Source: Psychrobacillus sp. BL-248-WT-3 (lineage in GTDB: Bacteria > Bacillota > Bacilli > Bacillales_A > Planococcaceae). From it: DNA of 64,000 bases. The translations under genes and the position numbers were made by a program. The notes below the pieces were generated by a model. That model searched no databases and was not told the origin of the DNA. It saw only the letters and a program-made list of their open reading frames with translations. This document shows positions 1 to 64,000 of this stretch, piece after piece (within the stretch, counting starts at the first letter, position 1; every line of letters starts with the position of its first letter). The stretch spans positions 124,001-188,000 of the forward strand of contig NZ_JABAFC010000002.1 in NCBI RefSeq assembly GCF_012843435.1. Direction: 5' to 3'.

Positions 1-2
1 TT

Positions 3-1025
3 AATATGGTTGCTTCTTTACTACAGCCAGTTGTAGGCTTTATAAGCGACAAAAAGCCAATGCCTTATGCACTTCCTCTAGGAATGGTAAGTTCCTTTAT
101 TGGTGTGGTCGGACTGGCTTTTGCAACGGATTATTGGATTATAATCATTGCTGTATTGTTTTTGGGTTTAGGCTCGGCGGTCTTTCATCCTGAGGGGTCG
201 AGAGTTTCTTATATGGCAGCGGGTAATAAAAGAGGGCTTTCTCAGTCTATTTATCAGGTGGGAGGAAACTCCGGACAAGCATTGGCCCCTCTTATCAGTG
301 CATTTATCCTAATTCCACTAGGGCAAAGGGGAGCTGCATTGTTTTTAATCGTGGCGGCGATCGGAATCTTCATGTTAAGCAAAATTTCAAGTTGGTACAA
401 GGCACAGCTGAATGAGGTCAATTTGGCAGCTAAGAAAAAAGCATTTATATCTTCGTTGCCTGCTTTAACTAAGAAACAAGTAGGCATTGCTCTTGGACTT
501 TTAATGGTCATTATTTTTGTGCGTTCTTTTTATGTAACGAATATTACTAGCTTTTATATATTTCATCTGACCGAGAATTACAATTTTGTTACGCAGAAAG
601 GCCAACTTATCGTTTTCCTATTTCTTGCTGTAGGAGCAGTGGGAACATTTTTTGGAGGTCCTATGGCTGACAAAATGGGTAGAAAAAAAGTAATAGTCAT
701 CTCAACTGTTGTCCCAATTCCTTTATGTCTTATTTTACCTTATGTACCTGTTTGGGCTATTTTGTTATTGTTAGCTGCTATTGGATTTTTAATAATGCTC
801 AGTTTTTCTGTGACAGTTGTTTATGCCCAGGAACTAGTACCCAACAAGATTGGGACAATGGCGGGTCTCACAGTAGGACTGGCCTTTGGAATGGGAGCCT
901 TGGGATCCGTTCTTATAGGTATTTTAATGGATTACATAGGGATCTATTCCACAATGGTCGTGGTGTCGCTGCTACCCTTACTAGGAATAGTAGCATTTGC
1001 CTTGCCAAGGGATGGCAGGTCTTAA
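3..1025 (+). CDS. MFS transporter, fosmidomycin-resistance (Fsr)-like, 5' end outside window
   Basis: Major facilitator superfamily exporter in the cytoplasmic membrane. The reading frame is already open at the window edge, so the first helices are missing; family members are about 400 residues and about 340 are present. A first-half segment reads QPVVGFISDKKPMPY, and the second half repeats the loop motif as GGPMADKMGRKK, the classic MFS motif A. The FHPEGSRVSYMAAGNKRG stretch is typical of Fsr-type proteins. Ten or so hydrophobic segments are visible. It stands alone, with a hairpin terminator 30 bases after the stop shared with the convergent gene. Substrate is inferred only from family likeness; Fsr exports fosmidomycin in E. 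coli. Confidence 0.8.
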   Translation, partial: NMVASLLQPVVGFISDKKPMPYALPLGMVSSFIGVVGLAFATDYWIIIIAVLFLGLGSAVFHPEGSRVSYMAAGNKRGLSQSIYQVGGNSGQALAPLISAFILIPLGQRGAALFLIVAAIGIFMLSKISSWYKAQLNEVNLAAKKKAFISSLPALTKKQVGIALGLLMVIIFVRSFYVTNITSFYIFHLTENYNFVTQKGQLIVFLFLAVGAVGTFFGGPMADKMGRKKVIVISTVVPIPLCLILPYVPVWAILLLLAAIGFLIMLSFSVTVVYAQELVPNKIGTMAGLTVGLAFGMGALGSVLIGILMDYIGIYSTMVVVSLLPLLGIVAFALPRDGRS

Positions 1026-1054
1026 AATGTGGTAAAGTTAAAATCCTCAAAACA

Positions 1055-1107
1055 AAGAGACTGTAAGCCAACTTCAAAATTTTCTTCTGAGGTGGTTTAC
1101 AGTCTCT
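1055..1107. terminator. Bidirectional hairpin between convergent genes
   Basis: Long inverted repeat: an arm beginning AAGAGACTGTAAGCCA pairs with the arm ending GGTTTACAGTCTCTT across a roughly 20-base loop. It sits between the transporter stop and the end of the convergent USP-domain gene. T-runs are weak, so termination strength is uncertain. Confidence 0.6.
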
Positions 1108-1130
1108 TAAACAGTTCAATATATAATATG

Positions 1131-1814
1131 TTATCTTGCTTTTAGTGTACAATCATCTGGTACTTGAGAAGGATCTGTAACTAAATTATCTTGAATATGA
1201 ACTTGCTGCATTTTGTTATTATGCATAAATTTGAAAATCCCGTTATCAAAATCTGTTCCTATTTCCTTGAAGAATATTCCTTCTTGGCACATATTTTTTG
1301 CGCATGTAAAGGAAACCTTGTAAGTTTCTCCGTCATTGACTAAATATGCTCTTACACCTTTTTCAAAGACGCCTTCTTCTTCATCTTTAATAGCACGTTC
1401 AACTGATACCACATGGAAATCAACAAAAGGGATTTCTTTTAACAAGACATTCATAAACGATCCTTTAGTAATTTCTTCCCATCTACTTTGGGCAGTTTGT
1501 CCAATGATTATTTGTGTAATATTCAGGTTATGAGCAACTTCTTTAATTACCTTAGGAGAAGGACGTTTTTCATTATCCCGAATGATAAATTCTTCTACGT
1601 CTAGTTCTTCTGCTAATGCTTTCCATTGATCTACGTAACCTGACTTTTCTGCATCGAAAGCATCGTATGGAAGTGGATCCACTGTTAATATATAAAGAGG
1701 GCAGTCCATAATACTAGCCATTTTGTGTCCTCTTCTAATAAGTCGTTCACCGTTTGGTCCATAGTATACGCAGACAAGTATACTTTCATCCATCCTACCT
1801 TTTGTGCGTTTCAC
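1131..1814 (-). CDS. Stand-alone KdpD-type universal stress (USP) domain protein
   Basis: About 227 residues. Residues 10-140 match the USP domain found inside KdpD osmosensing kinases: an ILVCVYYGPNGERLIRRG start, then the late strand IIIGQTAQSRW and a VDFHVV end. No DHp or ATPase kinase domain follows; instead there is a C-terminal region of about 85 residues (GVRAYLVNDGETYKVSF onward) that I do not recognise. The GTG at 1814 has a GGGGTG site 9 bases upstream; an ATG seven codons later is the alternative, with poorly spaced AAAGG. It is divergent from the Mrp sodium/proton antiporter operon. USP domains of KdpD can bind nucleotides and in Staphylococcus c-di-AMP; I do not see that binding motif clearly here. 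Function is inferred as cation or osmotic stress related. Confidence 0.65.
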   Translation of the reverse strand: MKRTKGRMDESILVCVYYGPNGERLIRRGHKMASIMDCPLYILTVDPLPYDAFDAEKSGYVDQWKALAEELDVEEFIIRDNEKRPSPKVIKEVAHNLNITQIIIGQTAQSRWEEITKGSFMNVLLKEIPFVDFHVVSVERAIKDEEEGVFEKGVRAYLVNDGETYKVSFTCAKNMCQEGIFFKEIGTDFDNGIFKFMHNNKMQQVHIQDNLVTDPSQVPDDCTLKAR

Positions 1815-1926
1815 GGTTGTCTACACCCCATTTATCTTAGTCTCATCTATTCTAGTGACATGTACAAAATAATGCAAATTATAAGCTATAGTAAACACTA
1901 TAAGTGCAGAGAAGTGTGGTTTAGTG

Positions 1927-1932
1927 TATAAT
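1927..1932 (+). promoter_or_regulatory. Probable -10 box of the mrp operon promoter
   Basis: A TATAAT hexamer lies about 365 bases before mrpA with no good -35 match at 17 bases. If used, the transcript would carry a leader of roughly 355 nt. It is the best -10 candidate in the divergent intergenic region. Confidence 0.4.
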
Positions 1933-1971
1933 TTACTTAGGAAAAACAAGAATATACCTAATTTAATATCG

Positions 1972-2295
1972 TTAAGGAGTGAAAAAAAATCATTTTCTCC
2001 TTAATACTGCATAAAGAGATTGTAAGGCCTAGTCTCTTGTGTGCTGGCTTTACCCTCTATGATCAGGCTACCGAATATAAAATAGTTATTCTAGCTTAGC
2101 CATTTATATTAACGTAAAATCATGCCGAGAAAGTGGCTATGATTTATACCTCTTATTCTACTGACATTCATATGAGAACCCCATATGGAATCCTATTATG
2201 CAACTAGTTACCCTAATAGTCAAGTCTCTCTTTCAAATGAAATAAATCTTTCTATATAGAATTTTCATACATATATGGAAATAGGAGGTTAACAA
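1972..2295 (+). promoter_or_regulatory. Hairpin-rich 5' leader of the mrp operon, candidate cis-regulatory RNA
   Basis: The 480-base gap before mrpA holds no convincing ORF but several inverted repeats. 1972-2004 has perfect 8-bp arms TTAAGGAG/CTCCTTAA. 2014-2038 pairs AAGAGAT with GTCTCTT. 2117-2144 pairs AAATCATGCC with GGCTATGATTT, one base bulged. 2167-2190 pairs around CATATG. The same AAAGAGA (2013-2019) can alternatively pair with TCTCTTT at 2227-2233, which would close the whole leader as a basal stem. I cannot match it to a riboswitch class I know. A remnant of a dispersed hairpin repeat is an alternative, since 2013-2029 resembles 1054-1070. Confidence 0.4.
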
Positions 2296-4707
2296 TTGTT
2301 TTCAATTAACTTTGCTATTATATTCCCATTTATAGTAGCTGCAACTATACCCATTTTTTATAGATACTTGAAAAAAATACATATAGGCTGGCTTGTCTTG
2401 TTAGTACCAACCATTTTGTTTGTAATGCTTGCAAGTTTTATTCCCTCGATTGCAAGTGGAAAAACATACTATCACACATACAATTGGATCCCCTCGTTGG
2501 ATATTAATTTCACCACTTATTTAGATGGTCTAAGTATCATATTAGGTTTGCTTATTACTGGTGTAGGTAGTTTAGTTATCATTTATTCTATTTTTTATCT
2601 TTCTAGTAAGGAATCTCTCCATAATTTTTATTGTTACTTACTACTCTTTATGGGCGCAATGCTCGGAGTCGTGTTCTCTGATAATTTAATGGTTTTATAT
2701 GTATTCTGGGAACTAACAAGTGTATCCTCTTTCCTTTTAATAGCATTTTGGAGCCACCGCAATGCATCTAGACAAGGTGCTCAAAAGGCAATGCTTATCA
2801 CGGTGAGCGGTGGTATTGCAATGCTGGTAGGGTTCATTATGATTTATACGATGACTGGCACATTCAGTATTCGCGAAATTATTCCGATTGCCTTGGAGTT
2901 AACTAATCATGATTTATTTGTACTAGCATTAATTTTGGTCCTATTAGGTGCCTTTACAAAATCTGCACAGTTTCCTTTCCATATTTGGTTACCGGATGCG
3001 ATGGAAGCACCGACCCCGGTCAGCGCGTATCTACATTCCGCAACAATGGTTAAGGCAGGAATATACTTGGTAGCTCGCTTTACACCGATTTTCGGCATGG
3101 ATCAAACATGGTTTTGGACAGTAAGTACGGTTGGGATGATCACTATGTTCTGGGGATCATTCAATGCAGTAAAGCAAACCGATTTAAAGGCACTACTCGC
3201 CTTTTCTACAGTAAGTCAGCTCGGCTTAATTATGAGTCTGTTAGGTCTTGGTTCAATTGCTTTACAATACGGCTATTCTGAGGAGTCTGTCATCTATACG
3301 CAGGCCACGTTTGCAGCACTATTTCATATGATTAACCATTCTACTTTTAAAGGTGCGCTCTTCATGGTAGTTGGTATACTAGACCATGAGCTCGGAACAC
3401 GTGATATCCGTCGATTAGGCGGACTAATGACCTTTATGCCAATTACCTTTACAGTTGGTACAATCGGAAGCCTATCAATGGCAGGACTGCCACCCTTTAA
3501 CGGCTTTTTAAGTAAAGAAATGTTCTTTACAGCTACCATTTCTATAATGGAAGCGGATGTTTTTTCCTTGCAGTCATGGGGAGTGATTTTTCCTGTAATT
3601 GCATGGGTAGGTAGTGTGCTGACTTTCGTATATTGTATGGTTTTCATCTTTAAAACTTTCTTAGGTAAGGCACAGCCTGAAAAATTGGATAAACCAATCC
3701 ATGAGGCACCGATTGGTATGCTTATTTCACCAATCATCCTTACTATTTTAGTGGTCGGTATATTTTTCTTTCCCAATATAGTTGGAAATTATTTATTGAA
3801 ACCAGCAATGGCCAGTATTTATCCAACCTTTGGAGATCCTGAGAAGCTAACGCCTTCCATCTATGCTTGGCATGGTTTTAATACTGAGTTAAAGATGACA
3901 TTAGCAGTTATAGTAGTAGGTTTTCTTCTTTTTAAAGTTTTAAGATATTGGAGACCAATTTATAGCATACTACCACAGAAATACTCCTTTAATGCTCTGT
4001 ATATGAATTTTTTAAGCTTCTCAGAGAAGCAGTCTACAATAGCGACTAAAAGTTATATGACTGGCTATTTAAGAGATTACCTATCATATATTTATATATT
4101 CTTTATCGCAACAGTTGGTGGGTACTTAATTATGTCGGGTGCTTTTTCATTTGATACAACACCAAGTGCAAAGTTTAGAACATACGAGATTATTTTAGTA
4201 TTAATTATGGTAATTGCTAGCTTAGCCATGTTATTTGCTAAATCTAGAATTACTGCAACTTTATTAAATGGAGTTTTAGGCTATACCGTAGCTATTTTCT
4301 TTGTAATATTTAGAGCTCCAGATCTAGCATTAACACAATTGGTAGTAGAATCGGTTACTACTGCACTTTTCCTTTTGGCATTTTCACATTTACCGGATTG
4401 GCAAAAAGAAAAAGTATCATCAAAAACTAAAAATATGAATGCCATTGTATCAATTGGAGTAGGACTAGTAGTAGTTTTAGTGGGATTGTCAGTGTTGAAC
4501 TATGACAAGTTTGAACGGATTTCTTATCTATTTGAAGATGCGTATAACTTAGCGGGAGGAACTAATATTGTAAATGCGATATTAGGGGATTTCCGTGGAT
4601 TCGATACGATGCTAGAGGTAGTTGTTCTTTTTATAGCAGGCTTAGGTATATATACCATGATTAAGCTTAGGGCGAAAAAGGAGGACACTGACAGTGAAAA
4701 TCAATGA
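2296..4707 (+). CDS. mrpA: Na+/H+ antiporter subunit A (MrpA/MnhA)
   Basis: Largest subunit of the multi-protein Mrp sodium/proton antiporter, which exports Na+ in exchange for protons. At 803 residues it has the usual length. It starts at TTG, supported by AGGAGG at 2283-2288 seven bases upstream. The NuoL-like antiporter region covers roughly residues 65-470, with the conserved membrane glutamate in VLYVFWELTS (about E139), TKSAQFPFHIWLPDAM (221-236) and HSATMVKAG (247-255). The C-terminal third is the MrpB-like extension typical of MrpA. More than 18 membrane helices are evident. The stop overlaps mrpB by 14 bases, indicating translational coupling. Confidence 0.97.
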   Translation: MFSINFAIIFPFIVAATIPIFYRYLKKIHIGWLVLLVPTILFVMLASFIPSIASGKTYYHTYNWIPSLDINFTTYLDGLSIILGLLITGVGSLVIIYSIFYLSSKESLHNFYCYLLLFMGAMLGVVFSDNLMVLYVFWELTSVSSFLLIAFWSHRNASRQGAQKAMLITVSGGIAMLVGFIMIYTMTGTFSIREIIPIALELTNHDLFVLALILVLLGAFTKSAQFPFHIWLPDAMEAPTPVSAYLHSATMVKAGIYLVARFTPIFGMDQTWFWTVSTVGMITMFWGSFNAVKQTDLKALLAFSTVSQLGLIMSLLGLGSIALQYGYSEESVIYTQATFAALFHMINHSTFKGALFMVVGILDHELGTRDIRRLGGLMTFMPITFTVGTIGSLSMAGLPPFNGFLSKEMFFTATISIMEADVFSLQSWGVIFPVIAWVGSVLTFVYCMVFIFKTFLGKAQPEKLDKPIHEAPIGMLISPIILTILVVGIFFFPNIVGNYLLKPAMASIYPTFGDPEKLTPSIYAWHGFNTELKMTLAVIVVGFLLFKVLRYWRPIYSILPQKYSFNALYMNFLSFSEKQSTIATKSYMTGYLRDYLSYIYIFFIATVGGYLIMSGAFSFDTTPSAKFRTYEIILVLIMVIASLAMLFAKSRITATLLNGVLGYTVAIFFVIFRAPDLALTQLVVESVTTALFLLAFSHLPDWQKEKVSSKTKNMNAIVSIGVGLVVVLVGLSVLNYDKFERISYLFEDAYNLAGGTNIVNAILGDFRGFDTMLEVVVLFIAGLGIYTMIKLRAKKEDTDSENQ

Positions 4708-5119
4708 TGTTATTCTTCGTAACGTTGCTAAAATAGGTGTTTTTATTATTTTAACCTTTGGAGTTTATTTATTTCTTTCGGGTCACAATACACCAGGGGG
4801 AGGCTTCATCGGAGGACTGGTTTTAGCTTCTGCCTTCGTCCTTCTTTACTTATCAAATGGTATAGAAAAGGTTCATAAAAGTCTTCCCTTAGACTTTAAA
4901 TTGGTAGCTGCTGTAGGGGTGTTATTAGCTACTGGGACAGGTTTAGGTTCCTTGTTATTTGGTGTTCCATTTATGTCCCAAACATTTGCTTATTTTGACT
5001 TGCCGATCTTCGGTAAGACGGAGCTAACAACTGTCACGATTTTTGAAGCAGGAGTTGCCTTAACAGTAGTTGGGGTGCTCGTTACGATAATTTTAAGCAT
5101 AAGTGAGGATGATAGCTAA
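4694..5119 (+). CDS. mrpB: Na+/H+ antiporter subunit B
   Basis: Membrane subunit of the Mrp complex, 141 residues, four predicted helices. The MnhB-type motif GHNTPGGGFIGGLVLA follows the first helix. The GTG at 4694 lies inside the end of mrpA and has AAAGGAGG nine bases upstream. The stop overlaps the ATG of mrpC (TAATG). It has no catalytic role alone; MrpB is needed for assembly and activity of the complex. Confidence 0.95.
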   Translation: MKINDVILRNVAKIGVFIILTFGVYLFLSGHNTPGGGFIGGLVLASAFVLLYLSNGIEKVHKSLPLDFKLVAAVGVLLATGTGLGSLLFGVPFMSQTFAYFDLPIFGKTELTTVTIFEAGVALTVVGVLVTIILSISEDDS

Positions 5120-5457
5120 TGGAAACAATTATGGTTATATTAATCGGTATTTTAGTTGCCGTTGCTACTTATCTAATCCTATCTCGTAATATAATTCGAG
5201 TAATTTTAGGGACTGCAGTATTATCTCATGCAGCCCATTTACTTATATTGACTATGGGTGATTTAAAAAGAGGGAGCGTGCCCTTGTTAAAGGAGGCAAA
5301 TGCACCTTATGCGGATGCGTTGCCACAAGCCTTAATATTAACTGCTATTGTAATCAGCTTTGCAGTAACAGCTTTTATACTTGTTCTTGCATACCGAGCG
5401 TATCAGGATATTGGCACAGATGACCTGGATGCATTGAGAGGAACAAATGATGAATAA
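5119..5457 (+). CDS. mrpC: Na+/H+ antiporter subunit C
   Basis: NuoK-like membrane subunit, 112 residues with three helices, matching MrpC length. The second helix carries LGTAVLSHAAHLLILTMG, and DALPQALILTAIVISFA is the characteristic motif of the third helix. ATG overlaps the mrpB stop by one base, and the end overlaps mrpD by 11 bases, so translation of the three is coupled. Confidence 0.95.
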   Translation: METIMVILIGILVAVATYLILSRNIIRVILGTAVLSHAAHLLILTMGDLKRGSVPLLKEANAPYADALPQALILTAIVISFAVTAFILVLAYRAYQDIGTDDLDALRGTNDE

Positions 5458-6934
5458 TATTATTGTCTTACCTTTAATCATTCCTATTATGATAGGAGTT
5501 TTACTAGTATTTTTTAACAGTCAAGTTAAACTGCAACGTGTCATTACTTTATTGACATTATTTTTGATTACCGGATTCAGCATATATATTTTAAATGCCA
5601 TACAAAAAGAAGGAATTCTTCGACTGGACTTTGGCGGCTGGGAACCTCCTTTTGGAATTCTTTTTGTAGCGGATTCCTTTTCCATGTTGCTAGTTTTGAC
5701 AGCGAGTATTGTAACTACGCTTTGTGTGATGTATGCTTTTTCCTCTATTGGAGAAAGACACGAGAAGATGTACTTTTATCCGTTTGTGTTGTTTCTGTTG
5801 GCTGGAGTAAACGGCTCATTTTTAACAGGAGATATGTTCAACCTATTTGTCTGTTTTGAAGTCACCCTATTGGCATCCTATGTATTAATAACCTTAGGGG
5901 GCACAAAACGCCAGCTAAGAGAATCTATTAAATACGTAGTGATTAATGTGGTTGCTTCCTGGTTCTTTTTATTGGCACTTGCTTATTTATATGGCTCTCT
6001 TGGTACGCTTAATATGGCCCATCTATCAGAGAGGGTAGCTGAAGCAGGACAAGATCCCCTTTTAACCACTATAGGTATACTGTTTTTAGTTGTTTTTAGT
6101 GTAAAAGCGGGTCTACTACTATTCTTCTGGTTACCAGGTTCGTATAGTGCACCACCTATGGCTATAGCTGCTTTATTTGGAGCTCTTCTAACAAAAGTTG
6201 GTATCTATGCCTTGTTCCGTACTTTTACGATCATTTTCTATCATGATCCTTTTATAACGCACACGCTGCTCGGTATTATGGCGGGTATTACGCTGATTGT
6301 AGGGTGTATGGGAGCAATCGCCTATAAAGATATGCGATTAATAGCCTCTTATAACGTTGTAATTGCTGTTGGATTTATGCTTGTTGGTTTAGCAATAGGA
6401 ACTACTGTGGCTATTGAAGGTTCTATATATTATATCGTGCATGACATGATTGCTAAGGCAATGCTATTTTTATTAGTAGGTACAATGATTTCTCTAACAG
6501 GTAAAACAAGGATTAATGAAATAAGCGGTTTGATTAAAAACTATCCATTACTCGGTTGGATGTTCTTCATTGTGACTTGTTCCCTAGCAGGAATTCCGCC
6601 ACTTAGCGGTTTTGTAGGGAAAATATTAGTAGGTCAAGGGGCAATTGAGTCAGGGGCATATATATTATTAGCCTTGGCATTTCTCTCGAGCATAGTAGTT
6701 CTGTATTCGTTGCTTCGCATATTTTTAAATTCCATATTTGGTGAAACTATTATCAGTCTAGAAGATGAAACACCCTTGAAGTTTGGTATGATTTTTCCAA
6801 TATTCTTACTAGGTGTTGGAACGCTTGCACTCGGTCTGGGAGCAGAGGTGGTATCGGTGTATGTTAGTGATGCAGCAAATACGCTGACGAATCCTTCCAT
6901 ATATATTGATGCTATTCTAGGCAAGGAAGAGTAA
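5447..6934 (+). CDS. mrpD: Na+/H+ antiporter subunit D
   Basis: NuoN/NuoM-like subunit forming the second antiporter-like module of Mrp, 495 residues with about 14 helices. The key membrane glutamate is visible in MFNLFVCFEVTLLASY (about residue 138, or 137 from the second ATG). VFSVKAGLLLFFWLPGSYSAPP carries the conserved lysine region. Two ATG codons in tandem (5447 and 5450) are possible starts inside the end of mrpC. It is followed 18 bases later by mrpE with its own GGGAGGGGTG site. Confidence 0.95.
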   Translation: MMNNIIVLPLIIPIMIGVLLVFFNSQVKLQRVITLLTLFLITGFSIYILNAIQKEGILRLDFGGWEPPFGILFVADSFSMLLVLTASIVTTLCVMYAFSSIGERHEKMYFYPFVLFLLAGVNGSFLTGDMFNLFVCFEVTLLASYVLITLGGTKRQLRESIKYVVINVVASWFFLLALAYLYGSLGTLNMAHLSERVAEAGQDPLLTTIGILFLVVFSVKAGLLLFFWLPGSYSAPPMAIAALFGALLTKVGIYALFRTFTIIFYHDPFITHTLLGIMAGITLIVGCMGAIAYKDMRLIASYNVVIAVGFMLVGLAIGTTVAIEGSIYYIVHDMIAKAMLFLLVGTMISLTGKTRINEISGLIKNYPLLGWMFFIVTCSLAGIPPLSGFVGKILVGQGAIESGAYILLALAFLSSIVVLYSLLRIFLNSIFGETIISLEDETPLKFGMIFPIFLLGVGTLALGLGAEVVSVYVSDAANTLTNPSIYIDAILGKEE

Positions 6935-6952
6935 TGGGAGGGGTGATGTATA

Positions 6953-7435
6953 ATGCCAGCACAGTTTCTACTTAATTTATTTATAGCATTTTTGTGGACC
7001 TTACTGATGGACACAGAGGAATTACAATTACAAACCTTTGTTAGCGGATTTTTCGTTGGTATTGGGATTGTGTTTCTCATGCATCGATTTTTTGGAACAC
7101 AGTTTTATCTGAAGCGTCTATTTTCTATTATTAAATTGGTTTTTATCTTTAATAGGGAATTGGCTACTTCTAGTATAGTAATTAGTAAACAGATACTAAG
7201 TCCTAAGCTGAAGATTAAACCAGGAATCTTTACGTATAAGACTAAGCTATCGAGTGAATGGGAAATTACGACGCTTGCACTATTACTTACTTTAACTCCG
7301 GGGTCGGTCGTAATGGAGGTAAATCCAGAAGGAGATACTTTTTATATTCATGCGATGGATATGGAAACCTCAAAAGCAGACGTTTTACGATCATTAAAGA
7401 AATTTGAAAAAGCAATTATGGAGGTGACCCGTTAA
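6953..7435 (+). CDS. mrpE: Na+/H+ antiporter subunit E
   Basis: MnhE-family subunit, 160 residues: two or three N-terminal helices, then a soluble cytoplasmic domain. The motif TLALLLTLTPGSVVMEV (residues about 103-120) is diagnostic. ATG at 6953 has GGGAGGGGTG upstream. The stop abuts the ATG of mrpF directly. It belongs to the later half of the operon (E, F, G), whose products are required for full antiporter activity in Bacillus. Confidence 0.94.
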   Translation: MPAQFLLNLFIAFLWTLLMDTEELQLQTFVSGFFVGIGIVFLMHRFFGTQFYLKRLFSIIKLVFIFNRELATSSIVISKQILSPKLKIKPGIFTYKTKLSSEWEITTLALLLTLTPGSVVMEVNPEGDTFYIHAMDMETSKADVLRSLKKFEKAIMEVTR

Positions 7436-7720
7436 ATGGTAGAGAAAATACTAGTATTATCACTTTCGTTATTTGCAGTTTCCATAGGAATAGCACTTTT
7501 TCGAATTATAAAGGGTCCTTCCATGCCAGATAGAGCCGTAGCTTTAGACATGATTGGGGTAAACTTGATATCTATAATTGCTATAGTATCGATTGTACTT
7601 AAGACAAAGGCCTTTCTAGAGGCAATTCTTATATTAGGAATATTAGCATTTATAAGTACGATTGCGATTTCTCGATATATTGAGAGGGGTGTTATCATTG
7701 AGCGTAAGTCAGACAGTTGA
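7436..7720 (+). CDS. mrpF: Na+/H+ antiporter subunit F
   Basis: Small membrane subunit of 94 residues with three helices. The signature IIKGPSMPDRAVALDMIGVN follows the first helix. ATG immediately follows the mrpE stop, with GGAGGTGACC at the end of mrpE as ribosome binding site. Its end overlaps mrpG by 23 bases. In B. subtilis MrpF has been linked to bile-salt and sodium efflux as part of the complex. Confidence 0.94.
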   Translation: MVEKILVLSLSLFAVSIGIALFRIIKGPSMPDRAVALDMIGVNLISIIAIVSIVLKTKAFLEAILILGILAFISTIAISRYIERGVIIERKSDS

Positions 7721-8075
7721 GTTGCTTGCAGCACTGATCGTCCTTTTAGGAAGTATAATGAGTGTTATTAGTGCGATAGGAATTATTAGGCTTCCAGATG
7801 TTTACACCCGCTCACATGCTGCTACAAAAAGCTCTACAGTTGCAGTATTACTAACTCTTTCGGGGGCGTTTGTATATTTTTGGGTTCATGATGGCTTTGT
7901 GAGTATTAGATTAATATTAGGTATTTTATTTGTATTTTTAACTGCACCTGTTGCAGGGCACCTATTGACGAGGGCTGCATATAGAACAAATGTAGAATTG
8001 GCTGAAAACTCTTCTGATAATTCTTTAACAGAAATTTTATTTGAAGAAGAAGATGAAAACGCTAAAAATAGTTAG
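7698..8075 (+). CDS. mrpG: Na+/H+ antiporter subunit G
   Basis: Last Mrp subunit, MnhG family, 125 residues and three helices. The signature IGIIRLPDVYTRSHAATK follows helix 1. I choose TTG at 7698, because GAGGGGTG sits about seven bases upstream and the usual length results; an ATG at 7662 would add 12 residues with no ribosome binding site. The C-terminus is acidic. It overlaps mrpF and is followed by a terminator, closing the seven-gene operon. Confidence 0.92.
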   Translation: MSVSQTVELLAALIVLLGSIMSVISAIGIIRLPDVYTRSHAATKSSTVAVLLTLSGAFVYFWVHDGFVSIRLILGILFVFLTAPVAGHLLTRAAYRTNVELAENSSDNSLTEILFEEEDENAKNS

Positions 8076-8109
8076 CTGATGAAGTTATTTTATTGGCTAA
8101 CTATTTTTT
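8064..8109 (+). terminator. Terminator of the mrp operon
   Basis: Arms AAAATAGTTAGC and GCTAACTATTTT with a T-run, overlapping the mrpG stop codon. Confidence 0.85.
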
Positions 8110-8292
8110 GTTTAAATTAAACAATTATTCTATAAGTTTTTATAATATATTGCATTCTGCATAAATACATAGTATTATCATGATTATTATTAACATTTAA
8201 GTGATGATGAAAGATCATTTAACACATTTTTTCCTTACAATATGACAATATAGAAGAAATGAGTATTTCTTAAATCACAGGAGGCAATTCAT

Positions 8293-9630
8293 TTGGACAA
8301 TAAATTATCCTTTTCAAGTTATTTAGTTATTGGAATAATGTTATTTGCTTTATTTTTTGGAGCAGGTAATTTAATATTCCCGGCGAGCCTTGGACAAAAT
8401 GCTGGGACAAGCTTATGGGTTGCTATAATAGGATTTTTAATAACTGGTATTGGACTCCCATTTTTAGGGACATTAGCAATGGGCTTCTCTGGAAGTAAGA
8501 ATTTACAGGAACTGTCTAGTAGAGTACACCCTATTTTTGCTATTATTTTTACATCTTTACTTTATTTAACAATCGGTCCATTTTTCGCATTGCCTAGAAC
8601 TGGTGCTGTTTCATATGAAATTGGAATCATGCCCTTTATAAATTCTGAATATACACAAATCGGGTTGTTCGTGTTTACAGTTATTTTCTTTGGTCTTACA
8701 TTGTGGCTTTCCTTGAATCCATCGAAGATTGTAGATAATGTGGGGAAATACCTTTCTCCAGGAATACTAATAGGTCTCCTGATCTTATTGGTTCTTGTTA
8801 TATTCAAGCCTATGGGAGATTTTAGTGCACCGCAGGGAAGCTACGTTGATAATGCCTTTATGACAGGTTTTACAGAAGGGTATAATACAATGGATGCTTT
8901 GGCTTCCTTAGTCTTCGGTATTATAGTCATTAATGCAGTGCGTGCAATGGGTGTAACCTCTAAAAAAGGTATCCTAGCTGCAACTGCTAAGTCTGGTGCC
9001 ATTGCAATTTTCTTCTTAGGAGTAATTTATGCTGGTATTGGATATCTTGGAGCTACGTCTGTTGATATGTTTGGGATAATGGATACTGGAGGTCCTGTTT
9101 TAAGTGCAGCTTCCGAGCATTATTTTGGTTCCTTTGGAGCTATTCTATTAGCCATTGTAATAATCTTAGCTTGTTTAACAACGAGCATTGGCTTAACGAC
9201 TGCTTGTGCCGAGTATTTCAATACATTGATACCTGCTGTAAGTTATAAAGTATTTGTAATTGTTTTTAGTGTATTTACATGTGTTATCGCTAACTTTGGA
9301 TTAGCGAATATTATTACATACTCTGTACCAGTGCTAATGCTTTTATATCCATTGGCTATTGTTTTAATATTGCTAGCTTTTTTATCCCCATTGTTCTATC
9401 ATTCAAGGCTAGTATACGTAGTAGTGATGTTCTTTACTTTCCTAATCAGTATTGTAGATGGATTGAAAGCGCTATGTGAATCTTTAGAAATAGAGTATTT
9501 TGGATGGTTACAATCCATTCTAAACTTGTATGACAATATATTACCATTTTACGGTGTAGGACTTGGCTGGGTCATTCCTTTCATTGTTATCACTGTTATA
9601 ACATCTCTTATTGCTAGGGTAATTAGATAA
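8293..9630 (+). CDS. brnQ: Branched-chain amino acid:cation symporter (BrnQ/LIVCS family)
   Basis: Twelve-helix membrane symporter of 445 residues importing leucine, isoleucine and valine with Na+ or H+. The family start is clear: SYLVIGIMLFALFFGAGNLIFPASLGQ at residues 8-34, where FGAGNLIFP is diagnostic. GPFFALPRTGAVSYEIG near residue 95 is also conserved. TTG start with AGGAGG eight bases upstream (8279-8284). Monocistronic: the mrp terminator lies upstream and a hairpin follows. The 180-base leader is AT-rich; I see no T-box or clear CodY box. Confidence 0.95.
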   Translation: MDNKLSFSSYLVIGIMLFALFFGAGNLIFPASLGQNAGTSLWVAIIGFLITGIGLPFLGTLAMGFSGSKNLQELSSRVHPIFAIIFTSLLYLTIGPFFALPRTGAVSYEIGIMPFINSEYTQIGLFVFTVIFFGLTLWLSLNPSKIVDNVGKYLSPGILIGLLILLVLVIFKPMGDFSAPQGSYVDNAFMTGFTEGYNTMDALASLVFGIIVINAVRAMGVTSKKGILAATAKSGAIAIFFLGVIYAGIGYLGATSVDMFGIMDTGGPVLSAASEHYFGSFGAILLAIVIILACLTTSIGLTTACAEYFNTLIPAVSYKVFVIVFSVFTCVIANFGLANIITYSVPVLMLLYPLAIVLILLAFLSPLFYHSRLVYVVVMFFTFLISIVDGLKALCESLEIEYFGWLQSILNLYDNILPFYGVGLGWVIPFIVITVITSLIARVIR

Positions 9631-9640
9631 CATTAAATTT

Positions 9641-9718
9641 GAGAGGCTGGGACATAACTAGTCCATAAATTAAAAGACGCGAAATCAGTAATTTGATTTC
9701 ACGTCTTTATTTTTTTTG
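9641..9718 (+). repeat. GAGGCTGGGACATAAC-type dispersed element with terminator hairpin
   Basis: Begins GAGAGGCTGGGACATAACTA, a sequence found again at 19351. It continues into a hairpin (arms 9673-9687 and 9694-9708, AAAGACGCGAAATCA type) and a T-run, so it probably doubles as the brnQ terminator. Only one end of the longer element seen at 19349 is present. Confidence 0.7.
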
Positions 9719-9764
9719 TCTATGTTAAAGGTTAGGGTTGATTTAGGATGCTTTCTAAATCGGA

Positions 9765-9945
9765 TAGTAGTATTGATTTCTGCGCCAGCCGGACGCTTTT
9801 TCGTGGGGTGAGCGTTAAGCCATCACCCGTCGCTTACGCGCGCGGTTGTGATGTCTTAACTGTCTCACTCATCCCACAGGAGTCGCTGTCTGGCGCTCCA
9901 ATCAATAAATGGAGTAGGGCTGTATTTCAATAAATCCTATTTATA
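9765..9945. repeat. Degenerate GC-rich Bacillales repeat
   Basis: A GC-rich island in AT-rich surroundings, with GCGCCAGCCGGACGCTTTTT at one end and CCCACAGGAGTCGCTGTC near the other. It is a diverged inverse-orientation relative of the copy at 19467-19592 and shares its right end with a fragment at 15450. No credible gene; the only open frame here translates the repeat. Together with the element at 9641 it accounts for most of the 470-base gap; 9946-10102 shows nothing further. Confidence 0.65.
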
Positions 9946-10102
9946 AATTACTCGCATAAATAATACCGGAAAACTGACTCCAACCACACGCTATAATCTA
10001 ATTTTGTTCTAACTAGCCATTTAAATTGTACAGTCAGTATAAAAACGCAATGTCTATCCAAAATAAACCAATAACTTTAACAAAGCTATTTTTTTAAGGT
10101 AA

Positions 10103-10747
10103 TTAAAATTCTTCAATCGTATAAATCCAGTTAGCGCGCATTACTTCTGTAAGCTTTGAAACTTCCTTGTCTTTAAATAACTGAATTAATTCTTGATGTT
10201 GTTTAATTGATTGCTCTCTTAAATTAATTTTTTCGTAATAATAAAGTCTTCTTACATGAGCCTGGAGCATTTCTACCATAGAGAATATGTATGGATTATT
10301 CGCACGATCCACAATCAGCTGATGGAATTCTTCATCAATTTTTAGTGCTTTTGTAAATTCTTTAGCTTGCAGCGCCGTTGCGAATTCTTTATTTTTTTCT
10401 TCGAGCATATTTAAAATTTCTTCGTCCATATTAGGAGTTGCAAGTTCAGCTGCGAGCGCTTGTAATGCTGCTAAAGGAGGGAGTAAATTATAAATGTCCT
10501 CCGGTTCCACAGGAGTAACCTGTGTTGCTCTTCCTGGTTGCATGGATACAAAGCCCTGGGATTCCAATAGCTGAAGTGATTCTCTTATTGGTGTACGACT
10601 AACACCTAAAGCTTGTGCTAGCTCTATATCGTTTAGCTTCTCATCTGGTTGAAGAGTACCATCGATAATCCATTGTTGTAGCTGATTGAACGCATGTAGC
10701 TTAGCGGTAGTACGTACTGGTTTGGTATGGTCAATTGGTATAGGCAT
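10103..10747 (-). CDS. GntR-family transcriptional regulator with FCD domain
   Basis: DNA-binding regulator of 214 residues. The N-terminal winged helix (about 15-80) shows NDIELAQALGVSRTPIRESLQLLESQGF, the FadR-subfamily signature. The C-terminal all-helical FCD ligand domain (about 85-210) retains DEEFHQLIVDRANN and HVRRLYYYE. I start at the ATG at 10747, preceded by GAAGGAGG; an earlier in-frame ATG at 10804 lacks such a site. It is transcribed alone, 30 bases downstream of the HD gene on the same strand. FCD regulators usually sense small organic acids; ligand and targets are unknown. Confidence 0.9.
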   Translation of the reverse strand: MPIPIDHTKPVRTTAKLHAFNQLQQWIIDGTLQPDEKLNDIELAQALGVSRTPIRESLQLLESQGFVSMQPGRATQVTPVEPEDIYNLLPPLAALQALAAELATPNMDEEILNMLEEKNKEFATALQAKEFTKALKIDEEFHQLIVDRANNPYIFSMVEMLQAHVRRLYYYEKINLREQSIKQHQELIQLFKDKEVSKLTEVMRANWIYTIEEF

Positions 10748-10834
10748 AAAACAACCTCCTTCAAAAAGTATTAGTTGTTTCATATTATACACTATATTAT
10801 GCAATATATCGCAGGTTTTATTGAAAAATTTTCC

Positions 10835-11461
10835 TTATTCTACTAAAATTTTTAACGTAATATTTTTAACGTCTATGACAGATTCCTCAGCAATAATATC
10901 CTGGAGCATGACTTCCTTAAAATAGGTAACACTTTCTTTAAGTGGTAAGTGTAATATCTTTCTTAATGCAGTCTCATACATCTTGATAAATTCTGGGTCA
11001 GTATTGCCGTGCTGTAGCTCTGTAAAAGCTTCATAAACCTGATCCATTTTATCTGCTAGCTCTAGCAAACGACCTTCAATTGTTTCGTCCTTACCCTCTT
11101 TCATTCGATCAAAAAATACAGGTTGGAATTCTTCAGGTATTTCATTTAGTATAAATTTTTCCATCATTTTCTCTTCCACGTGTGAAAGCATTTGTTTTAA
11201 CTCAGGAGAAGCATGTTTTACTGGTGTTTTAATATCACCTATAAAAATCTCTGCAAAGTCATGGTTAATAGTTTTCTCATACAAAGATTTCCAGTTAATT
11301 GTCGCTCCATGATTTTCCTCTATAGTTCCAAAGAACATTGCATATTGAGCGACCTTCCAAGAATGGGCTGCTACATTATGCTCTTCATATTTGAACCTTC
11401 CTGGTGCTCGTATAATTCTCTCCAACTCATTCATGCTCATAAAAAAACGGTGAATTCCCAT
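10835..11461 (-). CDS. HD-domain phosphohydrolase, YfbR-like 5'-deoxynucleotidase family
   Basis: Soluble metal-dependent phosphohydrolase of 208 residues. HD-domain ligands are visible: the early histidine in EHNVAAHSWKVAQYA, the HD pair in TINHDFAEIFIGDIKTPVK, and the late aspartate in LLELADKMDQVYEA. The D-I-K-T-P-V-K stretch is typical of YfbR-like enzymes, which dephosphorylate deoxynucleoside monophosphates. ATG at 11461 follows AAAAGGAGTG. Family assignment is good; exact substrate is inferred. Confidence 0.82.
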   Translation of the reverse strand: MGIHRFFMSMNELERIIRAPGRFKYEEHNVAAHSWKVAQYAMFFGTIEENHGATINWKSLYEKTINHDFAEIFIGDIKTPVKHASPELKQMLSHVEEKMMEKFILNEIPEEFQPVFFDRMKEGKDETIEGRLLELADKMDQVYEAFTELQHGNTDPEFIKMYETALRKILHLPLKESVTYFKEVMLQDIIAEESVIDVKNITLKILVE

Positions 11462-11590
11462 TTACAATCACTCCTTTTCTATATATTACTAACATATCCG
11501 TATTTTATGTAAGAGAAACTCTAGCGAATCGATTTAGTTTTATTTTCCCGACTTTCGGGTAATCCTATACTAACCTAAGGAGGAATTGAC

Positions 11591-12070
11591 ATGGCCAAAT
11601 ATGAAAAACTAAAAGAGGAATTACTTAACCGATTTAAAGAATTAGAGGAAAGTTTAAATAGCGATGAAGAATTTGAAACAACGGAGTTATCCCAATACGA
11701 TAATCATCCTGCAGATAATGCAACGGATTTAACTGACCAGCATACGAGATTAGCCATACGAAAGCATAATGAAGAGGAAATAGAAGATATAAAGGCTGCG
11801 CTTCAGGCTATGGATGAGGGAACTTACGGAAAATGTATGGTATGTAACAAGCAAATCCCTATTGAACGGTTAGAAGCTAAGCCAACAGCATTAACCTGTA
11901 TTGAGGACGCCCAACAGGAGATAGAAGACTTCCGTCCAGTCGAAGAAGATATATTAAAACCTGATACAGACCGTCCAGTAGAACAGGAAGAAAAAGAACT
12001 TAGAGACTACAGTAATAGCTTCGAGGATGTAGAATCCTATGGCTCATCAGATACTCCGCAAGACAAATAA
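11591..12070 (+). CDS. TraR/DksA-type zinc-finger protein, YteA-like
   Basis: Acidic coiled-coil protein of 159 residues. An N-terminal helical region (1-75) with the DNHPADNATDLTDQ motif is followed by a C4-type finger: CMVC at about 78-81, then CIED 17 residues later. The last expected ligand (Cys or His in relatives) is Asp here, so zinc binding may be altered. The C-terminal 45 residues are acidic and probably disordered. AAGGAGG lies upstream. YteA-type proteins are annotated as sporulation-associated; binding to RNA polymerase is inferred from DksA. A strong terminator follows. Confidence 0.85.
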   Translation: MAKYEKLKEELLNRFKELEESLNSDEEFETTELSQYDNHPADNATDLTDQHTRLAIRKHNEEEIEDIKAALQAMDEGTYGKCMVCNKQIPIERLEAKPTALTCIEDAQQEIEDFRPVEEDILKPDTDRPVEQEEKELRDYSNSFEDVESYGSSDTPQDK

Positions 12071-12077
12071 ACTAATT

Positions 12078-12119
12078 AAAAGATGCCATTTCCAAAGTTA
12101 TTGGGCATCTTTTTTTTCT
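12078..12119 (+). terminator. Terminator of the DksA-like gene
   Basis: Arms AAAGATGCC and GGCATCTTT with a run of eight T, eight bases after the stop. Confidence 0.9.
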
Positions 12120-12226
12120 ATTTTATGCGCTCTATTCTCTCCGTCAAAAGTATTAAGAGAATTTAGCCCCTGTCATTTAACAGTCCAAATTCTTTCTGAT
12201 ACACTAGAAGCAAGGGGGAAGATTAA

Positions 12227-12616
12227 ATGGCAGCTATCGTTATGTTTGATGGAGAATGTAATTTTTGTGATTCCAGTGTTCAATTTATAATAAAACGAGA
12301 CACACGTGGTTATTTTAAGTTTGCTGCACTTCAAAGTGATGCGGGAGTGAAATTGAAAGAAAAATATGGTATCTCGAATCACATCGATAGTTTCATCTTG
12401 ATAGAAGATGAAAAAGTCTACAAATTTTCCGATGGAGCGTTAAGAGTGTGTAGAAATTTAAGTGGTTTATGGAGGTATCTTTATATTTTTATACTTGTTC
12501 CTAAACCAATTAGAAACAGTGTTTACAAATTCATCGCAAAAAATCGTTATCGTTGGTTTGGTAAAAAGGAGAGCTGTATGATACCCTCTCCAGAAGTACG
12601 AAGCCGTTTCTTATAA
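12227..12616 (+). CDS. DCC-family (DUF393) thiol-disulfide oxidoreductase-like protein, YuxK-like
   Basis: 129 residues, full length for DUF393. The defining motif FDGECNFCDSSV lies at residues 7-18, with the D-x-x-C-x-x-C cysteines at 11 and 14. KRDTRGYFKFAALQS follows, and a RNLSGLWRYLYIFILVPKPIRNSVYKF-like conserved segment is in the C-terminal half, part of it hydrophobic. The family has a thioredoxin-like fold predicted to act on disulfides; no substrate is known. It starts at ATG with AAGGGGG upstream and is followed 34 bases later by the ferredoxin reductase gene, possibly co-transcribed. Confidence 0.88.
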   Translation: MAAIVMFDGECNFCDSSVQFIIKRDTRGYFKFAALQSDAGVKLKEKYGISNHIDSFILIEDEKVYKFSDGALRVCRNLSGLWRYLYIFILVPKPIRNSVYKFIAKNRYRWFGKKESCMIPSPEVRSRFL

Positions 12617-12650
12617 AGTAAATAATAGATTAATGAGGTGATTGTTCAAC

Positions 12651-13643
12651 ATGAAACATGAAGTGTATGACGTAACAATTATAGGGGGAGGTCCAACTGG
12701 ATTGTTTGCATCCTTTTATGCGGGGCTCCGTGATTTAAAGGTGAAAATAATTGATAGCCTTCCAGAGCTAGGTGGACAGCTAATGGAGCTTTACCCAGAT
12801 AAGTATATATATGATATTGGTGGCTTGCCCAAAATATTGGCAAAGGATTTGGTGGCAAATTTAGTTGAACAGGCTTCCTATAGTGATCCAACCATATGTT
12901 TAGAGGAAACCGCAAACGAGCTAGAAAAACACGATGAATATTTTATATTGAAAACTGACAAAGATACACATTACTCCAAAACAATCCTTTTGACATCTGG
13001 TGTAGGTTCATTTCAACCACGTAAATTAACTGTTCCGGGAGCTAAGGAATATGAGGGTAAAAATTTATATTATAAAGTAAAGGACTTAAATGACTTTCAA
13101 AATTCTAATGTATTAGTACTAGGCGGCGGAGATTCTGCCCTAGACTGGTCGTTAATGTTAGAGAATATTGCTTCAAAAGTAACCCTCTGCCATCGTCGTG
13201 AGCAATTCACGGCTCATGAAAAATCCGTACAACAGCTTCAAGATTCAAAAGTACATGTTAAAACTTCCTATGCGGTCAAAGAACTAGTTGGTGATGGAGA
13301 ACATATCCAAGAAGTTGTTGTAGTGAGCAAGGATAAAGTAGAGGAAAGAATTCCTGTAGACCATGTGCTAGTCAACTATGGCAACGTAGCATCTCTTGGA
13401 CCGCTTAAAAGCTGGGGTCTAGAAATGGAAAAGAATTCGGTAATAGTGAATGAAAAAATGGAAACAAGTATAGAAGGCATATATGCTGCTGGTGATGTGT
13501 GTACACACGCAGGTAAAGTAAAGCTAATTGCAGTTGGATTTGGTGAAGTTCCCAATGCAATTAGCCATATTAAGGCATCATTAGATCCAAAGGCAAGAGT
13601 ACAGCCAAAGCACAGTACGAGTATTTTTGAAGAAACAAAATAA
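12651..13643 (+). CDS. yumC: Ferredoxin/flavodoxin--NADP+ reductase, YumC type
   Basis: Flavoprotein of 330 residues that transfers electrons between NADPH and ferredoxin or flavodoxin; TrxR-like two-domain fold. FAD site GGGPTGLFASFYAG (about 13-26), NADP site LGGGDSALDWSLMLE (about 155-169) with CHRREQF, and the late FAD motif GIYAAGDVCTH. It lacks the CxxC redox pair of thioredoxin reductase, as expected for this class. ATG at 12651 is preferred over an upstream TTG because GAGGTG is correctly spaced. The stop abuts a hairpin that terminates the convergent gene. Confidence 0.93.
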   Translation: MKHEVYDVTIIGGGPTGLFASFYAGLRDLKVKIIDSLPELGGQLMELYPDKYIYDIGGLPKILAKDLVANLVEQASYSDPTICLEETANELEKHDEYFILKTDKDTHYSKTILLTSGVGSFQPRKLTVPGAKEYEGKNLYYKVKDLNDFQNSNVLVLGGGDSALDWSLMLENIASKVTLCHRREQFTAHEKSVQQLQDSKVHVKTSYAVKELVGDGEHIQEVVVVSKDKVEERIPVDHVLVNYGNVASLGPLKSWGLEMEKNSVIVNEKMETSIEGIYAAGDVCTHAGKVKLIAVGFGEVPNAISHIKASLDPKARVQPKHSTSIFEETK

Positions 13644-13644
13644 A

Positions 13645-13671
13645 AAATCCCATGCCTCGTTTAGGAGGCAT
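13645..13671 (-). terminator. Terminator of the GIY-YIG gene
   Basis: Arms CATGCCTC/GAGGCATG with the T-run on the minus strand, just past the reductase stop. Confidence 0.75.
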
Positions 13672-13679
13672 GAGATATC

Positions 13680-14054
13680 TTACTTATAAAATACTTTATC
13701 GATATTATATTTAGCTTTTAAGGTATTAATTGCATATGTTTCATATATTTCACGATCCATAGCCTCTTCAACTATACACACGCTAATTTTGTATACTTCG
13801 TCGCGATGTTTAATCATCGGGGAAACATTATCTTCAAAATGTTTTTTAATACGTTGACGAATTTTACGCGCTTTTCCTACGAATAATAGCTCATCATTTT
13901 TGTTATAAAACATAAAGATGCCGCCTTTATCACGAGGGATTTGGTGGAAGTCGATAAATCCATAAATAGATGGGATTTCAACTTCCCCTTCTTTAAGGGC
14001 TTGCGTGCGTTGTGTAATAGTAACGGTTGGTTTTGGTAATTCAATTTTAATCAT
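13680..14054 (-). CDS. GIY-YIG nuclease-fold protein
   Basis: Single GIY-YIG domain of 124 residues, related to the nuclease domain of UvrC. The core reads GGIFMFYNKNDELLFVGKAR followed by KIRQRIKKHF, with the catalytic-type glutamate and asparagine in REIYETYAINTLKAKYN. Both tyrosines of the GIY and YIG motifs are phenylalanine (GIF, FVG), so activity may be reduced or altered. I start at ATG 14054 with GAGGA about nine bases upstream; a GTG at 14063 is too near that site. Role is unknown; similar Bacillus proteins are annotated as excision-repair endonuclease. Confidence 0.85.
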   Translation of the reverse strand: MIKIELPKPTVTITQRTQALKEGEVEIPSIYGFIDFHQIPRDKGGIFMFYNKNDELLFVGKARKIRQRIKKHFEDNVSPMIKHRDEVYKISVCIVEEAMDREIYETYAINTLKAKYNIDKVFYK

Positions 14055-14297
14055 TTCTCTCACGTCCTCTTATTGTCTGTCCTTTAGTTTATCACATTTT
14101 AGCAGTAATATCTATTCGCAAGAGACGGGATTAAATTTAAAGTAAGATAAAGTGAATATAATCGATAGGAACAAGTATAGTAATTATAAGGATAATAAGG
14201 TAGAGGCCGGCTAGAATAGAAGGAGAGTTGTTTCTCCGGAACAGAATAAGAATATATTCGCCGTAGACAGTGCGGGTGTGTTAGGAGGATATAAAAA

Positions 14298-14390
14298 ATG
14301 GGAAGCATACCTGATTGGTTTTTTGCTGTGGCAATTGCGGTTGTCATTTGTTTTATAATAGTAGCAGAGTGGTGGACACGAAGAGGATAG
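14298..14390 (+). CDS. Small single-helix membrane protein, 30 residues
   Basis: Not previously a long ORF: an ATG with a textbook AGGAGG (14283-14288) nine bases upstream opens a 30-codon frame. The peptide starts MGSIPDWF, has one hydrophobic helix of about 18 residues (FAVAIAVVICFIIVA) and ends EWWTRRG, a positively charged tail consistent with an N-out orientation. The stop TAG is 50 bases before the next gene, so it may lead a small operon. I do not recognise the family. The reverse strand frame over it is a shadow. Confidence 0.6.
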   Translation: MGSIPDWFFAVAIAVVICFIIVAEWWTRRG

Positions 14391-14440
14391 AATTTATGCT
14401 ATAATAATAAACTAAAGATAAGAAAAGAAAGAGGAATCAT

Positions 14441-14911
14441 ATGCTAACATTTGAAGAGAAAGAAGCAATTATTCAAGAGTTTCCCGAACTAACACGTAAA
14501 GAAGTATCGATGAAGCGAGTTAACTACCATTATGAAGAAAGCTTATATGATAAAACAACTGTAATCTACCATCTACATCCTAATGGCAATGGCTTTGTGT
14601 ATGTTGGAGATCTTCCACAATATGAAGCAAAAGAAAAAGGATTAGTTAATATTAGAGAAGTATCAGCGGATGAGCTACGCCAAATGATTAAAGATTCTAT
14701 TGCCTATTTAGCGACTGAGGAAGAAGAATTGATTGACGAAGAAGTAGAGGAGGAGTGGACAAACAAAGAAAGCTCTAAGCTAACTCTTTTACAAGAGGAT
14801 ACTCTTTGGAATGTCTACCATGGTTATAACCTAGAGGAGAGCTTTGGCACCTACAATGAAGCAAAAGCATATCTTTTAGAAGAAGGCTTCCGTCTTACTG
14901 CAAAAAGATAA
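14441..14911 (+). CDS. Conserved acidic hypothetical protein
   Basis: Soluble protein of 156 residues that I do not assign to a named family. It begins MLTFEEKEAIIQEFPELTRK and contains a well-formed central block HYEESLYDKTTVIYHLHPNG, so it looks conserved rather than random. A very acidic stretch (EEEELIDEEVEEEW, about 92-105) separates it from a C-terminal block, TLWNVYHGYNLEESFGTY, that resembles a short repeat domain. AAGAGG precedes the ATG. It lies 12 bases upstream of a DUF3221 gene, probably one operon. Confidence 0.75.
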   Translation: MLTFEEKEAIIQEFPELTRKEVSMKRVNYHYEESLYDKTTVIYHLHPNGNGFVYVGDLPQYEAKEKGLVNIREVSADELRQMIKDSIAYLATEEEELIDEEVEEEWTNKESSKLTLLQEDTLWNVYHGYNLEESFGTYNEAKAYLLEEGFRLTAKR

Positions 14912-14923
14912 GGAGGTTTTTGT

Positions 14924-15298
14924 ATGAAAGGTAAAACAACGGTAGTAATTATTATTGGGATTTTACTCATCGCAATTGGAACGACCTTTTACTTCATCAT
15001 GAACTTCTTTGAGAATAATCCTACTCAAGCACAGCCAATTGGCTATATCACTGGGATTATTATAGACACGAAGGATAGTGGTATTCTTGTTGTAGAAGAT
15101 TTAAGTGAAGATGAAGCGCGCACTTTATCGGTAGAAGAAGCACTAGAAGCTGGGAAAAGTGCTACTTGGTTTAATATTTCGATGGCTCAGCGCAATGAGT
15201 TAGAATTGTATGATCTAGTCAAAGTCGGATATGAATCCCTGAAGGAATCTCATCCAGCATCAGGTGAAGCTAAAACGATTGAAAAAGTAGAAGAATAA
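14924..15298 (+). CDS. Membrane-anchored DUF3221 (YobA-like) protein
   Basis: 124 residues with an N-terminal membrane anchor (TTVVIIIGILLIAIGTTFYF, residues 5-24) and an extracellular domain with PIGYITGIIIDTKDSGILVVE, characteristic of DUF3221. No lipobox cysteine is present, so it is an uncleaved anchor rather than a lipoprotein. AAGGAGG lies eight bases before ATG. It follows the acidic hypothetical gene closely and ends at a terminator. Function unknown. Confidence 0.75.
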   Translation: MKGKTTVVIIIGILLIAIGTTFYFIMNFFENNPTQAQPIGYITGIIIDTKDSGILVVEDLSEDEARTLSVEEALEAGKSATWFNISMAQRNELELYDLVKVGYESLKESHPASGEAKTIEKVEE

Positions 15299-15305
15299 TC
15301 TAAAG

Positions 15306-15343
15306 TTCTCCATAGCGCCAATTGCTATGGGGAATTTTTTTTA
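15306..15343 (+). terminator. Terminator of the DUF3221 operon
   Basis: Arms TTCTCCATAGC and GCTATGGGGAA with a run of T. Confidence 0.88.
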
Positions 15344-15764
15344 TTAGTTTGTTAAAGTTATTGGTTGATTTTGACTAACAATTCTTTTTTTATAGTGACT
15401 GTAAACCATAAACCGCTTTATCAATACATTAAATATATTTCTACTTATTGCTCACCCCGAGGAAAGCGTCCGGCTGGTGCGAAAAATCAATTCTACTCTC
15501 TAATCTAAGATTTCCTTACATTATAAATCAACCCTACCCTTTTTATTTAAAAAATGAAGTGAGGTATGCAAGAGCGTTAAGGATTTTAGTAGTAAACTTT
15601 AGACAATTAAAACAAGAGGGAGGGACTAGCTAATCCATAAAACACAATAGTGGGATGTGGTCATTAAGATAGTGACGACCACGCCCTTTTATATGGAGAT
15701 GATATTGAATAAGTCTGCTCAAAGCCTATAGGAAACGAGTTGACTCCTCTAGGGGAGAATGAAC
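15344..15764. repeat. Gene-free stretch with repeat fragments
   Basis: No gene supported. 15450-15490 (GGAAAGCGTCCGGCTGGTGC) is a right-end fragment of the GC-rich repeat family. 15615-15690 carries GGGACTAGCTAATCCATAAA, related to the GGGACATAACTAGTC element, and a hairpin with arms GGGATGTGGTC/GACCACGCCC ending in CCTTTTAT. The rest is AT-rich and unremarkable. Confidence 0.55.
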
Positions 15765-17513
15765 CTATGCCTGAATTGGAATGTGCTTGTAGGCAACTAC
15801 ATCAAAAAGCCCGGTATCAGTTAATTTTAGTTCAGGTATAACTGGTAAGCTTACAAATGACAAAGTTAATAATAAGTGGAAATCTAAGTTCGGATGAATG
15901 GAGATTAATGATTCATGTAAAATTTTTAACTCTTTAGCAGTTTGCGTTGCAGGTTTATCGGACATTAAACCTGCTATAGGTAAGGAGAGGGAAGCTAATA
16001 CCTTTCCATCATTTATGATTACAACCCCACCCTGTATACTCTCTAAATGTTTACAGGCTGCAAGCATATCCTCATCATTTGTCCCAAGTACAACCATGTT
16101 ATGTGAATCATGAGCGATAGTAGTTGCTATTGCACCCATCTTAATACCAAACCCGTGCACAATTCCAAGACCAATGTTCCCTGAGGCCTGGTGTCTCTCA
16201 ATTACTGCTAGCTTAAGTAAATCATGTTCTGTACAAGGAGTGAAGAAACCTTCTATTACAGGAACCTTTAGCACTTTTTTACGAGTTGTAATTTGATTGG
16301 GCATTATTTCAATAACATTTGCGGTTCCATCATTGGTTAAGGGGATGGAAAAGTCAGCTACTGAAAGCGTTGGTAATGAAACAGTATTTGCAATATGCTG
16401 TGGTAAGTAATCTTCGGAAGCATTTACTTTTAGCATTTTGTTATCTTCAGCAATCTTTAGTCCATTCTTCCAAACGAAAATGGCACGAAAGGATTCCAGG
16501 CTATCAATCATAAAAAAGTCTGCAATGAAACCTGGAGCTATGGCACCTTTGTTATACAATTTGTAGCATTCAGCGGCATTTAATGTTGCTAATTGAATTG
16601 CTTGTAATGGCTCCATTCCTTCCTTGATAGCTAGACGTATGGCATGGTCGATGCTTCCTTCCTCTATCAATTCATCCAAATGCTTATCGTCCGTACAAAA
16701 CATAAATCTACGTGCATTTTGTGTATTTACAGCGGGCAGTACATCTCTTAAATTTTTGGCTGCAGATCCTTCCCGAACTAAAACATACATACCTTGTGCT
16801 ACTCGATCTAATGCTTCTTCTGCCGTTATACATTCATGATCAGTATGGATACCTGCCACTCGGTAGCCTGTAATTTGATTTGGCTTAAGTCCAGCACCGT
16901 GACCATCTATAGGAACATTAGCTTCAAGGGCCATTGCAATCTTGTCTAACATATCAGAATCTCCCGAAAGGACAGCAGGGAAGTCCATTACTTCAGCCAA
17001 CCCAAGGACCTTCTCCTTAGTTAAGAAAGGTTGTAGCTCCTTAGCTTTTAGGACGGCTCCGGCATGTTCAAAAGGTGTGGCTGGGACGCTAGAGGGTAGC
17101 ATAATATGAATATCCATCTCACTTTTTAAAGAATCATCTATCATAAATTGAATCCCGTCAGCTCCGGAGACATTGGCTATCTCGTGAGGATCTGTAATAA
17201 CTGTTGTGACACCATGTGGAAGGAGGATTCGACTAAATGCTAATGGGGTTACCATTGAAGATTCAATATGTATATGAGCGTCAATTAGACCGGGGACGAC
17301 ATACTTACCTTCAGCGTCTTGCTCAGCCTTTGCTATAAATGCTCCAGTTGTATCCACTGCAACGATGTGACCGTTTGTCACAACAATGTCTGCTAATTTC
17401 CATTCTAATGAAAATACATCTGCTATCTTCGCATTGCGAAGAATGAAATCAGCTTGTTCTTTCCCTTGAGAGGCTAAAATTCTTTCTTTTAGTTGTTCTA
17501 CACGAATGTTCAC
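15765..17513 (-). CDS. ade: Adenine deaminase
   Basis: Amidohydrolase-superfamily enzyme converting adenine to hypoxanthine and ammonia in purine salvage. 582 residues, full length. Metal-binding motifs are intact: GLIDAHIHIESSMV (about 75-88), DPHEIANVSG, and the mid-domain IDGHGAGL. The C-terminal adenine-deaminase domain shows IATTIAHDSHNMVVLG. GTG start at 17513, supported by AAGGAGC eight bases upstream. It is monocistronic and divergent from the membrane-protein gene at 17612; the 98-base shared region should hold both promoters. I see no purine riboswitch. Confidence 0.95.
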   Translation of the reverse strand: MNIRVEQLKERILASQGKEQADFILRNAKIADVFSLEWKLADIVVTNGHIVAVDTTGAFIAKAEQDAEGKYVVPGLIDAHIHIESSMVTPLAFSRILLPHGVTTVITDPHEIANVSGADGIQFMIDDSLKSEMDIHIMLPSSVPATPFEHAGAVLKAKELQPFLTKEKVLGLAEVMDFPAVLSGDSDMLDKIAMALEANVPIDGHGAGLKPNQITGYRVAGIHTDHECITAEEALDRVAQGMYVLVREGSAAKNLRDVLPAVNTQNARRFMFCTDDKHLDELIEEGSIDHAIRLAIKEGMEPLQAIQLATLNAAECYKLYNKGAIAPGFIADFFMIDSLESFRAIFVWKNGLKIAEDNKMLKVNASEDYLPQHIANTVSLPTLSVADFSIPLTNDGTANVIEIMPNQITTRKKVLKVPVIEGFFTPCTEHDLLKLAVIERHQASGNIGLGIVHGFGIKMGAIATTIAHDSHNMVVLGTNDEDMLAACKHLESIQGGVVIINDGKVLASLSLPIAGLMSDKPATQTAKELKILHESLISIHPNLDFHLLLTLSFVSLPVIPELKLTDTGLFDVVAYKHIPIQA

Positions 17514-17611
17514 AAATTTGTGCTCCTTTTTTGAATATTTTATTAATTATAGTAGTGCTGGGATTATAAGGAAAGTTATAATTAAAATATAATCGTACAG
17601 GGGGGATTGAA

Positions 17612-18631
17612 ATGGTTTATCGAAAAACACAGACTGCGAATATAGCCTTAGCTTTTTTGCTGCTAGTACTTCTTTCTAATTTTCTAGTGTATCGACCACA
17701 AGTGCAGGATTTCTTTTCACTTCAGCTTAATAGTGGAGTTGCTATTGGGTCTCTTATAGATTTAGCAATTGTTGCACCTTTACTCGTTTATGCAATCTTT
17801 AAGATTTCCTTCAAACAAGTAATAGGTCTTATGGTTGGAGGATTAGTTATTGCTAGATTTTTTATACCTTCTGAATTGTTTTCCCCGTTTAAAGGAATTC
17901 TATATCTGGGAATTGTTTTTGAAGCACTTTTGATTTTGGCAGAGTTAAGTTTAATAGTTTTAGTCATTTATAAAACCCCAAAAATTAAAGCTTCCATGAC
18001 GGATATGAAAACTTCGCCATTGTTTAGCCTCATACCTTCTATTAAACAGGTAGTTACAAAAAATATTCTTATACGTATTATCGTTTCTGAATTTTTAATG
18101 TTTTATTATGCAATTTTTACATGGAAAAAGAAGGCCCCTAGTCATCCGAATATAATTACCTTACATAAAAAAACAAGCTACATTGCTTTTAATGTAATGA
18201 TTATACATGCAATTATTATAGAAACAATTGGGCTTCATTGGTGGCTACACGACAAATCGATTCTGCTGTCATTCGTGTTATTGGTCTTTAATATTTATAG
18301 TGTTTTCTATTTCCTAGCTGATATCCAAGTAACACGTTTACACCCCGCAGAGATAAAAAACGGTAACCTGTATGTGACACAAGGACTTAGTGCTCGAATT
18401 GTTGTCCCGCTACATCTGATTAAGAATGTAGAATGGGATGTAGCTGTTCCGGATAAGCACACACTTCAATTTATGTATCGTGATTTTGAACCATTAGAAC
18501 CTCAAGTCTTAATCCACTTGCATGAACCCATAGAGGCGACAATGTTCATGGGGAAGGAAAAAGTAGTTACGCAGTTTGCCATCCGAGTAGATGAACCACA
18601 AAGGCTGAGGGAAATATTAGAAACAACGTGA
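17612..18631 (+). CDS. Conserved polytopic membrane protein
   Basis: 339 residues. Six to seven hydrophobic segments fill residues 10-240 (for example IALAFLLLVLLSNFLVY and LYLGIVFEALLILAELSLIVLVIY), and a soluble C-terminal domain (about 245-339) resembles a small beta-rich PH-like fold (GNLYVTQGLSARIVVPLHLIK). Similar Bacillus proteins are sometimes labelled beta-carotene monooxygenase, which nothing in the sequence supports. Start is ATG with AGGGGGG upstream. The next gene has its own promoter, so it is probably monocistronic. Function unknown. Confidence 0.75.
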   Translation: MVYRKTQTANIALAFLLLVLLSNFLVYRPQVQDFFSLQLNSGVAIGSLIDLAIVAPLLVYAIFKISFKQVIGLMVGGLVIARFFIPSELFSPFKGILYLGIVFEALLILAELSLIVLVIYKTPKIKASMTDMKTSPLFSLIPSIKQVVTKNILIRIIVSEFLMFYYAIFTWKKKAPSHPNIITLHKKTSYIAFNVMIIHAIIIETIGLHWWLHDKSILLSFVLLVFNIYSVFYFLADIQVTRLHPAEIKNGNLYVTQGLSARIVVPLHLIKNVEWDVAVPDKHTLQFMYRDFEPLEPQVLIHLHEPIEATMFMGKEKVVTQFAIRVDEPQRLREILETT

Positions 18632-18641
18632 AGCGCATCAT

Positions 18642-18670
18642 TTGACGAGAAAATATATGTTGGCTATAAT
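18642..18670 (+). promoter_or_regulatory. Sigma-A promoter of mhqD
   Basis: TTGACG, 17-bp spacer, TATAAT: near consensus, lying just after the preceding stop codon. Confidence 0.85.
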
Positions 18671-18688
18671 TATCTCAAATTCGAGATA
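18671..18688 (+). promoter_or_regulatory. MhqR-type operator
   Basis: The 18-bp inverted repeat TATCTCAAATTCGAGATA starts directly after the -10 box. It matches the known B. subtilis MhqR box (TATCT, central CGAATTCG, AGATA) with one changed base. Its position over the transcription start suits repression released by quinones or electrophiles. The mhqR gene is not in this window. Confidence 0.85.
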
Positions 18689-18703
18689 AAAGAGGAGCTT
18701 TTA

Positions 18704-19312
18704 ATGATGAAGCATTTATATTTTCAAGGGGAGGATTCTTCGAGACCGACCTTATTGTTATTGCATGGTACAGGTGGTAATGAGCATGACTTAGTTGGAC
18801 TAGGGAAAGAGATAGACAGCTCAGCTAATATTCTGAGTGTGCGAGGGAATGTGTTAGAAAACGGAATGCCTCGGTTTTTTAAACGTCTTGCGGAAGGGGT
18901 TTTTGATCTCGAGGACCTGCAGGCTCGTACAGAGGAATTAAAAAGCTTCCTAGATGAAGCAGCTCAAACCTATAAATTTGATCGTGATCAAGTAGTAGCG
19001 ATTGGTTATTCTAATGGAGCTAACATTGCAGGGAACCTTTTATTTGAATATAAGGATGTCGTAAAAGGTGCGATTCTCCATCATCCGATGGTGCCGAGGC
19101 GTGGAGTAGAGATACCAGTCATGTCAGGTACTCCTGTATTCATTGGGGCAGGAAAGAATGACTTTATGTGCCCGGCAGCTGAATCTGAAGAACTGAAGGA
19201 CTTATTGCAGAATGCAGGCGCTAGTGTGGAGATGCACTGGCATGAATACGGTCATCAGTTAACACAAAGCGAAGTACAAGCTGCAAAGGAATGGTATAAA
19301 GCAAATTTCTAG
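18704..19312 (+). CDS. mhqD: Alpha/beta hydrolase, MhqD-like carboxylesterase
   Basis: 202-residue serine hydrolase of the phospholipase/carboxylesterase family. The oxyanion region LLLLHGTGGNEHDL is at about 17-30, the nucleophile elbow GYSNGAN at about 106, and the late aspartate and histidine lie in GKNDFMCP and EYGHQL. MhqD in B. subtilis belongs to the MhqR regulon induced by methylhydroquinone and catechol; the operator just upstream supports the same assignment. AGAGGAG precedes tandem ATG codons at 18704 and 18707. Physiological substrate is unknown. Confidence 0.9.
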   Translation: MMKHLYFQGEDSSRPTLLLLHGTGGNEHDLVGLGKEIDSSANILSVRGNVLENGMPRFFKRLAEGVFDLEDLQARTEELKSFLDEAAQTYKFDRDQVVAIGYSNGANIAGNLLFEYKDVVKGAILHHPMVPRRGVEIPVMSGTPVFIGAGKNDFMCPAAESEELKDLLQNAGASVEMHWHEYGHQLTQSEVQAAKEWYKANF

Positions 19313-19348
19313 AGGAACTGACCTGTGAACTAACTATTTTATAAAATA

Positions 19349-19671
19349 CAAAGAGGCTGGGACATAACTAGTCTCTCAATAAAAAACGTGAAACCGGAAA
19401 ACTCGATTTCACGTTTTTACTTTATTATTAGGCCGATCCGTTTCCTGTATGAAAAACTTTCTACTTTAGTTGTTTGAAGAGGAAGCGGCGACTCCTGGGG
19501 GAACAGCGCGAGCTGAAAGCCCCGCAGGAGCAAAGCGACGAGGAGATTGAAGCCGTGCCCCCGGAAAGCGTCGCTGTAACGGAAAACAACTACTGATAAT
19601 TCGAATAGATGGCCCCTTGTAAAATTTTTGAGGCTGTTAATTTGGAGTAGAGTTTTGTCCCGGTCTCTTTG
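19349..19671. repeat. Composite repeat with terminal inverted repeats, MITE-like
   Basis: The ends are imperfect inverted repeats of about 22 bases: the left starts CAAAGAGGCTGGGACATAAC and the right, read on the other strand, starts CAAAGAGACCGGGACAAAAC. Inside are a terminator-type hairpin (19382-19416, AAAAACGTGAAA arms) and a nested GC-rich palindromic unit at 19467-19592, bounded by AGTTGTTT and AAAACAACT. No ORF and no evident target-site duplication. The first hairpin probably terminates mhqD transcription. Confidence 0.75.
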
Positions 19672-19697
19672 TTGTGTTTAAGTTTTGACTTTCAATT

Positions 19698-21830
19698 TTA
19701 ATGGAAGTTTTTCGCTTTGTAAGGTCCCTTTCTAAAAGGTAGCCACCAGTTCCATTTACCAAAAAGTTTCATCAAGCTTGGAACTAATAGTAAGCGGATA
19801 ATTGAAGCATCGATAGCCACGGCTATAGCTATTCCGATACCAATTTGCTTGACTGGCATAACCTCTGTGAAGGCAAATGCACCGGTGATAACAATCATAA
19901 TTAATGCTGCAGAGGTAATTATTTTACTAGTGGAGGTTAATCCATCTACAGTTGCTTTCGTATTATTGTGATGTTTCATATACTCCTCTTGAATACGGGA
20001 GATGAGGAATACCTCATAGTCCATACTTAGCCCAAAGACTAAACTGAAAACAATGACTGGAATTATTAAGGCAATGGTCGTTTCCTCTAAACCAAAATGG
20101 CCATACTGAAATATATAAACAAGTATGCCAAACGTGGAGGCTAAACCAATTACATTCATAATAATTGCTTTTAAAGGTATAAGCACGGAACGGAAGGCGA
20201 TGGTTAAAATGATAAAGGTAGAGCCCAATATTATTCCTAGCAATATCCCGACCTTATCAAAAATTTCATCAAATATTTCTTGATTAAACTTAGGTTGACC
20301 ACCTAATAAAATATCTGTGCCAACGTCTTTATCAGCCCATTCTCTTGCCCAATCCTGTGCTTCATCAGATGAGCCATTAAGTCCTAATGTAACTGGAATC
20401 ATTAATTTGTCACCTTGGACAAAGGTATCCAATAGTGGGGTGAGCTGACCTGAAACCTCTGGAATCAACATGCTTTGCTCCCACTGTTCGACGGTAGGTA
20501 TTTCACTAGCCGAAAAGACAGTATCTACTGATTTAACATCAGGATCCTTCAAAAGCTGCTCTTCTAAATTTTTCATAGTGTTTAGGCCATCTGTATTTTC
20601 CCAGCCACCTGGTCGATCAGCCACCACGTAAATCGTAGACTGGTCCCCCATATTAAACTCATCCTCCATCACTTCATAAGCTTGACGGGAATCATAGTCC
20701 TTAGGTAGAGATTCTACTGATGGGATGGTTAATGTCATTTCTTTTACCGGGATTATACCTATCCCGAGTAACACTAAAGCTACAATGATCAAGGTAACAG
20801 GTCGCTTCATTACAAAGGAGGCAAAGTTTCTCCACTTGGTAGAGGCACCAGGCTTCACACGCAAGATAGTCCATTTATTAATACGATCACCTAATACCAT
20901 CAGTAAGGCTGGTAATAGGGTAATGGACCCCAATACTGCCATAGCGACAACAAGCATACCGCCAAGAGCAATATTTTGAAAAATCTCTACTTCTAATACA
21001 AACATTGCTCCAAGCCCAATAAATACACAAAGTGCAGAGAAAATAATAGAGCGACCAGCTGTTTTTATAGAGATTTGGACAGCCTCTAAAACGGACTTTT
21101 CGGCAAGCTCTTCTTTATAACGATTAATTAGTAATAAAGCAAAATCAATACTTAGCGCAAGCCCTAGCATTGGAACTATGTTGAGGACGAAAATAGATAA
21201 ATCCATGGCTTCGCCAAAGAATGTCATGACTCCAAGTGCTGAAACTACTGTGACAATACCCACAGCAATTGGTACCAAAGCGGCAACTACACTTCCAAAT
21301 GCAAGGAGCAGAACGACCAATGCTATTGGAAGACCGATTGCTTCTGCACTAGCCAAGTCTTTTTGGCTTGCCGTGTTAATATCTTTATTGATGGCGGCAG
21401 CCCCAGTTAAAGTGACACCCTTTTCGTTTCCGATAGATTGACGAATGTCATCAACTACCTCTGACATGTTCTCGGTATCCGTGTTAAAGTGCAACATTGC
21501 GTATGATACATTTTCCTTATAGAGAGTAGAATCCTCCAAGGGTGATTGGATATCTTTCACTATTTTTAAGTTTTCAATATCATCTAACGTATCTTGTATT
21601 GTTTGATCGGATGTTTGATCGAATACGATGAAGAGTGTCTCGGCTGGTAAATCAAAGGTTTCAGTTAGCTCATCCATTACTTGCTGGTGTTCTCCGTCCA
21701 TTTTAAAGCCGTCACCCTCCAATAAAGATGGAAGACGTAATGCAAAAAAAGCAAGAGCCACAAACAGGATGATCCAAACTCCCAAAGTGACTTTATAATG
21801 GCGTGTCACCAGGTTAGCTAAAAATTTCAT
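19698..21830 (-). CDS. MMPL-family RND transporter, YdfJ-like
   Basis: 710-residue membrane transporter with two related halves, each an initial helix, a large extracytoplasmic loop, then five helices. LPIALVVLLLAFGSVVAALVPI and the matching second-half block ILTIAFRSVLIPLKAIIMN mark the MMPL helices; ALSIDFALLLINRYKEEL and GLSMDYEVFLISRIQEEY carry the conserved intramembrane aspartates and tyrosine of the proton path. ATG with AAGGAGG. It stands alone with no regulator beside it. Members export lipids or hydrophobic compounds; the substrate here is unknown. Confidence 0.92.
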   Translation of the reverse strand: MKFLANLVTRHYKVTLGVWIILFVALAFFALRLPSLLEGDGFKMDGEHQQVMDELTETFDLPAETLFIVFDQTSDQTIQDTLDDIENLKIVKDIQSPLEDSTLYKENVSYAMLHFNTDTENMSEVVDDIRQSIGNEKGVTLTGAAAINKDINTASQKDLASAEAIGLPIALVVLLLAFGSVVAALVPIAVGIVTVVSALGVMTFFGEAMDLSIFVLNIVPMLGLALSIDFALLLINRYKEELAEKSVLEAVQISIKTAGRSIIFSALCVFIGLGAMFVLEVEIFQNIALGGMLVVAMAVLGSITLLPALLMVLGDRINKWTILRVKPGASTKWRNFASFVMKRPVTLIIVALVLLGIGIIPVKEMTLTIPSVESLPKDYDSRQAYEVMEDEFNMGDQSTIYVVADRPGGWENTDGLNTMKNLEEQLLKDPDVKSVDTVFSASEIPTVEQWEQSMLIPEVSGQLTPLLDTFVQGDKLMIPVTLGLNGSSDEAQDWAREWADKDVGTDILLGGQPKFNQEIFDEIFDKVGILLGIILGSTFIILTIAFRSVLIPLKAIIMNVIGLASTFGILVYIFQYGHFGLEETTIALIIPVIVFSLVFGLSMDYEVFLISRIQEEYMKHHNNTKATVDGLTSTSKIITSAALIMIVITGAFAFTEVMPVKQIGIGIAIAVAIDASIIRLLLVPSLMKLFGKWNWWLPFRKGPYKAKNFH

Positions 21831-21985
21831 ATATTTCCTCCTTAGATAAAGCCAAGTAGTAATATAGCTCTTATGTTAAACCTACCCGTTTCAGTGGTAG
21901 AGTTTCCTTTTTATTGTAATGGAAAGCAAGTTTAACTGCTAATATAATGCTATGATAAAAGAAAGTTTTTGAAGGAGGAATATAA

Positions 21986-22618
21986 GTGAAAATTACATCT
22001 CCAAAACTCAATGAGAACCCAGAACAAATTAATTTAAACGAAGCTTTACAAGAGGATTATTATATTTCCAACTCCACTGTTTGTTCGCTTGAAGGTATTG
22101 AGGAATCAGAAGGAAAGATAATCTTTGATCAAGTACTTTTCAAACAAGCTTCCTTTGTGGATTTACATTTATACCAAGTGGAATTTATAGATTGTATTTT
22201 TGAAAAATGTGATCTTTCTAATGTAGTAATGGAACAGGCAGTATTTCATCGAGTGGAATTCTTAGCGTGTAAGCTCTTTGGAGCAAATTTTGCGGATGCG
22301 AGGCTAACTGATGTGAGAGTTTGTGAAAACCATGCGAACTACCTGAATCTAAGTTTTTCTAAGTTGAAAAAGGTATCCTTTAATAACTGTACATTAAATC
22401 ATGCAGACTTTATTGATGCCACCTTACAGCATATTGAATTCGAAACATGTGAAATAGATGAGGCTAACTTTACGGATACATCTTTAGATGGGGTTGACTT
22501 GAGCAGCACTACATATGAAAACCTATTAGTATCCCTTGAGGATTTAAAAGGCTGCACAGTTTCCATGGAACAAGCTATAGGATTTGCCAAATCGTTAGGA
22601 GTGATTATAAAAGAGTAA
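21986..22618 (+). CDS. Pentapeptide-repeat protein
   Basis: 210 residues with a right-handed beta-helix predicted from about residue 40 to 175. Repeats of A(D/N)LXX type are visible: FIDCIFEKCDLSNVVMEQAV, KLFGANFADARLTDVRV, TLNHADFIDATLQHIEF and EIDEANFTDTSLDGVDL. Length and layout resemble chromosomal Qnr-like proteins that shield gyrase, but a Qnr role is only a possibility. GTG start with GAAGGAGGA about seven bases upstream. Monocistronic, with a shared terminator against the pit gene. Confidence 0.85.
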   Translation: MKITSPKLNENPEQINLNEALQEDYYISNSTVCSLEGIEESEGKIIFDQVLFKQASFVDLHLYQVEFIDCIFEKCDLSNVVMEQAVFHRVEFLACKLFGANFADARLTDVRVCENHANYLNLSFSKLKKVSFNNCTLNHADFIDATLQHIEFETCEIDEANFTDTSLDGVDLSSTTYENLLVSLEDLKGCTVSMEQAIGFAKSLGVIIKE

Positions 22619-22621
22619 AAG

Positions 22622-22651
22622 AAAAAACCTCGTATTTAATTACGAGGTTTT
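22622..22651. terminator. Bidirectional terminator
   Basis: Arms AAAACCTCGTA/TACGAGGTTTT between convergent genes, with A/T runs on both sides. Confidence 0.88.
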
Positions 22652-22657
22652 AATTAA

Positions 22658-23656
22658 TTAAAAGAGTAAATTTAAGACTTGGAAGATGATAGCTGCTACT
22701 ATGGCAGATATCGGTAGAGTAATAATCCAAGTTAATACAATTTTTTTAGCGACTCCCCATTTTACACCCTTCACACGCTGAGCTGCTCCAACCCCCATAA
22801 TAGCGGAAGAAATAACGTGTGTTGTAGAAACTGGTAAATGAATGGTTGTAGCACCAAAAATAATCATAGCAGACGATAAGTCAGCCGCTGCCCCATTAAT
22901 AGGGCGGATTTTCATGATCTTACCACCAACAGTTTTAATGATTTTATAGCCACCGATAGATGTACCAAGACCCATCGCAGTTGCTGCTGCAATACGAACC
23001 CAAAGCTGGATGTCGTCTGTAGCTTGCCATTGTGCAGCAATAAGGGCCATCGTTATAATCCCCATTGCTTTTTGGGCATCATTTGTACCATGGGTAAACG
23101 ATTGAAGTGCTGCTGTTCCTATTTGGAAGATACGAAATCTTTTGTTTGTCCCATAAAGGCTTCCTCGTTTAAAAATCACCTTAAATAGTGACATCATTAA
23201 AAATCCAACTGCTAAAGCAAGAAATGGTGATACGACTAAAGCTATTAAGATATTAGTGAACCCATCATAATTTAAAACTCCAAACCCTGCCGCAGAGATA
23301 GCTGCCCCTGCAATAGAACCAATTAGGGTATGAGATGAGCTAGATGGAATTCCGTAATACCAGGTAACTAAGTTCCAAATAATCGCTGAAAGTAAAGCTG
23401 CCAAAATAATTAATGATCCGTTTTGAAGTGTAAAAGGATCGACAATATCCTTCGTAATTGTTTTAGCAACCCCTGTAAAAGTTAGAGCACCTACAAAGTT
23501 CATAATAGCGGCCATGTAAACTGCAACTTTTGGTTTTAAAGCTCTTGTTGAAACAGAAGTGGCAATTGCGTTTGCGGTATCATGGAAACCATTGATAAAG
23601 TCAAAGGCAAGGGCAAAAAACACAACTAGGATCGTTAATATAAAAATAGTATCCAT
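22658..23656 (-). CDS. pit: Low-affinity inorganic phosphate transporter (PiT family)
   Basis: Phosphate:cation symporter, 332 residues and about ten helices. Both copies of the PiT signature are present: FDFINGFHDTANAIATSVSTRAL near residue 18-40 and the second-half QSFTHGTNDAQKAMGIITMAL, each carrying the conserved GxxDxxNA-type core. It lies 11 bases downstream of the DUF47 gene, the common Bacillus pairing in which the PhoU-like protein accompanies Pit. Start is ATG. Confidence 0.95.
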   Translation of the reverse strand: MDTIFILTILVVFFALAFDFINGFHDTANAIATSVSTRALKPKVAVYMAAIMNFVGALTFTGVAKTITKDIVDPFTLQNGSLIILAALLSAIIWNLVTWYYGIPSSSSHTLIGSIAGAAISAAGFGVLNYDGFTNILIALVVSPFLALAVGFLMMSLFKVIFKRGSLYGTNKRFRIFQIGTAALQSFTHGTNDAQKAMGIITMALIAAQWQATDDIQLWVRIAAATAMGLGTSIGGYKIIKTVGGKIMKIRPINGAAADLSSAMIIFGATTIHLPVSTTHVISSAIMGVGAAQRVKGVKWGVAKKIVLTWIITLPISAIVAAIIFQVLNLLF

Positions 23657-23667
23657 AATGAAAGCTC

Positions 23668-24288
23668 CTACGCGTTACGCATAATAATTGTTTCAAGCGT
23701 ATTTGCTACGTTTTGACAATAATCTGCGATATCTTCTAATTGCTCGTAAATATCCTTAAATTGAATAATACGAATCGGATCTTTTTCGTTTAAGAAAAGC
23801 TGCTTAATGGAAGTACGAAGCACCTCATCACATTTACGTTCATAATCCTTGATTAGAATGGAATGTTCATGCATCTTAAGCAATTTCTTCTGAGCTAATA
23901 GCTCCATCGCTTTTACAATCTCGTCCGTACTTTTAACAATATAGCCTAGGAATGTACGCATTGACTCATCAATTTCAACTAATGTGAACATTTCAAGATG
24001 TGCCGTAAAATTGTCAATTCCGTCTAGAATGTCATCCATTCGGATAGCTAGTTCCAGAATATCCTCACGTTCAATTGGAGTCATAAATGATTTGTTTAAC
24101 ATAACAATCAACTCATGGATTAATGTATCCCCAGCTGTTTCGTAATTCTTAAGGTGTAAGCTAATTTCTTTTAAATCTGAAGCGTTATTAATACGGAAAT
24201 CATCTGCATAATGAGTGGCTTCACGTACGTTTTCAGCTATCTTTAAAAGGGATAGGAAAAAAGGATCTTGTTTTTTTGAGCTAATCAT
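23668..24288 (-). CDS. DUF47 PhoU-like phosphate transport regulator
   Basis: 206-residue helical protein of the DUF47 (YkaA) family, predicted three- or four-helix bundle with metal-binding acidic motifs: HYADDF, ETAGDTLIHELI, DILDGIDNFTAHLEM and YEQLEDIADYCQNVANTLE. It is the first gene of a two-gene operon with pit and probably modulates that transporter. AGGAGG precedes ATG. The 250-base upstream region is AT-rich; I cannot claim a Pho box. Confidence 0.92.
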   Translation of the reverse strand: MISSKKQDPFFLSLLKIAENVREATHYADDFRINNASDLKEISLHLKNYETAGDTLIHELIVMLNKSFMTPIEREDILELAIRMDDILDGIDNFTAHLEMFTLVEIDESMRTFLGYIVKSTDEIVKAMELLAQKKLLKMHEHSILIKDYERKCDEVLRTSIKQLFLNEKDPIRIIQFKDIYEQLEDIADYCQNVANTLETIIMRNA

Positions 24289-24498
24289 AAAAGCCTCCTA
24301 GACTTTAAAATGGTGTAGTTAGTATGAATTTTCCTCAAATAGCATACCAAAAAACTTACAAAATCAACACACTTTTTACTTTAAAATCGATAAATTTACA
24401 ATCCTGTAACAATTCAAGCGTCTAAAAAAGATTAAAATTTGACAATAAAAGCTACTTTATATAGAAAAAAATGATAGTGTACTAATTATTAAAAATGT

Positions 24499-24524
24499 TG
24501 AAACCTTCTGAATTTAGATACGTA
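24499..24524 (+). promoter_or_regulatory. Sigma-W promoter of yuaF-floT
   Basis: TGAAAC (24499-24504), 16-bp spacer, CGTA (24521-24524) followed by TAA: an exact match to the ECF sigma-W consensus. The same operon is sigma-W controlled in B. subtilis. Confidence 0.9.
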
Positions 24525-24554
24525 TAACTACTAAAGAAGTTATTAAATGGAAAA

Positions 24555-25070
24555 GTGGTGAGAAAAATAGAACAAATTTTCTTGTATGGTTTAATTGTAA
24601 TTGGTCTTATTACTATTCTTTATGTGTTATTTGCAGATGCAATAGACGGCATGGAAGCAGGGATTTTTAATCCGACTACAATTCTCTCCTTTCTATTATT
24701 CATTTGTGCAGCGGGTTTTATTCTCCTTAAAGTTACTAATTGGAGTGAAACCGTTATAATTACCGTGGCTGTAGGGATATCCATCTTTTTAACCTTTTTA
24801 CTGTACTTCTTTGTACTTTTACCTCTCTCCTCAGCCGAAGTCTCTACAGCCTACACAAACGAGTCATTACTAGGGCAAGTCGGAAAGGTTATTGTTCCTA
24901 TACCCTCAAACGGGTATGGTGAAATCACAATTGAGACAGTAAATGGACTCATCGCTAAAAGAGCTACTGGTTTAGACAATGAAGAGATTGAATATGAAAA
25001 ACAGGTCTTAATAATTGAAGTGAAAGACGGCACTTTTTTAGTAAAAGAATATGTGCCTTTTATAAAATAA
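24555..25070 (+). CDS. yuaF: NfeD-like membrane protein, flotillin partner (YuaF)
   Basis: 171 residues: three helices within residues 7-95 and a C-terminal OB-fold domain facing outward or into the cytoplasm (SLLGQVGKVIVPIPSNGYGEITI and onward). NfeD-type proteins are coded next to flotillins and work with them in membrane microdomains. The start is uncertain: two GTG codons in a row at 24555 and 24558, with only a weak GGA upstream; no better ATG fits. It sits 15 bases before floT. B. subtilis has a third gene, yuaI, in this operon; none follows here. Confidence 0.88.
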   Translation: MVRKIEQIFLYGLIVIGLITILYVLFADAIDGMEAGIFNPTTILSFLLFICAAGFILLKVTNWSETVIITVAVGISIFLTFLLYFFVLLPLSSAEVSTAYTNESLLGQVGKVIVPIPSNGYGEITIETVNGLIAKRATGLDNEEIEYEKQVLIIEVKDGTFLVKEYVPFIK

Positions 25071-25085
25071 AAAGGGGGATTTTAA

Positions 25086-26627
25086 ATGGGCTTGGAAATG
25101 TTAGTTGTAATAGGGGTTGTTGTATTCGTAGTTTTAATCATGCTGGCTGTCTATATAACCAAATATAAAACGGTTGGTCCTGATGAAGCCTTAATCGTTA
25201 CAGGGAGCTACTTAGGCTCTAAAAATGTTCATACAGATGACTCGGGCAATCGCATTAAGATTATTAGAGGTGGCGGTACATTCGTATTTCCTGTATTCCA
25301 GCAAAGTGAACCTCTTAGTCTATTATCAAGTAAACTAGAAGTTACAACACCTGAAGTGTATACCGAGCAGGGTGTTCCAGTTATGGCGGATGGGACCGCT
25401 ATTATTAAAATCGGAGGTTCCATTTCAGAAATTGCAACTGCAGCTGAGCAGTTTTTAGGGAAATCTAAACAGGACAGAGAAAATGAAGCAAAAGAAGTAT
25501 TAGAAGGTCATCTTCGCTCCATTTTAGGGTCAATGACAGTTGAGGAAATATATAAAAATAGAGATAAGTTCTCGCAAGAGGTACAACGTGTTGCGTCGCA
25601 GGATTTAGCAAAAATGGGTCTTATTATAGTTTCTTTTACAATCAAAGATGTTCGAGATAAAAATGGTTATTTAGATTCTCTAGGTAAGCCAAGAATCGCA
25701 CAAGTTAAGCGTGATGCGGATATAGCTACAGCAGAAGCAGAAAAGGAAACACGTATTAAACGTGCAATGGCTTCGAAGGAAGCTCAAAAAGCTGAAATTG
25801 AACGAGCAACGGAAATCGCAGAAGCAGAAAAAGACAATCTGTTAAAGGTTGCAGAATACCGACGAGAGCAAGACATTGCTAAGGCACGTGCCGACCAAGC
25901 CTATGAGTTGGAGACGGCAAGGTCTAAGCAAGAAGTAACAGAGCAGGAAATGCAAATTCAAATTATTGAACGTCAAAAGCAAATTGAGCTTGAAGAGAAA
26001 GAGATATTGCGTCGTGAAAAGCAATATGATTCAGAGGTAAAGAAAAAGGCAGATGCAGACCGTTATGCTATTGAACAAAATGCTGCTGCATCCAAGTCTC
26101 GTGAAATGGCAGAGGCAGATGCAGAAAAATATCGCATTGAGGCAAAAGCGAAAGCAGATGCAGAAAAAGTACGTTTAGACGGTTTAGCAAAAGCTGACTC
26201 GCAACGTGCGCAAGGTGAATCAGAAGCAGATATAATTCGACTGAAGGGACTTGCAGAAGCTGAAGCTAAACAAAAAATTGCTGAAGCGTTTGATCTGTAT
26301 GGGCAAGCTGCAGTTCTAGATATGGTTGTTAAAATGCTACCAGAATATGCTAAACAAATTGCTAGTCCACTTTCAAATATCGATAAGATAACTGTAGTAG
26401 ATACTGGTGGAGGAGAAGGCGGAGGTGCCAATAAGGTTACCTCATACGCTACAAATCTTATGTCTACCCTACAAGAAACTCTAAAGGCTTCCTCAGGAAT
26501 TGATGTGAAGAATATGCTAGAAAACTATGCTGGAAAGGGTAATATAAGACCGAGCATTGAGCAATTGACACAGGAAGTGAAAAAAGCGAACGAAGAAACA
26601 AAAGTACGCGAGGTACAAGAGGTATAA
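25086..26627 (+). CDS. floT: Flotillin-like protein FloT
   Basis: Scaffold protein of functional membrane microdomains, 513 residues. N-terminal hydrophobic anchor (MLVVIGVVVFVVLIMLAVYI, residues 5-24), an SPFH/PHB domain at about 30-200 (GPDEALIVTGSYLGS onward), then a long coiled coil at about 205-390 rich in EAEK/KADAEK repeats, and a C-terminal oligomerisation region with a short glycine-rich linker (TGGGEGGGA). AAAGGGGG precedes ATG. Second gene of the sigma-W operon, with a strong terminator after it. Confidence 0.96.
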   Translation: MGLEMLVVIGVVVFVVLIMLAVYITKYKTVGPDEALIVTGSYLGSKNVHTDDSGNRIKIIRGGGTFVFPVFQQSEPLSLLSSKLEVTTPEVYTEQGVPVMADGTAIIKIGGSISEIATAAEQFLGKSKQDRENEAKEVLEGHLRSILGSMTVEEIYKNRDKFSQEVQRVASQDLAKMGLIIVSFTIKDVRDKNGYLDSLGKPRIAQVKRDADIATAEAEKETRIKRAMASKEAQKAEIERATEIAEAEKDNLLKVAEYRREQDIAKARADQAYELETARSKQEVTEQEMQIQIIERQKQIELEEKEILRREKQYDSEVKKKADADRYAIEQNAAASKSREMAEADAEKYRIEAKAKADAEKVRLDGLAKADSQRAQGESEADIIRLKGLAEAEAKQKIAEAFDLYGQAAVLDMVVKMLPEYAKQIASPLSNIDKITVVDTGGGEGGGANKVTSYATNLMSTLQETLKASSGIDVKNMLENYAGKGNIRPSIEQLTQEVKKANEETKVREVQEV

Positions 26628-26633
26628 CATTTA

Positions 26634-26670
26634 AAAAAACGGACTTTCCTAAGTTGGAAGTCCGTTTTTT
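26634..26670 (+). terminator. Terminator of yuaF-floT
   Basis: Arms AAAAACGGACTT/AAGTCCGTTTTT with long T-run. Confidence 0.92.
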
Positions 26671-26671
26671 A

Positions 26672-27009
26672 TATTTCCTTTCATAAAGAACCCTATCATG
26701 ATTAAACACGAACGTTATTTCTTTTATAAATTGGTAGTGACCGGCTGACACTCAAAAGTGATCTCTTACACAAATAGTTATTTCATACATACTCCATAGA
26801 GATAGGGAAGACCTATCATAAGACCCGGTAGGCAATTAATTGGAAAACTCATTTCTAATCATTTTTTAATAAAAGCATATAAATGCCTTTATTATTTTTT
26901 TGATTGTTCGTGTTTCATAAAAACTTCAGAATTATGAAATTGATTCTACTATTAACTAAATGTATAATTAAGGTTAGATTGTCGAATGTTGTAGAATTGT
27001 GGAGGGACA
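26672..27009. other. Gene-free AT-rich stretch upstream of the HD-GYP gene
   Basis: About 340 bases without a credible ORF. A short hairpin around AGATAGGGAAGACCTATC at 26801-26818 is visible, and AAGCATATAAATGCCTTTATT follows further on. I recognise no riboswitch or promoter with confidence. GGAGGG at 27001-27006 is the ribosome binding site of the next gene. Confidence 0.5.
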
Positions 27010-27945
27010 ATGATACTTACAAAAGAACAAATTCACGATATTAGAGAAAAGCAGAGTCTACCTAGGGTAGTTACTGATAAAACAATTACAACTTATATTG
27101 GAAGCTCAGACGATATTTCTTATGCGCTTTATACACTCACCCCTGCAAGCACTACCTGGATTTATTCTAACCCATGTAATGAAAGCAATTACGTAGAAAA
27201 ATATTATATTTTAGCTGGCAGTTTAAAAATAGTGTACTGGAACCAACATAAAATACTTCGGCCAGGTGATCTACTAGATTTAGTCATGCTAAATACGCTA
27301 ATTACTTGTCAGGCAAAGGAAGAAGTGCACATTTTAATAGAAATGACTAAAAAATATTTTACCCAAAACTTCCTTGAGAGAGGTATTATTCATCGGGATG
27401 CTCTCCGTATTCAAGAAGTGGATGGTTATACTTATCATCATTGTGCGCGGATTAGAGACTATTCAATTGAACTTTGGAAAAGGTTGAATCCAAACAAAGT
27501 AGGAGTCCGTAGATTGTTCCTGGGCTCTTATTTCCATGATATAGGGAAACTAGCTATCCCTATTGAAATTCTTAATAAGCCAGGGAAGCTAACAGAGGAT
27601 GAATGGAAAATTGTGAAAATGCATACAACGTTAGGCGCTGAAATGATGAGGAATCATGAAATTTCCTGCATCAGGGAAGCTGCTTTTATTGTCGAACAGC
27701 ATCATGAAAGGTATGATGGAAAAGGATATCCTTTTGGACTTATGGGAGAGGAAATTTCCTTAGAAGCTTCTATTGTCTCTGTGGTGGATGCATTTGATGC
27801 AATGACTACTAATCGGGTTTACCGTGGGGCTATGACCTTTGAAGAAGCTATACTCGAAATAAAGAGAGGCAGAGGAACTCAATTTAATCCAAAGGTTCTA
27901 GATGAATTTCTCGAAATGTTGCAAGAAAAAAATAATCAGTGGTAA
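27010..27945 (+). CDS. Cupin-like plus HD-GYP domain protein, possible c-di-GMP phosphodiesterase
   Basis: 311 residues in two parts. Residues 1-115 look like a cupin-type beta barrel (YYILAGSLKIVYWNQHKILRPGDLLDL), lacking obvious metal histidines. Residues 125-305 are an HD-GYP domain: early His in TYHHCARIRDYS, the HD pair in YFHDIGKLAIP, the GYP stretch EQHHERYDGKGYPFG, and VVDAFDAMTTNRVYR. The motifs needed for c-di-GMP hydrolysis look intact. GGAGGG just before ATG is close but usable. It leads a likely operon with fumC and a lipoprotein gene; the functional link is not obvious. Confidence 0.85.
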   Translation: MILTKEQIHDIREKQSLPRVVTDKTITTYIGSSDDISYALYTLTPASTTWIYSNPCNESNYVEKYYILAGSLKIVYWNQHKILRPGDLLDLVMLNTLITCQAKEEVHILIEMTKKYFTQNFLERGIIHRDALRIQEVDGYTYHHCARIRDYSIELWKRLNPNKVGVRRLFLGSYFHDIGKLAIPIEILNKPGKLTEDEWKIVKMHTTLGAEMMRNHEISCIREAAFIVEQHHERYDGKGYPFGLMGEEISLEASIVSVVDAFDAMTTNRVYRGAMTFEEAILEIKRGRGTQFNPKVLDEFLEMLQEKNNQW

Positions 27946-27964
27946 ATGAAAAGGAGAGAAAAAA

Positions 27965-29341
27965 ATGTCTTATCGTATTGAACGTGATTCTATGGGAGAA
28001 ATTAAAGTTCCACAAGATAGTCTTTGGGGAGCTCAAACACAAAGATCTAAAGAAAACTTTAAAATTGGTACAGAAAAAATGCCTATTGGAGTAGTACATG
28101 GATTAGCTCTATTAAAGAAATCAGCGGCAATCGTTAGTCATTCTCTTGGTAATCTATCAGAAGTAAAAAAAGATGCTATCGCAGCTGCAGCTGATGAAAT
28201 ACTAGCAGGAAGGCTAGACCATCATTTTCCATTAGTTGTATGGCAAACTGGTAGTGGTACGCAGTCTAATATGAATGTTAACGAAGTCATTGCCAATAGA
28301 GGTAATCAACTATTAGAGGAAAAAGGTAGTGAAGAGAGACTTCACCCAAATGATGATGTAAACAAATCCCAAAGCTCTAACGATACTTTCCCCACTGCAC
28401 TTCATATTGCTGGAGTACTCGCAGTCGAAAAAGAGTTATTGCCTGCAATTGACGTTTTAAAAGAGACGTTGGGTAAAAAATCTGAACAGTTTATGGATAT
28501 CATTAAAATTGGACGTACGCATCTACAAGATGCAACGCCACTGTCTCTTGGCCAAGAATTCAGTGGGTGGCATAGAATGCTTGAAAAGTCTTCTAAAATG
28601 ATTAATACAGCAGTGGAAGATATGAAAGAGCTTGCAGTTGGAGGTACAGCTGTAGGTACCGGTTTGAATGCTCCAAAAGGTTTTGGAGATTTAGTAGCAG
28701 CAGAAATTTCTAAAGAGCTAGGAATAGAATTTACTTCAGCTAAGAACAAATTCCATGCTTTGACAAGCTATGATGACGTTGTTTATGTACACGGTGCTGT
28801 GAAGGCACTTGCAGCTGATTTAATGAAGATTGCTAATGATGTACGTTTACTTGCAAGTGGTCCTCGTTCTGGTATCGGAGAGATCTCTATTCCGGAAAAT
28901 GAACCAGGAAGCTCTATTATGCCTGGTAAAGTAAATCCTACTCAAAGTGAAGCAATGACGATGGTAGTAGCCCAAGTGATGGGGAATGATACTTCAATCA
29001 GTTTTGCAGCGAGTCAAGGGAACTATCAATTAAATGTCTTCAAGCCTGTAATTATTCATAACTTCTTACAATCCGTTCGCTTATTAAGTGATGCAATTAT
29101 TAGCTTCAATAATAACTGTGCAGTAGGGATTGAACCAAACTTAGAAACAATTAAACATCATGTTAATAATTCTCTAATGCTTGTAACTGCTTTGAATCCA
29201 TACATTGGCTATGAGAATGCTGCAAAAATTGCTAAGCATGCACACAAAAATGGTACAACTTTAAAAGAAGCAGCTATCGAATTAGAGCTGTTAACTGCTG
29301 ACAAGTTTGATGAAATTGTTAGACCAGAAAAAATGATTTAA
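27965..29341 (+). CDS. fumC: Fumarate hydratase class II
   Basis: Iron-independent fumarase of the TCA cycle (fumarate + water to malate), called citG in Bacillus. 458 residues, full length. The superfamily signature [17 protein letters not shown] lies at about 316-332, with catalytic region [14 protein letters not shown] near 128-141 and [20 protein letters not shown] near 183-202. AAAGGAG precedes ATG, 19 bases after the HD-GYP stop. The following lipoprotein gene starts 11 bases later. Confidence 0.97.
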
Positions 29342-29352
29342 ATGAGGTATAT

Positions 29353-29865
29353 ATGAAAAAAATTCTATTTTTATTATTTTGTTTAATGTTGGTGCTTGCT
29401 GCCTGTGGTCAAAAAGAAGAAAGTCACAAGACTGCAGAAGAAGTGGATCATCAGGAACATAATCACGACCATACGACTCATTTAGCTAATGGGGATATTC
29501 AGGAAACTACTTCTTCAACTGATGTGCTTCCGAAGTTTCTAGAAAAACAACCTGAAAATATGCAGCTGATTTATCAAGCTGCAGCAAAAGCTAATGAGGT
29601 ACTCAAGTGGATGCCTTGTTACTGTGGTTGCGGCGATAGTGCGGGCCATAGAAGTAACTTCAACTGTTTTGTACAGGAAATTAAAGAAAATGGTGAAGTA
29701 GTATGGGATGACCATGGTACTCGCTGTGCAGCGTGCTTAGAAACTGCCGTTGCCTCTATTAACATGGTTCAAGAAGGTAAGTCACTTATAGAAATTCGCC
29801 AGGCCATAGACGAGGCTTATCAAGAAGGCTACTCTAAACCAACTGACACACCAATGCCCTCTTAA
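29353..29865 (+). CDS. PCYCGC-motif lipoprotein
   Basis: 170 residues. A type II signal peptide with lipobox LAAC puts the lipidated cysteine at about residue 18. A His/Asp-rich linker (DHQEHNHDHTTH) follows and may bind metal. The family block is PCYCGCGDSAGHRSNFNCF at about 94-112, with a later CAAC pair. This PCYCGC family is common in Bacillales and has no established function; the cysteine pattern suggests metal or heme-related handling, which is inference. GAGGTATAT before ATG is a weak site. It is last in the operon. Confidence 0.85.
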   Translation: MKKILFLLFCLMLVLAACGQKEESHKTAEEVDHQEHNHDHTTHLANGDIQETTSSTDVLPKFLEKQPENMQLIYQAAAKANEVLKWMPCYCGCGDSAGHRSNFNCFVQEIKENGEVVWDDHGTRCAACLETAVASINMVQEGKSLIEIRQAIDEAYQEGYSKPTDTPMPS

Positions 29866-29870
29866 AATAT

Positions 29871-29912
29871 AACTGCTCCTTCTCGCTTATAAGTGAGGGG
29901 AGCAGTTTTTTT
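29871..29912 (+). terminator. Terminator after the lipoprotein gene
   Basis: Arms AACTGCTCC/GGAGCAGTT plus a run of T. Confidence 0.88.
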
Positions 29913-29951
29913 ATTGTTTAGGAAATTATAGAATTCTGAACCTGTGGGTAA

Positions 29952-30080
29952 TTTGATGTCTAGCTTCATCGCCTTGCCCCTCGGGGTCAAATGGATAAAA
30001 GCTCCGGTGGCTGAGGAACTGCCTCCTAGCTTTTCTCCATTTGCCTGTCGGGGCAGACATAGGCGCTTGCGCTTTTCTTG
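29952..30080. repeat. GTCTAGCTTCATCGCC-type dispersed repeat, one copy
   Basis: About 129 bases: starts TGATGTCTAGCTTCATCGCC, centre GCTCCGGTGGCTGAGGA, end GGCGCTTGCGCTTTTCTTG. The same unit recurs at 32932, 36351 (inverted) and in tandem at 50093. Fills most of the 280-base gap. Confidence 0.85.
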
Positions 30081-30142
30081 TGCACCAAATTCATGAATTT
30101 AGTTGTCTTTCTTAAGAATTTCTTCATTTTTATCCTTCCTGA

Positions 30143-30159
30143 ATGTTAAGAAACGTTAA
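30143..30159 (+). promoter_or_regulatory. Candidate operator before the ABC exporter
   Basis: ATGTTAAGAAACGTTAA, containing the inverted GTTAA/TTAAC, sits just upstream of a TATAAT at 30161-30166. 15 of 17 bases match a palindrome at 43163-43179 upstream of a flavoprotein gene. The cognate regulator is unknown. Confidence 0.4.
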
Positions 30160-30196
30160 CTATAATGAATAGAAGGTAACAAGGAAGGGGTATTGC

Positions 30197-30895
30197 ATGA
30201 TACATGTAAAGAATGTCAATCATACATTTTTAATTGGAAAGAAAGGAAAAGAGAAGAAGGTGCCTGTACTAAAGAATCTCTCCTTTGACGTACAACAAGG
30301 AGAAATTGTGGCGGTAGTTGGGAAAAGTGGTTCGGGTAAGTCTACTTTATTGAACACGCTTGCAGGCTTTATGAGTCCAGAACAAGGGTCTATTCTTATA
30401 AATGGTCAAGAGACTGTTAAGTTAAATGAAACCGAAAGAGCAGCCTTTCGCTTAAATAATTTCGGCTTTATCTTTCAAAACTTTCAGCTGATGCCTGGTT
30501 TAACTGCTTTTGAAAATGTGGAGCTGCCATTAAAGCTGAAAGGAATTTCTGCTAAAAAACGTAAAGTAACCGTCCTTCAAATTATGAAAAAGGTAGGTCT
30601 AGATTCTGTGTCCGATCATTATCCAAATGAATTGTCTGGTGGGCAGCAACAGCGGGTTAGTATAGCTCGTGCATTAATCACGAGTCCCCCTATTTTATTA
30701 GCAGATGAGCCAACCGGTAGCCTAGACTCAGAGACAGAGCAGGACATTCTACTTCTCATTCAAGAACTCAATCAGACTATGGGGATCACGTTTGTTATTA
30801 TCACTCATGATGAAGAGGTAGCTAGTATCGCACACCGCAAGTTAAAGATGCACGACGGAGAACTTAGGAAGGAGGATATGTCTCATGTTATTTAA
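30197..30895 (+). CDS. ABC transporter ATP-binding protein, MacB/LolD type
   Basis: 232-residue ATPase: Walker A GKSGSGKST (about 42-50), Q-loop FIFQNFQLMPG, signature LSGGQQQRVSIARAL, Walker B LLADEPTGSLD and switch His in ITHDEE. This order and spacing are those of the MacB/LolD/FtsE-like group that works with FtsX-type permeases. AAGGAAGGGG precedes ATG. It overlaps the permease gene by 11 bases. No histidine kinase or response regulator lies nearby, unlike the Bce-type peptide modules. Confidence 0.93.
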   Translation: MIHVKNVNHTFLIGKKGKEKKVPVLKNLSFDVQQGEIVAVVGKSGSGKSTLLNTLAGFMSPEQGSILINGQETVKLNETERAAFRLNNFGFIFQNFQLMPGLTAFENVELPLKLKGISAKKRKVTVLQIMKKVGLDSVSDHYPNELSGGQQQRVSIARALITSPPILLADEPTGSLDSETEQDILLLIQELNQTMGITFVIITHDEEVASIAHRKLKMHDGELRKEDMSHVI

Positions 30896-32177
30896 GGATC
30901 AGCTAGAATTTGTATCCCAGCATATTAAGAAAAATAAACTCCGAGTATTTATGACAGTGCTTGCCGCAACAATGGGTTGTGCATTTTTAATCGTTCTAGC
31001 TTCTATAGGGTTTGGTGTACAAGATATGATGCGTTCTGAAATTTTAGAGGACCAAGCTATTACAGAGGTAGAAGTGTATGGTAACGAAGGCGTAATCGAT
31101 TATGAGGAAATAAAAAATATAGATTCGGTCGGAGCAGTTGTTCAACGTGCTAGCATAGACGTCGAAACTGTTTTCAAATTAGAGGATAGAACAATTTTTG
31201 GAAACTCCAAGCTAACGAATTTTAAAGAAGAAACAAATTCAAACCTTTCATTATCCGAGGGTAGAATGCCTAAAGATGGTAATGAAATTATTGTTGGCTA
31301 TCACTTCGCAGAAAACTTGTGGACAGAACAAGAGCGTACAACTTGGGAAGATGGAGCAGCAGAGGATGGAGAAATACCGAAAGGGTATGAAGAATCCATA
31401 ATAGGTAAAGAGGTTACTCTAGCCATGAAGCCATATGGTCAAGAGGATACTTTTCCAGAACAATGGACGTTTACAATTGTAGGGGTTACTAAGCAACCAG
31501 CAAAAGACTGGATAGTCGATAAAATTGTCCTAATGGATGAATCTTGGACGGAAACATTAATGGCGTCCTATACAGCGAATGTAGCGGAGGTACCAGAAGA
31601 GGTTCTATACACAGAAACGAAAGTTTTTACTGCTAGTCTAGAGGACGTCAAGGCTGCAACAGATGAACTTAAAGAGATGGGTTACAGTGTTTACTCTGTT
31701 TCCGAGCAATTGGAGCAGTTAGATGTATTTTTTATGGCGTTTAAAATAGGACTTATATTTGTAGGCACGATTGCAGTTTTAATTTCATCTATAGGTATCT
31801 TTAATACAATGACAATGGCGGTTACAGAGAGAACAAGAGAAATTGGAGTGATGAAAGCAATTGGGGCTAGCCCAAAATTGATCAGACGACTGTTTCTCAT
31901 GGAAAGTGCATGGATCGGTATTATTGGAACTGTGCTTGCAGTAATTATTTCTTATGTAGTGAGTTATTTAGCTAATCTAGTCTTGCCAATTGTTGTGGGC
32001 ATGGCATTAGAGGAGGAGAGTATTGCGGGAATGAATTTAACGTTTTCGTTAATCCCTTGGCAACTTGTAGCTATTGCGTCTTGCATAAGTATTGGAGTAG
32101 CTATGATCTCTGGATGGAGACCAGCTAAGAAAGCAACTAAAATAGATGTAATTCAGGCTTTGCGACAAGAGCTATAA
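30885..32177 (+). CDS. ABC transporter permease, MacB/FtsX type
   Basis: 430 residues: first helix at about 19-40 (FMTVLAATMGCAFLIVLASI), a roughly 230-residue extracytoplasmic MacB-like periplasmic core domain, then three C-terminal helices (about 285-420) with the FtsX signature TMTMAVTERTREIGVMKAIGAS. This layout is typical of mechanotransmission exporters that act on peptides or lipoproteins from the outer face. Overlaps the ATPase gene and is followed by a terminator. Substrate unknown. Confidence 0.92.
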   Translation: MLFKDQLEFVSQHIKKNKLRVFMTVLAATMGCAFLIVLASIGFGVQDMMRSEILEDQAITEVEVYGNEGVIDYEEIKNIDSVGAVVQRASIDVETVFKLEDRTIFGNSKLTNFKEETNSNLSLSEGRMPKDGNEIIVGYHFAENLWTEQERTTWEDGAAEDGEIPKGYEESIIGKEVTLAMKPYGQEDTFPEQWTFTIVGVTKQPAKDWIVDKIVLMDESWTETLMASYTANVAEVPEEVLYTETKVFTASLEDVKAATDELKEMGYSVYSVSEQLEQLDVFFMAFKIGLIFVGTIAVLISSIGIFNTMTMAVTERTREIGVMKAIGASPKLIRRLFLMESAWIGIIGTVLAVIISYVVSYLANLVLPIVVGMALEEESIAGMNLTFSLIPWQLVAIASCISIGVAMISGWRPAKKATKIDVIQALRQEL

Positions 32178-32180
32178 CAT

Positions 32181-32223
32181 AAAAGAGTGAACGGATGCGT
32201 TTAAGCATCGGTTCACTCTTTTT
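32181..32223 (+). terminator. Terminator of the MacB-type operon
   Basis: Long arms AAAAGAGTGAACGGATGC and GCATCGGTTCACTCTTTT with T-run. Confidence 0.93.
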
Positions 32224-32478
32224 ATGCAAAAGCTTTATTAAAGAAAAAGTTGATGCATAGCGAAATGGTATGGTGACAAGACCCTATATCTGATGGTAGC
32301 AGAACTTGCGTTAACGAATTAAAAGTGGAGATTAAGCGTTTACCATTAAATCAATTTAATGACAACATAATAGTGGGATAAGATGTGATACAATCATACA
32401 TGTTCTTCAAACAAAGATATTGAAATGTCATAAAGACACTTGTTAAATAAATAACATACCATGAAAAGAGGGAATAAA

Positions 32479-32859
32479 TTGTCTATTTTAAACGGATTAC
32501 TTGGAAATGCTTCCGAAACAAATGTAGATACAGTAGAAAAAGAGTTAAGTGAAATCCTGATTCAAGGTGAAAAGGTAGAACATGCTTATAAATTAGTGCG
32601 TGATCTAATTGTATTTACATCCAAAAGACTGCTTTTGGTAGATAAGCAAGGGATGTCAGGAAAAAAAGTAGAATATCATTCTATACCTTATTCATCCATT
32701 TTACATTTTAGTGTGGAAACAGCAGGCAGTATGATGGATTTAGATGCGGAGTTAAAAATCTTTATCTCCGGAAGTGCTGAGCCTATCCAAAAACGTTTTA
32801 ATAAGAGTCTAAACATCTTTAAAGTGCAGCAAGTATTAGCTACTTATACGTTAAAATAA
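32479..32859 (+). CDS. Bacterial PH-domain protein
   Basis: 126 residues. One bacterial PH domain (PF08000-like): an N-terminal helix LNGLLGNASE, then a seven-stranded barrel with HAYKLVRDLIVFTSKRLLLVD, VEYHSIPYSSILHFSVETAG and LKIFISG. I start at TTG 32479, because GAGGG is six bases upstream and the resulting N-terminus matches family form; an ATG at 32461 has no ribosome binding site. Such proteins are cytosolic and their ligand is unknown. Monocistronic with a clear terminator. Confidence 0.85.
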   Translation: MSILNGLLGNASETNVDTVEKELSEILIQGEKVEHAYKLVRDLIVFTSKRLLLVDKQGMSGKKVEYHSIPYSSILHFSVETAGSMMDLDAELKIFISGSAEPIQKRFNKSLNIFKVQQVLATYTLK

Positions 32860-32877
32860 TTTCAGTATAAAGACCAA

Positions 32878-32914
32878 AAAACTTGAAGGGATCGAACCCT
32901 TCAAGTTTTTTTGC
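32878..32914 (+). terminator. Terminator of the PH-domain gene
   Basis: Perfect arms AAAACTTGAAGGG and CCCTTCAAGTTTT with T-run. Confidence 0.93.
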
Positions 32915-32931
32915 TATCCAAAATATTAATT

Positions 32932-33086
32932 CGGGGCAGAGATAGGCGATGAAGCTTTTCTTGGTGTCTAGCTTCATCGCCTTGCCCCTCGGGTCAAATG
33001 GTAAAAAGCTCCGGTGGCTGAAGAGCTGCCTCCTCGCATTTTCCCATTTGCCTGTCGGGGCAGGGCAGGCGATGAAGCTTTTCTTC
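32932..33086. repeat. GTCTAGCTTCATCGCC-type dispersed repeat, one copy with flanks
   Basis: TGTCTAGCTTCATCGCCTTG through CCTGTCGGGGCAGGGCAGGC, with CGATGAAGCTTTTCTT on both sides. Its last bases run into the stop of the small membrane protein gene at 33086. Confidence 0.82.
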
Positions 33087-33352
33087 TAAGATGGGTCAAT
33101 TGTAAAGTATGCGATAAATAGTATAAAGACTACCACCAGGTTTAGTAAGTTATATTTCATCCTTGAGATTGTCTGTTCAAATTTCCCTGACTTTTTTACA
33201 ACAGTAATGCCTACATAAATTATTAATATAGCGATGAGTATAGAGAAAATAGGTTGCAGGGGATATACTCTTACATTTAAAAAATGAACAATTATCACTG
33301 CAATAGCCATTACTATGCCATATACCACTTTTTGATAAGTTGGATCTTTCAT
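33086..33352 (-). CDS. Small three-helix membrane protein
   Basis: 88 residues with three hydrophobic segments: GIVMAIAVIIVHFLNV (12-27), IFSILIAILIIYVGITVV (35-52) and LLNLVVVFILFIAYFTI (69-85). The middle loop is basic (KKSGKFEQTISRMKY). AAGGAGAG is well placed before ATG. It follows the methyltransferase gene by 25 bases on the same strand and may be co-transcribed. No family recognised. Confidence 0.75.
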   Translation of the reverse strand: MKDPTYQKVVYGIVMAIAVIIVHFLNVRVYPLQPIFSILIAILIIYVGITVVKKSGKFEQTISRMKYNLLNLVVVFILFIAYFTIDPS

Positions 33353-33377
33353 ATGTTCTCTCCTTGGATTGTCATGA

Positions 33378-34547
33378 TTAGTCTATATTCAAGTATTCCT
33401 TAAGTTCATTTTCTAGAAACGGTTGAGCTTTTAGCATCTGTTTAAATTGTTTATAAGCTTCTATTTGCTCGTTGGTTGGTTTACCATCTGTTTTATAGGC
33501 ACGGATTAAAATATTTTTGGGTGTATTTTCCATATCTATAAACTCCACTAATTGAGCCTCGTAGCCTACCATATTCAATATTTCAGCGCGAATTGAATCT
33601 GTAGCAAGTGCTGAAAAGCGTTCTTTTATTAGTCCATGCTTGAGCATAATGTTTAACTCAGGGGCATCAAGCTGTCTATTTAACTCGTGCTGACAGCAAG
33701 GTACACTTAAAATGACGTTAGCATTCCACTTAACCGCTCGGGCAAGTGCCATATCAGTTGCAACATCACAAGCATGTAAGGTAACAACCATGTCTACGGC
33801 AGTTTCATCGTTATAATCGTTAATATCTCCTACCAAAAATTCCAAATGGTCATAATCTAGATCTTTAGCTATTTGTGAACATTCTTCAATTACTTCCTTT
33901 TTTAAGTCAAGGCCGGTAACACGAATGTCTAATCCCTTTTCAATTTTTAAATAGTGATAAAGGGCAAACGTTAAATAGGATTTACCAGAGCCAAAATCTA
34001 GAATACGAACGGTTTTATCCTTTGGTAAATAAGCCAAAGTATCATCTATAAATTCAATAAAACGATTAATTTGTTTAAATTTATCGTACTTTTGTTTTTT
34101 TACTTTTCCTTCAGAGGTTTGAACTCCTAATCGGATTAAAAAAGGATAAGCTGTATGCTCGTCTAACAAGTAGTTTTTTTTACGATTATGAGATAAATCC
34201 ACTTGTTTCAATGATGTGTTTTTTTCAGTTTTATACATCACTTTATTTTTCTTAGAAAGTTGTATTTGAATTTTTTCCTCAAGAAAATCACCGTGAATTT
34301 GGCGGAAATCCTCCAGTAACTTTTCCCATGTTGAAGAGAATTCTTCTATTCGAATATTTTCGTGCTTTAAAATACGTTCGTATTGGTATTCTAATTGGAT
34401 GTGGTACATATTTTTTATTTCAATAGGCTTTAGTTTGATGCGCTTTATTTCATTAGATTTAGCCCTTGGTTGGCTTATTGTTGCTTGAATCAGCTGTTTA
34501 GATAAGATTTGCTTTAATACGTTGTCTTTCATTTCGTTGAATTCCAT
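33378..34547 (-). CDS. SAM-dependent methyltransferase
   Basis: 389 residues. The N-terminal 160 residues are basic and lysine-rich. The Rossmann methyltransferase core is at about 175-340: motif I ILDFGSGKSYLTFALYHYL, acidic motif VTGLDLKKEVIEEC, then FLVGDIND. Motif IV region VVTLHACDVATDMALARA is followed by LSVPCCQHELNRQ, the pattern of the METTL25/GSTCD-like group, some of which are RNA methyltransferases. Substrate is therefore inferred to be RNA or protein. ATG with AAGGCGAT upstream is a moderate site. Divergent from the acyl-CoA synthetase gene. Confidence 0.85.
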   Translation of the reverse strand: MEFNEMKDNVLKQILSKQLIQATISQPRAKSNEIKRIKLKPIEIKNMYHIQLEYQYERILKHENIRIEEFSSTWEKLLEDFRQIHGDFLEEKIQIQLSKKNKVMYKTEKNTSLKQVDLSHNRKKNYLLDEHTAYPFLIRLGVQTSEGKVKKQKYDKFKQINRFIEFIDDTLAYLPKDKTVRILDFGSGKSYLTFALYHYLKIEKGLDIRVTGLDLKKEVIEECSQIAKDLDYDHLEFLVGDINDYNDETAVDMVVTLHACDVATDMALARAVKWNANVILSVPCCQHELNRQLDAPELNIMLKHGLIKERFSALATDSIRAEILNMVGYEAQLVEFIDMENTPKNILIRAYKTDGKPTNEQIEAYKQFKQMLKAQPFLENELKEYLNID

Positions 34548-34718
34548 ATAATCGCCTTCTTTTTCGTAAGATACTTGAAATTAGTGTATCACAACGACAT
34601 ATTTCATAGATAGATTAGCTATCGTATAAGAAGAGTTAAAACGTCTATATACCTTTTATAATATCAGAATTTTATGATAATATTAGTGGTGAGTAGTCAA
34701 TCGAAAGGGGAGATTGGG

Positions 34719-36350
34719 TTGTTAAATGAAAAAACAATTGGGGAGATAGTAAAGGAAGCCGCAAGTAAGTTTCCTGACAAAGAGGCTTATGTGTACCCTA
34801 AGCATGGGATTCGTAAAACTTATAAAGAGTTTGATATGGAAACTGACGAGCTTGCTAAAGCATTTATTGGCATGGGTGTTCAAAAAGGAGAACATATTGC
34901 CATTTGGTCAGACAATAAAAGAGAATGGCTATTAAGCCAATTTGCAACTGGAAAAATGGGAGCAGTTTTAGTAACGGTTAATACAAACTATCAGGAAAAA
35001 GAACTGGAATATCTATTACAGCAATCAGATGCTACTACTCTTATTTTATGTGAATCCTTTAAAACTACTTCTTATCTCGACATTATTCGTGCAATTTGCC
35101 CTCAAATAAATACAGCAGAAAAAGGGAATATTCAATCTGAAAAACTTCCCTATTTAAAACGAGTGATTGTAATGAGTGAAAATGACTACCCAGGAATTTA
35201 TAAATGGTCGGAGTTCGTTGAATTTGCAAAGCAAGTATCGAATGAGACTTTAGAGGATGCAATGAGAGCGACTCATAATGATGAAGTCATTAATATTCAA
35301 TATACTTCTGGAACGACTGGATTTCCAAAGGGAGTAATGCTTTCCCATAAAAATATAGTTAACAATGGTCAGCTTGTAGGAGACTACATTCATCTAACGG
35401 AACATGACCGTCTTTGTATACCTGTACCCTTCTTTCATTGCTTCGGTTGTGTCATGGGAACAATTGCTTCAGTAACACATGGGACTACAATGGTAATCAT
35501 TGAACAATTTGATGCAGGGAAAGTGTTGAAAATAGTGCAGGATGAGAAATGTACTGCTTTACACGGAGTACCAACCATGTTCATCGCTGAATTAAATCAT
35601 CCAGATTTTAAGCAATTTGATTTAACTACCTTACGTACTGGAATAATGGCTGGTTCTATATGTCCGATAGAAGTTATGAAGAAGGTGATGGAAGACATGG
35701 GTGCAACTGAAATTACCATTGCCTATGGACAAACTGAATCCTCGCCAGTTATTACGCAAACTAAAACAGATGATTCAATTGAAAAAAGAGTGTCCTCAGT
35801 TGGAAAAGCTCATCCTGGAGTAGAAGTGAAAATAATAGATCCAGCAACAGGAGAGGATACCCCTGCAGGAGTACCTGGGGAACTATGTACAAGAGGATAT
35901 TTAGTGATGAAAGGTTACTATAAAAATGAAGAAGCAACAAAATCGACAATTGATGACAACGGTTGGCTCCACACTGGCGATATTGCCGTAATGGATGACG
36001 AAGGTTATATCGACATAACCGGGAGAATCAAGGATATGGTAATTCGAGGTGGTGAGAATATTTATCCGAAAGAAGTAGAAGAATTTCTTTATCAGCATCC
36101 AGCTATTCAAGACGTACAGGTTGTGGGTGTACCAGACCCGAAATATGGAGAAGAGCTAATGGCTTGGGTAATTCTAAAAACAGGAAAAAGCTTGACGTCA
36201 GATGATTTGAAGGAATACTGTAAAGGGAAAATATCTTATCATAAAATACCAAGATATATTGAATTCATCGATGCATACCCAATGACAGCATCAGGGAAGA
36301 TCCAGAAATTCTTACTGAGAGAAATGTCAAAAGAGAAAATAGAAGCATAG
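34719..36350 (+). CDS. AMP-forming acyl-CoA synthetase, YngI-like
   Basis: ANL-superfamily ligase activating a carboxylic acid with ATP, then CoA. 543 residues from TTG 34719, which has AAAGGGGA seven bases upstream; an ATG at 34674 has no site and would add 15 unusual residues. AMP-binding motif YTSGTTGFPKGVMLSH near residue 195, A5 motif IAYGQTESSP, A7 GWLHTGDIAVMDDEGY, A8 GRIKDMVIRGGENIYPKEVE, and the catalytic lysine in ASGKIQKF at the C-terminus. Medium- or branched-chain fatty acid specificity is inferred. The stop lies immediately against a dispersed repeat. Confidence 0.92.
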   Translation: MLNEKTIGEIVKEAASKFPDKEAYVYPKHGIRKTYKEFDMETDELAKAFIGMGVQKGEHIAIWSDNKREWLLSQFATGKMGAVLVTVNTNYQEKELEYLLQQSDATTLILCESFKTTSYLDIIRAICPQINTAEKGNIQSEKLPYLKRVIVMSENDYPGIYKWSEFVEFAKQVSNETLEDAMRATHNDEVINIQYTSGTTGFPKGVMLSHKNIVNNGQLVGDYIHLTEHDRLCIPVPFFHCFGCVMGTIASVTHGTTMVIIEQFDAGKVLKIVQDEKCTALHGVPTMFIAELNHPDFKQFDLTTLRTGIMAGSICPIEVMKKVMEDMGATEITIAYGQTESSPVITQTKTDDSIEKRVSSVGKAHPGVEVKIIDPATGEDTPAGVPGELCTRGYLVMKGYYKNEEATKSTIDDNGWLHTGDIAVMDDEGYIDITGRIKDMVIRGGENIYPKEVEEFLYQHPAIQDVQVVGVPDPKYGEELMAWVILKTGKSLTSDDLKEYCKGKISYHKIPRYIEFIDAYPMTASGKIQKFLLREMSKEKIEA

Positions 36351-36560
36351 CCACCAAGAAAAGCGAAACCGCCTATGTCTGCCCCGACAGGCAAATGGGG
36401 GAAAGTGAGGAGGCAGTTCCTCAGCCACCGGAGCTTTTACCCATTTGACCCCGAGGGGCAAGGCGGTGCAGCTAGCCACCAAGAAAAGCGAAACCGCCTA
36501 TGTCTGCCCCGACAGGCAAATGGGAAAAAGCGAGGAGGCAGTTCCTCGCAGTTCATGTTC
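36351..36560. repeat. Two tandem inverted-orientation copies of the dispersed repeat
   Basis: CCACCAAGAAAAGCGAAACC occurs at 36351 and again at 36475, a 124-base period. Each unit contains TGTCTGCCCCGACAGGCAAA and GCCACCGGAGCTTTT in the first copy; the second is truncated. The array begins at the base after the acyl-CoA synthetase stop codon. Confidence 0.85.
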
Positions 36561-36604
36561 CCTAGAATTAGTATTAGTGTGATCTGAGCTTACACTTAGG
36601 ATTT

Positions 36605-36635
36605 AAGCACCGAGGTTATAATCGGTGCTTTTTTC
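36605..36635 (+). terminator. Terminator beyond the repeat
   Basis: Arms AAGCACCGA/TCGGTGCTT plus T-run; probably ends the acyl-CoA synthetase transcript. Confidence 0.88.
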
Positions 36636-36692
36636 AGTTTTCCTGTATACTTAATTTAATAAAAGGATAATTTTGAGATAAGAGGTGAATGT

Positions 36693-37433
36693 ATGTTTTT
36701 AGACCATATTGTTCATTTTGTAAATAAAAAACCTACAGAAGTGGCCGAAGATTGGCAACAGCAAGGAGTTCATGCCGTGGTTGGTGGACAGCATTTAAAC
36801 TGGGGGACGTATAATGCGCTTCTTTATACGAAAAATAGTTATGTAGAATGGTTAGCGATGGAAGAGGAACAGGTAGCTAGGCGTGTAGTACACCCTTTAG
36901 TAGAATTAATGCTCCATGATTTAAAAGAAGGTTCAGGTTTTGGAACGATTTGCATTAGGGCAAACGATTTGGAAGTACTTAGAAAAGACTTAGAAAATAA
37001 AGGTATAGAAACAACAGGAGTATTGTATGCTGAAAGAAAGACAGCTGCTGGATCTTTACGTAAATGGAAAATGCTATTTATTAAAGAAGAAGTTAGTGAC
37101 AGCTTACCTGCGCCATTTTTTATAGAGTGGGAAGAAACGGATGATGAAAGATATGAGTTGCTTCAGAAGGAGGGAACAGTGAACAATAGTAATCTCCAAC
37201 TTACCATTGAGAGCTGTGAGTTTCATGTAGCAAATCCAAGGGAAGTAATAGAGAAATGGACTAGCTATCTGAATGTTACTTACGATCACCAAACGTTATT
37301 CTTACCAAATACAAATTTAATATTTAAACAGCTGAAACAAGGGACTAAAGAAAGGCTTGTTAGTGTGCAAATTAAAGGCCTCCCTAACCAAGAAGCTATA
37401 ATTTACGAACAAGGAGTATATCGTTTCGATTAA
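36693..37433 (+). CDS. VOC-superfamily (glyoxalase-like) protein
   Basis: 246 residues. Residues 1-150 form a glyoxalase_3-like domain: FLDHIVHFVNKKP start with a candidate metal histidine, VVGGQHLNWGTYNALLYTKNSYVEWLAM, then PFFIEWEE. The C-terminal 90 residues (SNLQLTIESCEFHVANPREV) could be a second, diverged VOC half. GAGGTG precedes ATG. It lies 15 bases before hflX and is probably co-transcribed. No substrate can be proposed. Confidence 0.82.
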   Translation: MFLDHIVHFVNKKPTEVAEDWQQQGVHAVVGGQHLNWGTYNALLYTKNSYVEWLAMEEEQVARRVVHPLVELMLHDLKEGSGFGTICIRANDLEVLRKDLENKGIETTGVLYAERKTAAGSLRKWKMLFIKEEVSDSLPAPFFIEWEETDDERYELLQKEGTVNNSNLQLTIESCEFHVANPREVIEKWTSYLNVTYDHQTLFLPNTNLIFKQLKQGTKERLVSVQIKGLPNQEAIIYEQGVYRFD

Positions 37434-37448
37434 GAGGAGGATTTTATA

Positions 37449-38720
37449 ATGGAACAGTTAGATGAAAGAGCAATTGTAGTTGCAGTTAAGCTACAAAAAG
37501 ATGAGCATTTCGAATACGAATTAGAGGAGCTTATTAATTTAGCTGCAGCTTTAGATGTGGAGGTTGTTGGTGAAATCACTCAAAATTTAGAGCGAGTGAC
37601 ATCTTCTCATTATGTAGGAACAGGTAAAGTAGAGGAGATAAAAAATCTCTTCGATGCTACAGATGCAAATCTCGTTATATTTAACGATGAACTTTCTCCA
37701 TCCCAAATAAGGAATCTAGAGCGGGATTTAGAATGCAAGGTAATAGATCGTACTATGCTAATTTTAGACATTTTTGCAAGACGTGCAAAATCTAATGAGG
37801 CACAAATGCAAGTGGAACTAGCACAACTTCAATATATGCTACCGAGACTTGTCGGTCTGCGAGCCTCCCTTGGTCGTCAGGGTGGTAGTACGGGCGGAGG
37901 AGTTAGTAACCGTGGTGCTGGGGAAACAAAGCTAGAGCTGGATCGTCGTAAAATCGAAGACCAAATAGCAAAGCTGAAGAGAGAGCTAGAACTAGTTAAG
38001 GATCAAAGGGAAACGCAAAGAAAGCAACGTAAAAAAAATAATATACCTGTTGTTTCTCTAGTTGGCTATACCAACGCCGGAAAGTCTACGATTATGAACC
38101 AACTGCTTCAAAAGATTGGACAAGAACAATCGAAGCAGGTATTTGAGAAAGACATGCTATTTGCTACATTGGAAACTTCCGTCCGTCAGATTAAACTACC
38201 AGACCAAAAGGAATTCCTATTAACTGATACAGTAGGATTTGTCAGTAAACTACCCCATCATCTAGTGAAGGCATTCCGATCAACACTCGAGGAGGCAAGG
38301 GACGCTAATCTACTATTACACGTGGTCGATGTTTCTAATGATGAACACCGATATATGATGGATGTGACGAATGAAACGCTACTTGAAGTAGGAGTAAAGG
38401 ACGTTCCAACAATTTTTGTTTACAATAAATCCGATTTAGCAGACATGATGTACCCACACGTTGCAGGAAGTAATATTTGGATATCTGCAAAAGATGGGAA
38501 AGGTTTAGATGAACTACTAGATATTATAAAAAAATATATATTCTCTGACTATGTTCAGTGCGATCTGCTAATTCCATTTGATCGAGGAGATATCGTTTCA
38601 TATCTGAATGAGAAAGCCACGGTTAAGTCGACCTCATATGAGGAAGAAGGAACGCTAGTACACGTGGAATTAAAAAAATCAGATTATGATCGTTTAGAGG
38701 AATTTGTGTATCAACCATAA
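37449..38720 (+). CDS. hflX: Ribosome-associated GTPase HflX
   Basis: GTPase that binds the large ribosomal subunit and rescues or splits stalled ribosomes in stress. 423 residues. N-terminal HflX domain (1-195) with TSSHYVGTGKVEEI and the glycine loop RQGGSTGGGVSNRGAGETKLE; G domain from about 200: G1 GYTNAGKS (206-213), G3 DTVGF, and G4 NKSD. GAGGAGG precedes ATG. A perfect terminator overlaps the stop. Confidence 0.96.
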   Translation: MEQLDERAIVVAVKLQKDEHFEYELEELINLAAALDVEVVGEITQNLERVTSSHYVGTGKVEEIKNLFDATDANLVIFNDELSPSQIRNLERDLECKVIDRTMLILDIFARRAKSNEAQMQVELAQLQYMLPRLVGLRASLGRQGGSTGGGVSNRGAGETKLELDRRKIEDQIAKLKRELELVKDQRETQRKQRKKNNIPVVSLVGYTNAGKSTIMNQLLQKIGQEQSKQVFEKDMLFATLETSVRQIKLPDQKEFLLTDTVGFVSKLPHHLVKAFRSTLEEARDANLLLHVVDVSNDEHRYMMDVTNETLLEVGVKDVPTIFVYNKSDLADMMYPHVAGSNIWISAKDGKGLDELLDIIKKYIFSDYVQCDLLIPFDRGDIVSYLNEKATVKSTSYEEEGTLVHVELKKSDYDRLEEFVYQP

Positions 38721-38764
38721 AAAGAAGAAGCTCCGAATAAATTTCGGAGCTTCTTCTTTTTTTA
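38719..38764 (+). terminator. Terminator of hflX
   Basis: Arms AAGAAGAAGCTCCGAA and TTCGGAGCTTCTTCTT with long T-run. Confidence 0.93.
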
Positions 38765-38799
38765 TGCTGTTTTTTCAAATTAGCTCAGTATATTATAGT

Positions 38800-40518
38800 T
38801 TAAACTTGTTGAAACTGTATGTTATGAAGTCTTGCAAAAATACCTTCTTTAGCCACAAGCTCGTTATATGATCCATCTTCAGCAATTCCATCCTCAGTTA
38901 CTACAATTACCCGGTCCGCGTCTCTAATTGTTGCTAAGCGGTGGGCAATTATAAGAGTTGTACGATCCTCTGCCAACTCCATTAGTGATTGCTGGATAAT
39001 TTTTTCTGTTTCTGTATCGAGAGCAGAAGTTGCCTCATCCAAAATGAGAATAGGCGGATTCTTTAAAAACATTCGAGCTATTGCCAGTCTTTGTTTTTGT
39101 CCACCTGACAATTTTAGTCCACGCTCTCCTATTTGTGTATCATACCCAGCTGGTAAGGAAGCGATTAAGCTTTCTAAATGTGCTTTCTTAGCTGCGCTAC
39201 GAATTTCCTCTTCCGTAGCATCCTTTTTTCCATAAGCAATATTTTCTCGAATGGTGCCGGTAAACAAAAATACATCCTGTTGGACTATTCCGATTTGTGA
39301 GCGGAGTGATTGAAGCGATAAATCTTGTATATTGATCCCATCAACAGAAATTGCCCCGTCACTAACATCGTAAAAACGAGGTATTAAGGAACAAATGGTT
39401 GTTTTCCCTGCCCCGGAAGGGCCAACAAACGCTACTGTTTCACCAGCACGTATGGAAAGGTTAATATCCTTTAACACAGTTTTGTGCTCATCGTATTGGA
39501 AGCTAACATTACTAAAGGAAATATTACCGTTTAAATGATTTACTTGAATTGCATTCGGTTTATCTTCGATTTCAGGCTCTTGCTCCACTAATTCTAAGAA
39601 GCGCTTAAATCCAGCCATTCCTTTTGGATATAATTCCAATAAAGCGGTAATTTTATCCACTGGCTTAATTAGTACATTTACATATAAAATAAAACTTACT
39701 AGCTCTCCATAAGTTATGTAGTTTTGAAATGAGAACCATGCTCCTACTACCAGGACAACTAAAGTTACTAGCCTTGTCATCATATAGATGGTAGAATGAG
39801 TACCTGCCATGACTTTGTAAGCTTTTAGTTTCGCTATTCGGAATTGTGAATTATCTTCCTTGAATCTTGAAATTTCAAAATTTTCATTTGTAAAGGATTG
39901 AACAACTCGTACTCCGGAAACGCTGTCTTCTACTCTTGCATTGACGTCAGCGATTTTCCCGTACATATTTTTCCAAGCTTTATTCATCATGATATTCCCA
40001 TAGGTTGCTACAATAGATAAAAATGGAACCATTATAATAGCAATAATAGCCAACTCGGGATTAATGTTGAACATAATAGTGAAGGTGCCTATAATAGTCA
40101 TTATGGCAATAAATAGGTCCTCGGGTCCATGGTGTGCTAGTTCTCCGATATCAAACAGGTCATTTGTGATTCTACTCATAATGTGGCCCGTTTTCGTGTT
40201 ATCAAAAAAACGGAATGATTGTCGTTGGACATGGTTGAATAGTTTTTGTCTCATATCCGTCTCAATGTTAATACCTAACTTGTGCCCCAAGTAGCTCACG
40301 ATATATTGGAGTACAGTACTAATAATATAGACGAATAAGAGAACTATACCTACACGCACAATTGTCTCCCAATTTCCTGAGGGCAGAAGGTCATCGATAA
40401 ACCATTGCACAGCTACTGGAAATGCTAGTTCTAAAATTGCAACAAAAACGGCACTGCTAAAATCAATAATAAATAATCGTTTATGTGGTTTGTAAAATGA
40501 AAAAAATTTCTTGAGCAT
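38800..40518 (-). CDS. ABC exporter (fused permease-ATPase), YgaD-like
   Basis: 572-residue half-transporter with an N-terminal six-helix domain (about 10-310) and a C-terminal ATPase. Walker A GPSGAGKTT, signature LSGGQKQRLAIARM, Walker B LILDEATSALD with catalytic Glu, and switch His in IIAHRLAT are all intact, so a homodimer could work. I start at ATG 40518, preceded by AAAGGGGA; an ATG at 40542 lacks a site. Monocistronic and divergent from the peptide symporter gene. Probable multidrug or lipid exporter; substrate unknown. Confidence 0.92.
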   Translation of the reverse strand: MLKKFFSFYKPHKRLFIIDFSSAVFVAILELAFPVAVQWFIDDLLPSGNWETIVRVGIVLLFVYIISTVLQYIVSYLGHKLGINIETDMRQKLFNHVQRQSFRFFDNTKTGHIMSRITNDLFDIGELAHHGPEDLFIAIMTIIGTFTIMFNINPELAIIAIIMVPFLSIVATYGNIMMNKAWKNMYGKIADVNARVEDSVSGVRVVQSFTNENFEISRFKEDNSQFRIAKLKAYKVMAGTHSTIYMMTRLVTLVVLVVGAWFSFQNYITYGELVSFILYVNVLIKPVDKITALLELYPKGMAGFKRFLELVEQEPEIEDKPNAIQVNHLNGNISFSNVSFQYDEHKTVLKDINLSIRAGETVAFVGPSGAGKTTICSLIPRFYDVSDGAISVDGINIQDLSLQSLRSQIGIVQQDVFLFTGTIRENIAYGKKDATEEEIRSAAKKAHLESLIASLPAGYDTQIGERGLKLSGGQKQRLAIARMFLKNPPILILDEATSALDTETEKIIQQSLMELAEDRTTLIIAHRLATIRDADRVIVVTEDGIAEDGSYNELVAKEGIFARLHNIQFQQV

Positions 40519-40651
40519 TTCGTATCCCCTTTTCATTATCATAACGACTATTATAACGAATAATTTCAGTTGTCGAAATATTATAATGTTTCTTTTTTGA
40601 AAGAATAGGAAATATTTTAATTATTATTTTGTAGAAATGAGGCGTAATTAG

Positions 40652-42139
40652 ATGTTATCGAAAGAAGAAATAGTAAAATCCGTACCGCAAACAGGATTTT
40701 TTGGACAGCCGAAAGGTCTTCTATCCTTGTTCTTTACGGAGTTTTGGGAGCGTTTTTCATACTACGGTATGCGCGCAATTTTAATCTATTATATGTATTA
40801 CGAAGTGACTCAAGGCGGTTTAGGGCTAGAACGATCAACAGCTAACTCTATTATGGCTGTTTATGGCTCCTTAGTTTATATGTCTGGGATTATTGGTGGT
40901 TGGATAGCCGATAGACTATTCGGTACTACTAGAACAGTGTTCTATGGCGGAGTATTAATTATGATCGGTCATATTGTACTGGCATTCCCAGGTGGTTTAA
41001 CTACCTTATTCATATCCATGGCATTTATCATTATTGGTACTGGTTTATTAAAGTCTAATATTTCTACTATTGTCGGTGATTTATATTCCGCTGAGGATGC
41101 TCGTAGAGATTCAGGTTTCAGTATTTTCTATATGGGTATCAATATGGGAGCTTTCATTGCACCATTAATTGTTGGGACAATCGGCTTAGAGTATAACTTC
41201 CATTTAGGGTTTGGTTTGGCAGCTGTAGGTATGGCAATCGGTTTAGTAGTCTTTTTACTAACTAAGAAAAAATATTTAGGCTTGGCAGGATCTTATGTAC
41301 CAAATCCGCTTACTAAAGAAGGAAAGAAAAAATTCTTTACTAGATTAGCAATAGCTGTAGTAATTATTGCAGCACTTGGTTTTTATCTGATTCAAGCTGG
41401 TATTATGACGATTGACGTTTTCACTATGACTATCTCCATACTTGGTATTTTAATCCCAACTCTATACTTCATCATTATGTATAGAAGTGATAAGTCAACG
41501 GAAGATGAAAAGTCTCGTTTACTTGCTTACATTCCACTTTTCGTAGCAGCTATGATGTTCTGGGCAATTCAAGAGCAAGGTTCTAACATTTTAGCTCAAT
41601 ATGCAGATGAGCGTGTAGATCTAACTCTTGGGTCATTTGAAATTTCACCTGCATGGTTCCAATCGTTGAATCCATTATTTATCATCGCCCTTGCTCCAGT
41701 CTTTGCGTGGCTATGGGTGAAACTTGGGAATAGACAACCGTCAACCCCTCGTAAATTTGCATATGGGTTATTCTTTGCGGGTCTGTCCTTTGTAGTAATG
41801 ATTTTCCCTGCTTACTTTAATGGTACTGATACGTTAGCTAATCCTATGTGGCTTGTTCTAAGCTTTTTCTTAGTAGTACTTGGTGAGTTGCTTCTTTCAC
41901 CAGTTGGTTTGTCTGCAACTACAAAGCTAGCTCCAGCTGCTTTTGCTGCACAAACGATGAGTTTATGGTTTATGACAAATGCCTCTGCACAAGCAATTAA
42001 TGCGCAGGTTGTAAAATTGTACAAGCCAGAAACAGAAATTATGTACTTTGGAGTAATAGGTGCAATTGCAATAGGGTTAGGGGTAATTCTTTATCTAATG
42101 ACACCGGTCATCCAAAAATACATGCGTGGTATTCGTTAA
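40652..42139 (+). CDS. Proton-dependent oligopeptide symporter (POT/PTR2 family)
   Basis: 495-residue importer of di- and tripeptides driven by protons, 14 helices. The first helix bears FFTEFWERFSYYGMRAILIYYMYY with the ExxER motif of POT transporters; the PTR2 signature lies in GSLVYMSGIIGGWIADRLFG, and FSIFYMGINMGAFIAP follows. AWFQSLNPLFIIALAPVFAWLW is also typical. GAGGCG precedes ATG. It resembles DtpT/YclF. Monocistronic. Confidence 0.95.
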   Translation: MLSKEEIVKSVPQTGFFGQPKGLLSLFFTEFWERFSYYGMRAILIYYMYYEVTQGGLGLERSTANSIMAVYGSLVYMSGIIGGWIADRLFGTTRTVFYGGVLIMIGHIVLAFPGGLTTLFISMAFIIIGTGLLKSNISTIVGDLYSAEDARRDSGFSIFYMGINMGAFIAPLIVGTIGLEYNFHLGFGLAAVGMAIGLVVFLLTKKKYLGLAGSYVPNPLTKEGKKKFFTRLAIAVVIIAALGFYLIQAGIMTIDVFTMTISILGILIPTLYFIIMYRSDKSTEDEKSRLLAYIPLFVAAMMFWAIQEQGSNILAQYADERVDLTLGSFEISPAWFQSLNPLFIIALAPVFAWLWVKLGNRQPSTPRKFAYGLFFAGLSFVVMIFPAYFNGTDTLANPMWLVLSFFLVVLGELLLSPVGLSATTKLAPAAFAAQTMSLWFMTNASAQAINAQVVKLYKPETEIMYFGVIGAIAIGLGVILYLMTPVIQKYMRGIR

Positions 42140-42213
42140 TTTGTAAAAAAAGTGAAACCTTTCAATAATTTGTTCGTATGTTAAGTGTGAAACAAAGAAG
42201 GGATGGGACTAAC

Positions 42214-43056
42214 ATGAAGAAATGGAAAATGCTATTAGCGGCTACTACGATGACTTTTGCATTAGCTGCTTGTAACGACACTGCTACACCGGCTAATAAG
42301 GAAGTAAAAGAAACTACTGATATGACTTTGGAAGAAGTATATAACAAGTCAATGGAAGTATCTGAGGAACTGAAAAGTGTTTCTGCTAAAGTGAATTTGC
42401 ACCAAAAAATGAATATACCAAGTGAAGAAGCAAACGTAGAGCTTAAGGCTGACATGGATATGGATGTAGTTATTGAACCAATGCAAATGTACCAAAAAGG
42501 AACAACTTCTATGAAAACAGAAGACGGATCAATGGACGAGTCGATGGAAACAGAGATGTACTTCAATGGAACTGAGTTCTATATGTATGAGGGAACAGGG
42601 AAGCAGTGGATGAAGCTACCAACAGATGCACTGGGTGACGTCATGGCACAAACAAATTCAGCTAACCCTGCTAGCTCGCTTGCTGAACTTGAAGACTATA
42701 TTAAAGACTTTAAGTTTGAACAAGATGACAAAAATTATATTTTGACGCTTGATGCATCAGGGGACAAATTTAATGAATTAGTACAAGCTCAAATAGATGA
42801 AACGCTTCAAAGCATGGCACAGGCTGGAGAAGACGTACAACTAGATGTGAAAATTAATTCAATCAGTTACTTAATTCATATTGATAAAGAGAGCTTCCAA
42901 ACTACTAAGGTTGATGTTACTGTAGATATGGATATGGAGGCAGAAGGCGAATCTATTAATATGAATCAAGATATGAAGACAGATTTCTCTAACTTTAATG
43001 GAGTAGAAAAAATTGAAATTCCTCAAGAAGTTATTGATAGTGCGATAACTATATAA
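42214..43056 (+). CDS. Lipoprotein of the DUF6612 type
   Basis: 280 residues from ATG 42214. The type II signal peptide MKKWKMLLAATTMTFALAAC places the lipidated Cys at residue 20. The mature protein is acidic and methionine-rich, with KVNLHQKMNIPSEEAN, EMYFNGTEFYMYEGTGKQWMK and SYLIHIDKESFQTTKVDVTV, which recall LolA/LppX-like beta-sheet lipoproteins of Firmicutes. An earlier ATG at 42178 would bury the signal peptide behind 12 polar residues. Role unknown; monocistronic with terminator. Confidence 0.82.
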   Translation: MKKWKMLLAATTMTFALAACNDTATPANKEVKETTDMTLEEVYNKSMEVSEELKSVSAKVNLHQKMNIPSEEANVELKADMDMDVVIEPMQMYQKGTTSMKTEDGSMDESMETEMYFNGTEFYMYEGTGKQWMKLPTDALGDVMAQTNSANPASSLAELEDYIKDFKFEQDDKNYILTLDASGDKFNELVQAQIDETLQSMAQAGEDVQLDVKINSISYLIHIDKESFQTTKVDVTVDMDMEAEGESINMNQDMKTDFSNFNGVEKIEIPQEVIDSAITI

Positions 43057-43065
43057 AAATGAGTA

Positions 43066-43117
43066 AAGCCTGGCTATAATTGTTGGATAATTCAACATTT
43101 ATAGGCAGGCTTTTTCT
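43066..43117 (+). terminator. Terminator of the lipoprotein gene
   Basis: Arms AAAGCCTGGCTATAA and TTATAGGCAGGCTTT with T-run. Confidence 0.8.
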
Positions 43118-43160
43118 ATTTCCTTCAAGCCCTTAGTTTTTTAAAGTTTTCTTAATAAAG

Positions 43161-43197
43161 TAATGTTAGGAAACATTAAATTTAGGGAACACTAAAA
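43161..43197 (+). promoter_or_regulatory. Clustered operator-like repeats upstream of the flavoprotein gene
   Basis: 43161-43178 has perfect 7-bp arms TAATGTT/AACATTA. The sequence is also two direct copies, TTAGGAAACATTAAA and TTAGGGAACACTAAA, with a 16-base period. The second copy is itself an imperfect palindrome (TTTAG/CTAAA). A related site lies at 30143. Confidence 0.5.
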
Positions 43198-43221
43198 GGG
43201 GAAAATTATTTATTAAAAGGA

Positions 43222-43239
43222 AGGTTAGCATGCTAACCT
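43222..43239 (+). promoter_or_regulatory. Perfect 18-bp palindrome upstream of the flavoprotein gene
   Basis: AGGTTAGCATGCTAACCT, a perfect palindrome 33 bases before the start codon. Its AGGTTAG/CTAACCT arms equal those of DtxR-type iron boxes, but the centre is 4 bases rather than 1, so that assignment is doubtful. Confidence 0.5.
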
Positions 43240-43272
43240 CTTTGACATGGCATATGTAAGGAGGCAATATCA

Positions 43273-44172
43273 ATGTATGACTGTATTATTATTGGAGGCG
43301 GCCCCGCAGGCCTGGGTGCTAGTTTAACTTTAGGAAGAGCACGAAGAAAAATTGCCTTATTCGACGATGGGACAAATCGTAATAGAGTAACTCATGAATC
43401 ACATGGATTTATAACAAGAGATGGCATAAAACCACATGAATTCAAAGGGATTGGGCTAAGCGAATTAAAAAATTACCCGAATGTAAGTTACTTTAATAAG
43501 ACCATTATTGAAGTAAGGAGAGAGAAAGAGGAAGGTAATTTTATCGTTAAAACAAGAGACAATAATGAATATGTTTCCGAAAAATTATTGCTCGCAACAG
43601 GTATTCAGGAAGTATTTCCGATTGAAAGTATTCGGAAGTTCTATGGAAAAAGCCTCTTTAGTTGTCCTTATTGTGATGGGTGGGAGTTACGGGATAAGCC
43701 ACTTCTAATTCTAGCTGAAAAGGAAGAACACATCCTTCATATGGTTAAACTCATTTATAATTGGTCAAATGACCTGTTGGTGCTAACTAATGGAAATGAC
43801 TTATCACAGGAAGGTATGCGTGAGCTTGCCAAGCATAATATTGAAATAAAAAATGATCGAATAGAGGAACTTGTAGGTGAAGAGGGTTATCTCAAAGAGG
43901 TAAGGTTAGCGTCCGGTGAGATTATTAATAGAACTCTTGGATTTGTTGCTCCCACGTATTATCGCCCAAACTATTTTGCTGAGAAATTAGGTTGTGAAAT
44001 AGACGAGAAAGGAAGGGTGATGACTGATCCACGTTGTCGCACAACACAAAAAAATGTATATGTCGCTGGAGAATCTAGGAAGCCTATACCTTCATCTCTT
44101 ATGATTGCAGCTGCAGATGGAAACAAGGCGGCCGTCTCCATTAACACAGATTTGACGGAGGAACGATTCTAG
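43273..44172 (+). CDS. Thioredoxin reductase-like NAD(P)/FAD flavoprotein
   Basis: 299 residues. FAD motif IIGGGPAGLGASLTLGRARR at the N-terminus, a redox-active CPYC pair in FSCPYCDGWELRDKP (about 133-147), and a C-terminal RCRTTQKNVYVAGE FAD loop. The usual glycine-rich NADPH loop (GGGDSA) is not evident: PLLILAEKEEHILHMVKL stands in that place, as in members of the atypical TrxR-like group. Hence the electron donor is uncertain. AAGGAGG precedes ATG. The palindromes upstream suggest tight control. Confidence 0.87.
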   Translation: MYDCIIIGGGPAGLGASLTLGRARRKIALFDDGTNRNRVTHESHGFITRDGIKPHEFKGIGLSELKNYPNVSYFNKTIIEVRREKEEGNFIVKTRDNNEYVSEKLLLATGIQEVFPIESIRKFYGKSLFSCPYCDGWELRDKPLLILAEKEEHILHMVKLIYNWSNDLLVLTNGNDLSQEGMRELAKHNIEIKNDRIEELVGEEGYLKEVRLASGEIINRTLGFVAPTYYRPNYFAEKLGCEIDEKGRVMTDPRCRTTQKNVYVAGESRKPIPSSLMIAAADGNKAAVSINTDLTEERF

Positions 44173-44239
44173 TATTTTTATAATTGCATCTTTGACTCAT
44201 TAAAATCTGTCTATTCTCCTAATCGATTACCCTTGAAAG

Positions 44240-44261
44240 CAGAGGTTGCTTAGAACCTCTG
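44240..44261 (+). terminator. Hairpin after the flavoprotein gene
   Basis: CAGAGGTT/AACCTCTG arms with a 6-base loop, but no T-run; weak terminator or mere hairpin. Confidence 0.4.
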
Positions 44262-44362
44262 TCCCCTCTCTAAAATTAGCTTATGAATCTATATCATTCG
44301 CTAATTCTTTGTACTTGTAAGCTATCTGGCTTATAATTCTTATAATAAATAGGAGGGATTCT

Positions 44363-44980
44363 GTGAAAAAATGGTTTTATCCACTAGGATTTGTTACATT
44401 ACTAGGGTTTACAATGCTGTTTTTGAATATAGCTAAAGATGAAGTAGTGTCGTTAGATCAAAAAATGGGCAACCTTCTTGAAGGTAATTCATTTATCACA
44501 GCATTTCACTATTTTGGTGATACCAAATTTATTTTACTTATCGCGTTATTAATTATTTTATTATTATGGATACGTTCTCATAATTATCGAGGCATGCTAT
44601 TTGTTTTATTTACGGTTGGAGTAGGGAATGCCTTGAACCAGCTGCTTAAAAGAGTAATCCAACGAGAGCGTCCCGACGTCCCTTCCCAATTAGAAACTTA
44701 TAGTTTCCCCTCTGGTCATGCGATGGTTGGCCTGCTCTATTTGTTTACAATTGCTTATTTAGCTACTGAGCATCAGACTAATAGAAAAATTACCGTAACC
44801 ATTTGGTTGGGGGCCATATTCATGTCCGTCATGATAGGACTTTCTCGAATAGCAGAGTCTCGACACTATGCATCCGATGTGTTTGCTGGGTGGATGGTAG
44901 GGTATACATGGTTTGTACTGGTGGCTCTTTGGTACGAATATAGAAAGCGTAAGAGAAAAAATAAAAAGAATAGATTATAA
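44363..44980 (+). CDS. PAP2-family membrane phosphatase
   Basis: 205 residues, six helices. All three motifs of the lipid phosphatase superfamily are present: KRVIQRERP (C1), PSGHAM (C2) and SRIAESRHYASDVFAGW (C3), with the catalytic histidines. Likely hydrolyses phosphatidate, phosphatidylglycerol phosphate or undecaprenyl pyrophosphate at the outer face; which is unknown. The C-terminus is a basic tail. AGGAGGG precedes a GTG start. The UDG gene follows 46 bases on, past a hairpin. Confidence 0.9.
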   Translation: MKKWFYPLGFVTLLGFTMLFLNIAKDEVVSLDQKMGNLLEGNSFITAFHYFGDTKFILLIALLIILLLWIRSHNYRGMLFVLFTVGVGNALNQLLKRVIQRERPDVPSQLETYSFPSGHAMVGLLYLFTIAYLATEHQTNRKITVTIWLGAIFMSVMIGLSRIAESRHYASDVFAGWMVGYTWFVLVALWYEYRKRKRKNKKNRL

Positions 44981-45012
44981 ATCCTTTCCGATTCGTGGAG
45001 AGGATTTTTTGT
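44980..45012 (+). terminator. Terminator of the PAP2 gene
   Basis: AATCCTTTCC/GGAGAGGATT arms plus T-run, just ahead of the next ribosome binding site. Confidence 0.7.
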
Positions 45013-45026
45013 AAGGAGGGAAAAAA

Positions 45027-45677
45027 GTGTTTGAGATACCGAACCATTTAATGGATATATGCATAAAAAGAATAGAGGGATCACCGGTTGAAGGTTTTGT
45101 AAAAGGTAAAGGACCGAGAAAGCCTACTCTTATGCTCGTGGGAGAAGCACCTGGAGAGAACGAGGCTATACAAGGTCTCCCTTTTGTAGGGAGAGCAGGG
45201 GAGGAACTAAAAAAATCGTTAGCTAGTATAGGACTAACAAGAGAAGATGTATATATGACAAGTGCTGTAAGAAGCCGTCCATTCATATGGAAAGATAAAA
45301 AAGAAAGAAACGGTGAGTCTGTAAAAAAGAAGTATAATCGCCCACCCACTCAAAGTGAGATCATTGCTCATGCTCCAATATTAGATTTTGAACTATTAAA
45401 TATTTCTCCATTACTAATCGTTACGTTAGGTAATGTGGGATTACAACGCTTACTTGGAAAAAGTGCGACAGTTTCTAAATTACACGGTCAATTATTGCAA
45501 AGACCGGTTCAAATTTTAGAGTCTTTAAACTCCACCCAATATACTTGGTCTAGTGAAACTTATACAATTATTCCAACCTATCATCCTGCTTCTGTATTCT
45601 ATCGCCCTTCCAACAGAGAATTTCTAGAAGATGATTGGAAAACGATAGGGGATTACATTAAAACGCAAAAATTTTGA
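45027..45677 (+). CDS. Uracil-DNA glycosylase, family 4-like without Fe-S cysteines
   Basis: 216 residues. Family-4 motifs: MLVGEAPGENEAIQGLPFVGRAGEEL (about 36-61), VYMTSAVRSRPF, LLIVTLGNVGLQRLLG, and the catalytic HPAS in IIPTYHPASVFYR. Classical family 4 enzymes carry four cysteines for a 4Fe-4S cluster; this protein has only one (about residue 12), so no cluster is likely. It removes uracil from DNA by analogy. GTG start with AAGGAGGG. Confidence 0.88.
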   Translation: MFEIPNHLMDICIKRIEGSPVEGFVKGKGPRKPTLMLVGEAPGENEAIQGLPFVGRAGEELKKSLASIGLTREDVYMTSAVRSRPFIWKDKKERNGESVKKKYNRPPTQSEIIAHAPILDFELLNISPLLIVTLGNVGLQRLLGKSATVSKLHGQLLQRPVQILESLNSTQYTWSSETYTIIPTYHPASVFYRPSNREFLEDDWKTIGDYIKTQKF

Positions 45678-45760
45678 CACTTTCTTAGGTTGAAGAAAGT
45701 TGCTTAAAGGAAACTTTTTAAGTATAATAAGCTTAAATTAGAGAGAAAGAAGATGGGTCA

Positions 45761-46570
45761 ATGGATGGAAATGTAGTTTTTGCATTATTACTTACTTTAT
45801 TTGCTGGCCTAGCTACTGGAATAGGGAGCTTATTGTCTTTACTTACTACTAGAACAAACAAAAAGTTCCTATCTGTAGCACTTGGGTTTTCAGCTGGCGT
45901 GATGATTTATGTTTCCCTCGTAGAGATATTTGTTAAGGCCAAAGATTCATTAGTAGAAGAGCTAGGTTCTACTAATGGCTATTGGGTTACTTTAGCTGGT
46001 TTCTTCGGCGGGATGTTTTTCATCGCTTTAATAGATAGGTTGATTCCTTCACATGAAAATCCGCATGAAGTAAAAGGTGTTGAGGATATGAAACTCAAAC
46101 CAGCGAATGCAGAAGATGCTCGTTTAATGAAAATGGGTATGTTTACTGCACTTGCTATTGGTATTCATAATTTCCCAGAGGGGATTGCAACCTTTGCTTC
46201 AGCATTACAGGATCCTAACCTTGGTATAGCAATAGCTATTGCAGTAGCTATTCATAATATTCCAGAGGGGATTGCCGTAGCGGTTCCTATATTTTATGCT
46301 ACGGGTAGTCGAATGAAAGCATTTAAACTTTCATTCCTATCCGGGCTGGCAGAACCAGTAGGTGCTTTAGTTGCCTTTCTAATATTGATGCCATTTTTAA
46401 ATGGTGTAATGTTCGGGATAATTTTTGCGGCAGTTGCCGGTATTATGGTATTTATTTCGTTAGATGAGCTATTGCCTGCTGCGAAGAAGTATGATGAAAC
46501 TCATTCTTCAATGTATGGGGTTGTAGCTGGGATGCTTGTGATGGCTTTAAGTTTAGTATTAATGGCATAA
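45761..46570 (+). CDS. zupT: ZIP-family zinc transporter ZupT
   Basis: 269 residues, eight helices. Helices IV and V carry the metal-binding pair HNFPEGIATFASAL and HNIPEGIAVAVPIF. SAGVMIYVSLVEIFVKAKDS is the conserved third-helix element. A histidine-poor loop lies between helices III and IV. It imports zinc and other divalent metals. The ribosome binding site (AGAAAGAAGA) is weak. Monocistronic; I see no Zur box upstream. Confidence 0.93.
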   Translation: MDGNVVFALLLTLFAGLATGIGSLLSLLTTRTNKKFLSVALGFSAGVMIYVSLVEIFVKAKDSLVEELGSTNGYWVTLAGFFGGMFFIALIDRLIPSHENPHEVKGVEDMKLKPANAEDARLMKMGMFTALAIGIHNFPEGIATFASALQDPNLGIAIAIAVAIHNIPEGIAVAVPIFYATGSRMKAFKLSFLSGLAEPVGALVAFLILMPFLNGVMFGIIFAAVAGIMVFISLDELLPAAKKYDETHSSMYGVVAGMLVMALSLVLMA

Positions 46571-46620
46571 AAAAGGCAGTGAAGTTCTCCTCGTGATGAG
46601 AGACTTTCACTGCTTTTTAT
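46571..46620. terminator. Bidirectional terminator between zupT and thrB
   Basis: AAAAGGCAGTGAA/TTTCACTGCTTTTT arms between convergent genes. Confidence 0.88.
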
Positions 46621-46643
46621 ATGAACAGAGCGGAGATTCCTAT

Positions 46644-47585
46644 TTAAATAGAGGAAAGCTGAGGTGGCCGTTTTGATACCGCTTTGCTTGGTTTTTGCTT
46701 TAAAGAAACAATTCCTGTTTTATTGATAGAGGTTGGTACAAATTCAAAGCTAGGAAAAGAGTCTTTCATTTGAGAGATAAACTCCATTTCCTTTCCTTTT
46801 TGTACAAGAGACAACAGGGTAGGACCAGCACCACTAATGCAAGTACCGAAAGCACCAGCTTTTTTTGCTGCAATTTTTAGAGCTCTACTATGTGGGATTA
46901 GGTCTAATCGATAAGGCTCATGAAACAAATCCTCTTCCATGTATATACCTGCCTGCTCAAAGGACTGAGAGAGGAAAGCAGCTACCAATAAATTTGCAGA
47001 AGCACTAGCCTGTGTCGCGATTGGTCGTGTGTAATGCTCAGGTAAGACATTTCTAGCTAGTTCTGTTTTAAGCTCAAATGAAGGAATAGCTAATACAAAA
47101 CTAGCATTTATATGGTATGAATGAAAAACGTGAATTTCTCCATAATCAGTACTAGAAGATATAGTAAAGCCTCCAAAAATCGAGGCAGCCGCATTATCAG
47201 GATGGCCTTCTATCATTGTAGCTATTTTTAGCTTGTCATGGGCAGTCAGCTGAAGCTCTAGCAATTGATTGGCTACCTCAATTCCAGCAACTACTGCAGA
47301 CGCACTACTTCCCATACCGCGGGCTAGAGGGATTTCGCTTTTTAATCGTAATGCACAAGCAGGTAGTTCCAGTCCATGCATAGCTGCTGTTTTAGAAGCA
47401 GCCTGGACAATCAGATGATCGGCTGGGTCGGAGACGACTGGTAGATTCTCAGTCAAATTTTCGATAGAAGGCTGGGGAGCAAGTTCTACCTCAACTTCTA
47501 AATACTTGTCTAATGCAATACCTATTGAGTCAAAACCAGGACCTAAGTTTGCTGTGCTTGCTGGTATTGAAATAGTCCATGTCAT
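46644..47585 (-). CDS. thrB: Homoserine kinase
   Basis: GHMP-family kinase phosphorylating homoserine in threonine biosynthesis. 313 residues; the C-terminal 20 are basic. STANLGPGFDSIGIAL at the N-terminus, the ATP loop PLARGMGSSASAVVAGIEVANQLL (about 89-112) and GAFGTCISGAGPTLLSL near the end are diagnostic. The start codon overlaps the thrC stop by one base, so the two are coupled. A shared terminator follows. Confidence 0.96.
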   Translation of the reverse strand: MTWTISIPASTANLGPGFDSIGIALDKYLEVEVELAPQPSIENLTENLPVVSDPADHLIVQAASKTAAMHGLELPACALRLKSEIPLARGMGSSASAVVAGIEVANQLLELQLTAHDKLKIATMIEGHPDNAAASIFGGFTISSSTDYGEIHVFHSYHINASFVLAIPSFELKTELARNVLPEHYTRPIATQASASANLLVAAFLSQSFEQAGIYMEEDLFHEPYRLDLIPHSRALKIAAKKAGAFGTCISGAGPTLLSLVQKGKEMEFISQMKDSFPSFEFVPTSINKTGIVSLKQKPSKAVSKRPPQLSSI

Positions 47586-48643
47586 TATGCGAGCACCCCC
47601 TCTATAAATGCACTTAGTGCAGTTGCGTTACTTTCAATTTTATGTGGTGGTTCCACTTTTACATCAATTGCAGTTTGCGGATCCTTTAACCCGTTTCCAG
47701 TTAGAATGGCAACGACCTTGCTGCCAGGTTTTATCTTACCTTCCTTGACAGATCTTAAAACTCCAGCGATGGATGCACAGGATGCAGGTTCTGCAAAGAT
47801 ACCCTCTCTACTAGCAATTAGCTTATATGCCGCAATCATCTCATCATCAGATACAGCCTCGATAAGTCCTCCTGATTCATCCCTTGCAGCAACGGCATAT
47901 TCCCAGCTTGCTGGATTACCGATCCGAATGGCTGTGGCAATTGTCTCAGGAAATTCTATAGGTTTGCCTTGAACTATAGCGGCAGCACCCTCTGCTTCAA
48001 AACCAAATATTTTGGGTAGTCCAGTTTGCTTTTTGTCGTTATATTCTTTAAACCCCTTCCAATAGGCTGTAATATTCCCGGCATTGCCAACTGGTATTGC
48101 TAAATAATTTGGAGCAGCTCCAAGTACATCGCAAATCTCGAAAGATGCAGTTTTTTGTCCTTCTATTCTATAAGGATTTACAGAGTTTACTAGAGTAATC
48201 GGGGAAGATTCACTAATAGTACGAACCATATCTAATGCCACGTCAAAGTTACCTTCTATTTGAATAACTTCAGCTCCATACATATAAGCCTGAGCTAGTT
48301 TCCCAGCAGCGACCTTCCCCTCAGGTATGACAATTACTGCACGCATTCCGGCTCTTGCTGCATAGGCAGCTGCAGCAGCTGAAGTGTTACCAGTAGATGC
48401 ACAAATAACTGCTTTGCTACCTTCCTCTTTCGCCTTAGCTACTGCAAATACCATTCCTCTATCTTTGAAGGATCCTGTTGGATTTGCTCCTTCTATTTTT
48501 GCGAATAGCTCAATTCCTAATTCTTCTGATAAATTTTCTAATTTAATAAGAGGGGTATTCCCCTCTAATAATGTAAGTTTAGGTGTATTTTCTGTAACAG
48601 GTAAGAATTCTTTATATTGTTCAATAAGTCCTTGCCAAGCCAT
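47585..48643 (-). CDS. thrC: Threonine synthase
   Basis: PLP enzyme making threonine from O-phosphohomoserine, 352 residues, the short Bacillus-type form. PLP lysine lies in [16 protein letters not shown] (about 54-69), the phosphate-binding [18 protein letters not shown] follows, and [14 protein letters not shown] is conserved. It comes first in a thrC-thrB pair; B. subtilis has hom before thrC, but no homoserine dehydrogenase gene is present here. AAGGGCGG lies upstream of ATG. Confidence 0.97.
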
Positions 48644-48741
48644 GTAAATTTCCGCCCTTCTGTTCTTCTTGAGTAAACATTTGTATTTGTATAAAGGACA
48701 TTTTACTCTAAATATTTCAAAAAAACAAGAAAAAATTTATA

Positions 48742-48770
48742 TTGTAAGTTACCTAAACAATGAGTATACT
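48742..48770 (+). promoter_or_regulatory. Sigma-A promoter of niaP
   Basis: TTGTAA, 17-bp spacer, TATACT in the intergenic region between thrC and the transporter. Confidence 0.65.
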
Positions 48771-48792
48771 AATCATGTAAACTAAAAACATT

Positions 48793-48811
48793 ACAGGTGT
48801 AAAGACAGGGG
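48793..48811 (+). promoter_or_regulatory. Possible NiaR-type operator
   Basis: ACAGGTGTAAAGACAGGGG resembles the niacin-responsive repressor site built of ACAnnTGT half-repeats; the second half is degraded. It lies about 20 bases past the -10 box and overlaps the ribosome binding site. Confidence 0.35.
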
Positions 48812-48817
48812 AAGAGA

Positions 48818-50044
48818 ATGACTACAATTAATGAAAAAAAAGTTAGTAAACAAAAGCCATTATCTAAAAATAAATTGCTTGGTATAGCAGGGCTAGCATG
48901 GATGTTCGATGCAATGGACGTCGGGATTTTATCTTTCGTTATCGCAGCCTTAGCTACTGAGTGGGCACTAACCCCAAATGAAATGGGCTGGATTGGAAGT
49001 GTTAACTCCATTGGTATGGCAGTAGGTGCTCTAGTATTTGGAGTATTGGCCGATAAGGTTGGCAGAAAGAAAATATTTATGATAACGCTCATCTTGTTTT
49101 CCGTAGCAAGTGGTCTATCTGCTTTAACTACCACGTTAATTGCATTTTTAGCTCTACGCTTTCTTGTAGGTATGGGGCTAGGGGGAGAGCTACCTGTTGC
49201 GTCTACTTTAGTGTCAGAAAGTGTGGAGGCAAAGGAAAGAGGACGAGTAGTTGTCTTACTAGAAAGCTTCTGGGCAGCTGGTTGGATTATTTCCGCATTG
49301 ATTGCTTACTTTATAATTCCTGACTATGGTTGGAGAGTTGCACTATTGATCACTGCGTTACCTGCGTTTTATGCGATCTATTTACGTTTAAAGCTACCTG
49401 ACTCTCCAAAATATACTGAAAAAAATACTGAAACTAGATCTATCATCCAAAATATGAAGGGTGTATGGGCAAAGAAGTATGCAAAAGCGACACTCATGTT
49501 ATGGATTGTCTGGTTTACTGTCGTGTTTTCTTATTACGGGATGTTTTTATGGCTACCGAGTGTGATGGTTATGAAAGGTTTCTCTCTTATCCAAAGCTTT
49601 GAGTATGTTCTCATTATGACCTTAGCCCAATTACCTGGTTATTTTTCTGCTGCTTGGCTAATTGAGAAAGCAGGACGTAAATTTGTTCTTGTTACCTATT
49701 TGTTAGGGACTGCGGCAAGTGCTTTTGTATTTGGGTCTGCAGAAACAACAGCGGTCTTGATCGTATCTGGTATGCTGCTGTCCTTCTTTAACTTGGGAGC
49801 GTGGGGAGCATTGTATGCATACTCACCAGAGCAGTATCCAACTGTTATTCGTGCAACAGGATCAGGTATGGCTGCATCTGTCGGACGTATTGGTGGAATA
49901 CTTGGCCCATTATTAGTAGGTTCTCTAGTGACTGCTGGGTATGAAATTGGATGGATTTTTGGTATCTTCTGTATTGCCATTATCATAGGTGTAATAGCAA
50001 TTATATTTTTAGGAACGGAAACTAAACAAGTGGAACTAGAATAA
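48818..50044 (+). CDS. niaP: MFS transporter, NiaP/YceI-like niacin permease
   Basis: Twelve-helix MFS transporter of the sugar/acid porter branch, 408 residues. Helix 1 AWMFDAMDVGILSFVIAALA, MFS motif A GVLADKVGRKKIF, FLVGMGLGGELPVASTLVSE and the second-half ATGSGMAASVGRIGGILGP fit the NiaP group that imports nicotinate and nicotinamide. The substrate is inferred from this likeness and a NiaR-like site upstream. AGGGGA precedes ATG. Divergent from thrC. Confidence 0.82.
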   Translation: MTTINEKKVSKQKPLSKNKLLGIAGLAWMFDAMDVGILSFVIAALATEWALTPNEMGWIGSVNSIGMAVGALVFGVLADKVGRKKIFMITLILFSVASGLSALTTTLIAFLALRFLVGMGLGGELPVASTLVSESVEAKERGRVVVLLESFWAAGWIISALIAYFIIPDYGWRVALLITALPAFYAIYLRLKLPDSPKYTEKNTETRSIIQNMKGVWAKKYAKATLMLWIVWFTVVFSYYGMFLWLPSVMVMKGFSLIQSFEYVLIMTLAQLPGYFSAAWLIEKAGRKFVLVTYLLGTAASAFVFGSAETTAVLIVSGMLLSFFNLGAWGALYAYSPEQYPTVIRATGSGMAASVGRIGGILGPLLVGSLVTAGYEIGWIFGIFCIAIIIGVIAIIFLGTETKQVELE

Positions 50045-50049
50045 GAAGT

Positions 50050-50083
50050 TAAAAAGCTGCTTCCTATGAGGCAGTTTTTTTAT
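50050..50083 (+). terminator. Terminator of niaP
   Basis: CTGC..CCT/AGG.CAG hairpin with a run of T right before the repeat array. Confidence 0.75.
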
Positions 50084-50092
50084 TGTTTAGGA

Positions 50093-50655
50093 AATTCTTC
50101 CTCGCTTTTTCCCATTTACCTGTCGAGGCAGAGATAGGCGCTTGCGCTTTTCTTGATGTCTAGCTCCATCGCCTTGCCCCTCGGGGTCAAATGGATAAAA
50201 GCTCCGGTGGCTGGGGAGCTGCCTCCTCGCTTTTCCCCATTTGCCTGTCGGGTCAGAACAGGCGCCTGCGCTTTTCTTGATGTCTAGCTCCATCGCTTTG
50301 CCCCTCGGGTCAAATGGTTAAAAGCTCCGGTGGCTGAGGAGCTGCCTCCTCGCTTTTCCCCATTTGCCTGTCGGGTCAGAACAGGCGCTTGCGCTTTTCT
50401 TGATGTCTAGCTCCATCGCCTTGCCCCTCGGGGTCAAATGGATGAAAGCTCCGGTGGCTGGGGAGCTGCCTCCTCGCTTTTCCCCATTTGCCTGTCGGGT
50501 CAGAACAGGCGCCTGCGCTTTTCTTGATGTCTAGCTCCATCGCCTTGCCCCTCGGGTCAAATGGTTAAAAGCTCCGGTGGCTGAGGAGCTGCCTCCTCGC
50601 TTTTCCCCATTTGCCTGTCGGGTCAGAACAGGCGCTTGCGCTTTTCTTGTTTGTC
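50093..50655. repeat. Tandem array of the dispersed repeat, about 124-bp units, 247-bp higher-order period
   Basis: Four full units start TGTCTAGCTCCATCG at 50157, 50281, 50404 and 50528, with a partial unit before them. Units 1 and 3 share GGGGTCAAATGGAT and GGCGCCTGCGC; units 2 and 4 share GGGTCAAATGGTT and GGCGCTTGCGC. The 1-to-3 and 2-to-4 spacings are both 247, with about one difference each, so a dimer was duplicated recently. No gene: the open frames are translations of the repeat. Confidence 0.92.
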
Positions 50656-50710
50656 TCTTGGTTAAAAAATAGTACAATGAAGTTATCTCATATAAAGGGG
50701 GATATTAAAA

Positions 50711-51241
50711 ATGCCAGGCTCAAAACACAAAAAGATACTAATAATTGGTTCTAGTGGAGCGGGTAAATCTACTTTTTCAAAGCAGCTCGCTAAAAAGTGG
50801 GATTTGCCATTGGTTCATTTAGATTCCCTCTATTGGAACGAGGGGTGGGTCCCGGTTTCCAAAGATGAGTTCATAGAAAAGGTAAAAAAGAAGCTTGAAG
50901 AGGATCAATGGATTATAGATGGAAACTTCAACTCAACACTTGAGTGGAGAGTGAAGTATGCTGATTTAATCATATTTTTGGATTTTCGACGAACACTCTG
51001 TACATATAGAGTATTAAAACGGGTTTGGACACACCATGGGAAGACTAGAGATGACATGGCTTCCGGCTGTAATGAGAAATTAGATTGGGATTTTCTAAAG
51101 TTCGTCTGGGGCTTTCCAAGTAAAGTCAGGCCAACCATACTCAAGGTACTGTCTGAAGCTGGTAAGAGCAGGGACATATGCATATTAAGAAATCCTAAGG
51201 AACTAAAGACATTTTTAAATACTGTTTCACCAGTAAAATGA
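50711..51241 (+). CDS. P-loop kinase-like ATPase, FlaR/topology-modulation family
   Basis: 176 residues resembling adenylate kinase. Walker A IIGSSGAGKSTFSKQLA (about 11-27), lid-type VHLDSLYWNEGW, IIDGNFNSTLEWRVKYADLIIFLDF and YRVLKRVWTHHGKTRDDMASGCNEKLDWDFL are the conserved blocks of this family, sometimes called DNA topology modulation protein. The true substrate is unknown; a small-molecule kinase is likely. AAGGGGG before ATG. Followed 21 bases later by the CoA-transferase gene. Confidence 0.85.
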   Translation: MPGSKHKKILIIGSSGAGKSTFSKQLAKKWDLPLVHLDSLYWNEGWVPVSKDEFIEKVKKKLEEDQWIIDGNFNSTLEWRVKYADLIIFLDFRRTLCTYRVLKRVWTHHGKTRDDMASGCNEKLDWDFLKFVWGFPSKVRPTILKVLSEAGKSRDICILRNPKELKTFLNTVSPVK

Positions 51242-51262
51242 AATATATTAGGGGTGTAAAAA

Positions 51263-52537
51263 ATGAAAGAAAAAATATTGAGTGACAGGCAAATAATCGA
51301 GTTAATACCTCCGAATGCAGATATCATTCTGCCTTTAACAAATGGAGAACCACATAAGCTTTTAGATATATTAGAAGAAAATGCTCATGACTTAACGAAT
51401 GTAAAGGTGCATCAGCTGTTGGCATTAAAGCATCGTCCTTATATGGAAGGTGCCTATCCTGGAAAGTTAAAGCATGTTTCTTACTTTCTAAGTGGAGCAA
51501 CACGAAAGGCATTCCATCAAGGTCTTGTCGACTTAGTGCCAAATCACTTTCATGAGATGCCTAGAATTCTAAGGTCATCCACGAATCTTTCGATGGTTAT
51601 GGCAGTTGCATCTCCTATGGATGAATTTGGGTACTTTTCCTTGGGGACACAGGCAGATATAGTGAGTGAGTTTATTGGAACAGTGCCATTCATATTAGAA
51701 GTGAATGAGCATATGCCAAGAACATTTGGTCAAAATCAAGTTCATATTAGTCAAATACTTGGTTATGTAGAAAATAATCGTCCTTTATTAGAAGATGTGG
51801 CGCCCCCGATCGGAGACAAGGACCTGAAAATTGCAGAGTATGTTACTGATATGATTGATAACGGAGATACGTTACAAATTGGAATAGGTTCTATTCCAAA
51901 TGCAGTTGTAAGCCTACTAAAAAATCATAAGCATTTAGGAATCCACACGGAAATGTTTGTAGATGGAATTGTCGACTTAGTGGAGGCGGGTGCTATTGAT
52001 GGTACACAAAAATTTACGAACAGAGGAAAAATAGTAGCTACTTTTGCGCATGGATCCAAGAAGTTGTATGACTTTCTAAACAATAATCCATCAGTAGAGT
52101 TTTTACCGGTTAGTGTTGTAAATGACCCGCGTGAAATTGCAAAGGAAGAACGAATTGTATCTATTAATGCGACTACTGAGGTAGATCTGTATGGACAATG
52201 TGCTTCTGAGACAGTTGCAGGTAAATATTATTCATCTTCAGGTGGACAAGCTGATTTTGCAAGGGGAGTAAGATTTTCTGAAAAAGGAAAAGGCTTTGTA
52301 TGTATGACATCAACAGCAAAAAATGATGAGATTTCTCGCATTAAGCTTTCGTTAACACCTGGGTCTATAGTGACTACATCTAAAAATGACATTGATATGA
52401 TTGTCACCGAATACGGCGTAGCTAGTATGTTCGGCAAGCCGATTTCCAAGCGGGCTGAGCAGCTGATTTCAATCGCTCATCCTAAGTTCCGAGAAGAGCT
52501 CACATTTGAAGCGAAAAAGATGGGGCTAATTTTATAA
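51263..52537 (+). CDS. Acetyl-CoA hydrolase/CoA-transferase family protein
   Basis: 424 residues with both N- and C-terminal acetyl-CoA hydrolase/transferase domains. DTLQIGIGSIPNAVVSLLKNH (about 210-230), catalytic-glutamate region VSINATTEVDLYGQCASE (about 290-307), and SSGGQADFARGV following. Closest to 4-hydroxybutyrate or acetate CoA-transferases; it moves CoA between acyl-CoA and a carboxylate. The substrate pair cannot be told. Its stop overlaps the next ATG (TAATG). AGGGGTG precedes ATG. Confidence 0.88.
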   Translation: MKEKILSDRQIIELIPPNADIILPLTNGEPHKLLDILEENAHDLTNVKVHQLLALKHRPYMEGAYPGKLKHVSYFLSGATRKAFHQGLVDLVPNHFHEMPRILRSSTNLSMVMAVASPMDEFGYFSLGTQADIVSEFIGTVPFILEVNEHMPRTFGQNQVHISQILGYVENNRPLLEDVAPPIGDKDLKIAEYVTDMIDNGDTLQIGIGSIPNAVVSLLKNHKHLGIHTEMFVDGIVDLVEAGAIDGTQKFTNRGKIVATFAHGSKKLYDFLNNNPSVEFLPVSVVNDPREIAKEERIVSINATTEVDLYGQCASETVAGKYYSSSGGQADFARGVRFSEKGKGFVCMTSTAKNDEISRIKLSLTPGSIVTTSKNDIDMIVTEYGVASMFGKPISKRAEQLISIAHPKFREELTFEAKKMGLIL

Positions 52538-53121
52538 TGAAACCAATCGAGCCTACTTTTTTTCATCAACCAACATTAGAGCTTGCAAGGGATTTAATAG
52601 GGAAGTACATAATCCATGAGCATGCTAGTGGTCTGTTAATTGGGAAAATTGTTGAGACGGAAGCCTATATGGGGGCAGAAGACCGAGCAGCTCATAGCTT
52701 TGGTAATCGAAGAACGAAGCGAACAGAAGTAATGTTCGGGGAGCCAGGACTAATTTATACGTATCAAATGCACACGCATACATTGATTAATGTAGTTGCA
52801 GCTCCAACGGGCATTCCACAAGCTATTTTAATACGTGCTGTAGAGCCAATAGAAGGTTTGGAACAGATGAAAGTGAATAGACGCGAGCTTCCCATGAAGC
52901 AATGGACAAACGGTCCAGGAAAGCTGACGAAGGCAATGGCTATTACAATGGATTACTATGGGCATCATTGGAGTGAAAAGCCTTTATATATGTCAGAGGG
53001 AGAGGTAGCTCCATCCATCTCTACTGGACCGCGCATTGGGATACAAAACAGTGGAGAAGCCGTTCATTATCCTTATCGTTTCTGGGAAACTGACAATCCA
53101 TATGTATCGAAAATGCGATAG
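52537..53121 (+). CDS. 3-methyladenine DNA glycosylase (AAG/MPG family)
   Basis: 194 residues; monofunctional base-excision repair enzyme removing alkylated purines. Diagnostic segments: ARDLIGKYIIHEH, GKIVETEAYMGAEDRAAHSFGNRRTKRTEVMFG with the catalytic glutamate, YTYQMHTHTLINVVA, AILIRAVEPIEG and GPGKLTKAM. Overlaps the CoA-transferase stop by one base, with no independent site. YxlJ-like. A terminator follows about 80 bases on. Confidence 0.95.
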   Translation: MKPIEPTFFHQPTLELARDLIGKYIIHEHASGLLIGKIVETEAYMGAEDRAAHSFGNRRTKRTEVMFGEPGLIYTYQMHTHTLINVVAAPTGIPQAILIRAVEPIEGLEQMKVNRRELPMKQWTNGPGKLTKAMAITMDYYGHHWSEKPLYMSEGEVAPSISTGPRIGIQNSGEAVHYPYRFWETDNPYVSKMR

Positions 53122-53200
53122 AACAACTAAAGTGCTGATTGATGGGTACAAAAGTCCTCAAGGAATCTTAAGCTAATTTTAACGAAGAAATAATGTAAAA

Positions 53201-53250
53201 AGAAAGAAGGCAATTCTGGTCTAAATCGAACAGAAGTGCCTTCTTTTTTT
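53201..53250 (+). terminator. Terminator of the MPG operon
   Basis: AAAGAAGGCA/TGCCTTCTTT arms, extended by an internal ATTCTG/CAGAAG pairing, plus T-run. Confidence 0.9.
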
Positions 53251-53338
53251 GAACATGAAAACATTTTAAATATCGTAAGTTTTTTGTGCCTTCTTACAGC
53301 TAGTTAGATGCATGAAATACCGTTTATATAGATATCTT

Positions 53339-54160
53339 TCAATTCTCTGACTCGATGACTCGGCCCATATAGTATTCATCTACGTATTGACCATTAATGA
53401 GCAAGGAGTTTTTTCTTAGCCCTTCGTTTTCGAAGCCAGCTTTTTGGTAAAGTCTGTATGCCACCATATTCTCTTTTACAACGGTGAGCTCTAGCTTAGT
53501 GACCCCATTTTGTTTTGCCCAGAGAAATGCTCGGTTAATAAGTGAAGAGGCAACACCTTTTCTAGAGAATTGCTTTTTTACTCCTATTACTAAAGAGGAG
53601 CGATGTCTTGCTCTAGGAGCAGAATGACCTTGAAGTAATATAAAGCCGGCAAACTGTCCATTCATAATGGCTAGGAAAAGGACCGAGTTAGGCGAGCTTT
53701 TCCAAACAGTCATCTGCTTTCTTATATGCTGAACGGTCATTTGAAAGTCAGACTCCCCATACAGCATAAAGTCGGTTTCTGAAAAAATAGTCTCCTGCAA
53801 AGTAATGAAGGGACGAGCATCGTCTAGCTCTGCTTCGCGGATAACTAATATATCTTGATCTATGTCGTTTTCCTCATCCTCTACTTCATTCATTGCCTGA
53901 AAGATTACCGTCTCTCCTAAAACTACATCCTTTACTGAATACCCATAATTTATCCACGCAAAGTAGTGTAAGGCAGGTGGTTTTGTTTTTTTCCACCAGC
54001 TGCTGCTTAAGTAGGCTGCGTTTGGTAGTGCTTGCCCTATGATTGCCTCAATTTCTTCATATGTAAGGATAAATTCTTTTTTAATGCACTTTTTAAAGTA
54101 GTTAGATAGGGGAATATACTTACTCTCAAATTGTTTAACCATTATGAATTTATCACTCAT
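53339..54160 (-). CDS. GNAT acetyltransferase with N-terminal DUF7662-like domain
   Basis: 273 residues. Residues 10-85 (YIPLSNYFKKCIKKEFILTYEEIEAIIG, then SSSWWKKTKPPALHYFAWINYGYSV) look like the DUF7662 domain, a small module usually stand-alone or fused to other parts. Residues 105-270 are a GNAT fold with acetyl-CoA loop VKKQFSRKGVASSLINRAFLWA and NMVAYRLYQKAGFENEG. The acceptor is unknown, perhaps an alpha-amino group. ATG start; the ribosome binding site is weak. Monocistronic between two minus-strand units. Confidence 0.85.
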   Translation of the reverse strand: MSDKFIMVKQFESKYIPLSNYFKKCIKKEFILTYEEIEAIIGQALPNAAYLSSSWWKKTKPPALHYFAWINYGYSVKDVVLGETVIFQAMNEVEDEENDIDQDILVIREAELDDARPFITLQETIFSETDFMLYGESDFQMTVQHIRKQMTVWKSSPNSVLFLAIMNGQFAGFILLQGHSAPRARHRSSLVIGVKKQFSRKGVASSLINRAFLWAKQNGVTKLELTVVKENMVAYRLYQKAGFENEGLRKNSLLINGQYVDEYYMGRVIESEN

Positions 54161-54254
54161 TTCTATCTTTAAAATGAAATATAGGCTAATTATAGCATTT
54201 CCTTTTAACTAATCATATATCTAAAAGCATATTAATTGGTAAAAAAATACCTAA

Positions 54255-54289
54255 AAAGGATGCTGCCCATTAAAAGACAGCATCCTAGC
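54255..54289 (-). terminator. Terminator of hmp
   Basis: AGGATGCTG/CAGCATCCT arms with T-run on the minus strand just past the hmp stop. Confidence 0.85.
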
Positions 54290-54300
54290 TTATAGATTTA

Positions 54301-55494
54301 TTAAATTTCAGTTAAATTTAAATTCAGTGCAGGTCCGAAGAATTCATAGTGGATATGATTTTTTGCAAATCCAAGCTCTAACAAATGATTGATCATCGTT
54401 TCCATAAAGCTTACAGGACCACATACATATACATCTCCATCTTTGTGAGAGTACTCTTTAATAATCTCTTTAGTTATATATCCATCTCCTTCTTCGGAAT
54501 ATAGAGATTTATATACGCCATTTTCCAAGGAATCTATTAAAGAGCGAATATCTTGTTCAAAGGGATGTAAATTCTTCTTACGTGTACTACATATAAAGGA
54601 AACAGAACGTTCAGGCTGATTGTTTGCTACTGTTTCAAGCATACTCATCATAGGTGTGATTCCTACTCCGCCGCTAATAAAAGTTACTGGAGCAGTTTCT
54701 TCCTTATTGAGCGTAAACTCCCCAGCAGGAGCGCTTATCTCCACTTTATCACCTATATTCATTTGTTTATGAAGATGTACGGATACTTTTCCTTCAGGAT
54801 TGCTTTCGTCTTCTTTCTTTACGGAGATTCGGAATGCGTCTAAATTAGAAGCTTTAGATAGACTATATTGTCTGTTCATCAAATATTGTTCTCCTGGAAT
54901 ATTTACTCGTACAGTAATATATTGACCTGGTTCATAGGAAGGTAAGGCACCTCCGTCTGCAGGCTTAAAGTAAAAGGAGGTGATATTATCGCTTTCCTTC
55001 ACCTTATCAGTAATGATAAAGTCTTTAAAAAATCTCCAGCCTCCTTCTTGATTTTCGGCTGCTACGTACATATCCTCTTCAATTCCTATAAAAGCATCTG
55101 CGATCACTCCATATGCTTCAGCCCATGCATTAATTATTTCGTCTGTTGCCGCATCGCCTAATACTTCTTTTATAGCTCCTAATAGATGTTGACCGACAAT
55201 CGGATAATGTTCAGGCTTAATCCCTAAACTTACATGCTTTTGCCCAATTTGTTTTACGGCAGGAATAATAGCAGCTAAGTTATCAATATGAACAGCTGCA
55301 GCATAGACCGTATTAGCTAAAGCATTTTGCTGGCGACCTTTCTCTTGGTTAGCATGATTGAAAATATTTAATAGCTCTGGATGAGCCTCAAAAAGATTTC
55401 GGTAAAATGTAGTTGTAATTGCCACTCCGTGTACTTCTAAGACAGGAACAGTGGATTTTACTATATCAATTGTGTGTTGGGATAACATAAGCAT
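54301..55494 (-). CDS. hmp: Flavohemoglobin, nitric oxide dioxygenase
   Basis: Converts NO to nitrate using O2 and NAD(P)H. 397 residues. Globin domain (1-140) with proximal histidine in [17 protein letters not shown] domain at about 150-255 ([24 protein letters not shown]); NAD domain to the end ([29 protein letters not shown]). I start at ATG 55494 with AAAAGG eight bases upstream; a GTG two codons earlier is too close. Divergent from nsrR, with its operator between. Confidence 0.96.
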
Positions 55495-55607
55495 CTGCAC
55501 ATCCTTTTCATTTTTAGCGCTATCCGTATGTGCTGCATGACATTTTCACAAGAGCATAAATAATAGCGCTTTGTTTATAAGTTCAACATACCCCTCATCA
55601 AAATTAA

Positions 55608-55630
55608 AAGCAATATTTAAAATACATCTT
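55608..55630. promoter_or_regulatory. NsrR operator
   Basis: 23-bp imperfect palindrome, on the minus strand AAGATGTATTTTAAATATTG and continuing CTT, matching the AAGATGnATTT family of NsrR sites. Located between hmp and nsrR. Confidence 0.8.
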
Positions 55631-55710
55631 TTAATCTTTGTAAATAAACAGTCACATTTCTTTCACGAGTTTGTCATAGTAGGTATAATGGAATGAATGG
55701 CGGTGTTAGT

Positions 55711-56160
55711 ATGAGAATGACAATGTATACAGACTTTTCGCTTCGAGTATTGATCTATCTAGGGGCAAAAAACAAAGGCGACCTATCAACTATTAAAGAC
55801 ATTTCAGAAGCATATGGTATTTCTAAAAATCATTTAATGAAGGTGACCTATGATTTAGGGAAACTTGGGTATATTGAAACGATTCGCGGCAGAGGTGGCG
55901 GTATTCGTTTGGCTATGGAACCAGGGGAGATTAACATAGGACAAGTTGTACGGAAGACAGAGGATGATTTCCATTTAGTAGAATGCTTTGATTGTCAGGC
56001 AAATCGATGTGTCATAACTCCAGCTTGCGGGTTAAGGAGAGTTTTAAATAGAGCACTAAAAGCCTATTTAACGGTGCTAGACGAATATACACTTGCAGAC
56101 TTTCTTAATAACAAGGATGTATTAGCAAATTTACTTTTCAATGATAGACAAGATATATGA
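55711..56160 (+). CDS. nsrR: NO-sensing repressor NsrR (Rrf2 family)
   Basis: 149 residues. Winged helix with TMYTDFSLRVLIYLGAK, then ISEAYGISKNHLMKVTYDLGKLGYIETIRGRGGGIRLA (about 33-70). Three cluster cysteines lie in ECFDCQANRCVITPACGL; four Cys are present in all, which suits a 4Fe-4S NO sensor. I take ATG 55711, which yields the standard NsrR start; an ATG at 55693 lacks support. Represses hmp, coded divergently. A TATAAT lies at 55684-55689. Confidence 0.94.
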   Translation: MRMTMYTDFSLRVLIYLGAKNKGDLSTIKDISEAYGISKNHLMKVTYDLGKLGYIETIRGRGGGIRLAMEPGEINIGQVVRKTEDDFHLVECFDCQANRCVITPACGLRRVLNRALKAYLTVLDEYTLADFLNNKDVLANLLFNDRQDI

Positions 56161-56199
56161 TAAAATAAGGTCGGAAAAAGATTTTTAGGAGGATTATTC

Positions 56200-57129
56200 A
56201 TGGAAAAGGTACTAGTTTTTGGACATCAAAACCCTGATACAGATACAATTACTTCCGCTATTGTATATGCATATTTAAAAAATGCAATTGGCGTAGAGGC
56301 TGAGGCAGTTCGTTTAGGCGAATTAAACAATGAGACTAAATATGCACTTGAGAAATTTGGGTTTGAAGCTCCGCGATTGATAAAAAATGTAGAAACCGAA
56401 GCGACAAAAGTAATTCTAGTTGATCACAATGAAAAACAACAAAGTGCAATTGGAATAGAAGAAGTACAAATTACAGAGGTTATTGACCATCATCGTATCG
56501 CTAACTTTGAAACAGCAGATCCCTTGTATTATCGCGCAGAGCCAGTAGGTTGTACTGCTACGATCATTAATAAAATATTTAAAGAAAAAGGTATCGAAAT
56601 ACCATCTAACATTGCCGGCTTGATGCTATCCGCTATTGTTTCAGATACGTTATTATTTAAATCCCCAACATGCACGGAAGAAGATATTACGGCTGCGCGT
56701 GAATTAGAAAAACTAGCAGGTGTAAATGTGGAAGAGTATGGCCTAGCTATGCTAAAAGCAGGAGCTGATCTTAGCGATAAGAGCCTAGAGGACCTACTTT
56801 CGTTAGATGCGAAAGAGTTCACTATGGGTGAACATAAGGTAATCATTGCGCAAGTCAATGCTGTTGATGTAAATGATGTGATGGGACGTCAAGAGCAATT
56901 AGAAGAATTGATTAACATGGAAATTCAAGAAAAAGAATTAGATCTATTCTTTTTTGTTGTAACAGATATCTTGAATAATGACTCCGTTGCTTTGGCGTTA
57001 GGAAAAATGGCATTAAAAGCGGAGGCAGCATTTAATGTGGCATTCGTTAATAACGTTGCATTGTTAAAAGGAGTCGTTTCTCGTAAGAAGCAAGTAGTAC
57101 CGGCATTAACAGAGGCATTAGCTGAATAA
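56200..57129 (+). CDS. ppaC: Manganese-dependent inorganic pyrophosphatase
   Basis: Family II pyrophosphatase (DHH fold), hydrolysing PPi to phosphate. 309 residues. Metal motifs: [13 protein letters not shown] (about 8-20), [19 protein letters not shown] and the DHHA2 domain with [12 protein letters not shown] at the end. AGGAGG is eight to ten bases before ATG. Separate from nsrR by 39 bases without a visible terminator, so read-through is possible. Confidence 0.97.
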
Positions 57130-57170
57130 ATATAAAAATTTCTACTGTAGTTTATAGAAAGTAACATTGG

Positions 57171-57212
57171 AAAAATACCCTAAGAGTAAAATCTCTTGTG
57201 GTATTTTTTTAT
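57171..57212 (+). terminator. Terminator of ppaC
   Basis: AAAATACC..AAGAG/CTCTT..GGTATTTT arms with T-run. Confidence 0.85.
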
Positions 57213-57399
57213 AGTAGAAAACTCAAGAAAAAGAGTTATCTCCGTCGTTGGATAGGTTGCAAAAATAGTTTTATTAATAACTAAGAACTAGTAAAAACAA
57301 ATCTTTATCAGGAAAAAATAAAAAAATTTACGTTATGTTGTTATTTGTAGGACAAATAGGGTATATAGCAAAGAGTATAAAATTAGGAGGGAACATAAT

Positions 57400-58797
57400 A
57401 TGGGGTGGCTTGAGACCTTTGTTGATGGGTTCAATAATATTTTATGGACTTATATATTGATTGCCTTGCTCGTTGGAGCAGGCTTGTATTTTACGTTTAG
57501 CACAAGATTTGTTCAGTTTCGTTTGTTTGGAGAGATGTTTCGTTTAATTACAGAGAAAAAACAAGAAAAAGGGGGAGTATCTCCCTTTCAGGCTTTTACG
57601 ATAAGTACTGCTTCTAGAGTAGGTACCGGTAATATTACAGGTGTAGCATTAGCTGTAGGAATAGGGGGACCTGGAGCAGTTTTTTGGATGTGGATTATAG
57701 CTGTAATTGGGATGGCAACTGCATTTGTAGAAAGTACTCTTGCACAAGTATATAAGGTAAGGGATGGAAAAAATTTTCGTGGCGGTCCAGCATACTACAT
57801 GGAGAAAGCCTTAGGAAATCGTAAACTAGGAATAGTTTTTAGTATTCTGCTTATTTTATGTTTTGGATTTATATTTAACGCAGTTCAGTCGAATACAATT
57901 GCTGCTTCCGTTGGAGATGTATTTAGCATACCTCCTTATGTAATTGGAATTGTTTTAGTTATTTTAACTGCTATTATAATTTTTGGTGGTGTTCGAAGAA
58001 TCGTTAGTGTTACCCAGATAGTTGTTCCAGTTATGGCTTTATTCTATCTAGCTATTACTATTTTTGTTGTACTAACGAATATTTCTGAAGTGCCGGCCGT
58101 TTTCAAGTTAATAATTACGCAGGCTTTTGGTTTAGAGGAAGCAGTTGGGGGAACCATTGGTGCGGCTATTATGCAAGGTGTTAGACGTGGATTATTTTCA
58201 AATGAAGCAGGAATGGGGAGTGTACCAAATGCTGCAGCTACAGCTAGCGTATCCCACCCAGCAAAACAGGGGTTAGTGCAAAGTCTAGGTGTGTTTTTTG
58301 ATACCATTATTATTTGTTCAGCAACTGCATTTATAATTATATTAGCAGGTCTTTATAGAACAGGAGAGGATGATGGAGTCATCCTCACACAAAATTCCTT
58401 AGCGGTTCATGTTGGTGAATGGGCACCTTACTTTGTAGCAATAGCAATTCTTTTCTTTGCGTTTAGTTCTATAATGGGGAACTATTATTATGGCGAAACC
58501 AATATAGAATTTATGAATGCAGGTAAGGGATGGTTAACTGCGTATCGTTTTGTTGTATTAGGGATGGTAATGTTTGGTTCAATAGCACATGTTCAGCTCG
58601 TTTGGAACCTTGCAGATTTGTTTATGGGACTAATGGCAACAGTAAATATTGCTGTCATCATAATTTTAGGTAGAGTAGCCTTTAAGGTATTAGACGATTT
58701 TACAAGACAACGAAAAAAAGGGGAAGATCCAGTCTTTTATGCTAAATCAATACCAGGACTGAAAAATACAGAGTGCTGGGATGAAGAGGATAGATAA
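57400..58797 (+). CDS. alsT: AGCS-family sodium:alanine/glycine symporter
   Basis: 465-residue sodium-coupled importer, about 11 helices. The family signature GGPGAVFWMWIIAVIGMATAFVESTLAQVYK is at about 88-118; FQAFTISTASRVGTGNITG and GVRRGLFSNEAGMGSVPNAAA are the other conserved blocks. Substrate alanine, glycine or glutamine, not resolved by sequence. AGGAGGG about nine bases before ATG. Monocistronic with a perfect terminator. Confidence 0.95.
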   Translation: MGWLETFVDGFNNILWTYILIALLVGAGLYFTFSTRFVQFRLFGEMFRLITEKKQEKGGVSPFQAFTISTASRVGTGNITGVALAVGIGGPGAVFWMWIIAVIGMATAFVESTLAQVYKVRDGKNFRGGPAYYMEKALGNRKLGIVFSILLILCFGFIFNAVQSNTIAASVGDVFSIPPYVIGIVLVILTAIIIFGGVRRIVSVTQIVVPVMALFYLAITIFVVLTNISEVPAVFKLIITQAFGLEEAVGGTIGAAIMQGVRRGLFSNEAGMGSVPNAAATASVSHPAKQGLVQSLGVFFDTIIICSATAFIIILAGLYRTGEDDGVILTQNSLAVHVGEWAPYFVAIAILFFAFSSIMGNYYYGETNIEFMNAGKGWLTAYRFVVLGMVMFGSIAHVQLVWNLADLFMGLMATVNIAVIIILGRVAFKVLDDFTRQRKKGEDPVFYAKSIPGLKNTECWDEEDR

Positions 58798-58828
58798 TCA
58801 GTAAAGAAGCTATACCAAATATTTTATA

Positions 58829-58880
58829 AAAAGCTGCGAAAATTTTACGAGTCAGTAAAATTTCGCAGCTTTATTTTTAT
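58829..58880 (+). terminator. Terminator of the AGCS gene
   Basis: Long arms AAAGCTGCGAAATTTTAC and GTAAAATTTCGCAGCTTT with T-run. Confidence 0.93.
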
Positions 58881-59296
58881 CTAATAATAATTATTTTGCC
58901 AAGAAGTCTTTGTATAAGGTGTTCTAGCCGTACCAACCTATTATAAAAACTAGTTGTATTTTACCTAATGCGTTTTGTAATAATATGGGACGGGTATCAA
59001 AGGATTAAGAGAGTTACTATCCATCAATTTACGTTCTGTGCAGCAACTTCATAAATAGAGTTTCTTTTTAAATGCAGAATTATAATCAATCGACAAGCTT
59101 TAGCCCTACTCAAGCCCTATGGAAAAGCATCCCCAAGATCTAAAATCCATTCTACTCTCTTCTTAAAAACAAATAAATTTTATTATTCTCTTTGAATTGT
59201 TCGTGTTTATCCTTAAAAAAGGAATTTAGAAATGGATTCTGTTGAATAAACTTTCATGAATAGATAGACACTAGTATAAATAAAGGAGGAAACAAA
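58881..59296. other. Gene-free AT-rich stretch
   Basis: About 415 bases without a plausible ORF. ATCCATTCTACTCTCTTCTT at 59149-59168 vaguely echoes TCAATTCTACTCTCTAATCT at 15488, perhaps an old repeat fragment. AAGGAGG at 59283 is the next gene's ribosome binding site. Nothing else recognised. Confidence 0.45.
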
Positions 59297-60823
59297 ATGA
59301 CAGAAAAGATATTACCGGGAAACTTAGAGTCTTATTGGTTAGCTAATAATGAACTCCCATTGTTTCCTAAGTTAAATGAAAATATAGAGGTAGACGTATT
59401 AGTAGTTGGAGCAGGTTTAACAGGGATAACTGCGGCATATTTACTAAGTAATAGCGGAAAATCAGTGGCAGTTATAGAGGGAAGTAAAATTTTAAGCGGA
59501 ACAACTGGTTTTACAACAGCAAAGGTAACCGCCCAGCATGGACATGTCTACCAGCAGCTGATTAATACCTTTGACGAAGAAAAAGCAAAGTTATACTATG
59601 AAGCACAGGTGGACGCTCTTAACTTCGTGGGACGTACTGTCTCAGATTTAGGTATTAAATGTGATTTTGAAAAAGTACCTGCCTACATATATGCAGATAC
59701 GGAAGAGGGAGTAGATACTGTTACAAAAGAAATGGACGCCTATCAGAAATTAGGTATTGGACCTGCTACTCTAACGGAAGAAACAGAGCTTCCATATCAG
59801 GTGAAAAAAGCACTTAGGTTAGACAACCAAGGACAGTTTCATCCTGTAAAATATGCCAAAGCTTTAGTTGATCACTCAGTACAAAATGGCGTACATTTCT
59901 TTGAAGAGACTAGAGCTAAAGATCTTCTATCAGACAATATTGTTAAAACAGTAGAAGGTCATAAGATAAAAGCAAAGAAAATTCTCGTTTGCAGTCATTA
60001 TCCTTTTAATGATGAAAATGGTTTATATTTTACACGGTTAGAACCACACCGGTCTTATGTCATAGCCGCACCTGCAGAAAAAAGCTCTCCGAAGGGTATG
60101 TACATTAATGTAGAGCAACCCACAAGGTCAATTCGTTCAGCCTTAGGATCAGATGGGAAAAGATATATTCTGTTGGGCGGAGAAGGTCATGTGACAGGAA
60201 GGCAGGAGGGAGATACTACTGCAAAGTATGAAACTTTAGCTGCCTACGGTCGAGAAAAGTTTAACTTTCAATCGTATAACTATCGATGGTCTGCACAAGA
60301 TTTAGAAACATTAGATAAAGTCCCTTATATTGGTGTAATGACTTCTGACAAACCAGATGTATTAGTGGCAACTGGATACCGAAAATGGGGGATGACTAAC
60401 AGTGTAGTTGCTGCTCAAATTATGGTAGACAATGTATTAGGAAAAGAAAATCGATTTGCAGAATTCTTTGCACCTACAAGATCAAAAATGAAAAAAGAAG
60501 ATATTACTAAATTCACAAAAGCTAACGCGAGTGTTGCTAAGGAATTCGTTAAAGGTAAGACCGAAAAAGTAGACCTCCAACTAGAGGATTTAAAAGTAGG
60601 TACAGGTGATATTGTAAAAGTAGAAGGAAAAAAGGTAGGCGCATACAAGGACGAGAATGGAAAAGTGTATTTAGTTAAACCAGTATGCACCCATATGGGG
60701 TGCGATGTTGCGTTTAATAATGCAGAAAGCTCTTGGGATTGTCCATGTCATGGTTCACGCTTTAACTATAAAGGTGAGGTGCTGGAGGGACCAGCGTTCG
60801 AACCATTAAAAAGATTAAACTAA
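59297..60823 (+). CDS. FAD-dependent oxidoreductase with C-terminal Rieske domain, YhfW-like
   Basis: 508 residues. DAO-type FAD domain at 35-380: VLVVGAGLTGITAAYLLSNSGKSVAVIEG, then GTTGFTTAKVTAQHG and the final VATGYRKWGMTNSVVAAQ. A Rieske 2Fe-2S domain follows at about 415-508 with CTHMGC and CPCHGSRF, the full Cys/His ligand set. This fusion is the YhfW type found in Bacillus; the substrate is unknown. AAGGAGG precedes ATG. Monocistronic with terminator. Confidence 0.92.
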   Translation: MTEKILPGNLESYWLANNELPLFPKLNENIEVDVLVVGAGLTGITAAYLLSNSGKSVAVIEGSKILSGTTGFTTAKVTAQHGHVYQQLINTFDEEKAKLYYEAQVDALNFVGRTVSDLGIKCDFEKVPAYIYADTEEGVDTVTKEMDAYQKLGIGPATLTEETELPYQVKKALRLDNQGQFHPVKYAKALVDHSVQNGVHFFEETRAKDLLSDNIVKTVEGHKIKAKKILVCSHYPFNDENGLYFTRLEPHRSYVIAAPAEKSSPKGMYINVEQPTRSIRSALGSDGKRYILLGGEGHVTGRQEGDTTAKYETLAAYGREKFNFQSYNYRWSAQDLETLDKVPYIGVMTSDKPDVLVATGYRKWGMTNSVVAAQIMVDNVLGKENRFAEFFAPTRSKMKKEDITKFTKANASVAKEFVKGKTEKVDLQLEDLKVGTGDIVKVEGKKVGAYKDENGKVYLVKPVCTHMGCDVAFNNAESSWDCPCHGSRFNYKGEVLEGPAFEPLKRLN

Positions 60824-60850
60824 GAAGGCTAATGTTATTAGCCGTTATAT

Positions 60851-60890
60851 AAGGGCCAAGAAAGTTATTTATACCTTCTTGGCCCTTTTT
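60851..60890 (+). terminator. Terminator of the Rieske oxidoreductase gene
   Basis: AAGGGCCAAGAA/TTCTTGGCCCTT arms with T-run. Confidence 0.93.
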
Positions 60891-60930
60891 GTGTTGTTTT
60901 CCTTATTCCCAATATCAGATATCATTAGTA

Positions 60931-60990
60931 TTGTCTTTCTAAAGTATATCGATTAAAATTATCGATATACATAAAGGAAGTGATCGATAT
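60931..60990 (+). promoter_or_regulatory. Promoter and PadR-type operator of the ABC exporter operon
   Basis: TTGTCT, 17-bp spacer, TAAAAT. Overlapping it is an inverted repeat with perfect 10-bp arms, GTATATCGAT (60944-60953) and ATCGATATAC (60961-60970), 7 bases apart. A third ATCGATAT half-site (60983-60990) overlaps the start codon region. Placement over spacer, -10 and start suits autorepression by the PadR protein. Confidence 0.7.
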
Positions 60991-61450
60991 AAAAAGGAGA
61001 AGAGGGTTTGTTCAGCTAGCGATACTACATTTGTTGGAGGAAGGTCCAAAGCATGGTTATCAGCTGATGAAGGAATTAGAAAGGCGAGCTGGGGGATTTT
61101 ATTCAGCCAGTGCTGGGACCGTGTATCCAGCTTTGCAGGAATTGCTGGAGCAGGAAATGATTGAGTTGTTACTTGAATCAGAGAAGAAAATTTACTCTCT
61201 GGGTGACAAGGGGAAGTCTCGACTTAAAGAATACTCTAAACAAAAAACAGAAGATTTTTGGGACAATTGGCAAGCGAGATGGGAATGGCAAAATTCTTCG
61301 GAGGCCATTCAGCTTAAAGAGACACTCGATCTATGGGAGGATGAGCTAAGGAAAGCAGTTAAAGCCTCTAGAAAAGATAAGGAAAATACAATTCGGTTAA
61401 CAGCTTTCATGCAATCTATTACAAAGCAATTGCAAAAAGAAAATCTATAG
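60980..61450 (+). CDS. PadR-family transcriptional regulator
   Basis: 156 residues. PadR winged helix: LAILHLLEEGPKHGYQLMKELERRAGGFYSASAGTVYPALQELLEQEMIE (about 13-62), then KKIYSLGDKGKSRL; a C-terminal dimerisation helix pair follows. GTG at 60980 is the only in-frame common start, but AAAGGA is almost adjacent, so initiation is unusual. It leads an operon with two ABC half-transporters, the arrangement of LmrR-LmrCD drug pumps, and probably represses them until a drug is bound. Confidence 0.88.
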   Translation: MIDIKRRRGFVQLAILHLLEEGPKHGYQLMKELERRAGGFYSASAGTVYPALQELLEQEMIELLLESEKKIYSLGDKGKSRLKEYSKQKTEDFWDNWQARWEWQNSSEAIQLKETLDLWEDELRKAVKASRKDKENTIRLTAFMQSITKQLQKENL

Positions 61451-61466
61451 AAGGGGGAGATAATAT

Positions 61467-63209
61467 ATGAAATCCCTACAAAAGCTGCTTCGTTATTTAA
61501 AACCATATACGGTTTTTGCTATATTAGCTCCTTTACTCATGTGTTTAGAGGTGGCAATGGATTTACTCCAGCCAACGATTATGCAGCATATTATCGATAA
61601 TGGTATTGCGGAAAATGATAATGCCTATGTTATCCAGATGAGTATATTAATGCTCGTCACTGCATTTATCGGTTTAATAGGAGGAGCAGGTTGTACGGTT
61701 TATAGTTCCAAGGCTGCAGTCAATTTTGCTGCTGACATTCGGAGAGATGTCTTTCAAAAGACACAGCAATTTTCTAGTGGTAACACAGATACCTATGGAA
61801 CGGGAAAACTTATCACGATTGTGACAAATGATGTCACTTCAGTACAGCAGGCATTAATGATGACATTACGTATTTTCGTACGAGGACCATTGTTGTTTAT
61901 AGGCTCAGTTATTATCGTATGGGTCACTGCAAGAGAGTTATTTCCAGTATTATTAGTGACTATACCCATTTTAATGGCATTTATTTATTTCTTCTCATCA
62001 AGAACAGGCAAGCTTTTCGTCAAGGTACAGAAGGCAATGGATAAAGTAAATACGAAGTTACAAGAGACATTTTCTGGTATTCGAGTTATAAAAGCATTTA
62101 ATCGAAAGCATCATGAAATAGAATCTTTTAAAAATGTGAATGACACTTTGACTAAAAGGAATATGGCTGCAGAACAAGTCATCTTATCGCTAATGCCTGT
62201 CATGTTATTTATCGTAAACGTAGGTGTTGTTTTTGGGATGTGGATGGGTGCCATCAAAGTAGATGAAGGGACTATGCAGGTTGGAGTTATTCTAGCTTTT
62301 ATTAATTATCTTAATATTATTATGAATGGTCTTATCTCAAGTAGTCATGTATTAATGCAAATTACTCGTTCCTTTACCTCAGCAAACCGTATTCAGCAAG
62401 TTTTAGATACGAATATTGAAATACAAGAGCCAGTAAATCCGATACATCAAACTTATGTAACTGGAGAAGTAGAATTTAACCAAGTTAACTTTAGCTATAG
62501 TAAAAACGGTGAATATGTCTTAAAGGACATCTCATTTCAAGCGAATCCTGGTGATACAATTGGCATAATTGGATCAACAGGAAGCGGTAAGTCTACCCTA
62601 GTAAAGTTAATCTCTCGGTTATATGACCCAGACACGGGAATGATTCGAATAGGTGGTAAAGATATTAAGGAATATCCTTTAAGAGAGTTACGAAGCCTAA
62701 TCGGATTTGTCCCTCAAAAGGCTACCTTGTTCTCTGGTACCATCGAGGAAAACTTACGCTATGGAAATGAAAATGCAGATATAAGACAGATGGAAAATGC
62801 AGCTCGCTCCGCAGTAGCCTACGAGTTTATCGAGAAACTGGAGCAAGAATTTGAACATGAGCTGATGCAGGGTGCAACCAATTTATCCGGAGGGCAGAAG
62901 CAACGCTTATCTATGGCGCGGGCCTTTATTCGCCAGCCTAAGATTCTAGTTTTTGATGATTCTACATCTGCCGTAGATGCGTTGTCTGAAGCAGCAATAC
63001 AAAAGACTTTAAAAGAACAGTACGGAGAAGCAACAGTGTTTATCATTTCTTCTAAAGTATCTTCTATCATTAATGCTGATCAAATATTAGTCATTGACGA
63101 TGGTCGTATAGAAGCTACTGGGTCACATGATGAGCTTCTGCAGACTAGTAAGGTATATAGAGAGATTTATGAAACGCAAAGTGGGAAGGGGGTCCTTTCA
63201 GATGAATAA
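61467..63209 (+). CDS. Heterodimeric ABC exporter subunit with degenerate ATP site, YfiB-like
   Basis: 580 residues: six-helix domain (about 15-310) and ATPase. Walker A GSTGSGKST and signature LSGGQKQRLSMARAF are intact, but the catalytic Glu after Walker B is Asp (LVFDDSTSAVD) and the switch His position reads SSKVSS, with no histidine. This is the pattern of the non-catalytic half in heterodimers such as BmrCD and LmrCD, so a partner with a working site is required. GAAGGGGG before ATG. Overlaps the partner gene by eight bases. Confidence 0.92.
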   Translation: MKSLQKLLRYLKPYTVFAILAPLLMCLEVAMDLLQPTIMQHIIDNGIAENDNAYVIQMSILMLVTAFIGLIGGAGCTVYSSKAAVNFAADIRRDVFQKTQQFSSGNTDTYGTGKLITIVTNDVTSVQQALMMTLRIFVRGPLLFIGSVIIVWVTARELFPVLLVTIPILMAFIYFFSSRTGKLFVKVQKAMDKVNTKLQETFSGIRVIKAFNRKHHEIESFKNVNDTLTKRNMAAEQVILSLMPVMLFIVNVGVVFGMWMGAIKVDEGTMQVGVILAFINYLNIIMNGLISSSHVLMQITRSFTSANRIQQVLDTNIEIQEPVNPIHQTYVTGEVEFNQVNFSYSKNGEYVLKDISFQANPGDTIGIIGSTGSGKSTLVKLISRLYDPDTGMIRIGGKDIKEYPLRELRSLIGFVPQKATLFSGTIEENLRYGNENADIRQMENAARSAVAYEFIEKLEQEFEHELMQGATNLSGGQKQRLSMARAFIRQPKILVFDDSTSAVDALSEAAIQKTLKEQYGEATVFIISSKVSSIINADQILVIDDGRIEATGSHDELLQTSKVYREIYETQSGKGVLSDE

Positions 63210-64000
63210 AGCATCCACTCAACCACCCAATGCCATGGGAAGGGCTCGAGGTCCAAGAGGGTTCGGAGGCCCTGTGGTCAAGGCAAAGGATAGTAAAGGC
63301 ACCATTAAAAGAATATGGGGTTACTTAGAGAAACAAAAAATAGCTCTCATTGCAGCAAGCGGCTTTGTTATTGTGTCCACCTTGCTAAATTTACTTGCAC
63401 CATACCTTATCGGAGTCATAATTGATGACTATATTATTCCTAAGGATTTAAATGGAACTCTTCGTTTCTTAATATTTTTAGCATTAGTATATACAGCATC
63501 TTCGATATTCACTTGGCTACAAACATTTTTAATGGTGCGAGTGTCGCTAAAAACCATCCAAACACTGCGCCAGGAATTGTTTATTAAATTCCAAACCTTA
63601 TCATTACGATTTTTTGATAAACGGACCCATGGAGATCTTATGAGTCGTGTGACGAATGATAGAGAGCTTAAATAATGCATTGAGTCAAAGCGTTATCCAA
63701 ATATTTTCTTCCATTCTGATGGTAAGTGGAGTGGCTATCGCAATGTTTGCATTAAACTGGATATTAGCGATCGTATCACTGCTAATCATTCCGCTTATCA
63801 TTTTTACTACGAAAAAAATTATCAAATATAGCAGCAGTAACTTTATAAAAAGACAGCGAGATTTAGGAGAGTTAAATGGTTTTATAGAGGAAGCAATCTC
63901 AGGTAATGAGGTTATTACTCTTTTTGGTCAAGAAGAGAATACGTTTAATAAATTTTCAAGTGTAAATGAAAGGCTGCGAGGCTCTGCCATGGCTGCTGAT
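63202..64000 (+). pseudogene. Second ABC exporter subunit, YfiC-like, frameshifted and cut by window end
   Basis: ATG 63202 overlaps the previous stop, with GGAAGGGGG upstream. The N-terminus (NAMGRARGPRGFGGPVVKAK) and the first helices (about 35-135) are normal, then LRFFDKRTHGDLMSRVTND breaks off with a stop at 63673-63675. Reading on in another frame from 63662 restores SLNNALSQSVIQIFSS and open coding to the window end. The join fits loss of two bases at GATATAGAG to GATAGAG near 63660. Either a real mutation or a sequencing error. The ATPase domain lies beyond the window. Confidence 0.85.

Follow-up and report, generated by a model that had tools for sequence, protein, structure and literature searches.

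The window, a 64-kb stretch of DNA (C12:124001-188000) from a 3.80-Mb draft genome in 91 contigs, carries a short non-coding segment between two convergent genes, 40 bp past the stop codon of one of them. The closest named relatives of a flanking protein come from Psychrobacillus, with P. insolitus 84% identical in a comparison that may exclude the window genome's own records. The features of the locus and of a related site upstream are given below in window coordinates; TIR denotes terminal inverted repeat and IS the insertion sequence described further on.

9643-9716, plus strand: solo left end of the element family (TIR and hairpin 1), 12 bp past a stop codon and followed by another repeat, recognised by sequence comparison.
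18704-19312, plus strand: upstream gene of 202 aa, putatively a hydrolase from its letters, whose native hairpin has been replaced (ORF and the gap in relatives).
19349-19352, no strand: CAAA, retained foot of the replaced host stem, common to the empty site of the same-species genome G011.
19353-19667, no strand: non-autonomous IS1182-type element of 315 bp, GAG...CTC, bounded by exact IS junctions and the empty site.
19353-19364, plus strand: left TIR, GAGGCTGGGACA, followed by subterminal sequence like the 3' (right) end of the IS (score reached by 1 of 500 shuffles).
19382-19418, no strand: hairpin 1, terminator-like in both directions by folding and by covariation over 15 copies.
19467-19592, no strand: GC-rich imperfect palindrome (TAGTTGTTT...AAACAACTA) from sequence comparison, with a GC-rich block at the matching place in some autonomous IS1182-family elements.
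19611-19636, no strand: decayed hairpin 2, intact in the C12:34k copy, where it folds at -20.8 kcal/mol.
19656-19667, minus strand: right TIR, GAGACCGGGACA, with 2 mismatches to the left TIR and subterminal sequence like the 5' (left) end of the IS (score reached by 5 of 500 shuffles).
19668-19671, no strand: TTTG, retained foot of the replaced host stem, by comparison with G011.
19698-21830, minus strand: convergent gene of 710 aa, a transporter candidate from its letters (ORF and the gap in relatives).

A sequence-only reading of this DNA had described a 323-bp MITE-like composite with imperfect terminal inverted repeats of about 22 bp. The repeats are borne out, as CAAAGAGGCTGGGACATAACTA at 19349 and CAAAGAGACCGGGACAAAACTC read inward from 19671 are identical at 18 of 22 positions, but the bounds were drawn too wide: the true ends are GAG...CTC at 19353-19667, and the outer CAAA and TTTG are host DNA. 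The element contains no ORF of at least 80 aa. The DNA fold of the 323 nt is 3.9 sd lower than that of dinucleotide shuffles, none of 100 of which reached as low a value. The terminator hairpin of that reading is present, with 14 of 15 stem positions paired, while the GC-rich palindrome nested beside it is imperfect and was recognised by eye, the repeat scan reporting no inverted repeat of at least 12 bp in the GC-rich block. No Rfam family reaches its gathering score anywhere in the 64 kb. This copy is worn, with two TIR mismatches, hairpin 2 gone and at most 82% likeness to its nearest long relatives. The element and its surroundings (19280-19760) also hold four promoter-like matches, compared with 0.4 in shuffles.

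The ends are dispersed through the genome. The end motif AGAGGCTGGGACA occurs seven times in the window at up to 2 mismatches, against 0.84 expected, and GAGGCTGGGACA at up to 1 mismatch gives 18+20 hits in the draft genome against 1+1 for the reversed control. The contrast is weaker for GAGRCTGGGACA in G011, a complete genome of the same species (19+20 against 5+8 for the reversed control). Searching with the element as DNA yielded 45 matches in its own genome, many partial and degenerate and few two-ended, and 40 in G011. Further copies with both ends within 500 bp, a search proposed in the sequence-only reading, do exist: at up to 1 mismatch they lie at C12:34324/34653 and C34:58193/58524, a set from which the window copy is absent through the two mismatches of its right end. 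Element matches occur in 18 of 19 genomes of the genus; outside the species they cover approximately the GC-rich block only, with one exception in G002 among the matches listed. Most copies compared between the two strains are common to both, and hence supply no empty site. One mini-element copy is oppositely oriented in the two strains (C58:3700 and G011:578 kb), by inversion between its ends or by independent insertions, and two half-elements about 1 kb apart in C66 correspond to 0.86 and 3.06 Mb in G011, placing a rearrangement break near an element.

The lone end reported at 9641 is a genuine solo end (TIR and hairpin) whose T-tail is interrupted by another repeat. The supposed weaker relative at 15615 does not fall within 2 mismatches of the end motif and is at most a putative relative. 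The inserted repeat belongs to a second family of about 370 bp, with ends CTATGTTAAAGG and CTTTAACAAAGC and a GC-rich palindrome of its own; it spans about 9717-10087, occupies the T-tail between copies of (T)ATTTTTTT, and part of the same family recurs at about 15380-15560. A G011 copy of this repeat is flanked by two AATAGATAA, apparently a 9-bp target duplication, and adjoins the hairpin that the C12:34k element replaced.

A transposase with matching ends, which the sequence-only reading had suggested looking for, is found in the same species. G011 carries four copies of an IS of 1821 bp (~1.82 kb) that differ at 0-3 positions and hold a single 535-aa ORF, an IS1182-family transposase by NF033551 (434 bits) and Pfam PF13751, PF01609 and PF05598. 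The ends of this IS lie at eight contig ends of the window's assembly, four of each sort: the starts of C6, C45, C65, C14, C28 and C33 and the ends of C40 and C44. The idea that the two contig-end types (GAGGCTGGGACA and GAGACTGGGACA) mark two different ISs was rejected, as they are the two ends of one G011 IS. The interior of the IS is missing from the draft assembly (best match 25 bits), as expected for collapsed repeats in an assembly that breaks at 1.82-kb IS copies; the partner is therefore deduced from its ends and from G011. Across the genus the transposase is matched in 8 of 19 genomes, and full-length, stop-free copies occur in G011 only. The TIR GAGRCTGGGACA is also found in Cytobacillus, Mesobacillus, Kurthia and some staphylococcal elements, whereas those of lactobacilli and Paenibacillus, for example, differ. 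Remnants of DUF772 transposases in the draft genome (L009, L010) were considered as the partner and set aside: element ends were not seen around them by eye, and the G011 IS1182 fits better. This DUF772 group is 26-28% like the IS1182 transposase, with two decayed matches in the draft genome and six copies in G011 (459-aa frame); at L009 a GC-rich palindrome stands beside the transposase start, and this flank is repeated elsewhere.

Beyond the shared 12 bp, the left side of the element aligns with the 3' end of the IS and the right side with the 5' end. For the C12:34k copy, none of 500 letter shuffles reached the subterminal alignment score on either side, and for the window copy the counts were 1 and 5 of 500 letter shuffles. 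When the end pairings were swapped, three were at chance (203, 258 and 469 of 500) and one was not (C12-left with IS-left, 9 of 500). A 384-bp element in G011 is laid out alike and, by eye, retains the opening codons of a transposase. In 5 of 16 autonomous IS1182-family elements a GC-rich block separates the left hairpin from the start of the transposase, the blocks being counted by place and composition rather than by homology; a sixth, L285, clears the GC cut through its hairpin only and is not included. The five (L286, L288, L289, L311 and L313) come from Kurthia, staphylococci and Mammaliicoccus and also have a longer leader, and the block is absent from the 11 others. Given this block in the matching place, the central GC-rich palindrome may be more than random nesting, and by its sequence the window element resembles an IS1182-type element with the GC-block layout that has lost its transposase gene. 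On these comparisons it is a MITE-like deletion derivative of an IS1182-family IS and not a family member, since it has no transposase of its own, whereas the partner IS does. It is 315 bp long (below ~500 bp) and non-coding, with TIRs, dispersed copies and a partner with matching ends. The target duplication usual for MITEs is absent at the window site and at C12:34k; it is absent in the IS partner too, and so marks the IS1272 mode of insertion rather than a non-mobile origin.

At the window locus, G011 aligns on both flanks (95% identity on the left, 100% on the right) and has a 17-pair hairpin where the element stands, reading ACAAA[GCCTAG...CTAGGC]TTTGTTGT. Compared with G011 there is no target duplication. 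The intergenic gap was retrieved for 14 of 17 other species (all but G001, G002 and G007). A hairpin of at least 12 pairs, equalled by at most 1 of 100 shuffles, is present in 13 of the 14 in a test that looked anywhere in the gap, so that in some species another hairpin may be counted; the gap of G010 fails it, with 7 pairs (43 of 100 shuffles). GGGACA is found in the gap of none of the 14. The hairpin state is taken as the older one because 13 of 14 sister species have a hairpin in this gap. The immediate flanks of the window copy differ from G011, hence the element may have inserted long ago, and exchange of alleles may account for part of the difference between the strains. Empty sites are thus available both in the same-species genome and in sister species, as the sequence-only reading had hoped, but they reveal a replaced stem-loop in place of the anticipated duplication.

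The same replacement is seen at other sites. The C12:34k copy has clean flanks, reading AAAA[element]TTTT in the draft genome and AAAA[GGGCTTCTCCTACAGAGAGCCC]TTTT, with a 22-bp hairpin, in G011. Both IS sites of the draft genome with two junctions (C40/C33 and C44/C6) replace a hairpin, as do all four IS copies of G011. Over both-junction sites in the two strains, a hairpin was replaced at 6 of 6 IS and 3 of 3 mini-element insertions, the hairpin of one mini-element site being imperfect. At 8 of these 9 sites, 0-1% of nearby segments of equal length have an outer stem as good as that of the removed segment; at the ninth, the mini-element at G011:2266k, the hairpin is imperfect, the flanks have diverged and 22.7% of control segments do as well. 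None of the nine sites has a target duplication.

A count of four replaced hairpins at IS sites of the draft genome was cut to two. At C45 the IS end coincides with the foot of a hairpin in G011, yet contig C40 of the same genome keeps that hairpin; this is no clean replacement, and rearrangement or insertion into the end of a DUF772-type element could explain it. At C14 the IS end likewise meets a G011 hairpin at its foot, with one junction only, the far flank not being found in the draft genome. Two further IS sites, C65 (flank without alignment to the junction) and C28 (without an anchor in G011), were not placed. The G011 hairpin at the C45/C40 site reads GCCACCTC...GAGGTGGC, with the IS1182 end of the draft genome at its left flank (C45). 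In C40:1-320 the end of a DUF772-type element, now decayed, comes before the kept hairpin, giving two IS types at one terminator.

Across 15 copies of hairpin 1, several of them decayed, 92.8% of cells are paired and six pairs have changed on both sides. The covariation score is 0.211 versus 0.101, and the paired cells, the double-sided changes and the score were each reached by 0 of 500 shuffles, which leave relatedness in place; slid structures score far lower. No excess of further pair types is seen (217 of 500 shuffles). Hairpin 1 is accompanied by A- and T-tracts and folds at -14.7 and -17.9 kcal/mol on the two strands, compared with -24.7 kcal/mol for the native hairpin. Hairpin 1 as a source of termination is thus plausible and structurally supported. 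The suggestion that the element supplies terminators stands to this extent, although a terminator scan finds none in the element; on our reading the scan's loop limit of 8 excludes hairpin 1. A wider comparison took in 19 IS1182-family elements, namely the IS of G011 and 18 chosen manually from plasmid listings. In 13 of them a strong hairpin, more stable than every interior window, lies within 95 bp of each TIR. L311, L313 and L316 miss this narrowly, L314 and L320 at one end, and L321, a Butyrivibrio element and the sole one from outside the Bacilli, at both. On this sample, hairpins inside both ends would be a frequent feature of IS1182 elements of Bacilli, where they may compensate for the terminator lost on insertion.

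A different role for these hairpins has to be weighed. They could be kept because the transposase uses their structure (as binding or cruciform sites) or because they block read-through into its gene, host termination being a by-product; we regard this as a serious possibility, though somewhat doubtful. Hairpins flank the transposase gene in autonomous elements too, the targets are themselves stem-loops, so that the enzyme seems to recognise structure (PMC5678879), and the terminator scan was without a find in the window copy. Against this, the A- and T-tracts of hairpin 1 resemble an intrinsic terminator, and its stem has been kept by paired changes over 15 copies, several of which have decayed.

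Other alternatives concern the history of the site and the agent of movement. The element could be old at the window site, with G011 having regained its hairpin by recombination with an empty allele; the 95% and 100% identity of the flanks, the differing immediate flanks and the decay of the element would fit such a course. We judge it improbable, as a hairpin in the gap of 13 of 14 sister species makes the hairpin state the older one either way and the IS copies and the C12:34k copy show the same replacement with clean flanks. It is very unlikely that another transposase family, such as the DUF772 elements, moves the window element. Such elements have left remnants in the draft genome, a GC-rich palindrome lies beside one of their transposase starts and the end of one adjoins the hairpin on C40, but it is the IS1182-type IS whose TIR and subterminal sequences match those of the element in the correct order, and its targets are of the same kind. 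We give almost no credence to an ordinary host terminator region carrying a shared repeat that spreads by recombination rather than transposition: many copies are indeed partial and degenerate, but the precise GAG...CTC junctions, the two-ended copies in different gene contexts and the empty sites speak for transposition.

The insertion mode has precedents in the family. Published accounts of IS1272 and TnSha1, staphylococcal members of the IS1182 family, describe hairpin targets that are often gene terminators, including terminators confirmed by RNA-seq, and deletion of part or all of the stem-loop with no target duplication (PMC4923244, PMC5678879). The window element resembles them in replacing a hairpin target without duplication and differs in that they are autonomous or carry cargo with a transposase, whereas it measures 315 bp and has no transposase. 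An element of S. haemolyticus with the length quoted for IS1272, 1945 bp, has ends of the GGGACA type, and a strong hairpin lies inside each of them. IS1182-derived MITEs of 160 and 169 bp related to ISMac2 are tabulated for Methanosarcina acetivorans (PMC3852290). By table entry rather than by sequence these too are non-autonomous IS1182-family derivatives, but apparently one has 4-bp direct repeats and one does not, and the table passage makes no mention of hairpin targets or terminators (PMC3852290). ISPse1 is also tabulated with a 4-bp repeat (PMC3281130); with direct repeats in these two entries, stem-loop replacement is not family-wide. The passages on pneumococcal SPRITE, BOX and RUP present them as small intergenic repeats, SPRITE being terminator-like, and name no terminator replacement or IS1182 partner (PMC10969869). 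IS1182 is reported as over-represented between convergent genes (PMC9208149), which is in line with terminator targets. Searches of the open-licence PMC literature for the end sequence returned, among the matches listed, unrelated papers only, and among those listed for IS1182-type MITEs in Bacilli, Psychrobacillus repeats and terminators in IS1182 ends there was no description of these. As far as these searches show, a miniature element that uses stem-loop replacement and the hairpins inside both ends of the IS1182 family are new.

Taken together, these results uphold the MITE-like reading in amended form, with a stem-loop replaced and no target duplication; its proposal of a non-autonomous mobile element gains support from the two-ended copies, the empty sites and the IS with matching ends. 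We consider it highly probable that the segment is a transposase-less miniature derivative of an IS1182-type IS that was inserted by stem-loop replacement and probably restores a transcription stop. Going by the alignments, the ends are derived from the IS, a hairpin was replaced without duplication and the hairpin is older; from there we infer mobilisation in trans, the chemistry of cutting, activity of the hairpins as terminators and their retention for the sake of compensation. An IS1182-type ancestor would have lost its transposase gene, the right end of the derivative keeping the IS 5' end with its TIR, subterminal hairpin and GC-rich block, and the left end keeping the hairpin and TIR of the IS 3' end. 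The derivative would then have been moved in trans, presumably by an IS1182-type transposase. Between the convergent genes a hairpin, an intrinsic terminator by its looks, would have been lost and the element placed in its stead, the stem foot (ACAAA / TTTGTTG) staying without target duplication. The stop would probably be restored by the terminator-like hairpins carried inside the element's ends. The identity and insertion mode of the element are well supported, the role of its hairpins less so.

More tentatively, with the balance slightly short of even, we propose that IS1182 elements of Bacilli and their miniatures are terminator-exchanging transposons, which would recognise stem-loops, delete them and install bidirectional terminators in a near-neutral exchange, the miniature persisting as a mobile terminator. 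If this is true, insertion would be nearly neutral for neighbouring operons, and the transposase-less form would rewire 3' ends. Bacterial MITEs are usually recognised by target duplications, and an element that deletes a hairpin would be missed. The filled and empty sites within one species offer a natural series for a poorly understood mode of transposition. The element also suggests why such insertions are tolerated, in that stop signals may arrive with the mobile DNA itself; in that case, turnover of terminators through transposons would be a route for the evolution of bacterial 3' ends.
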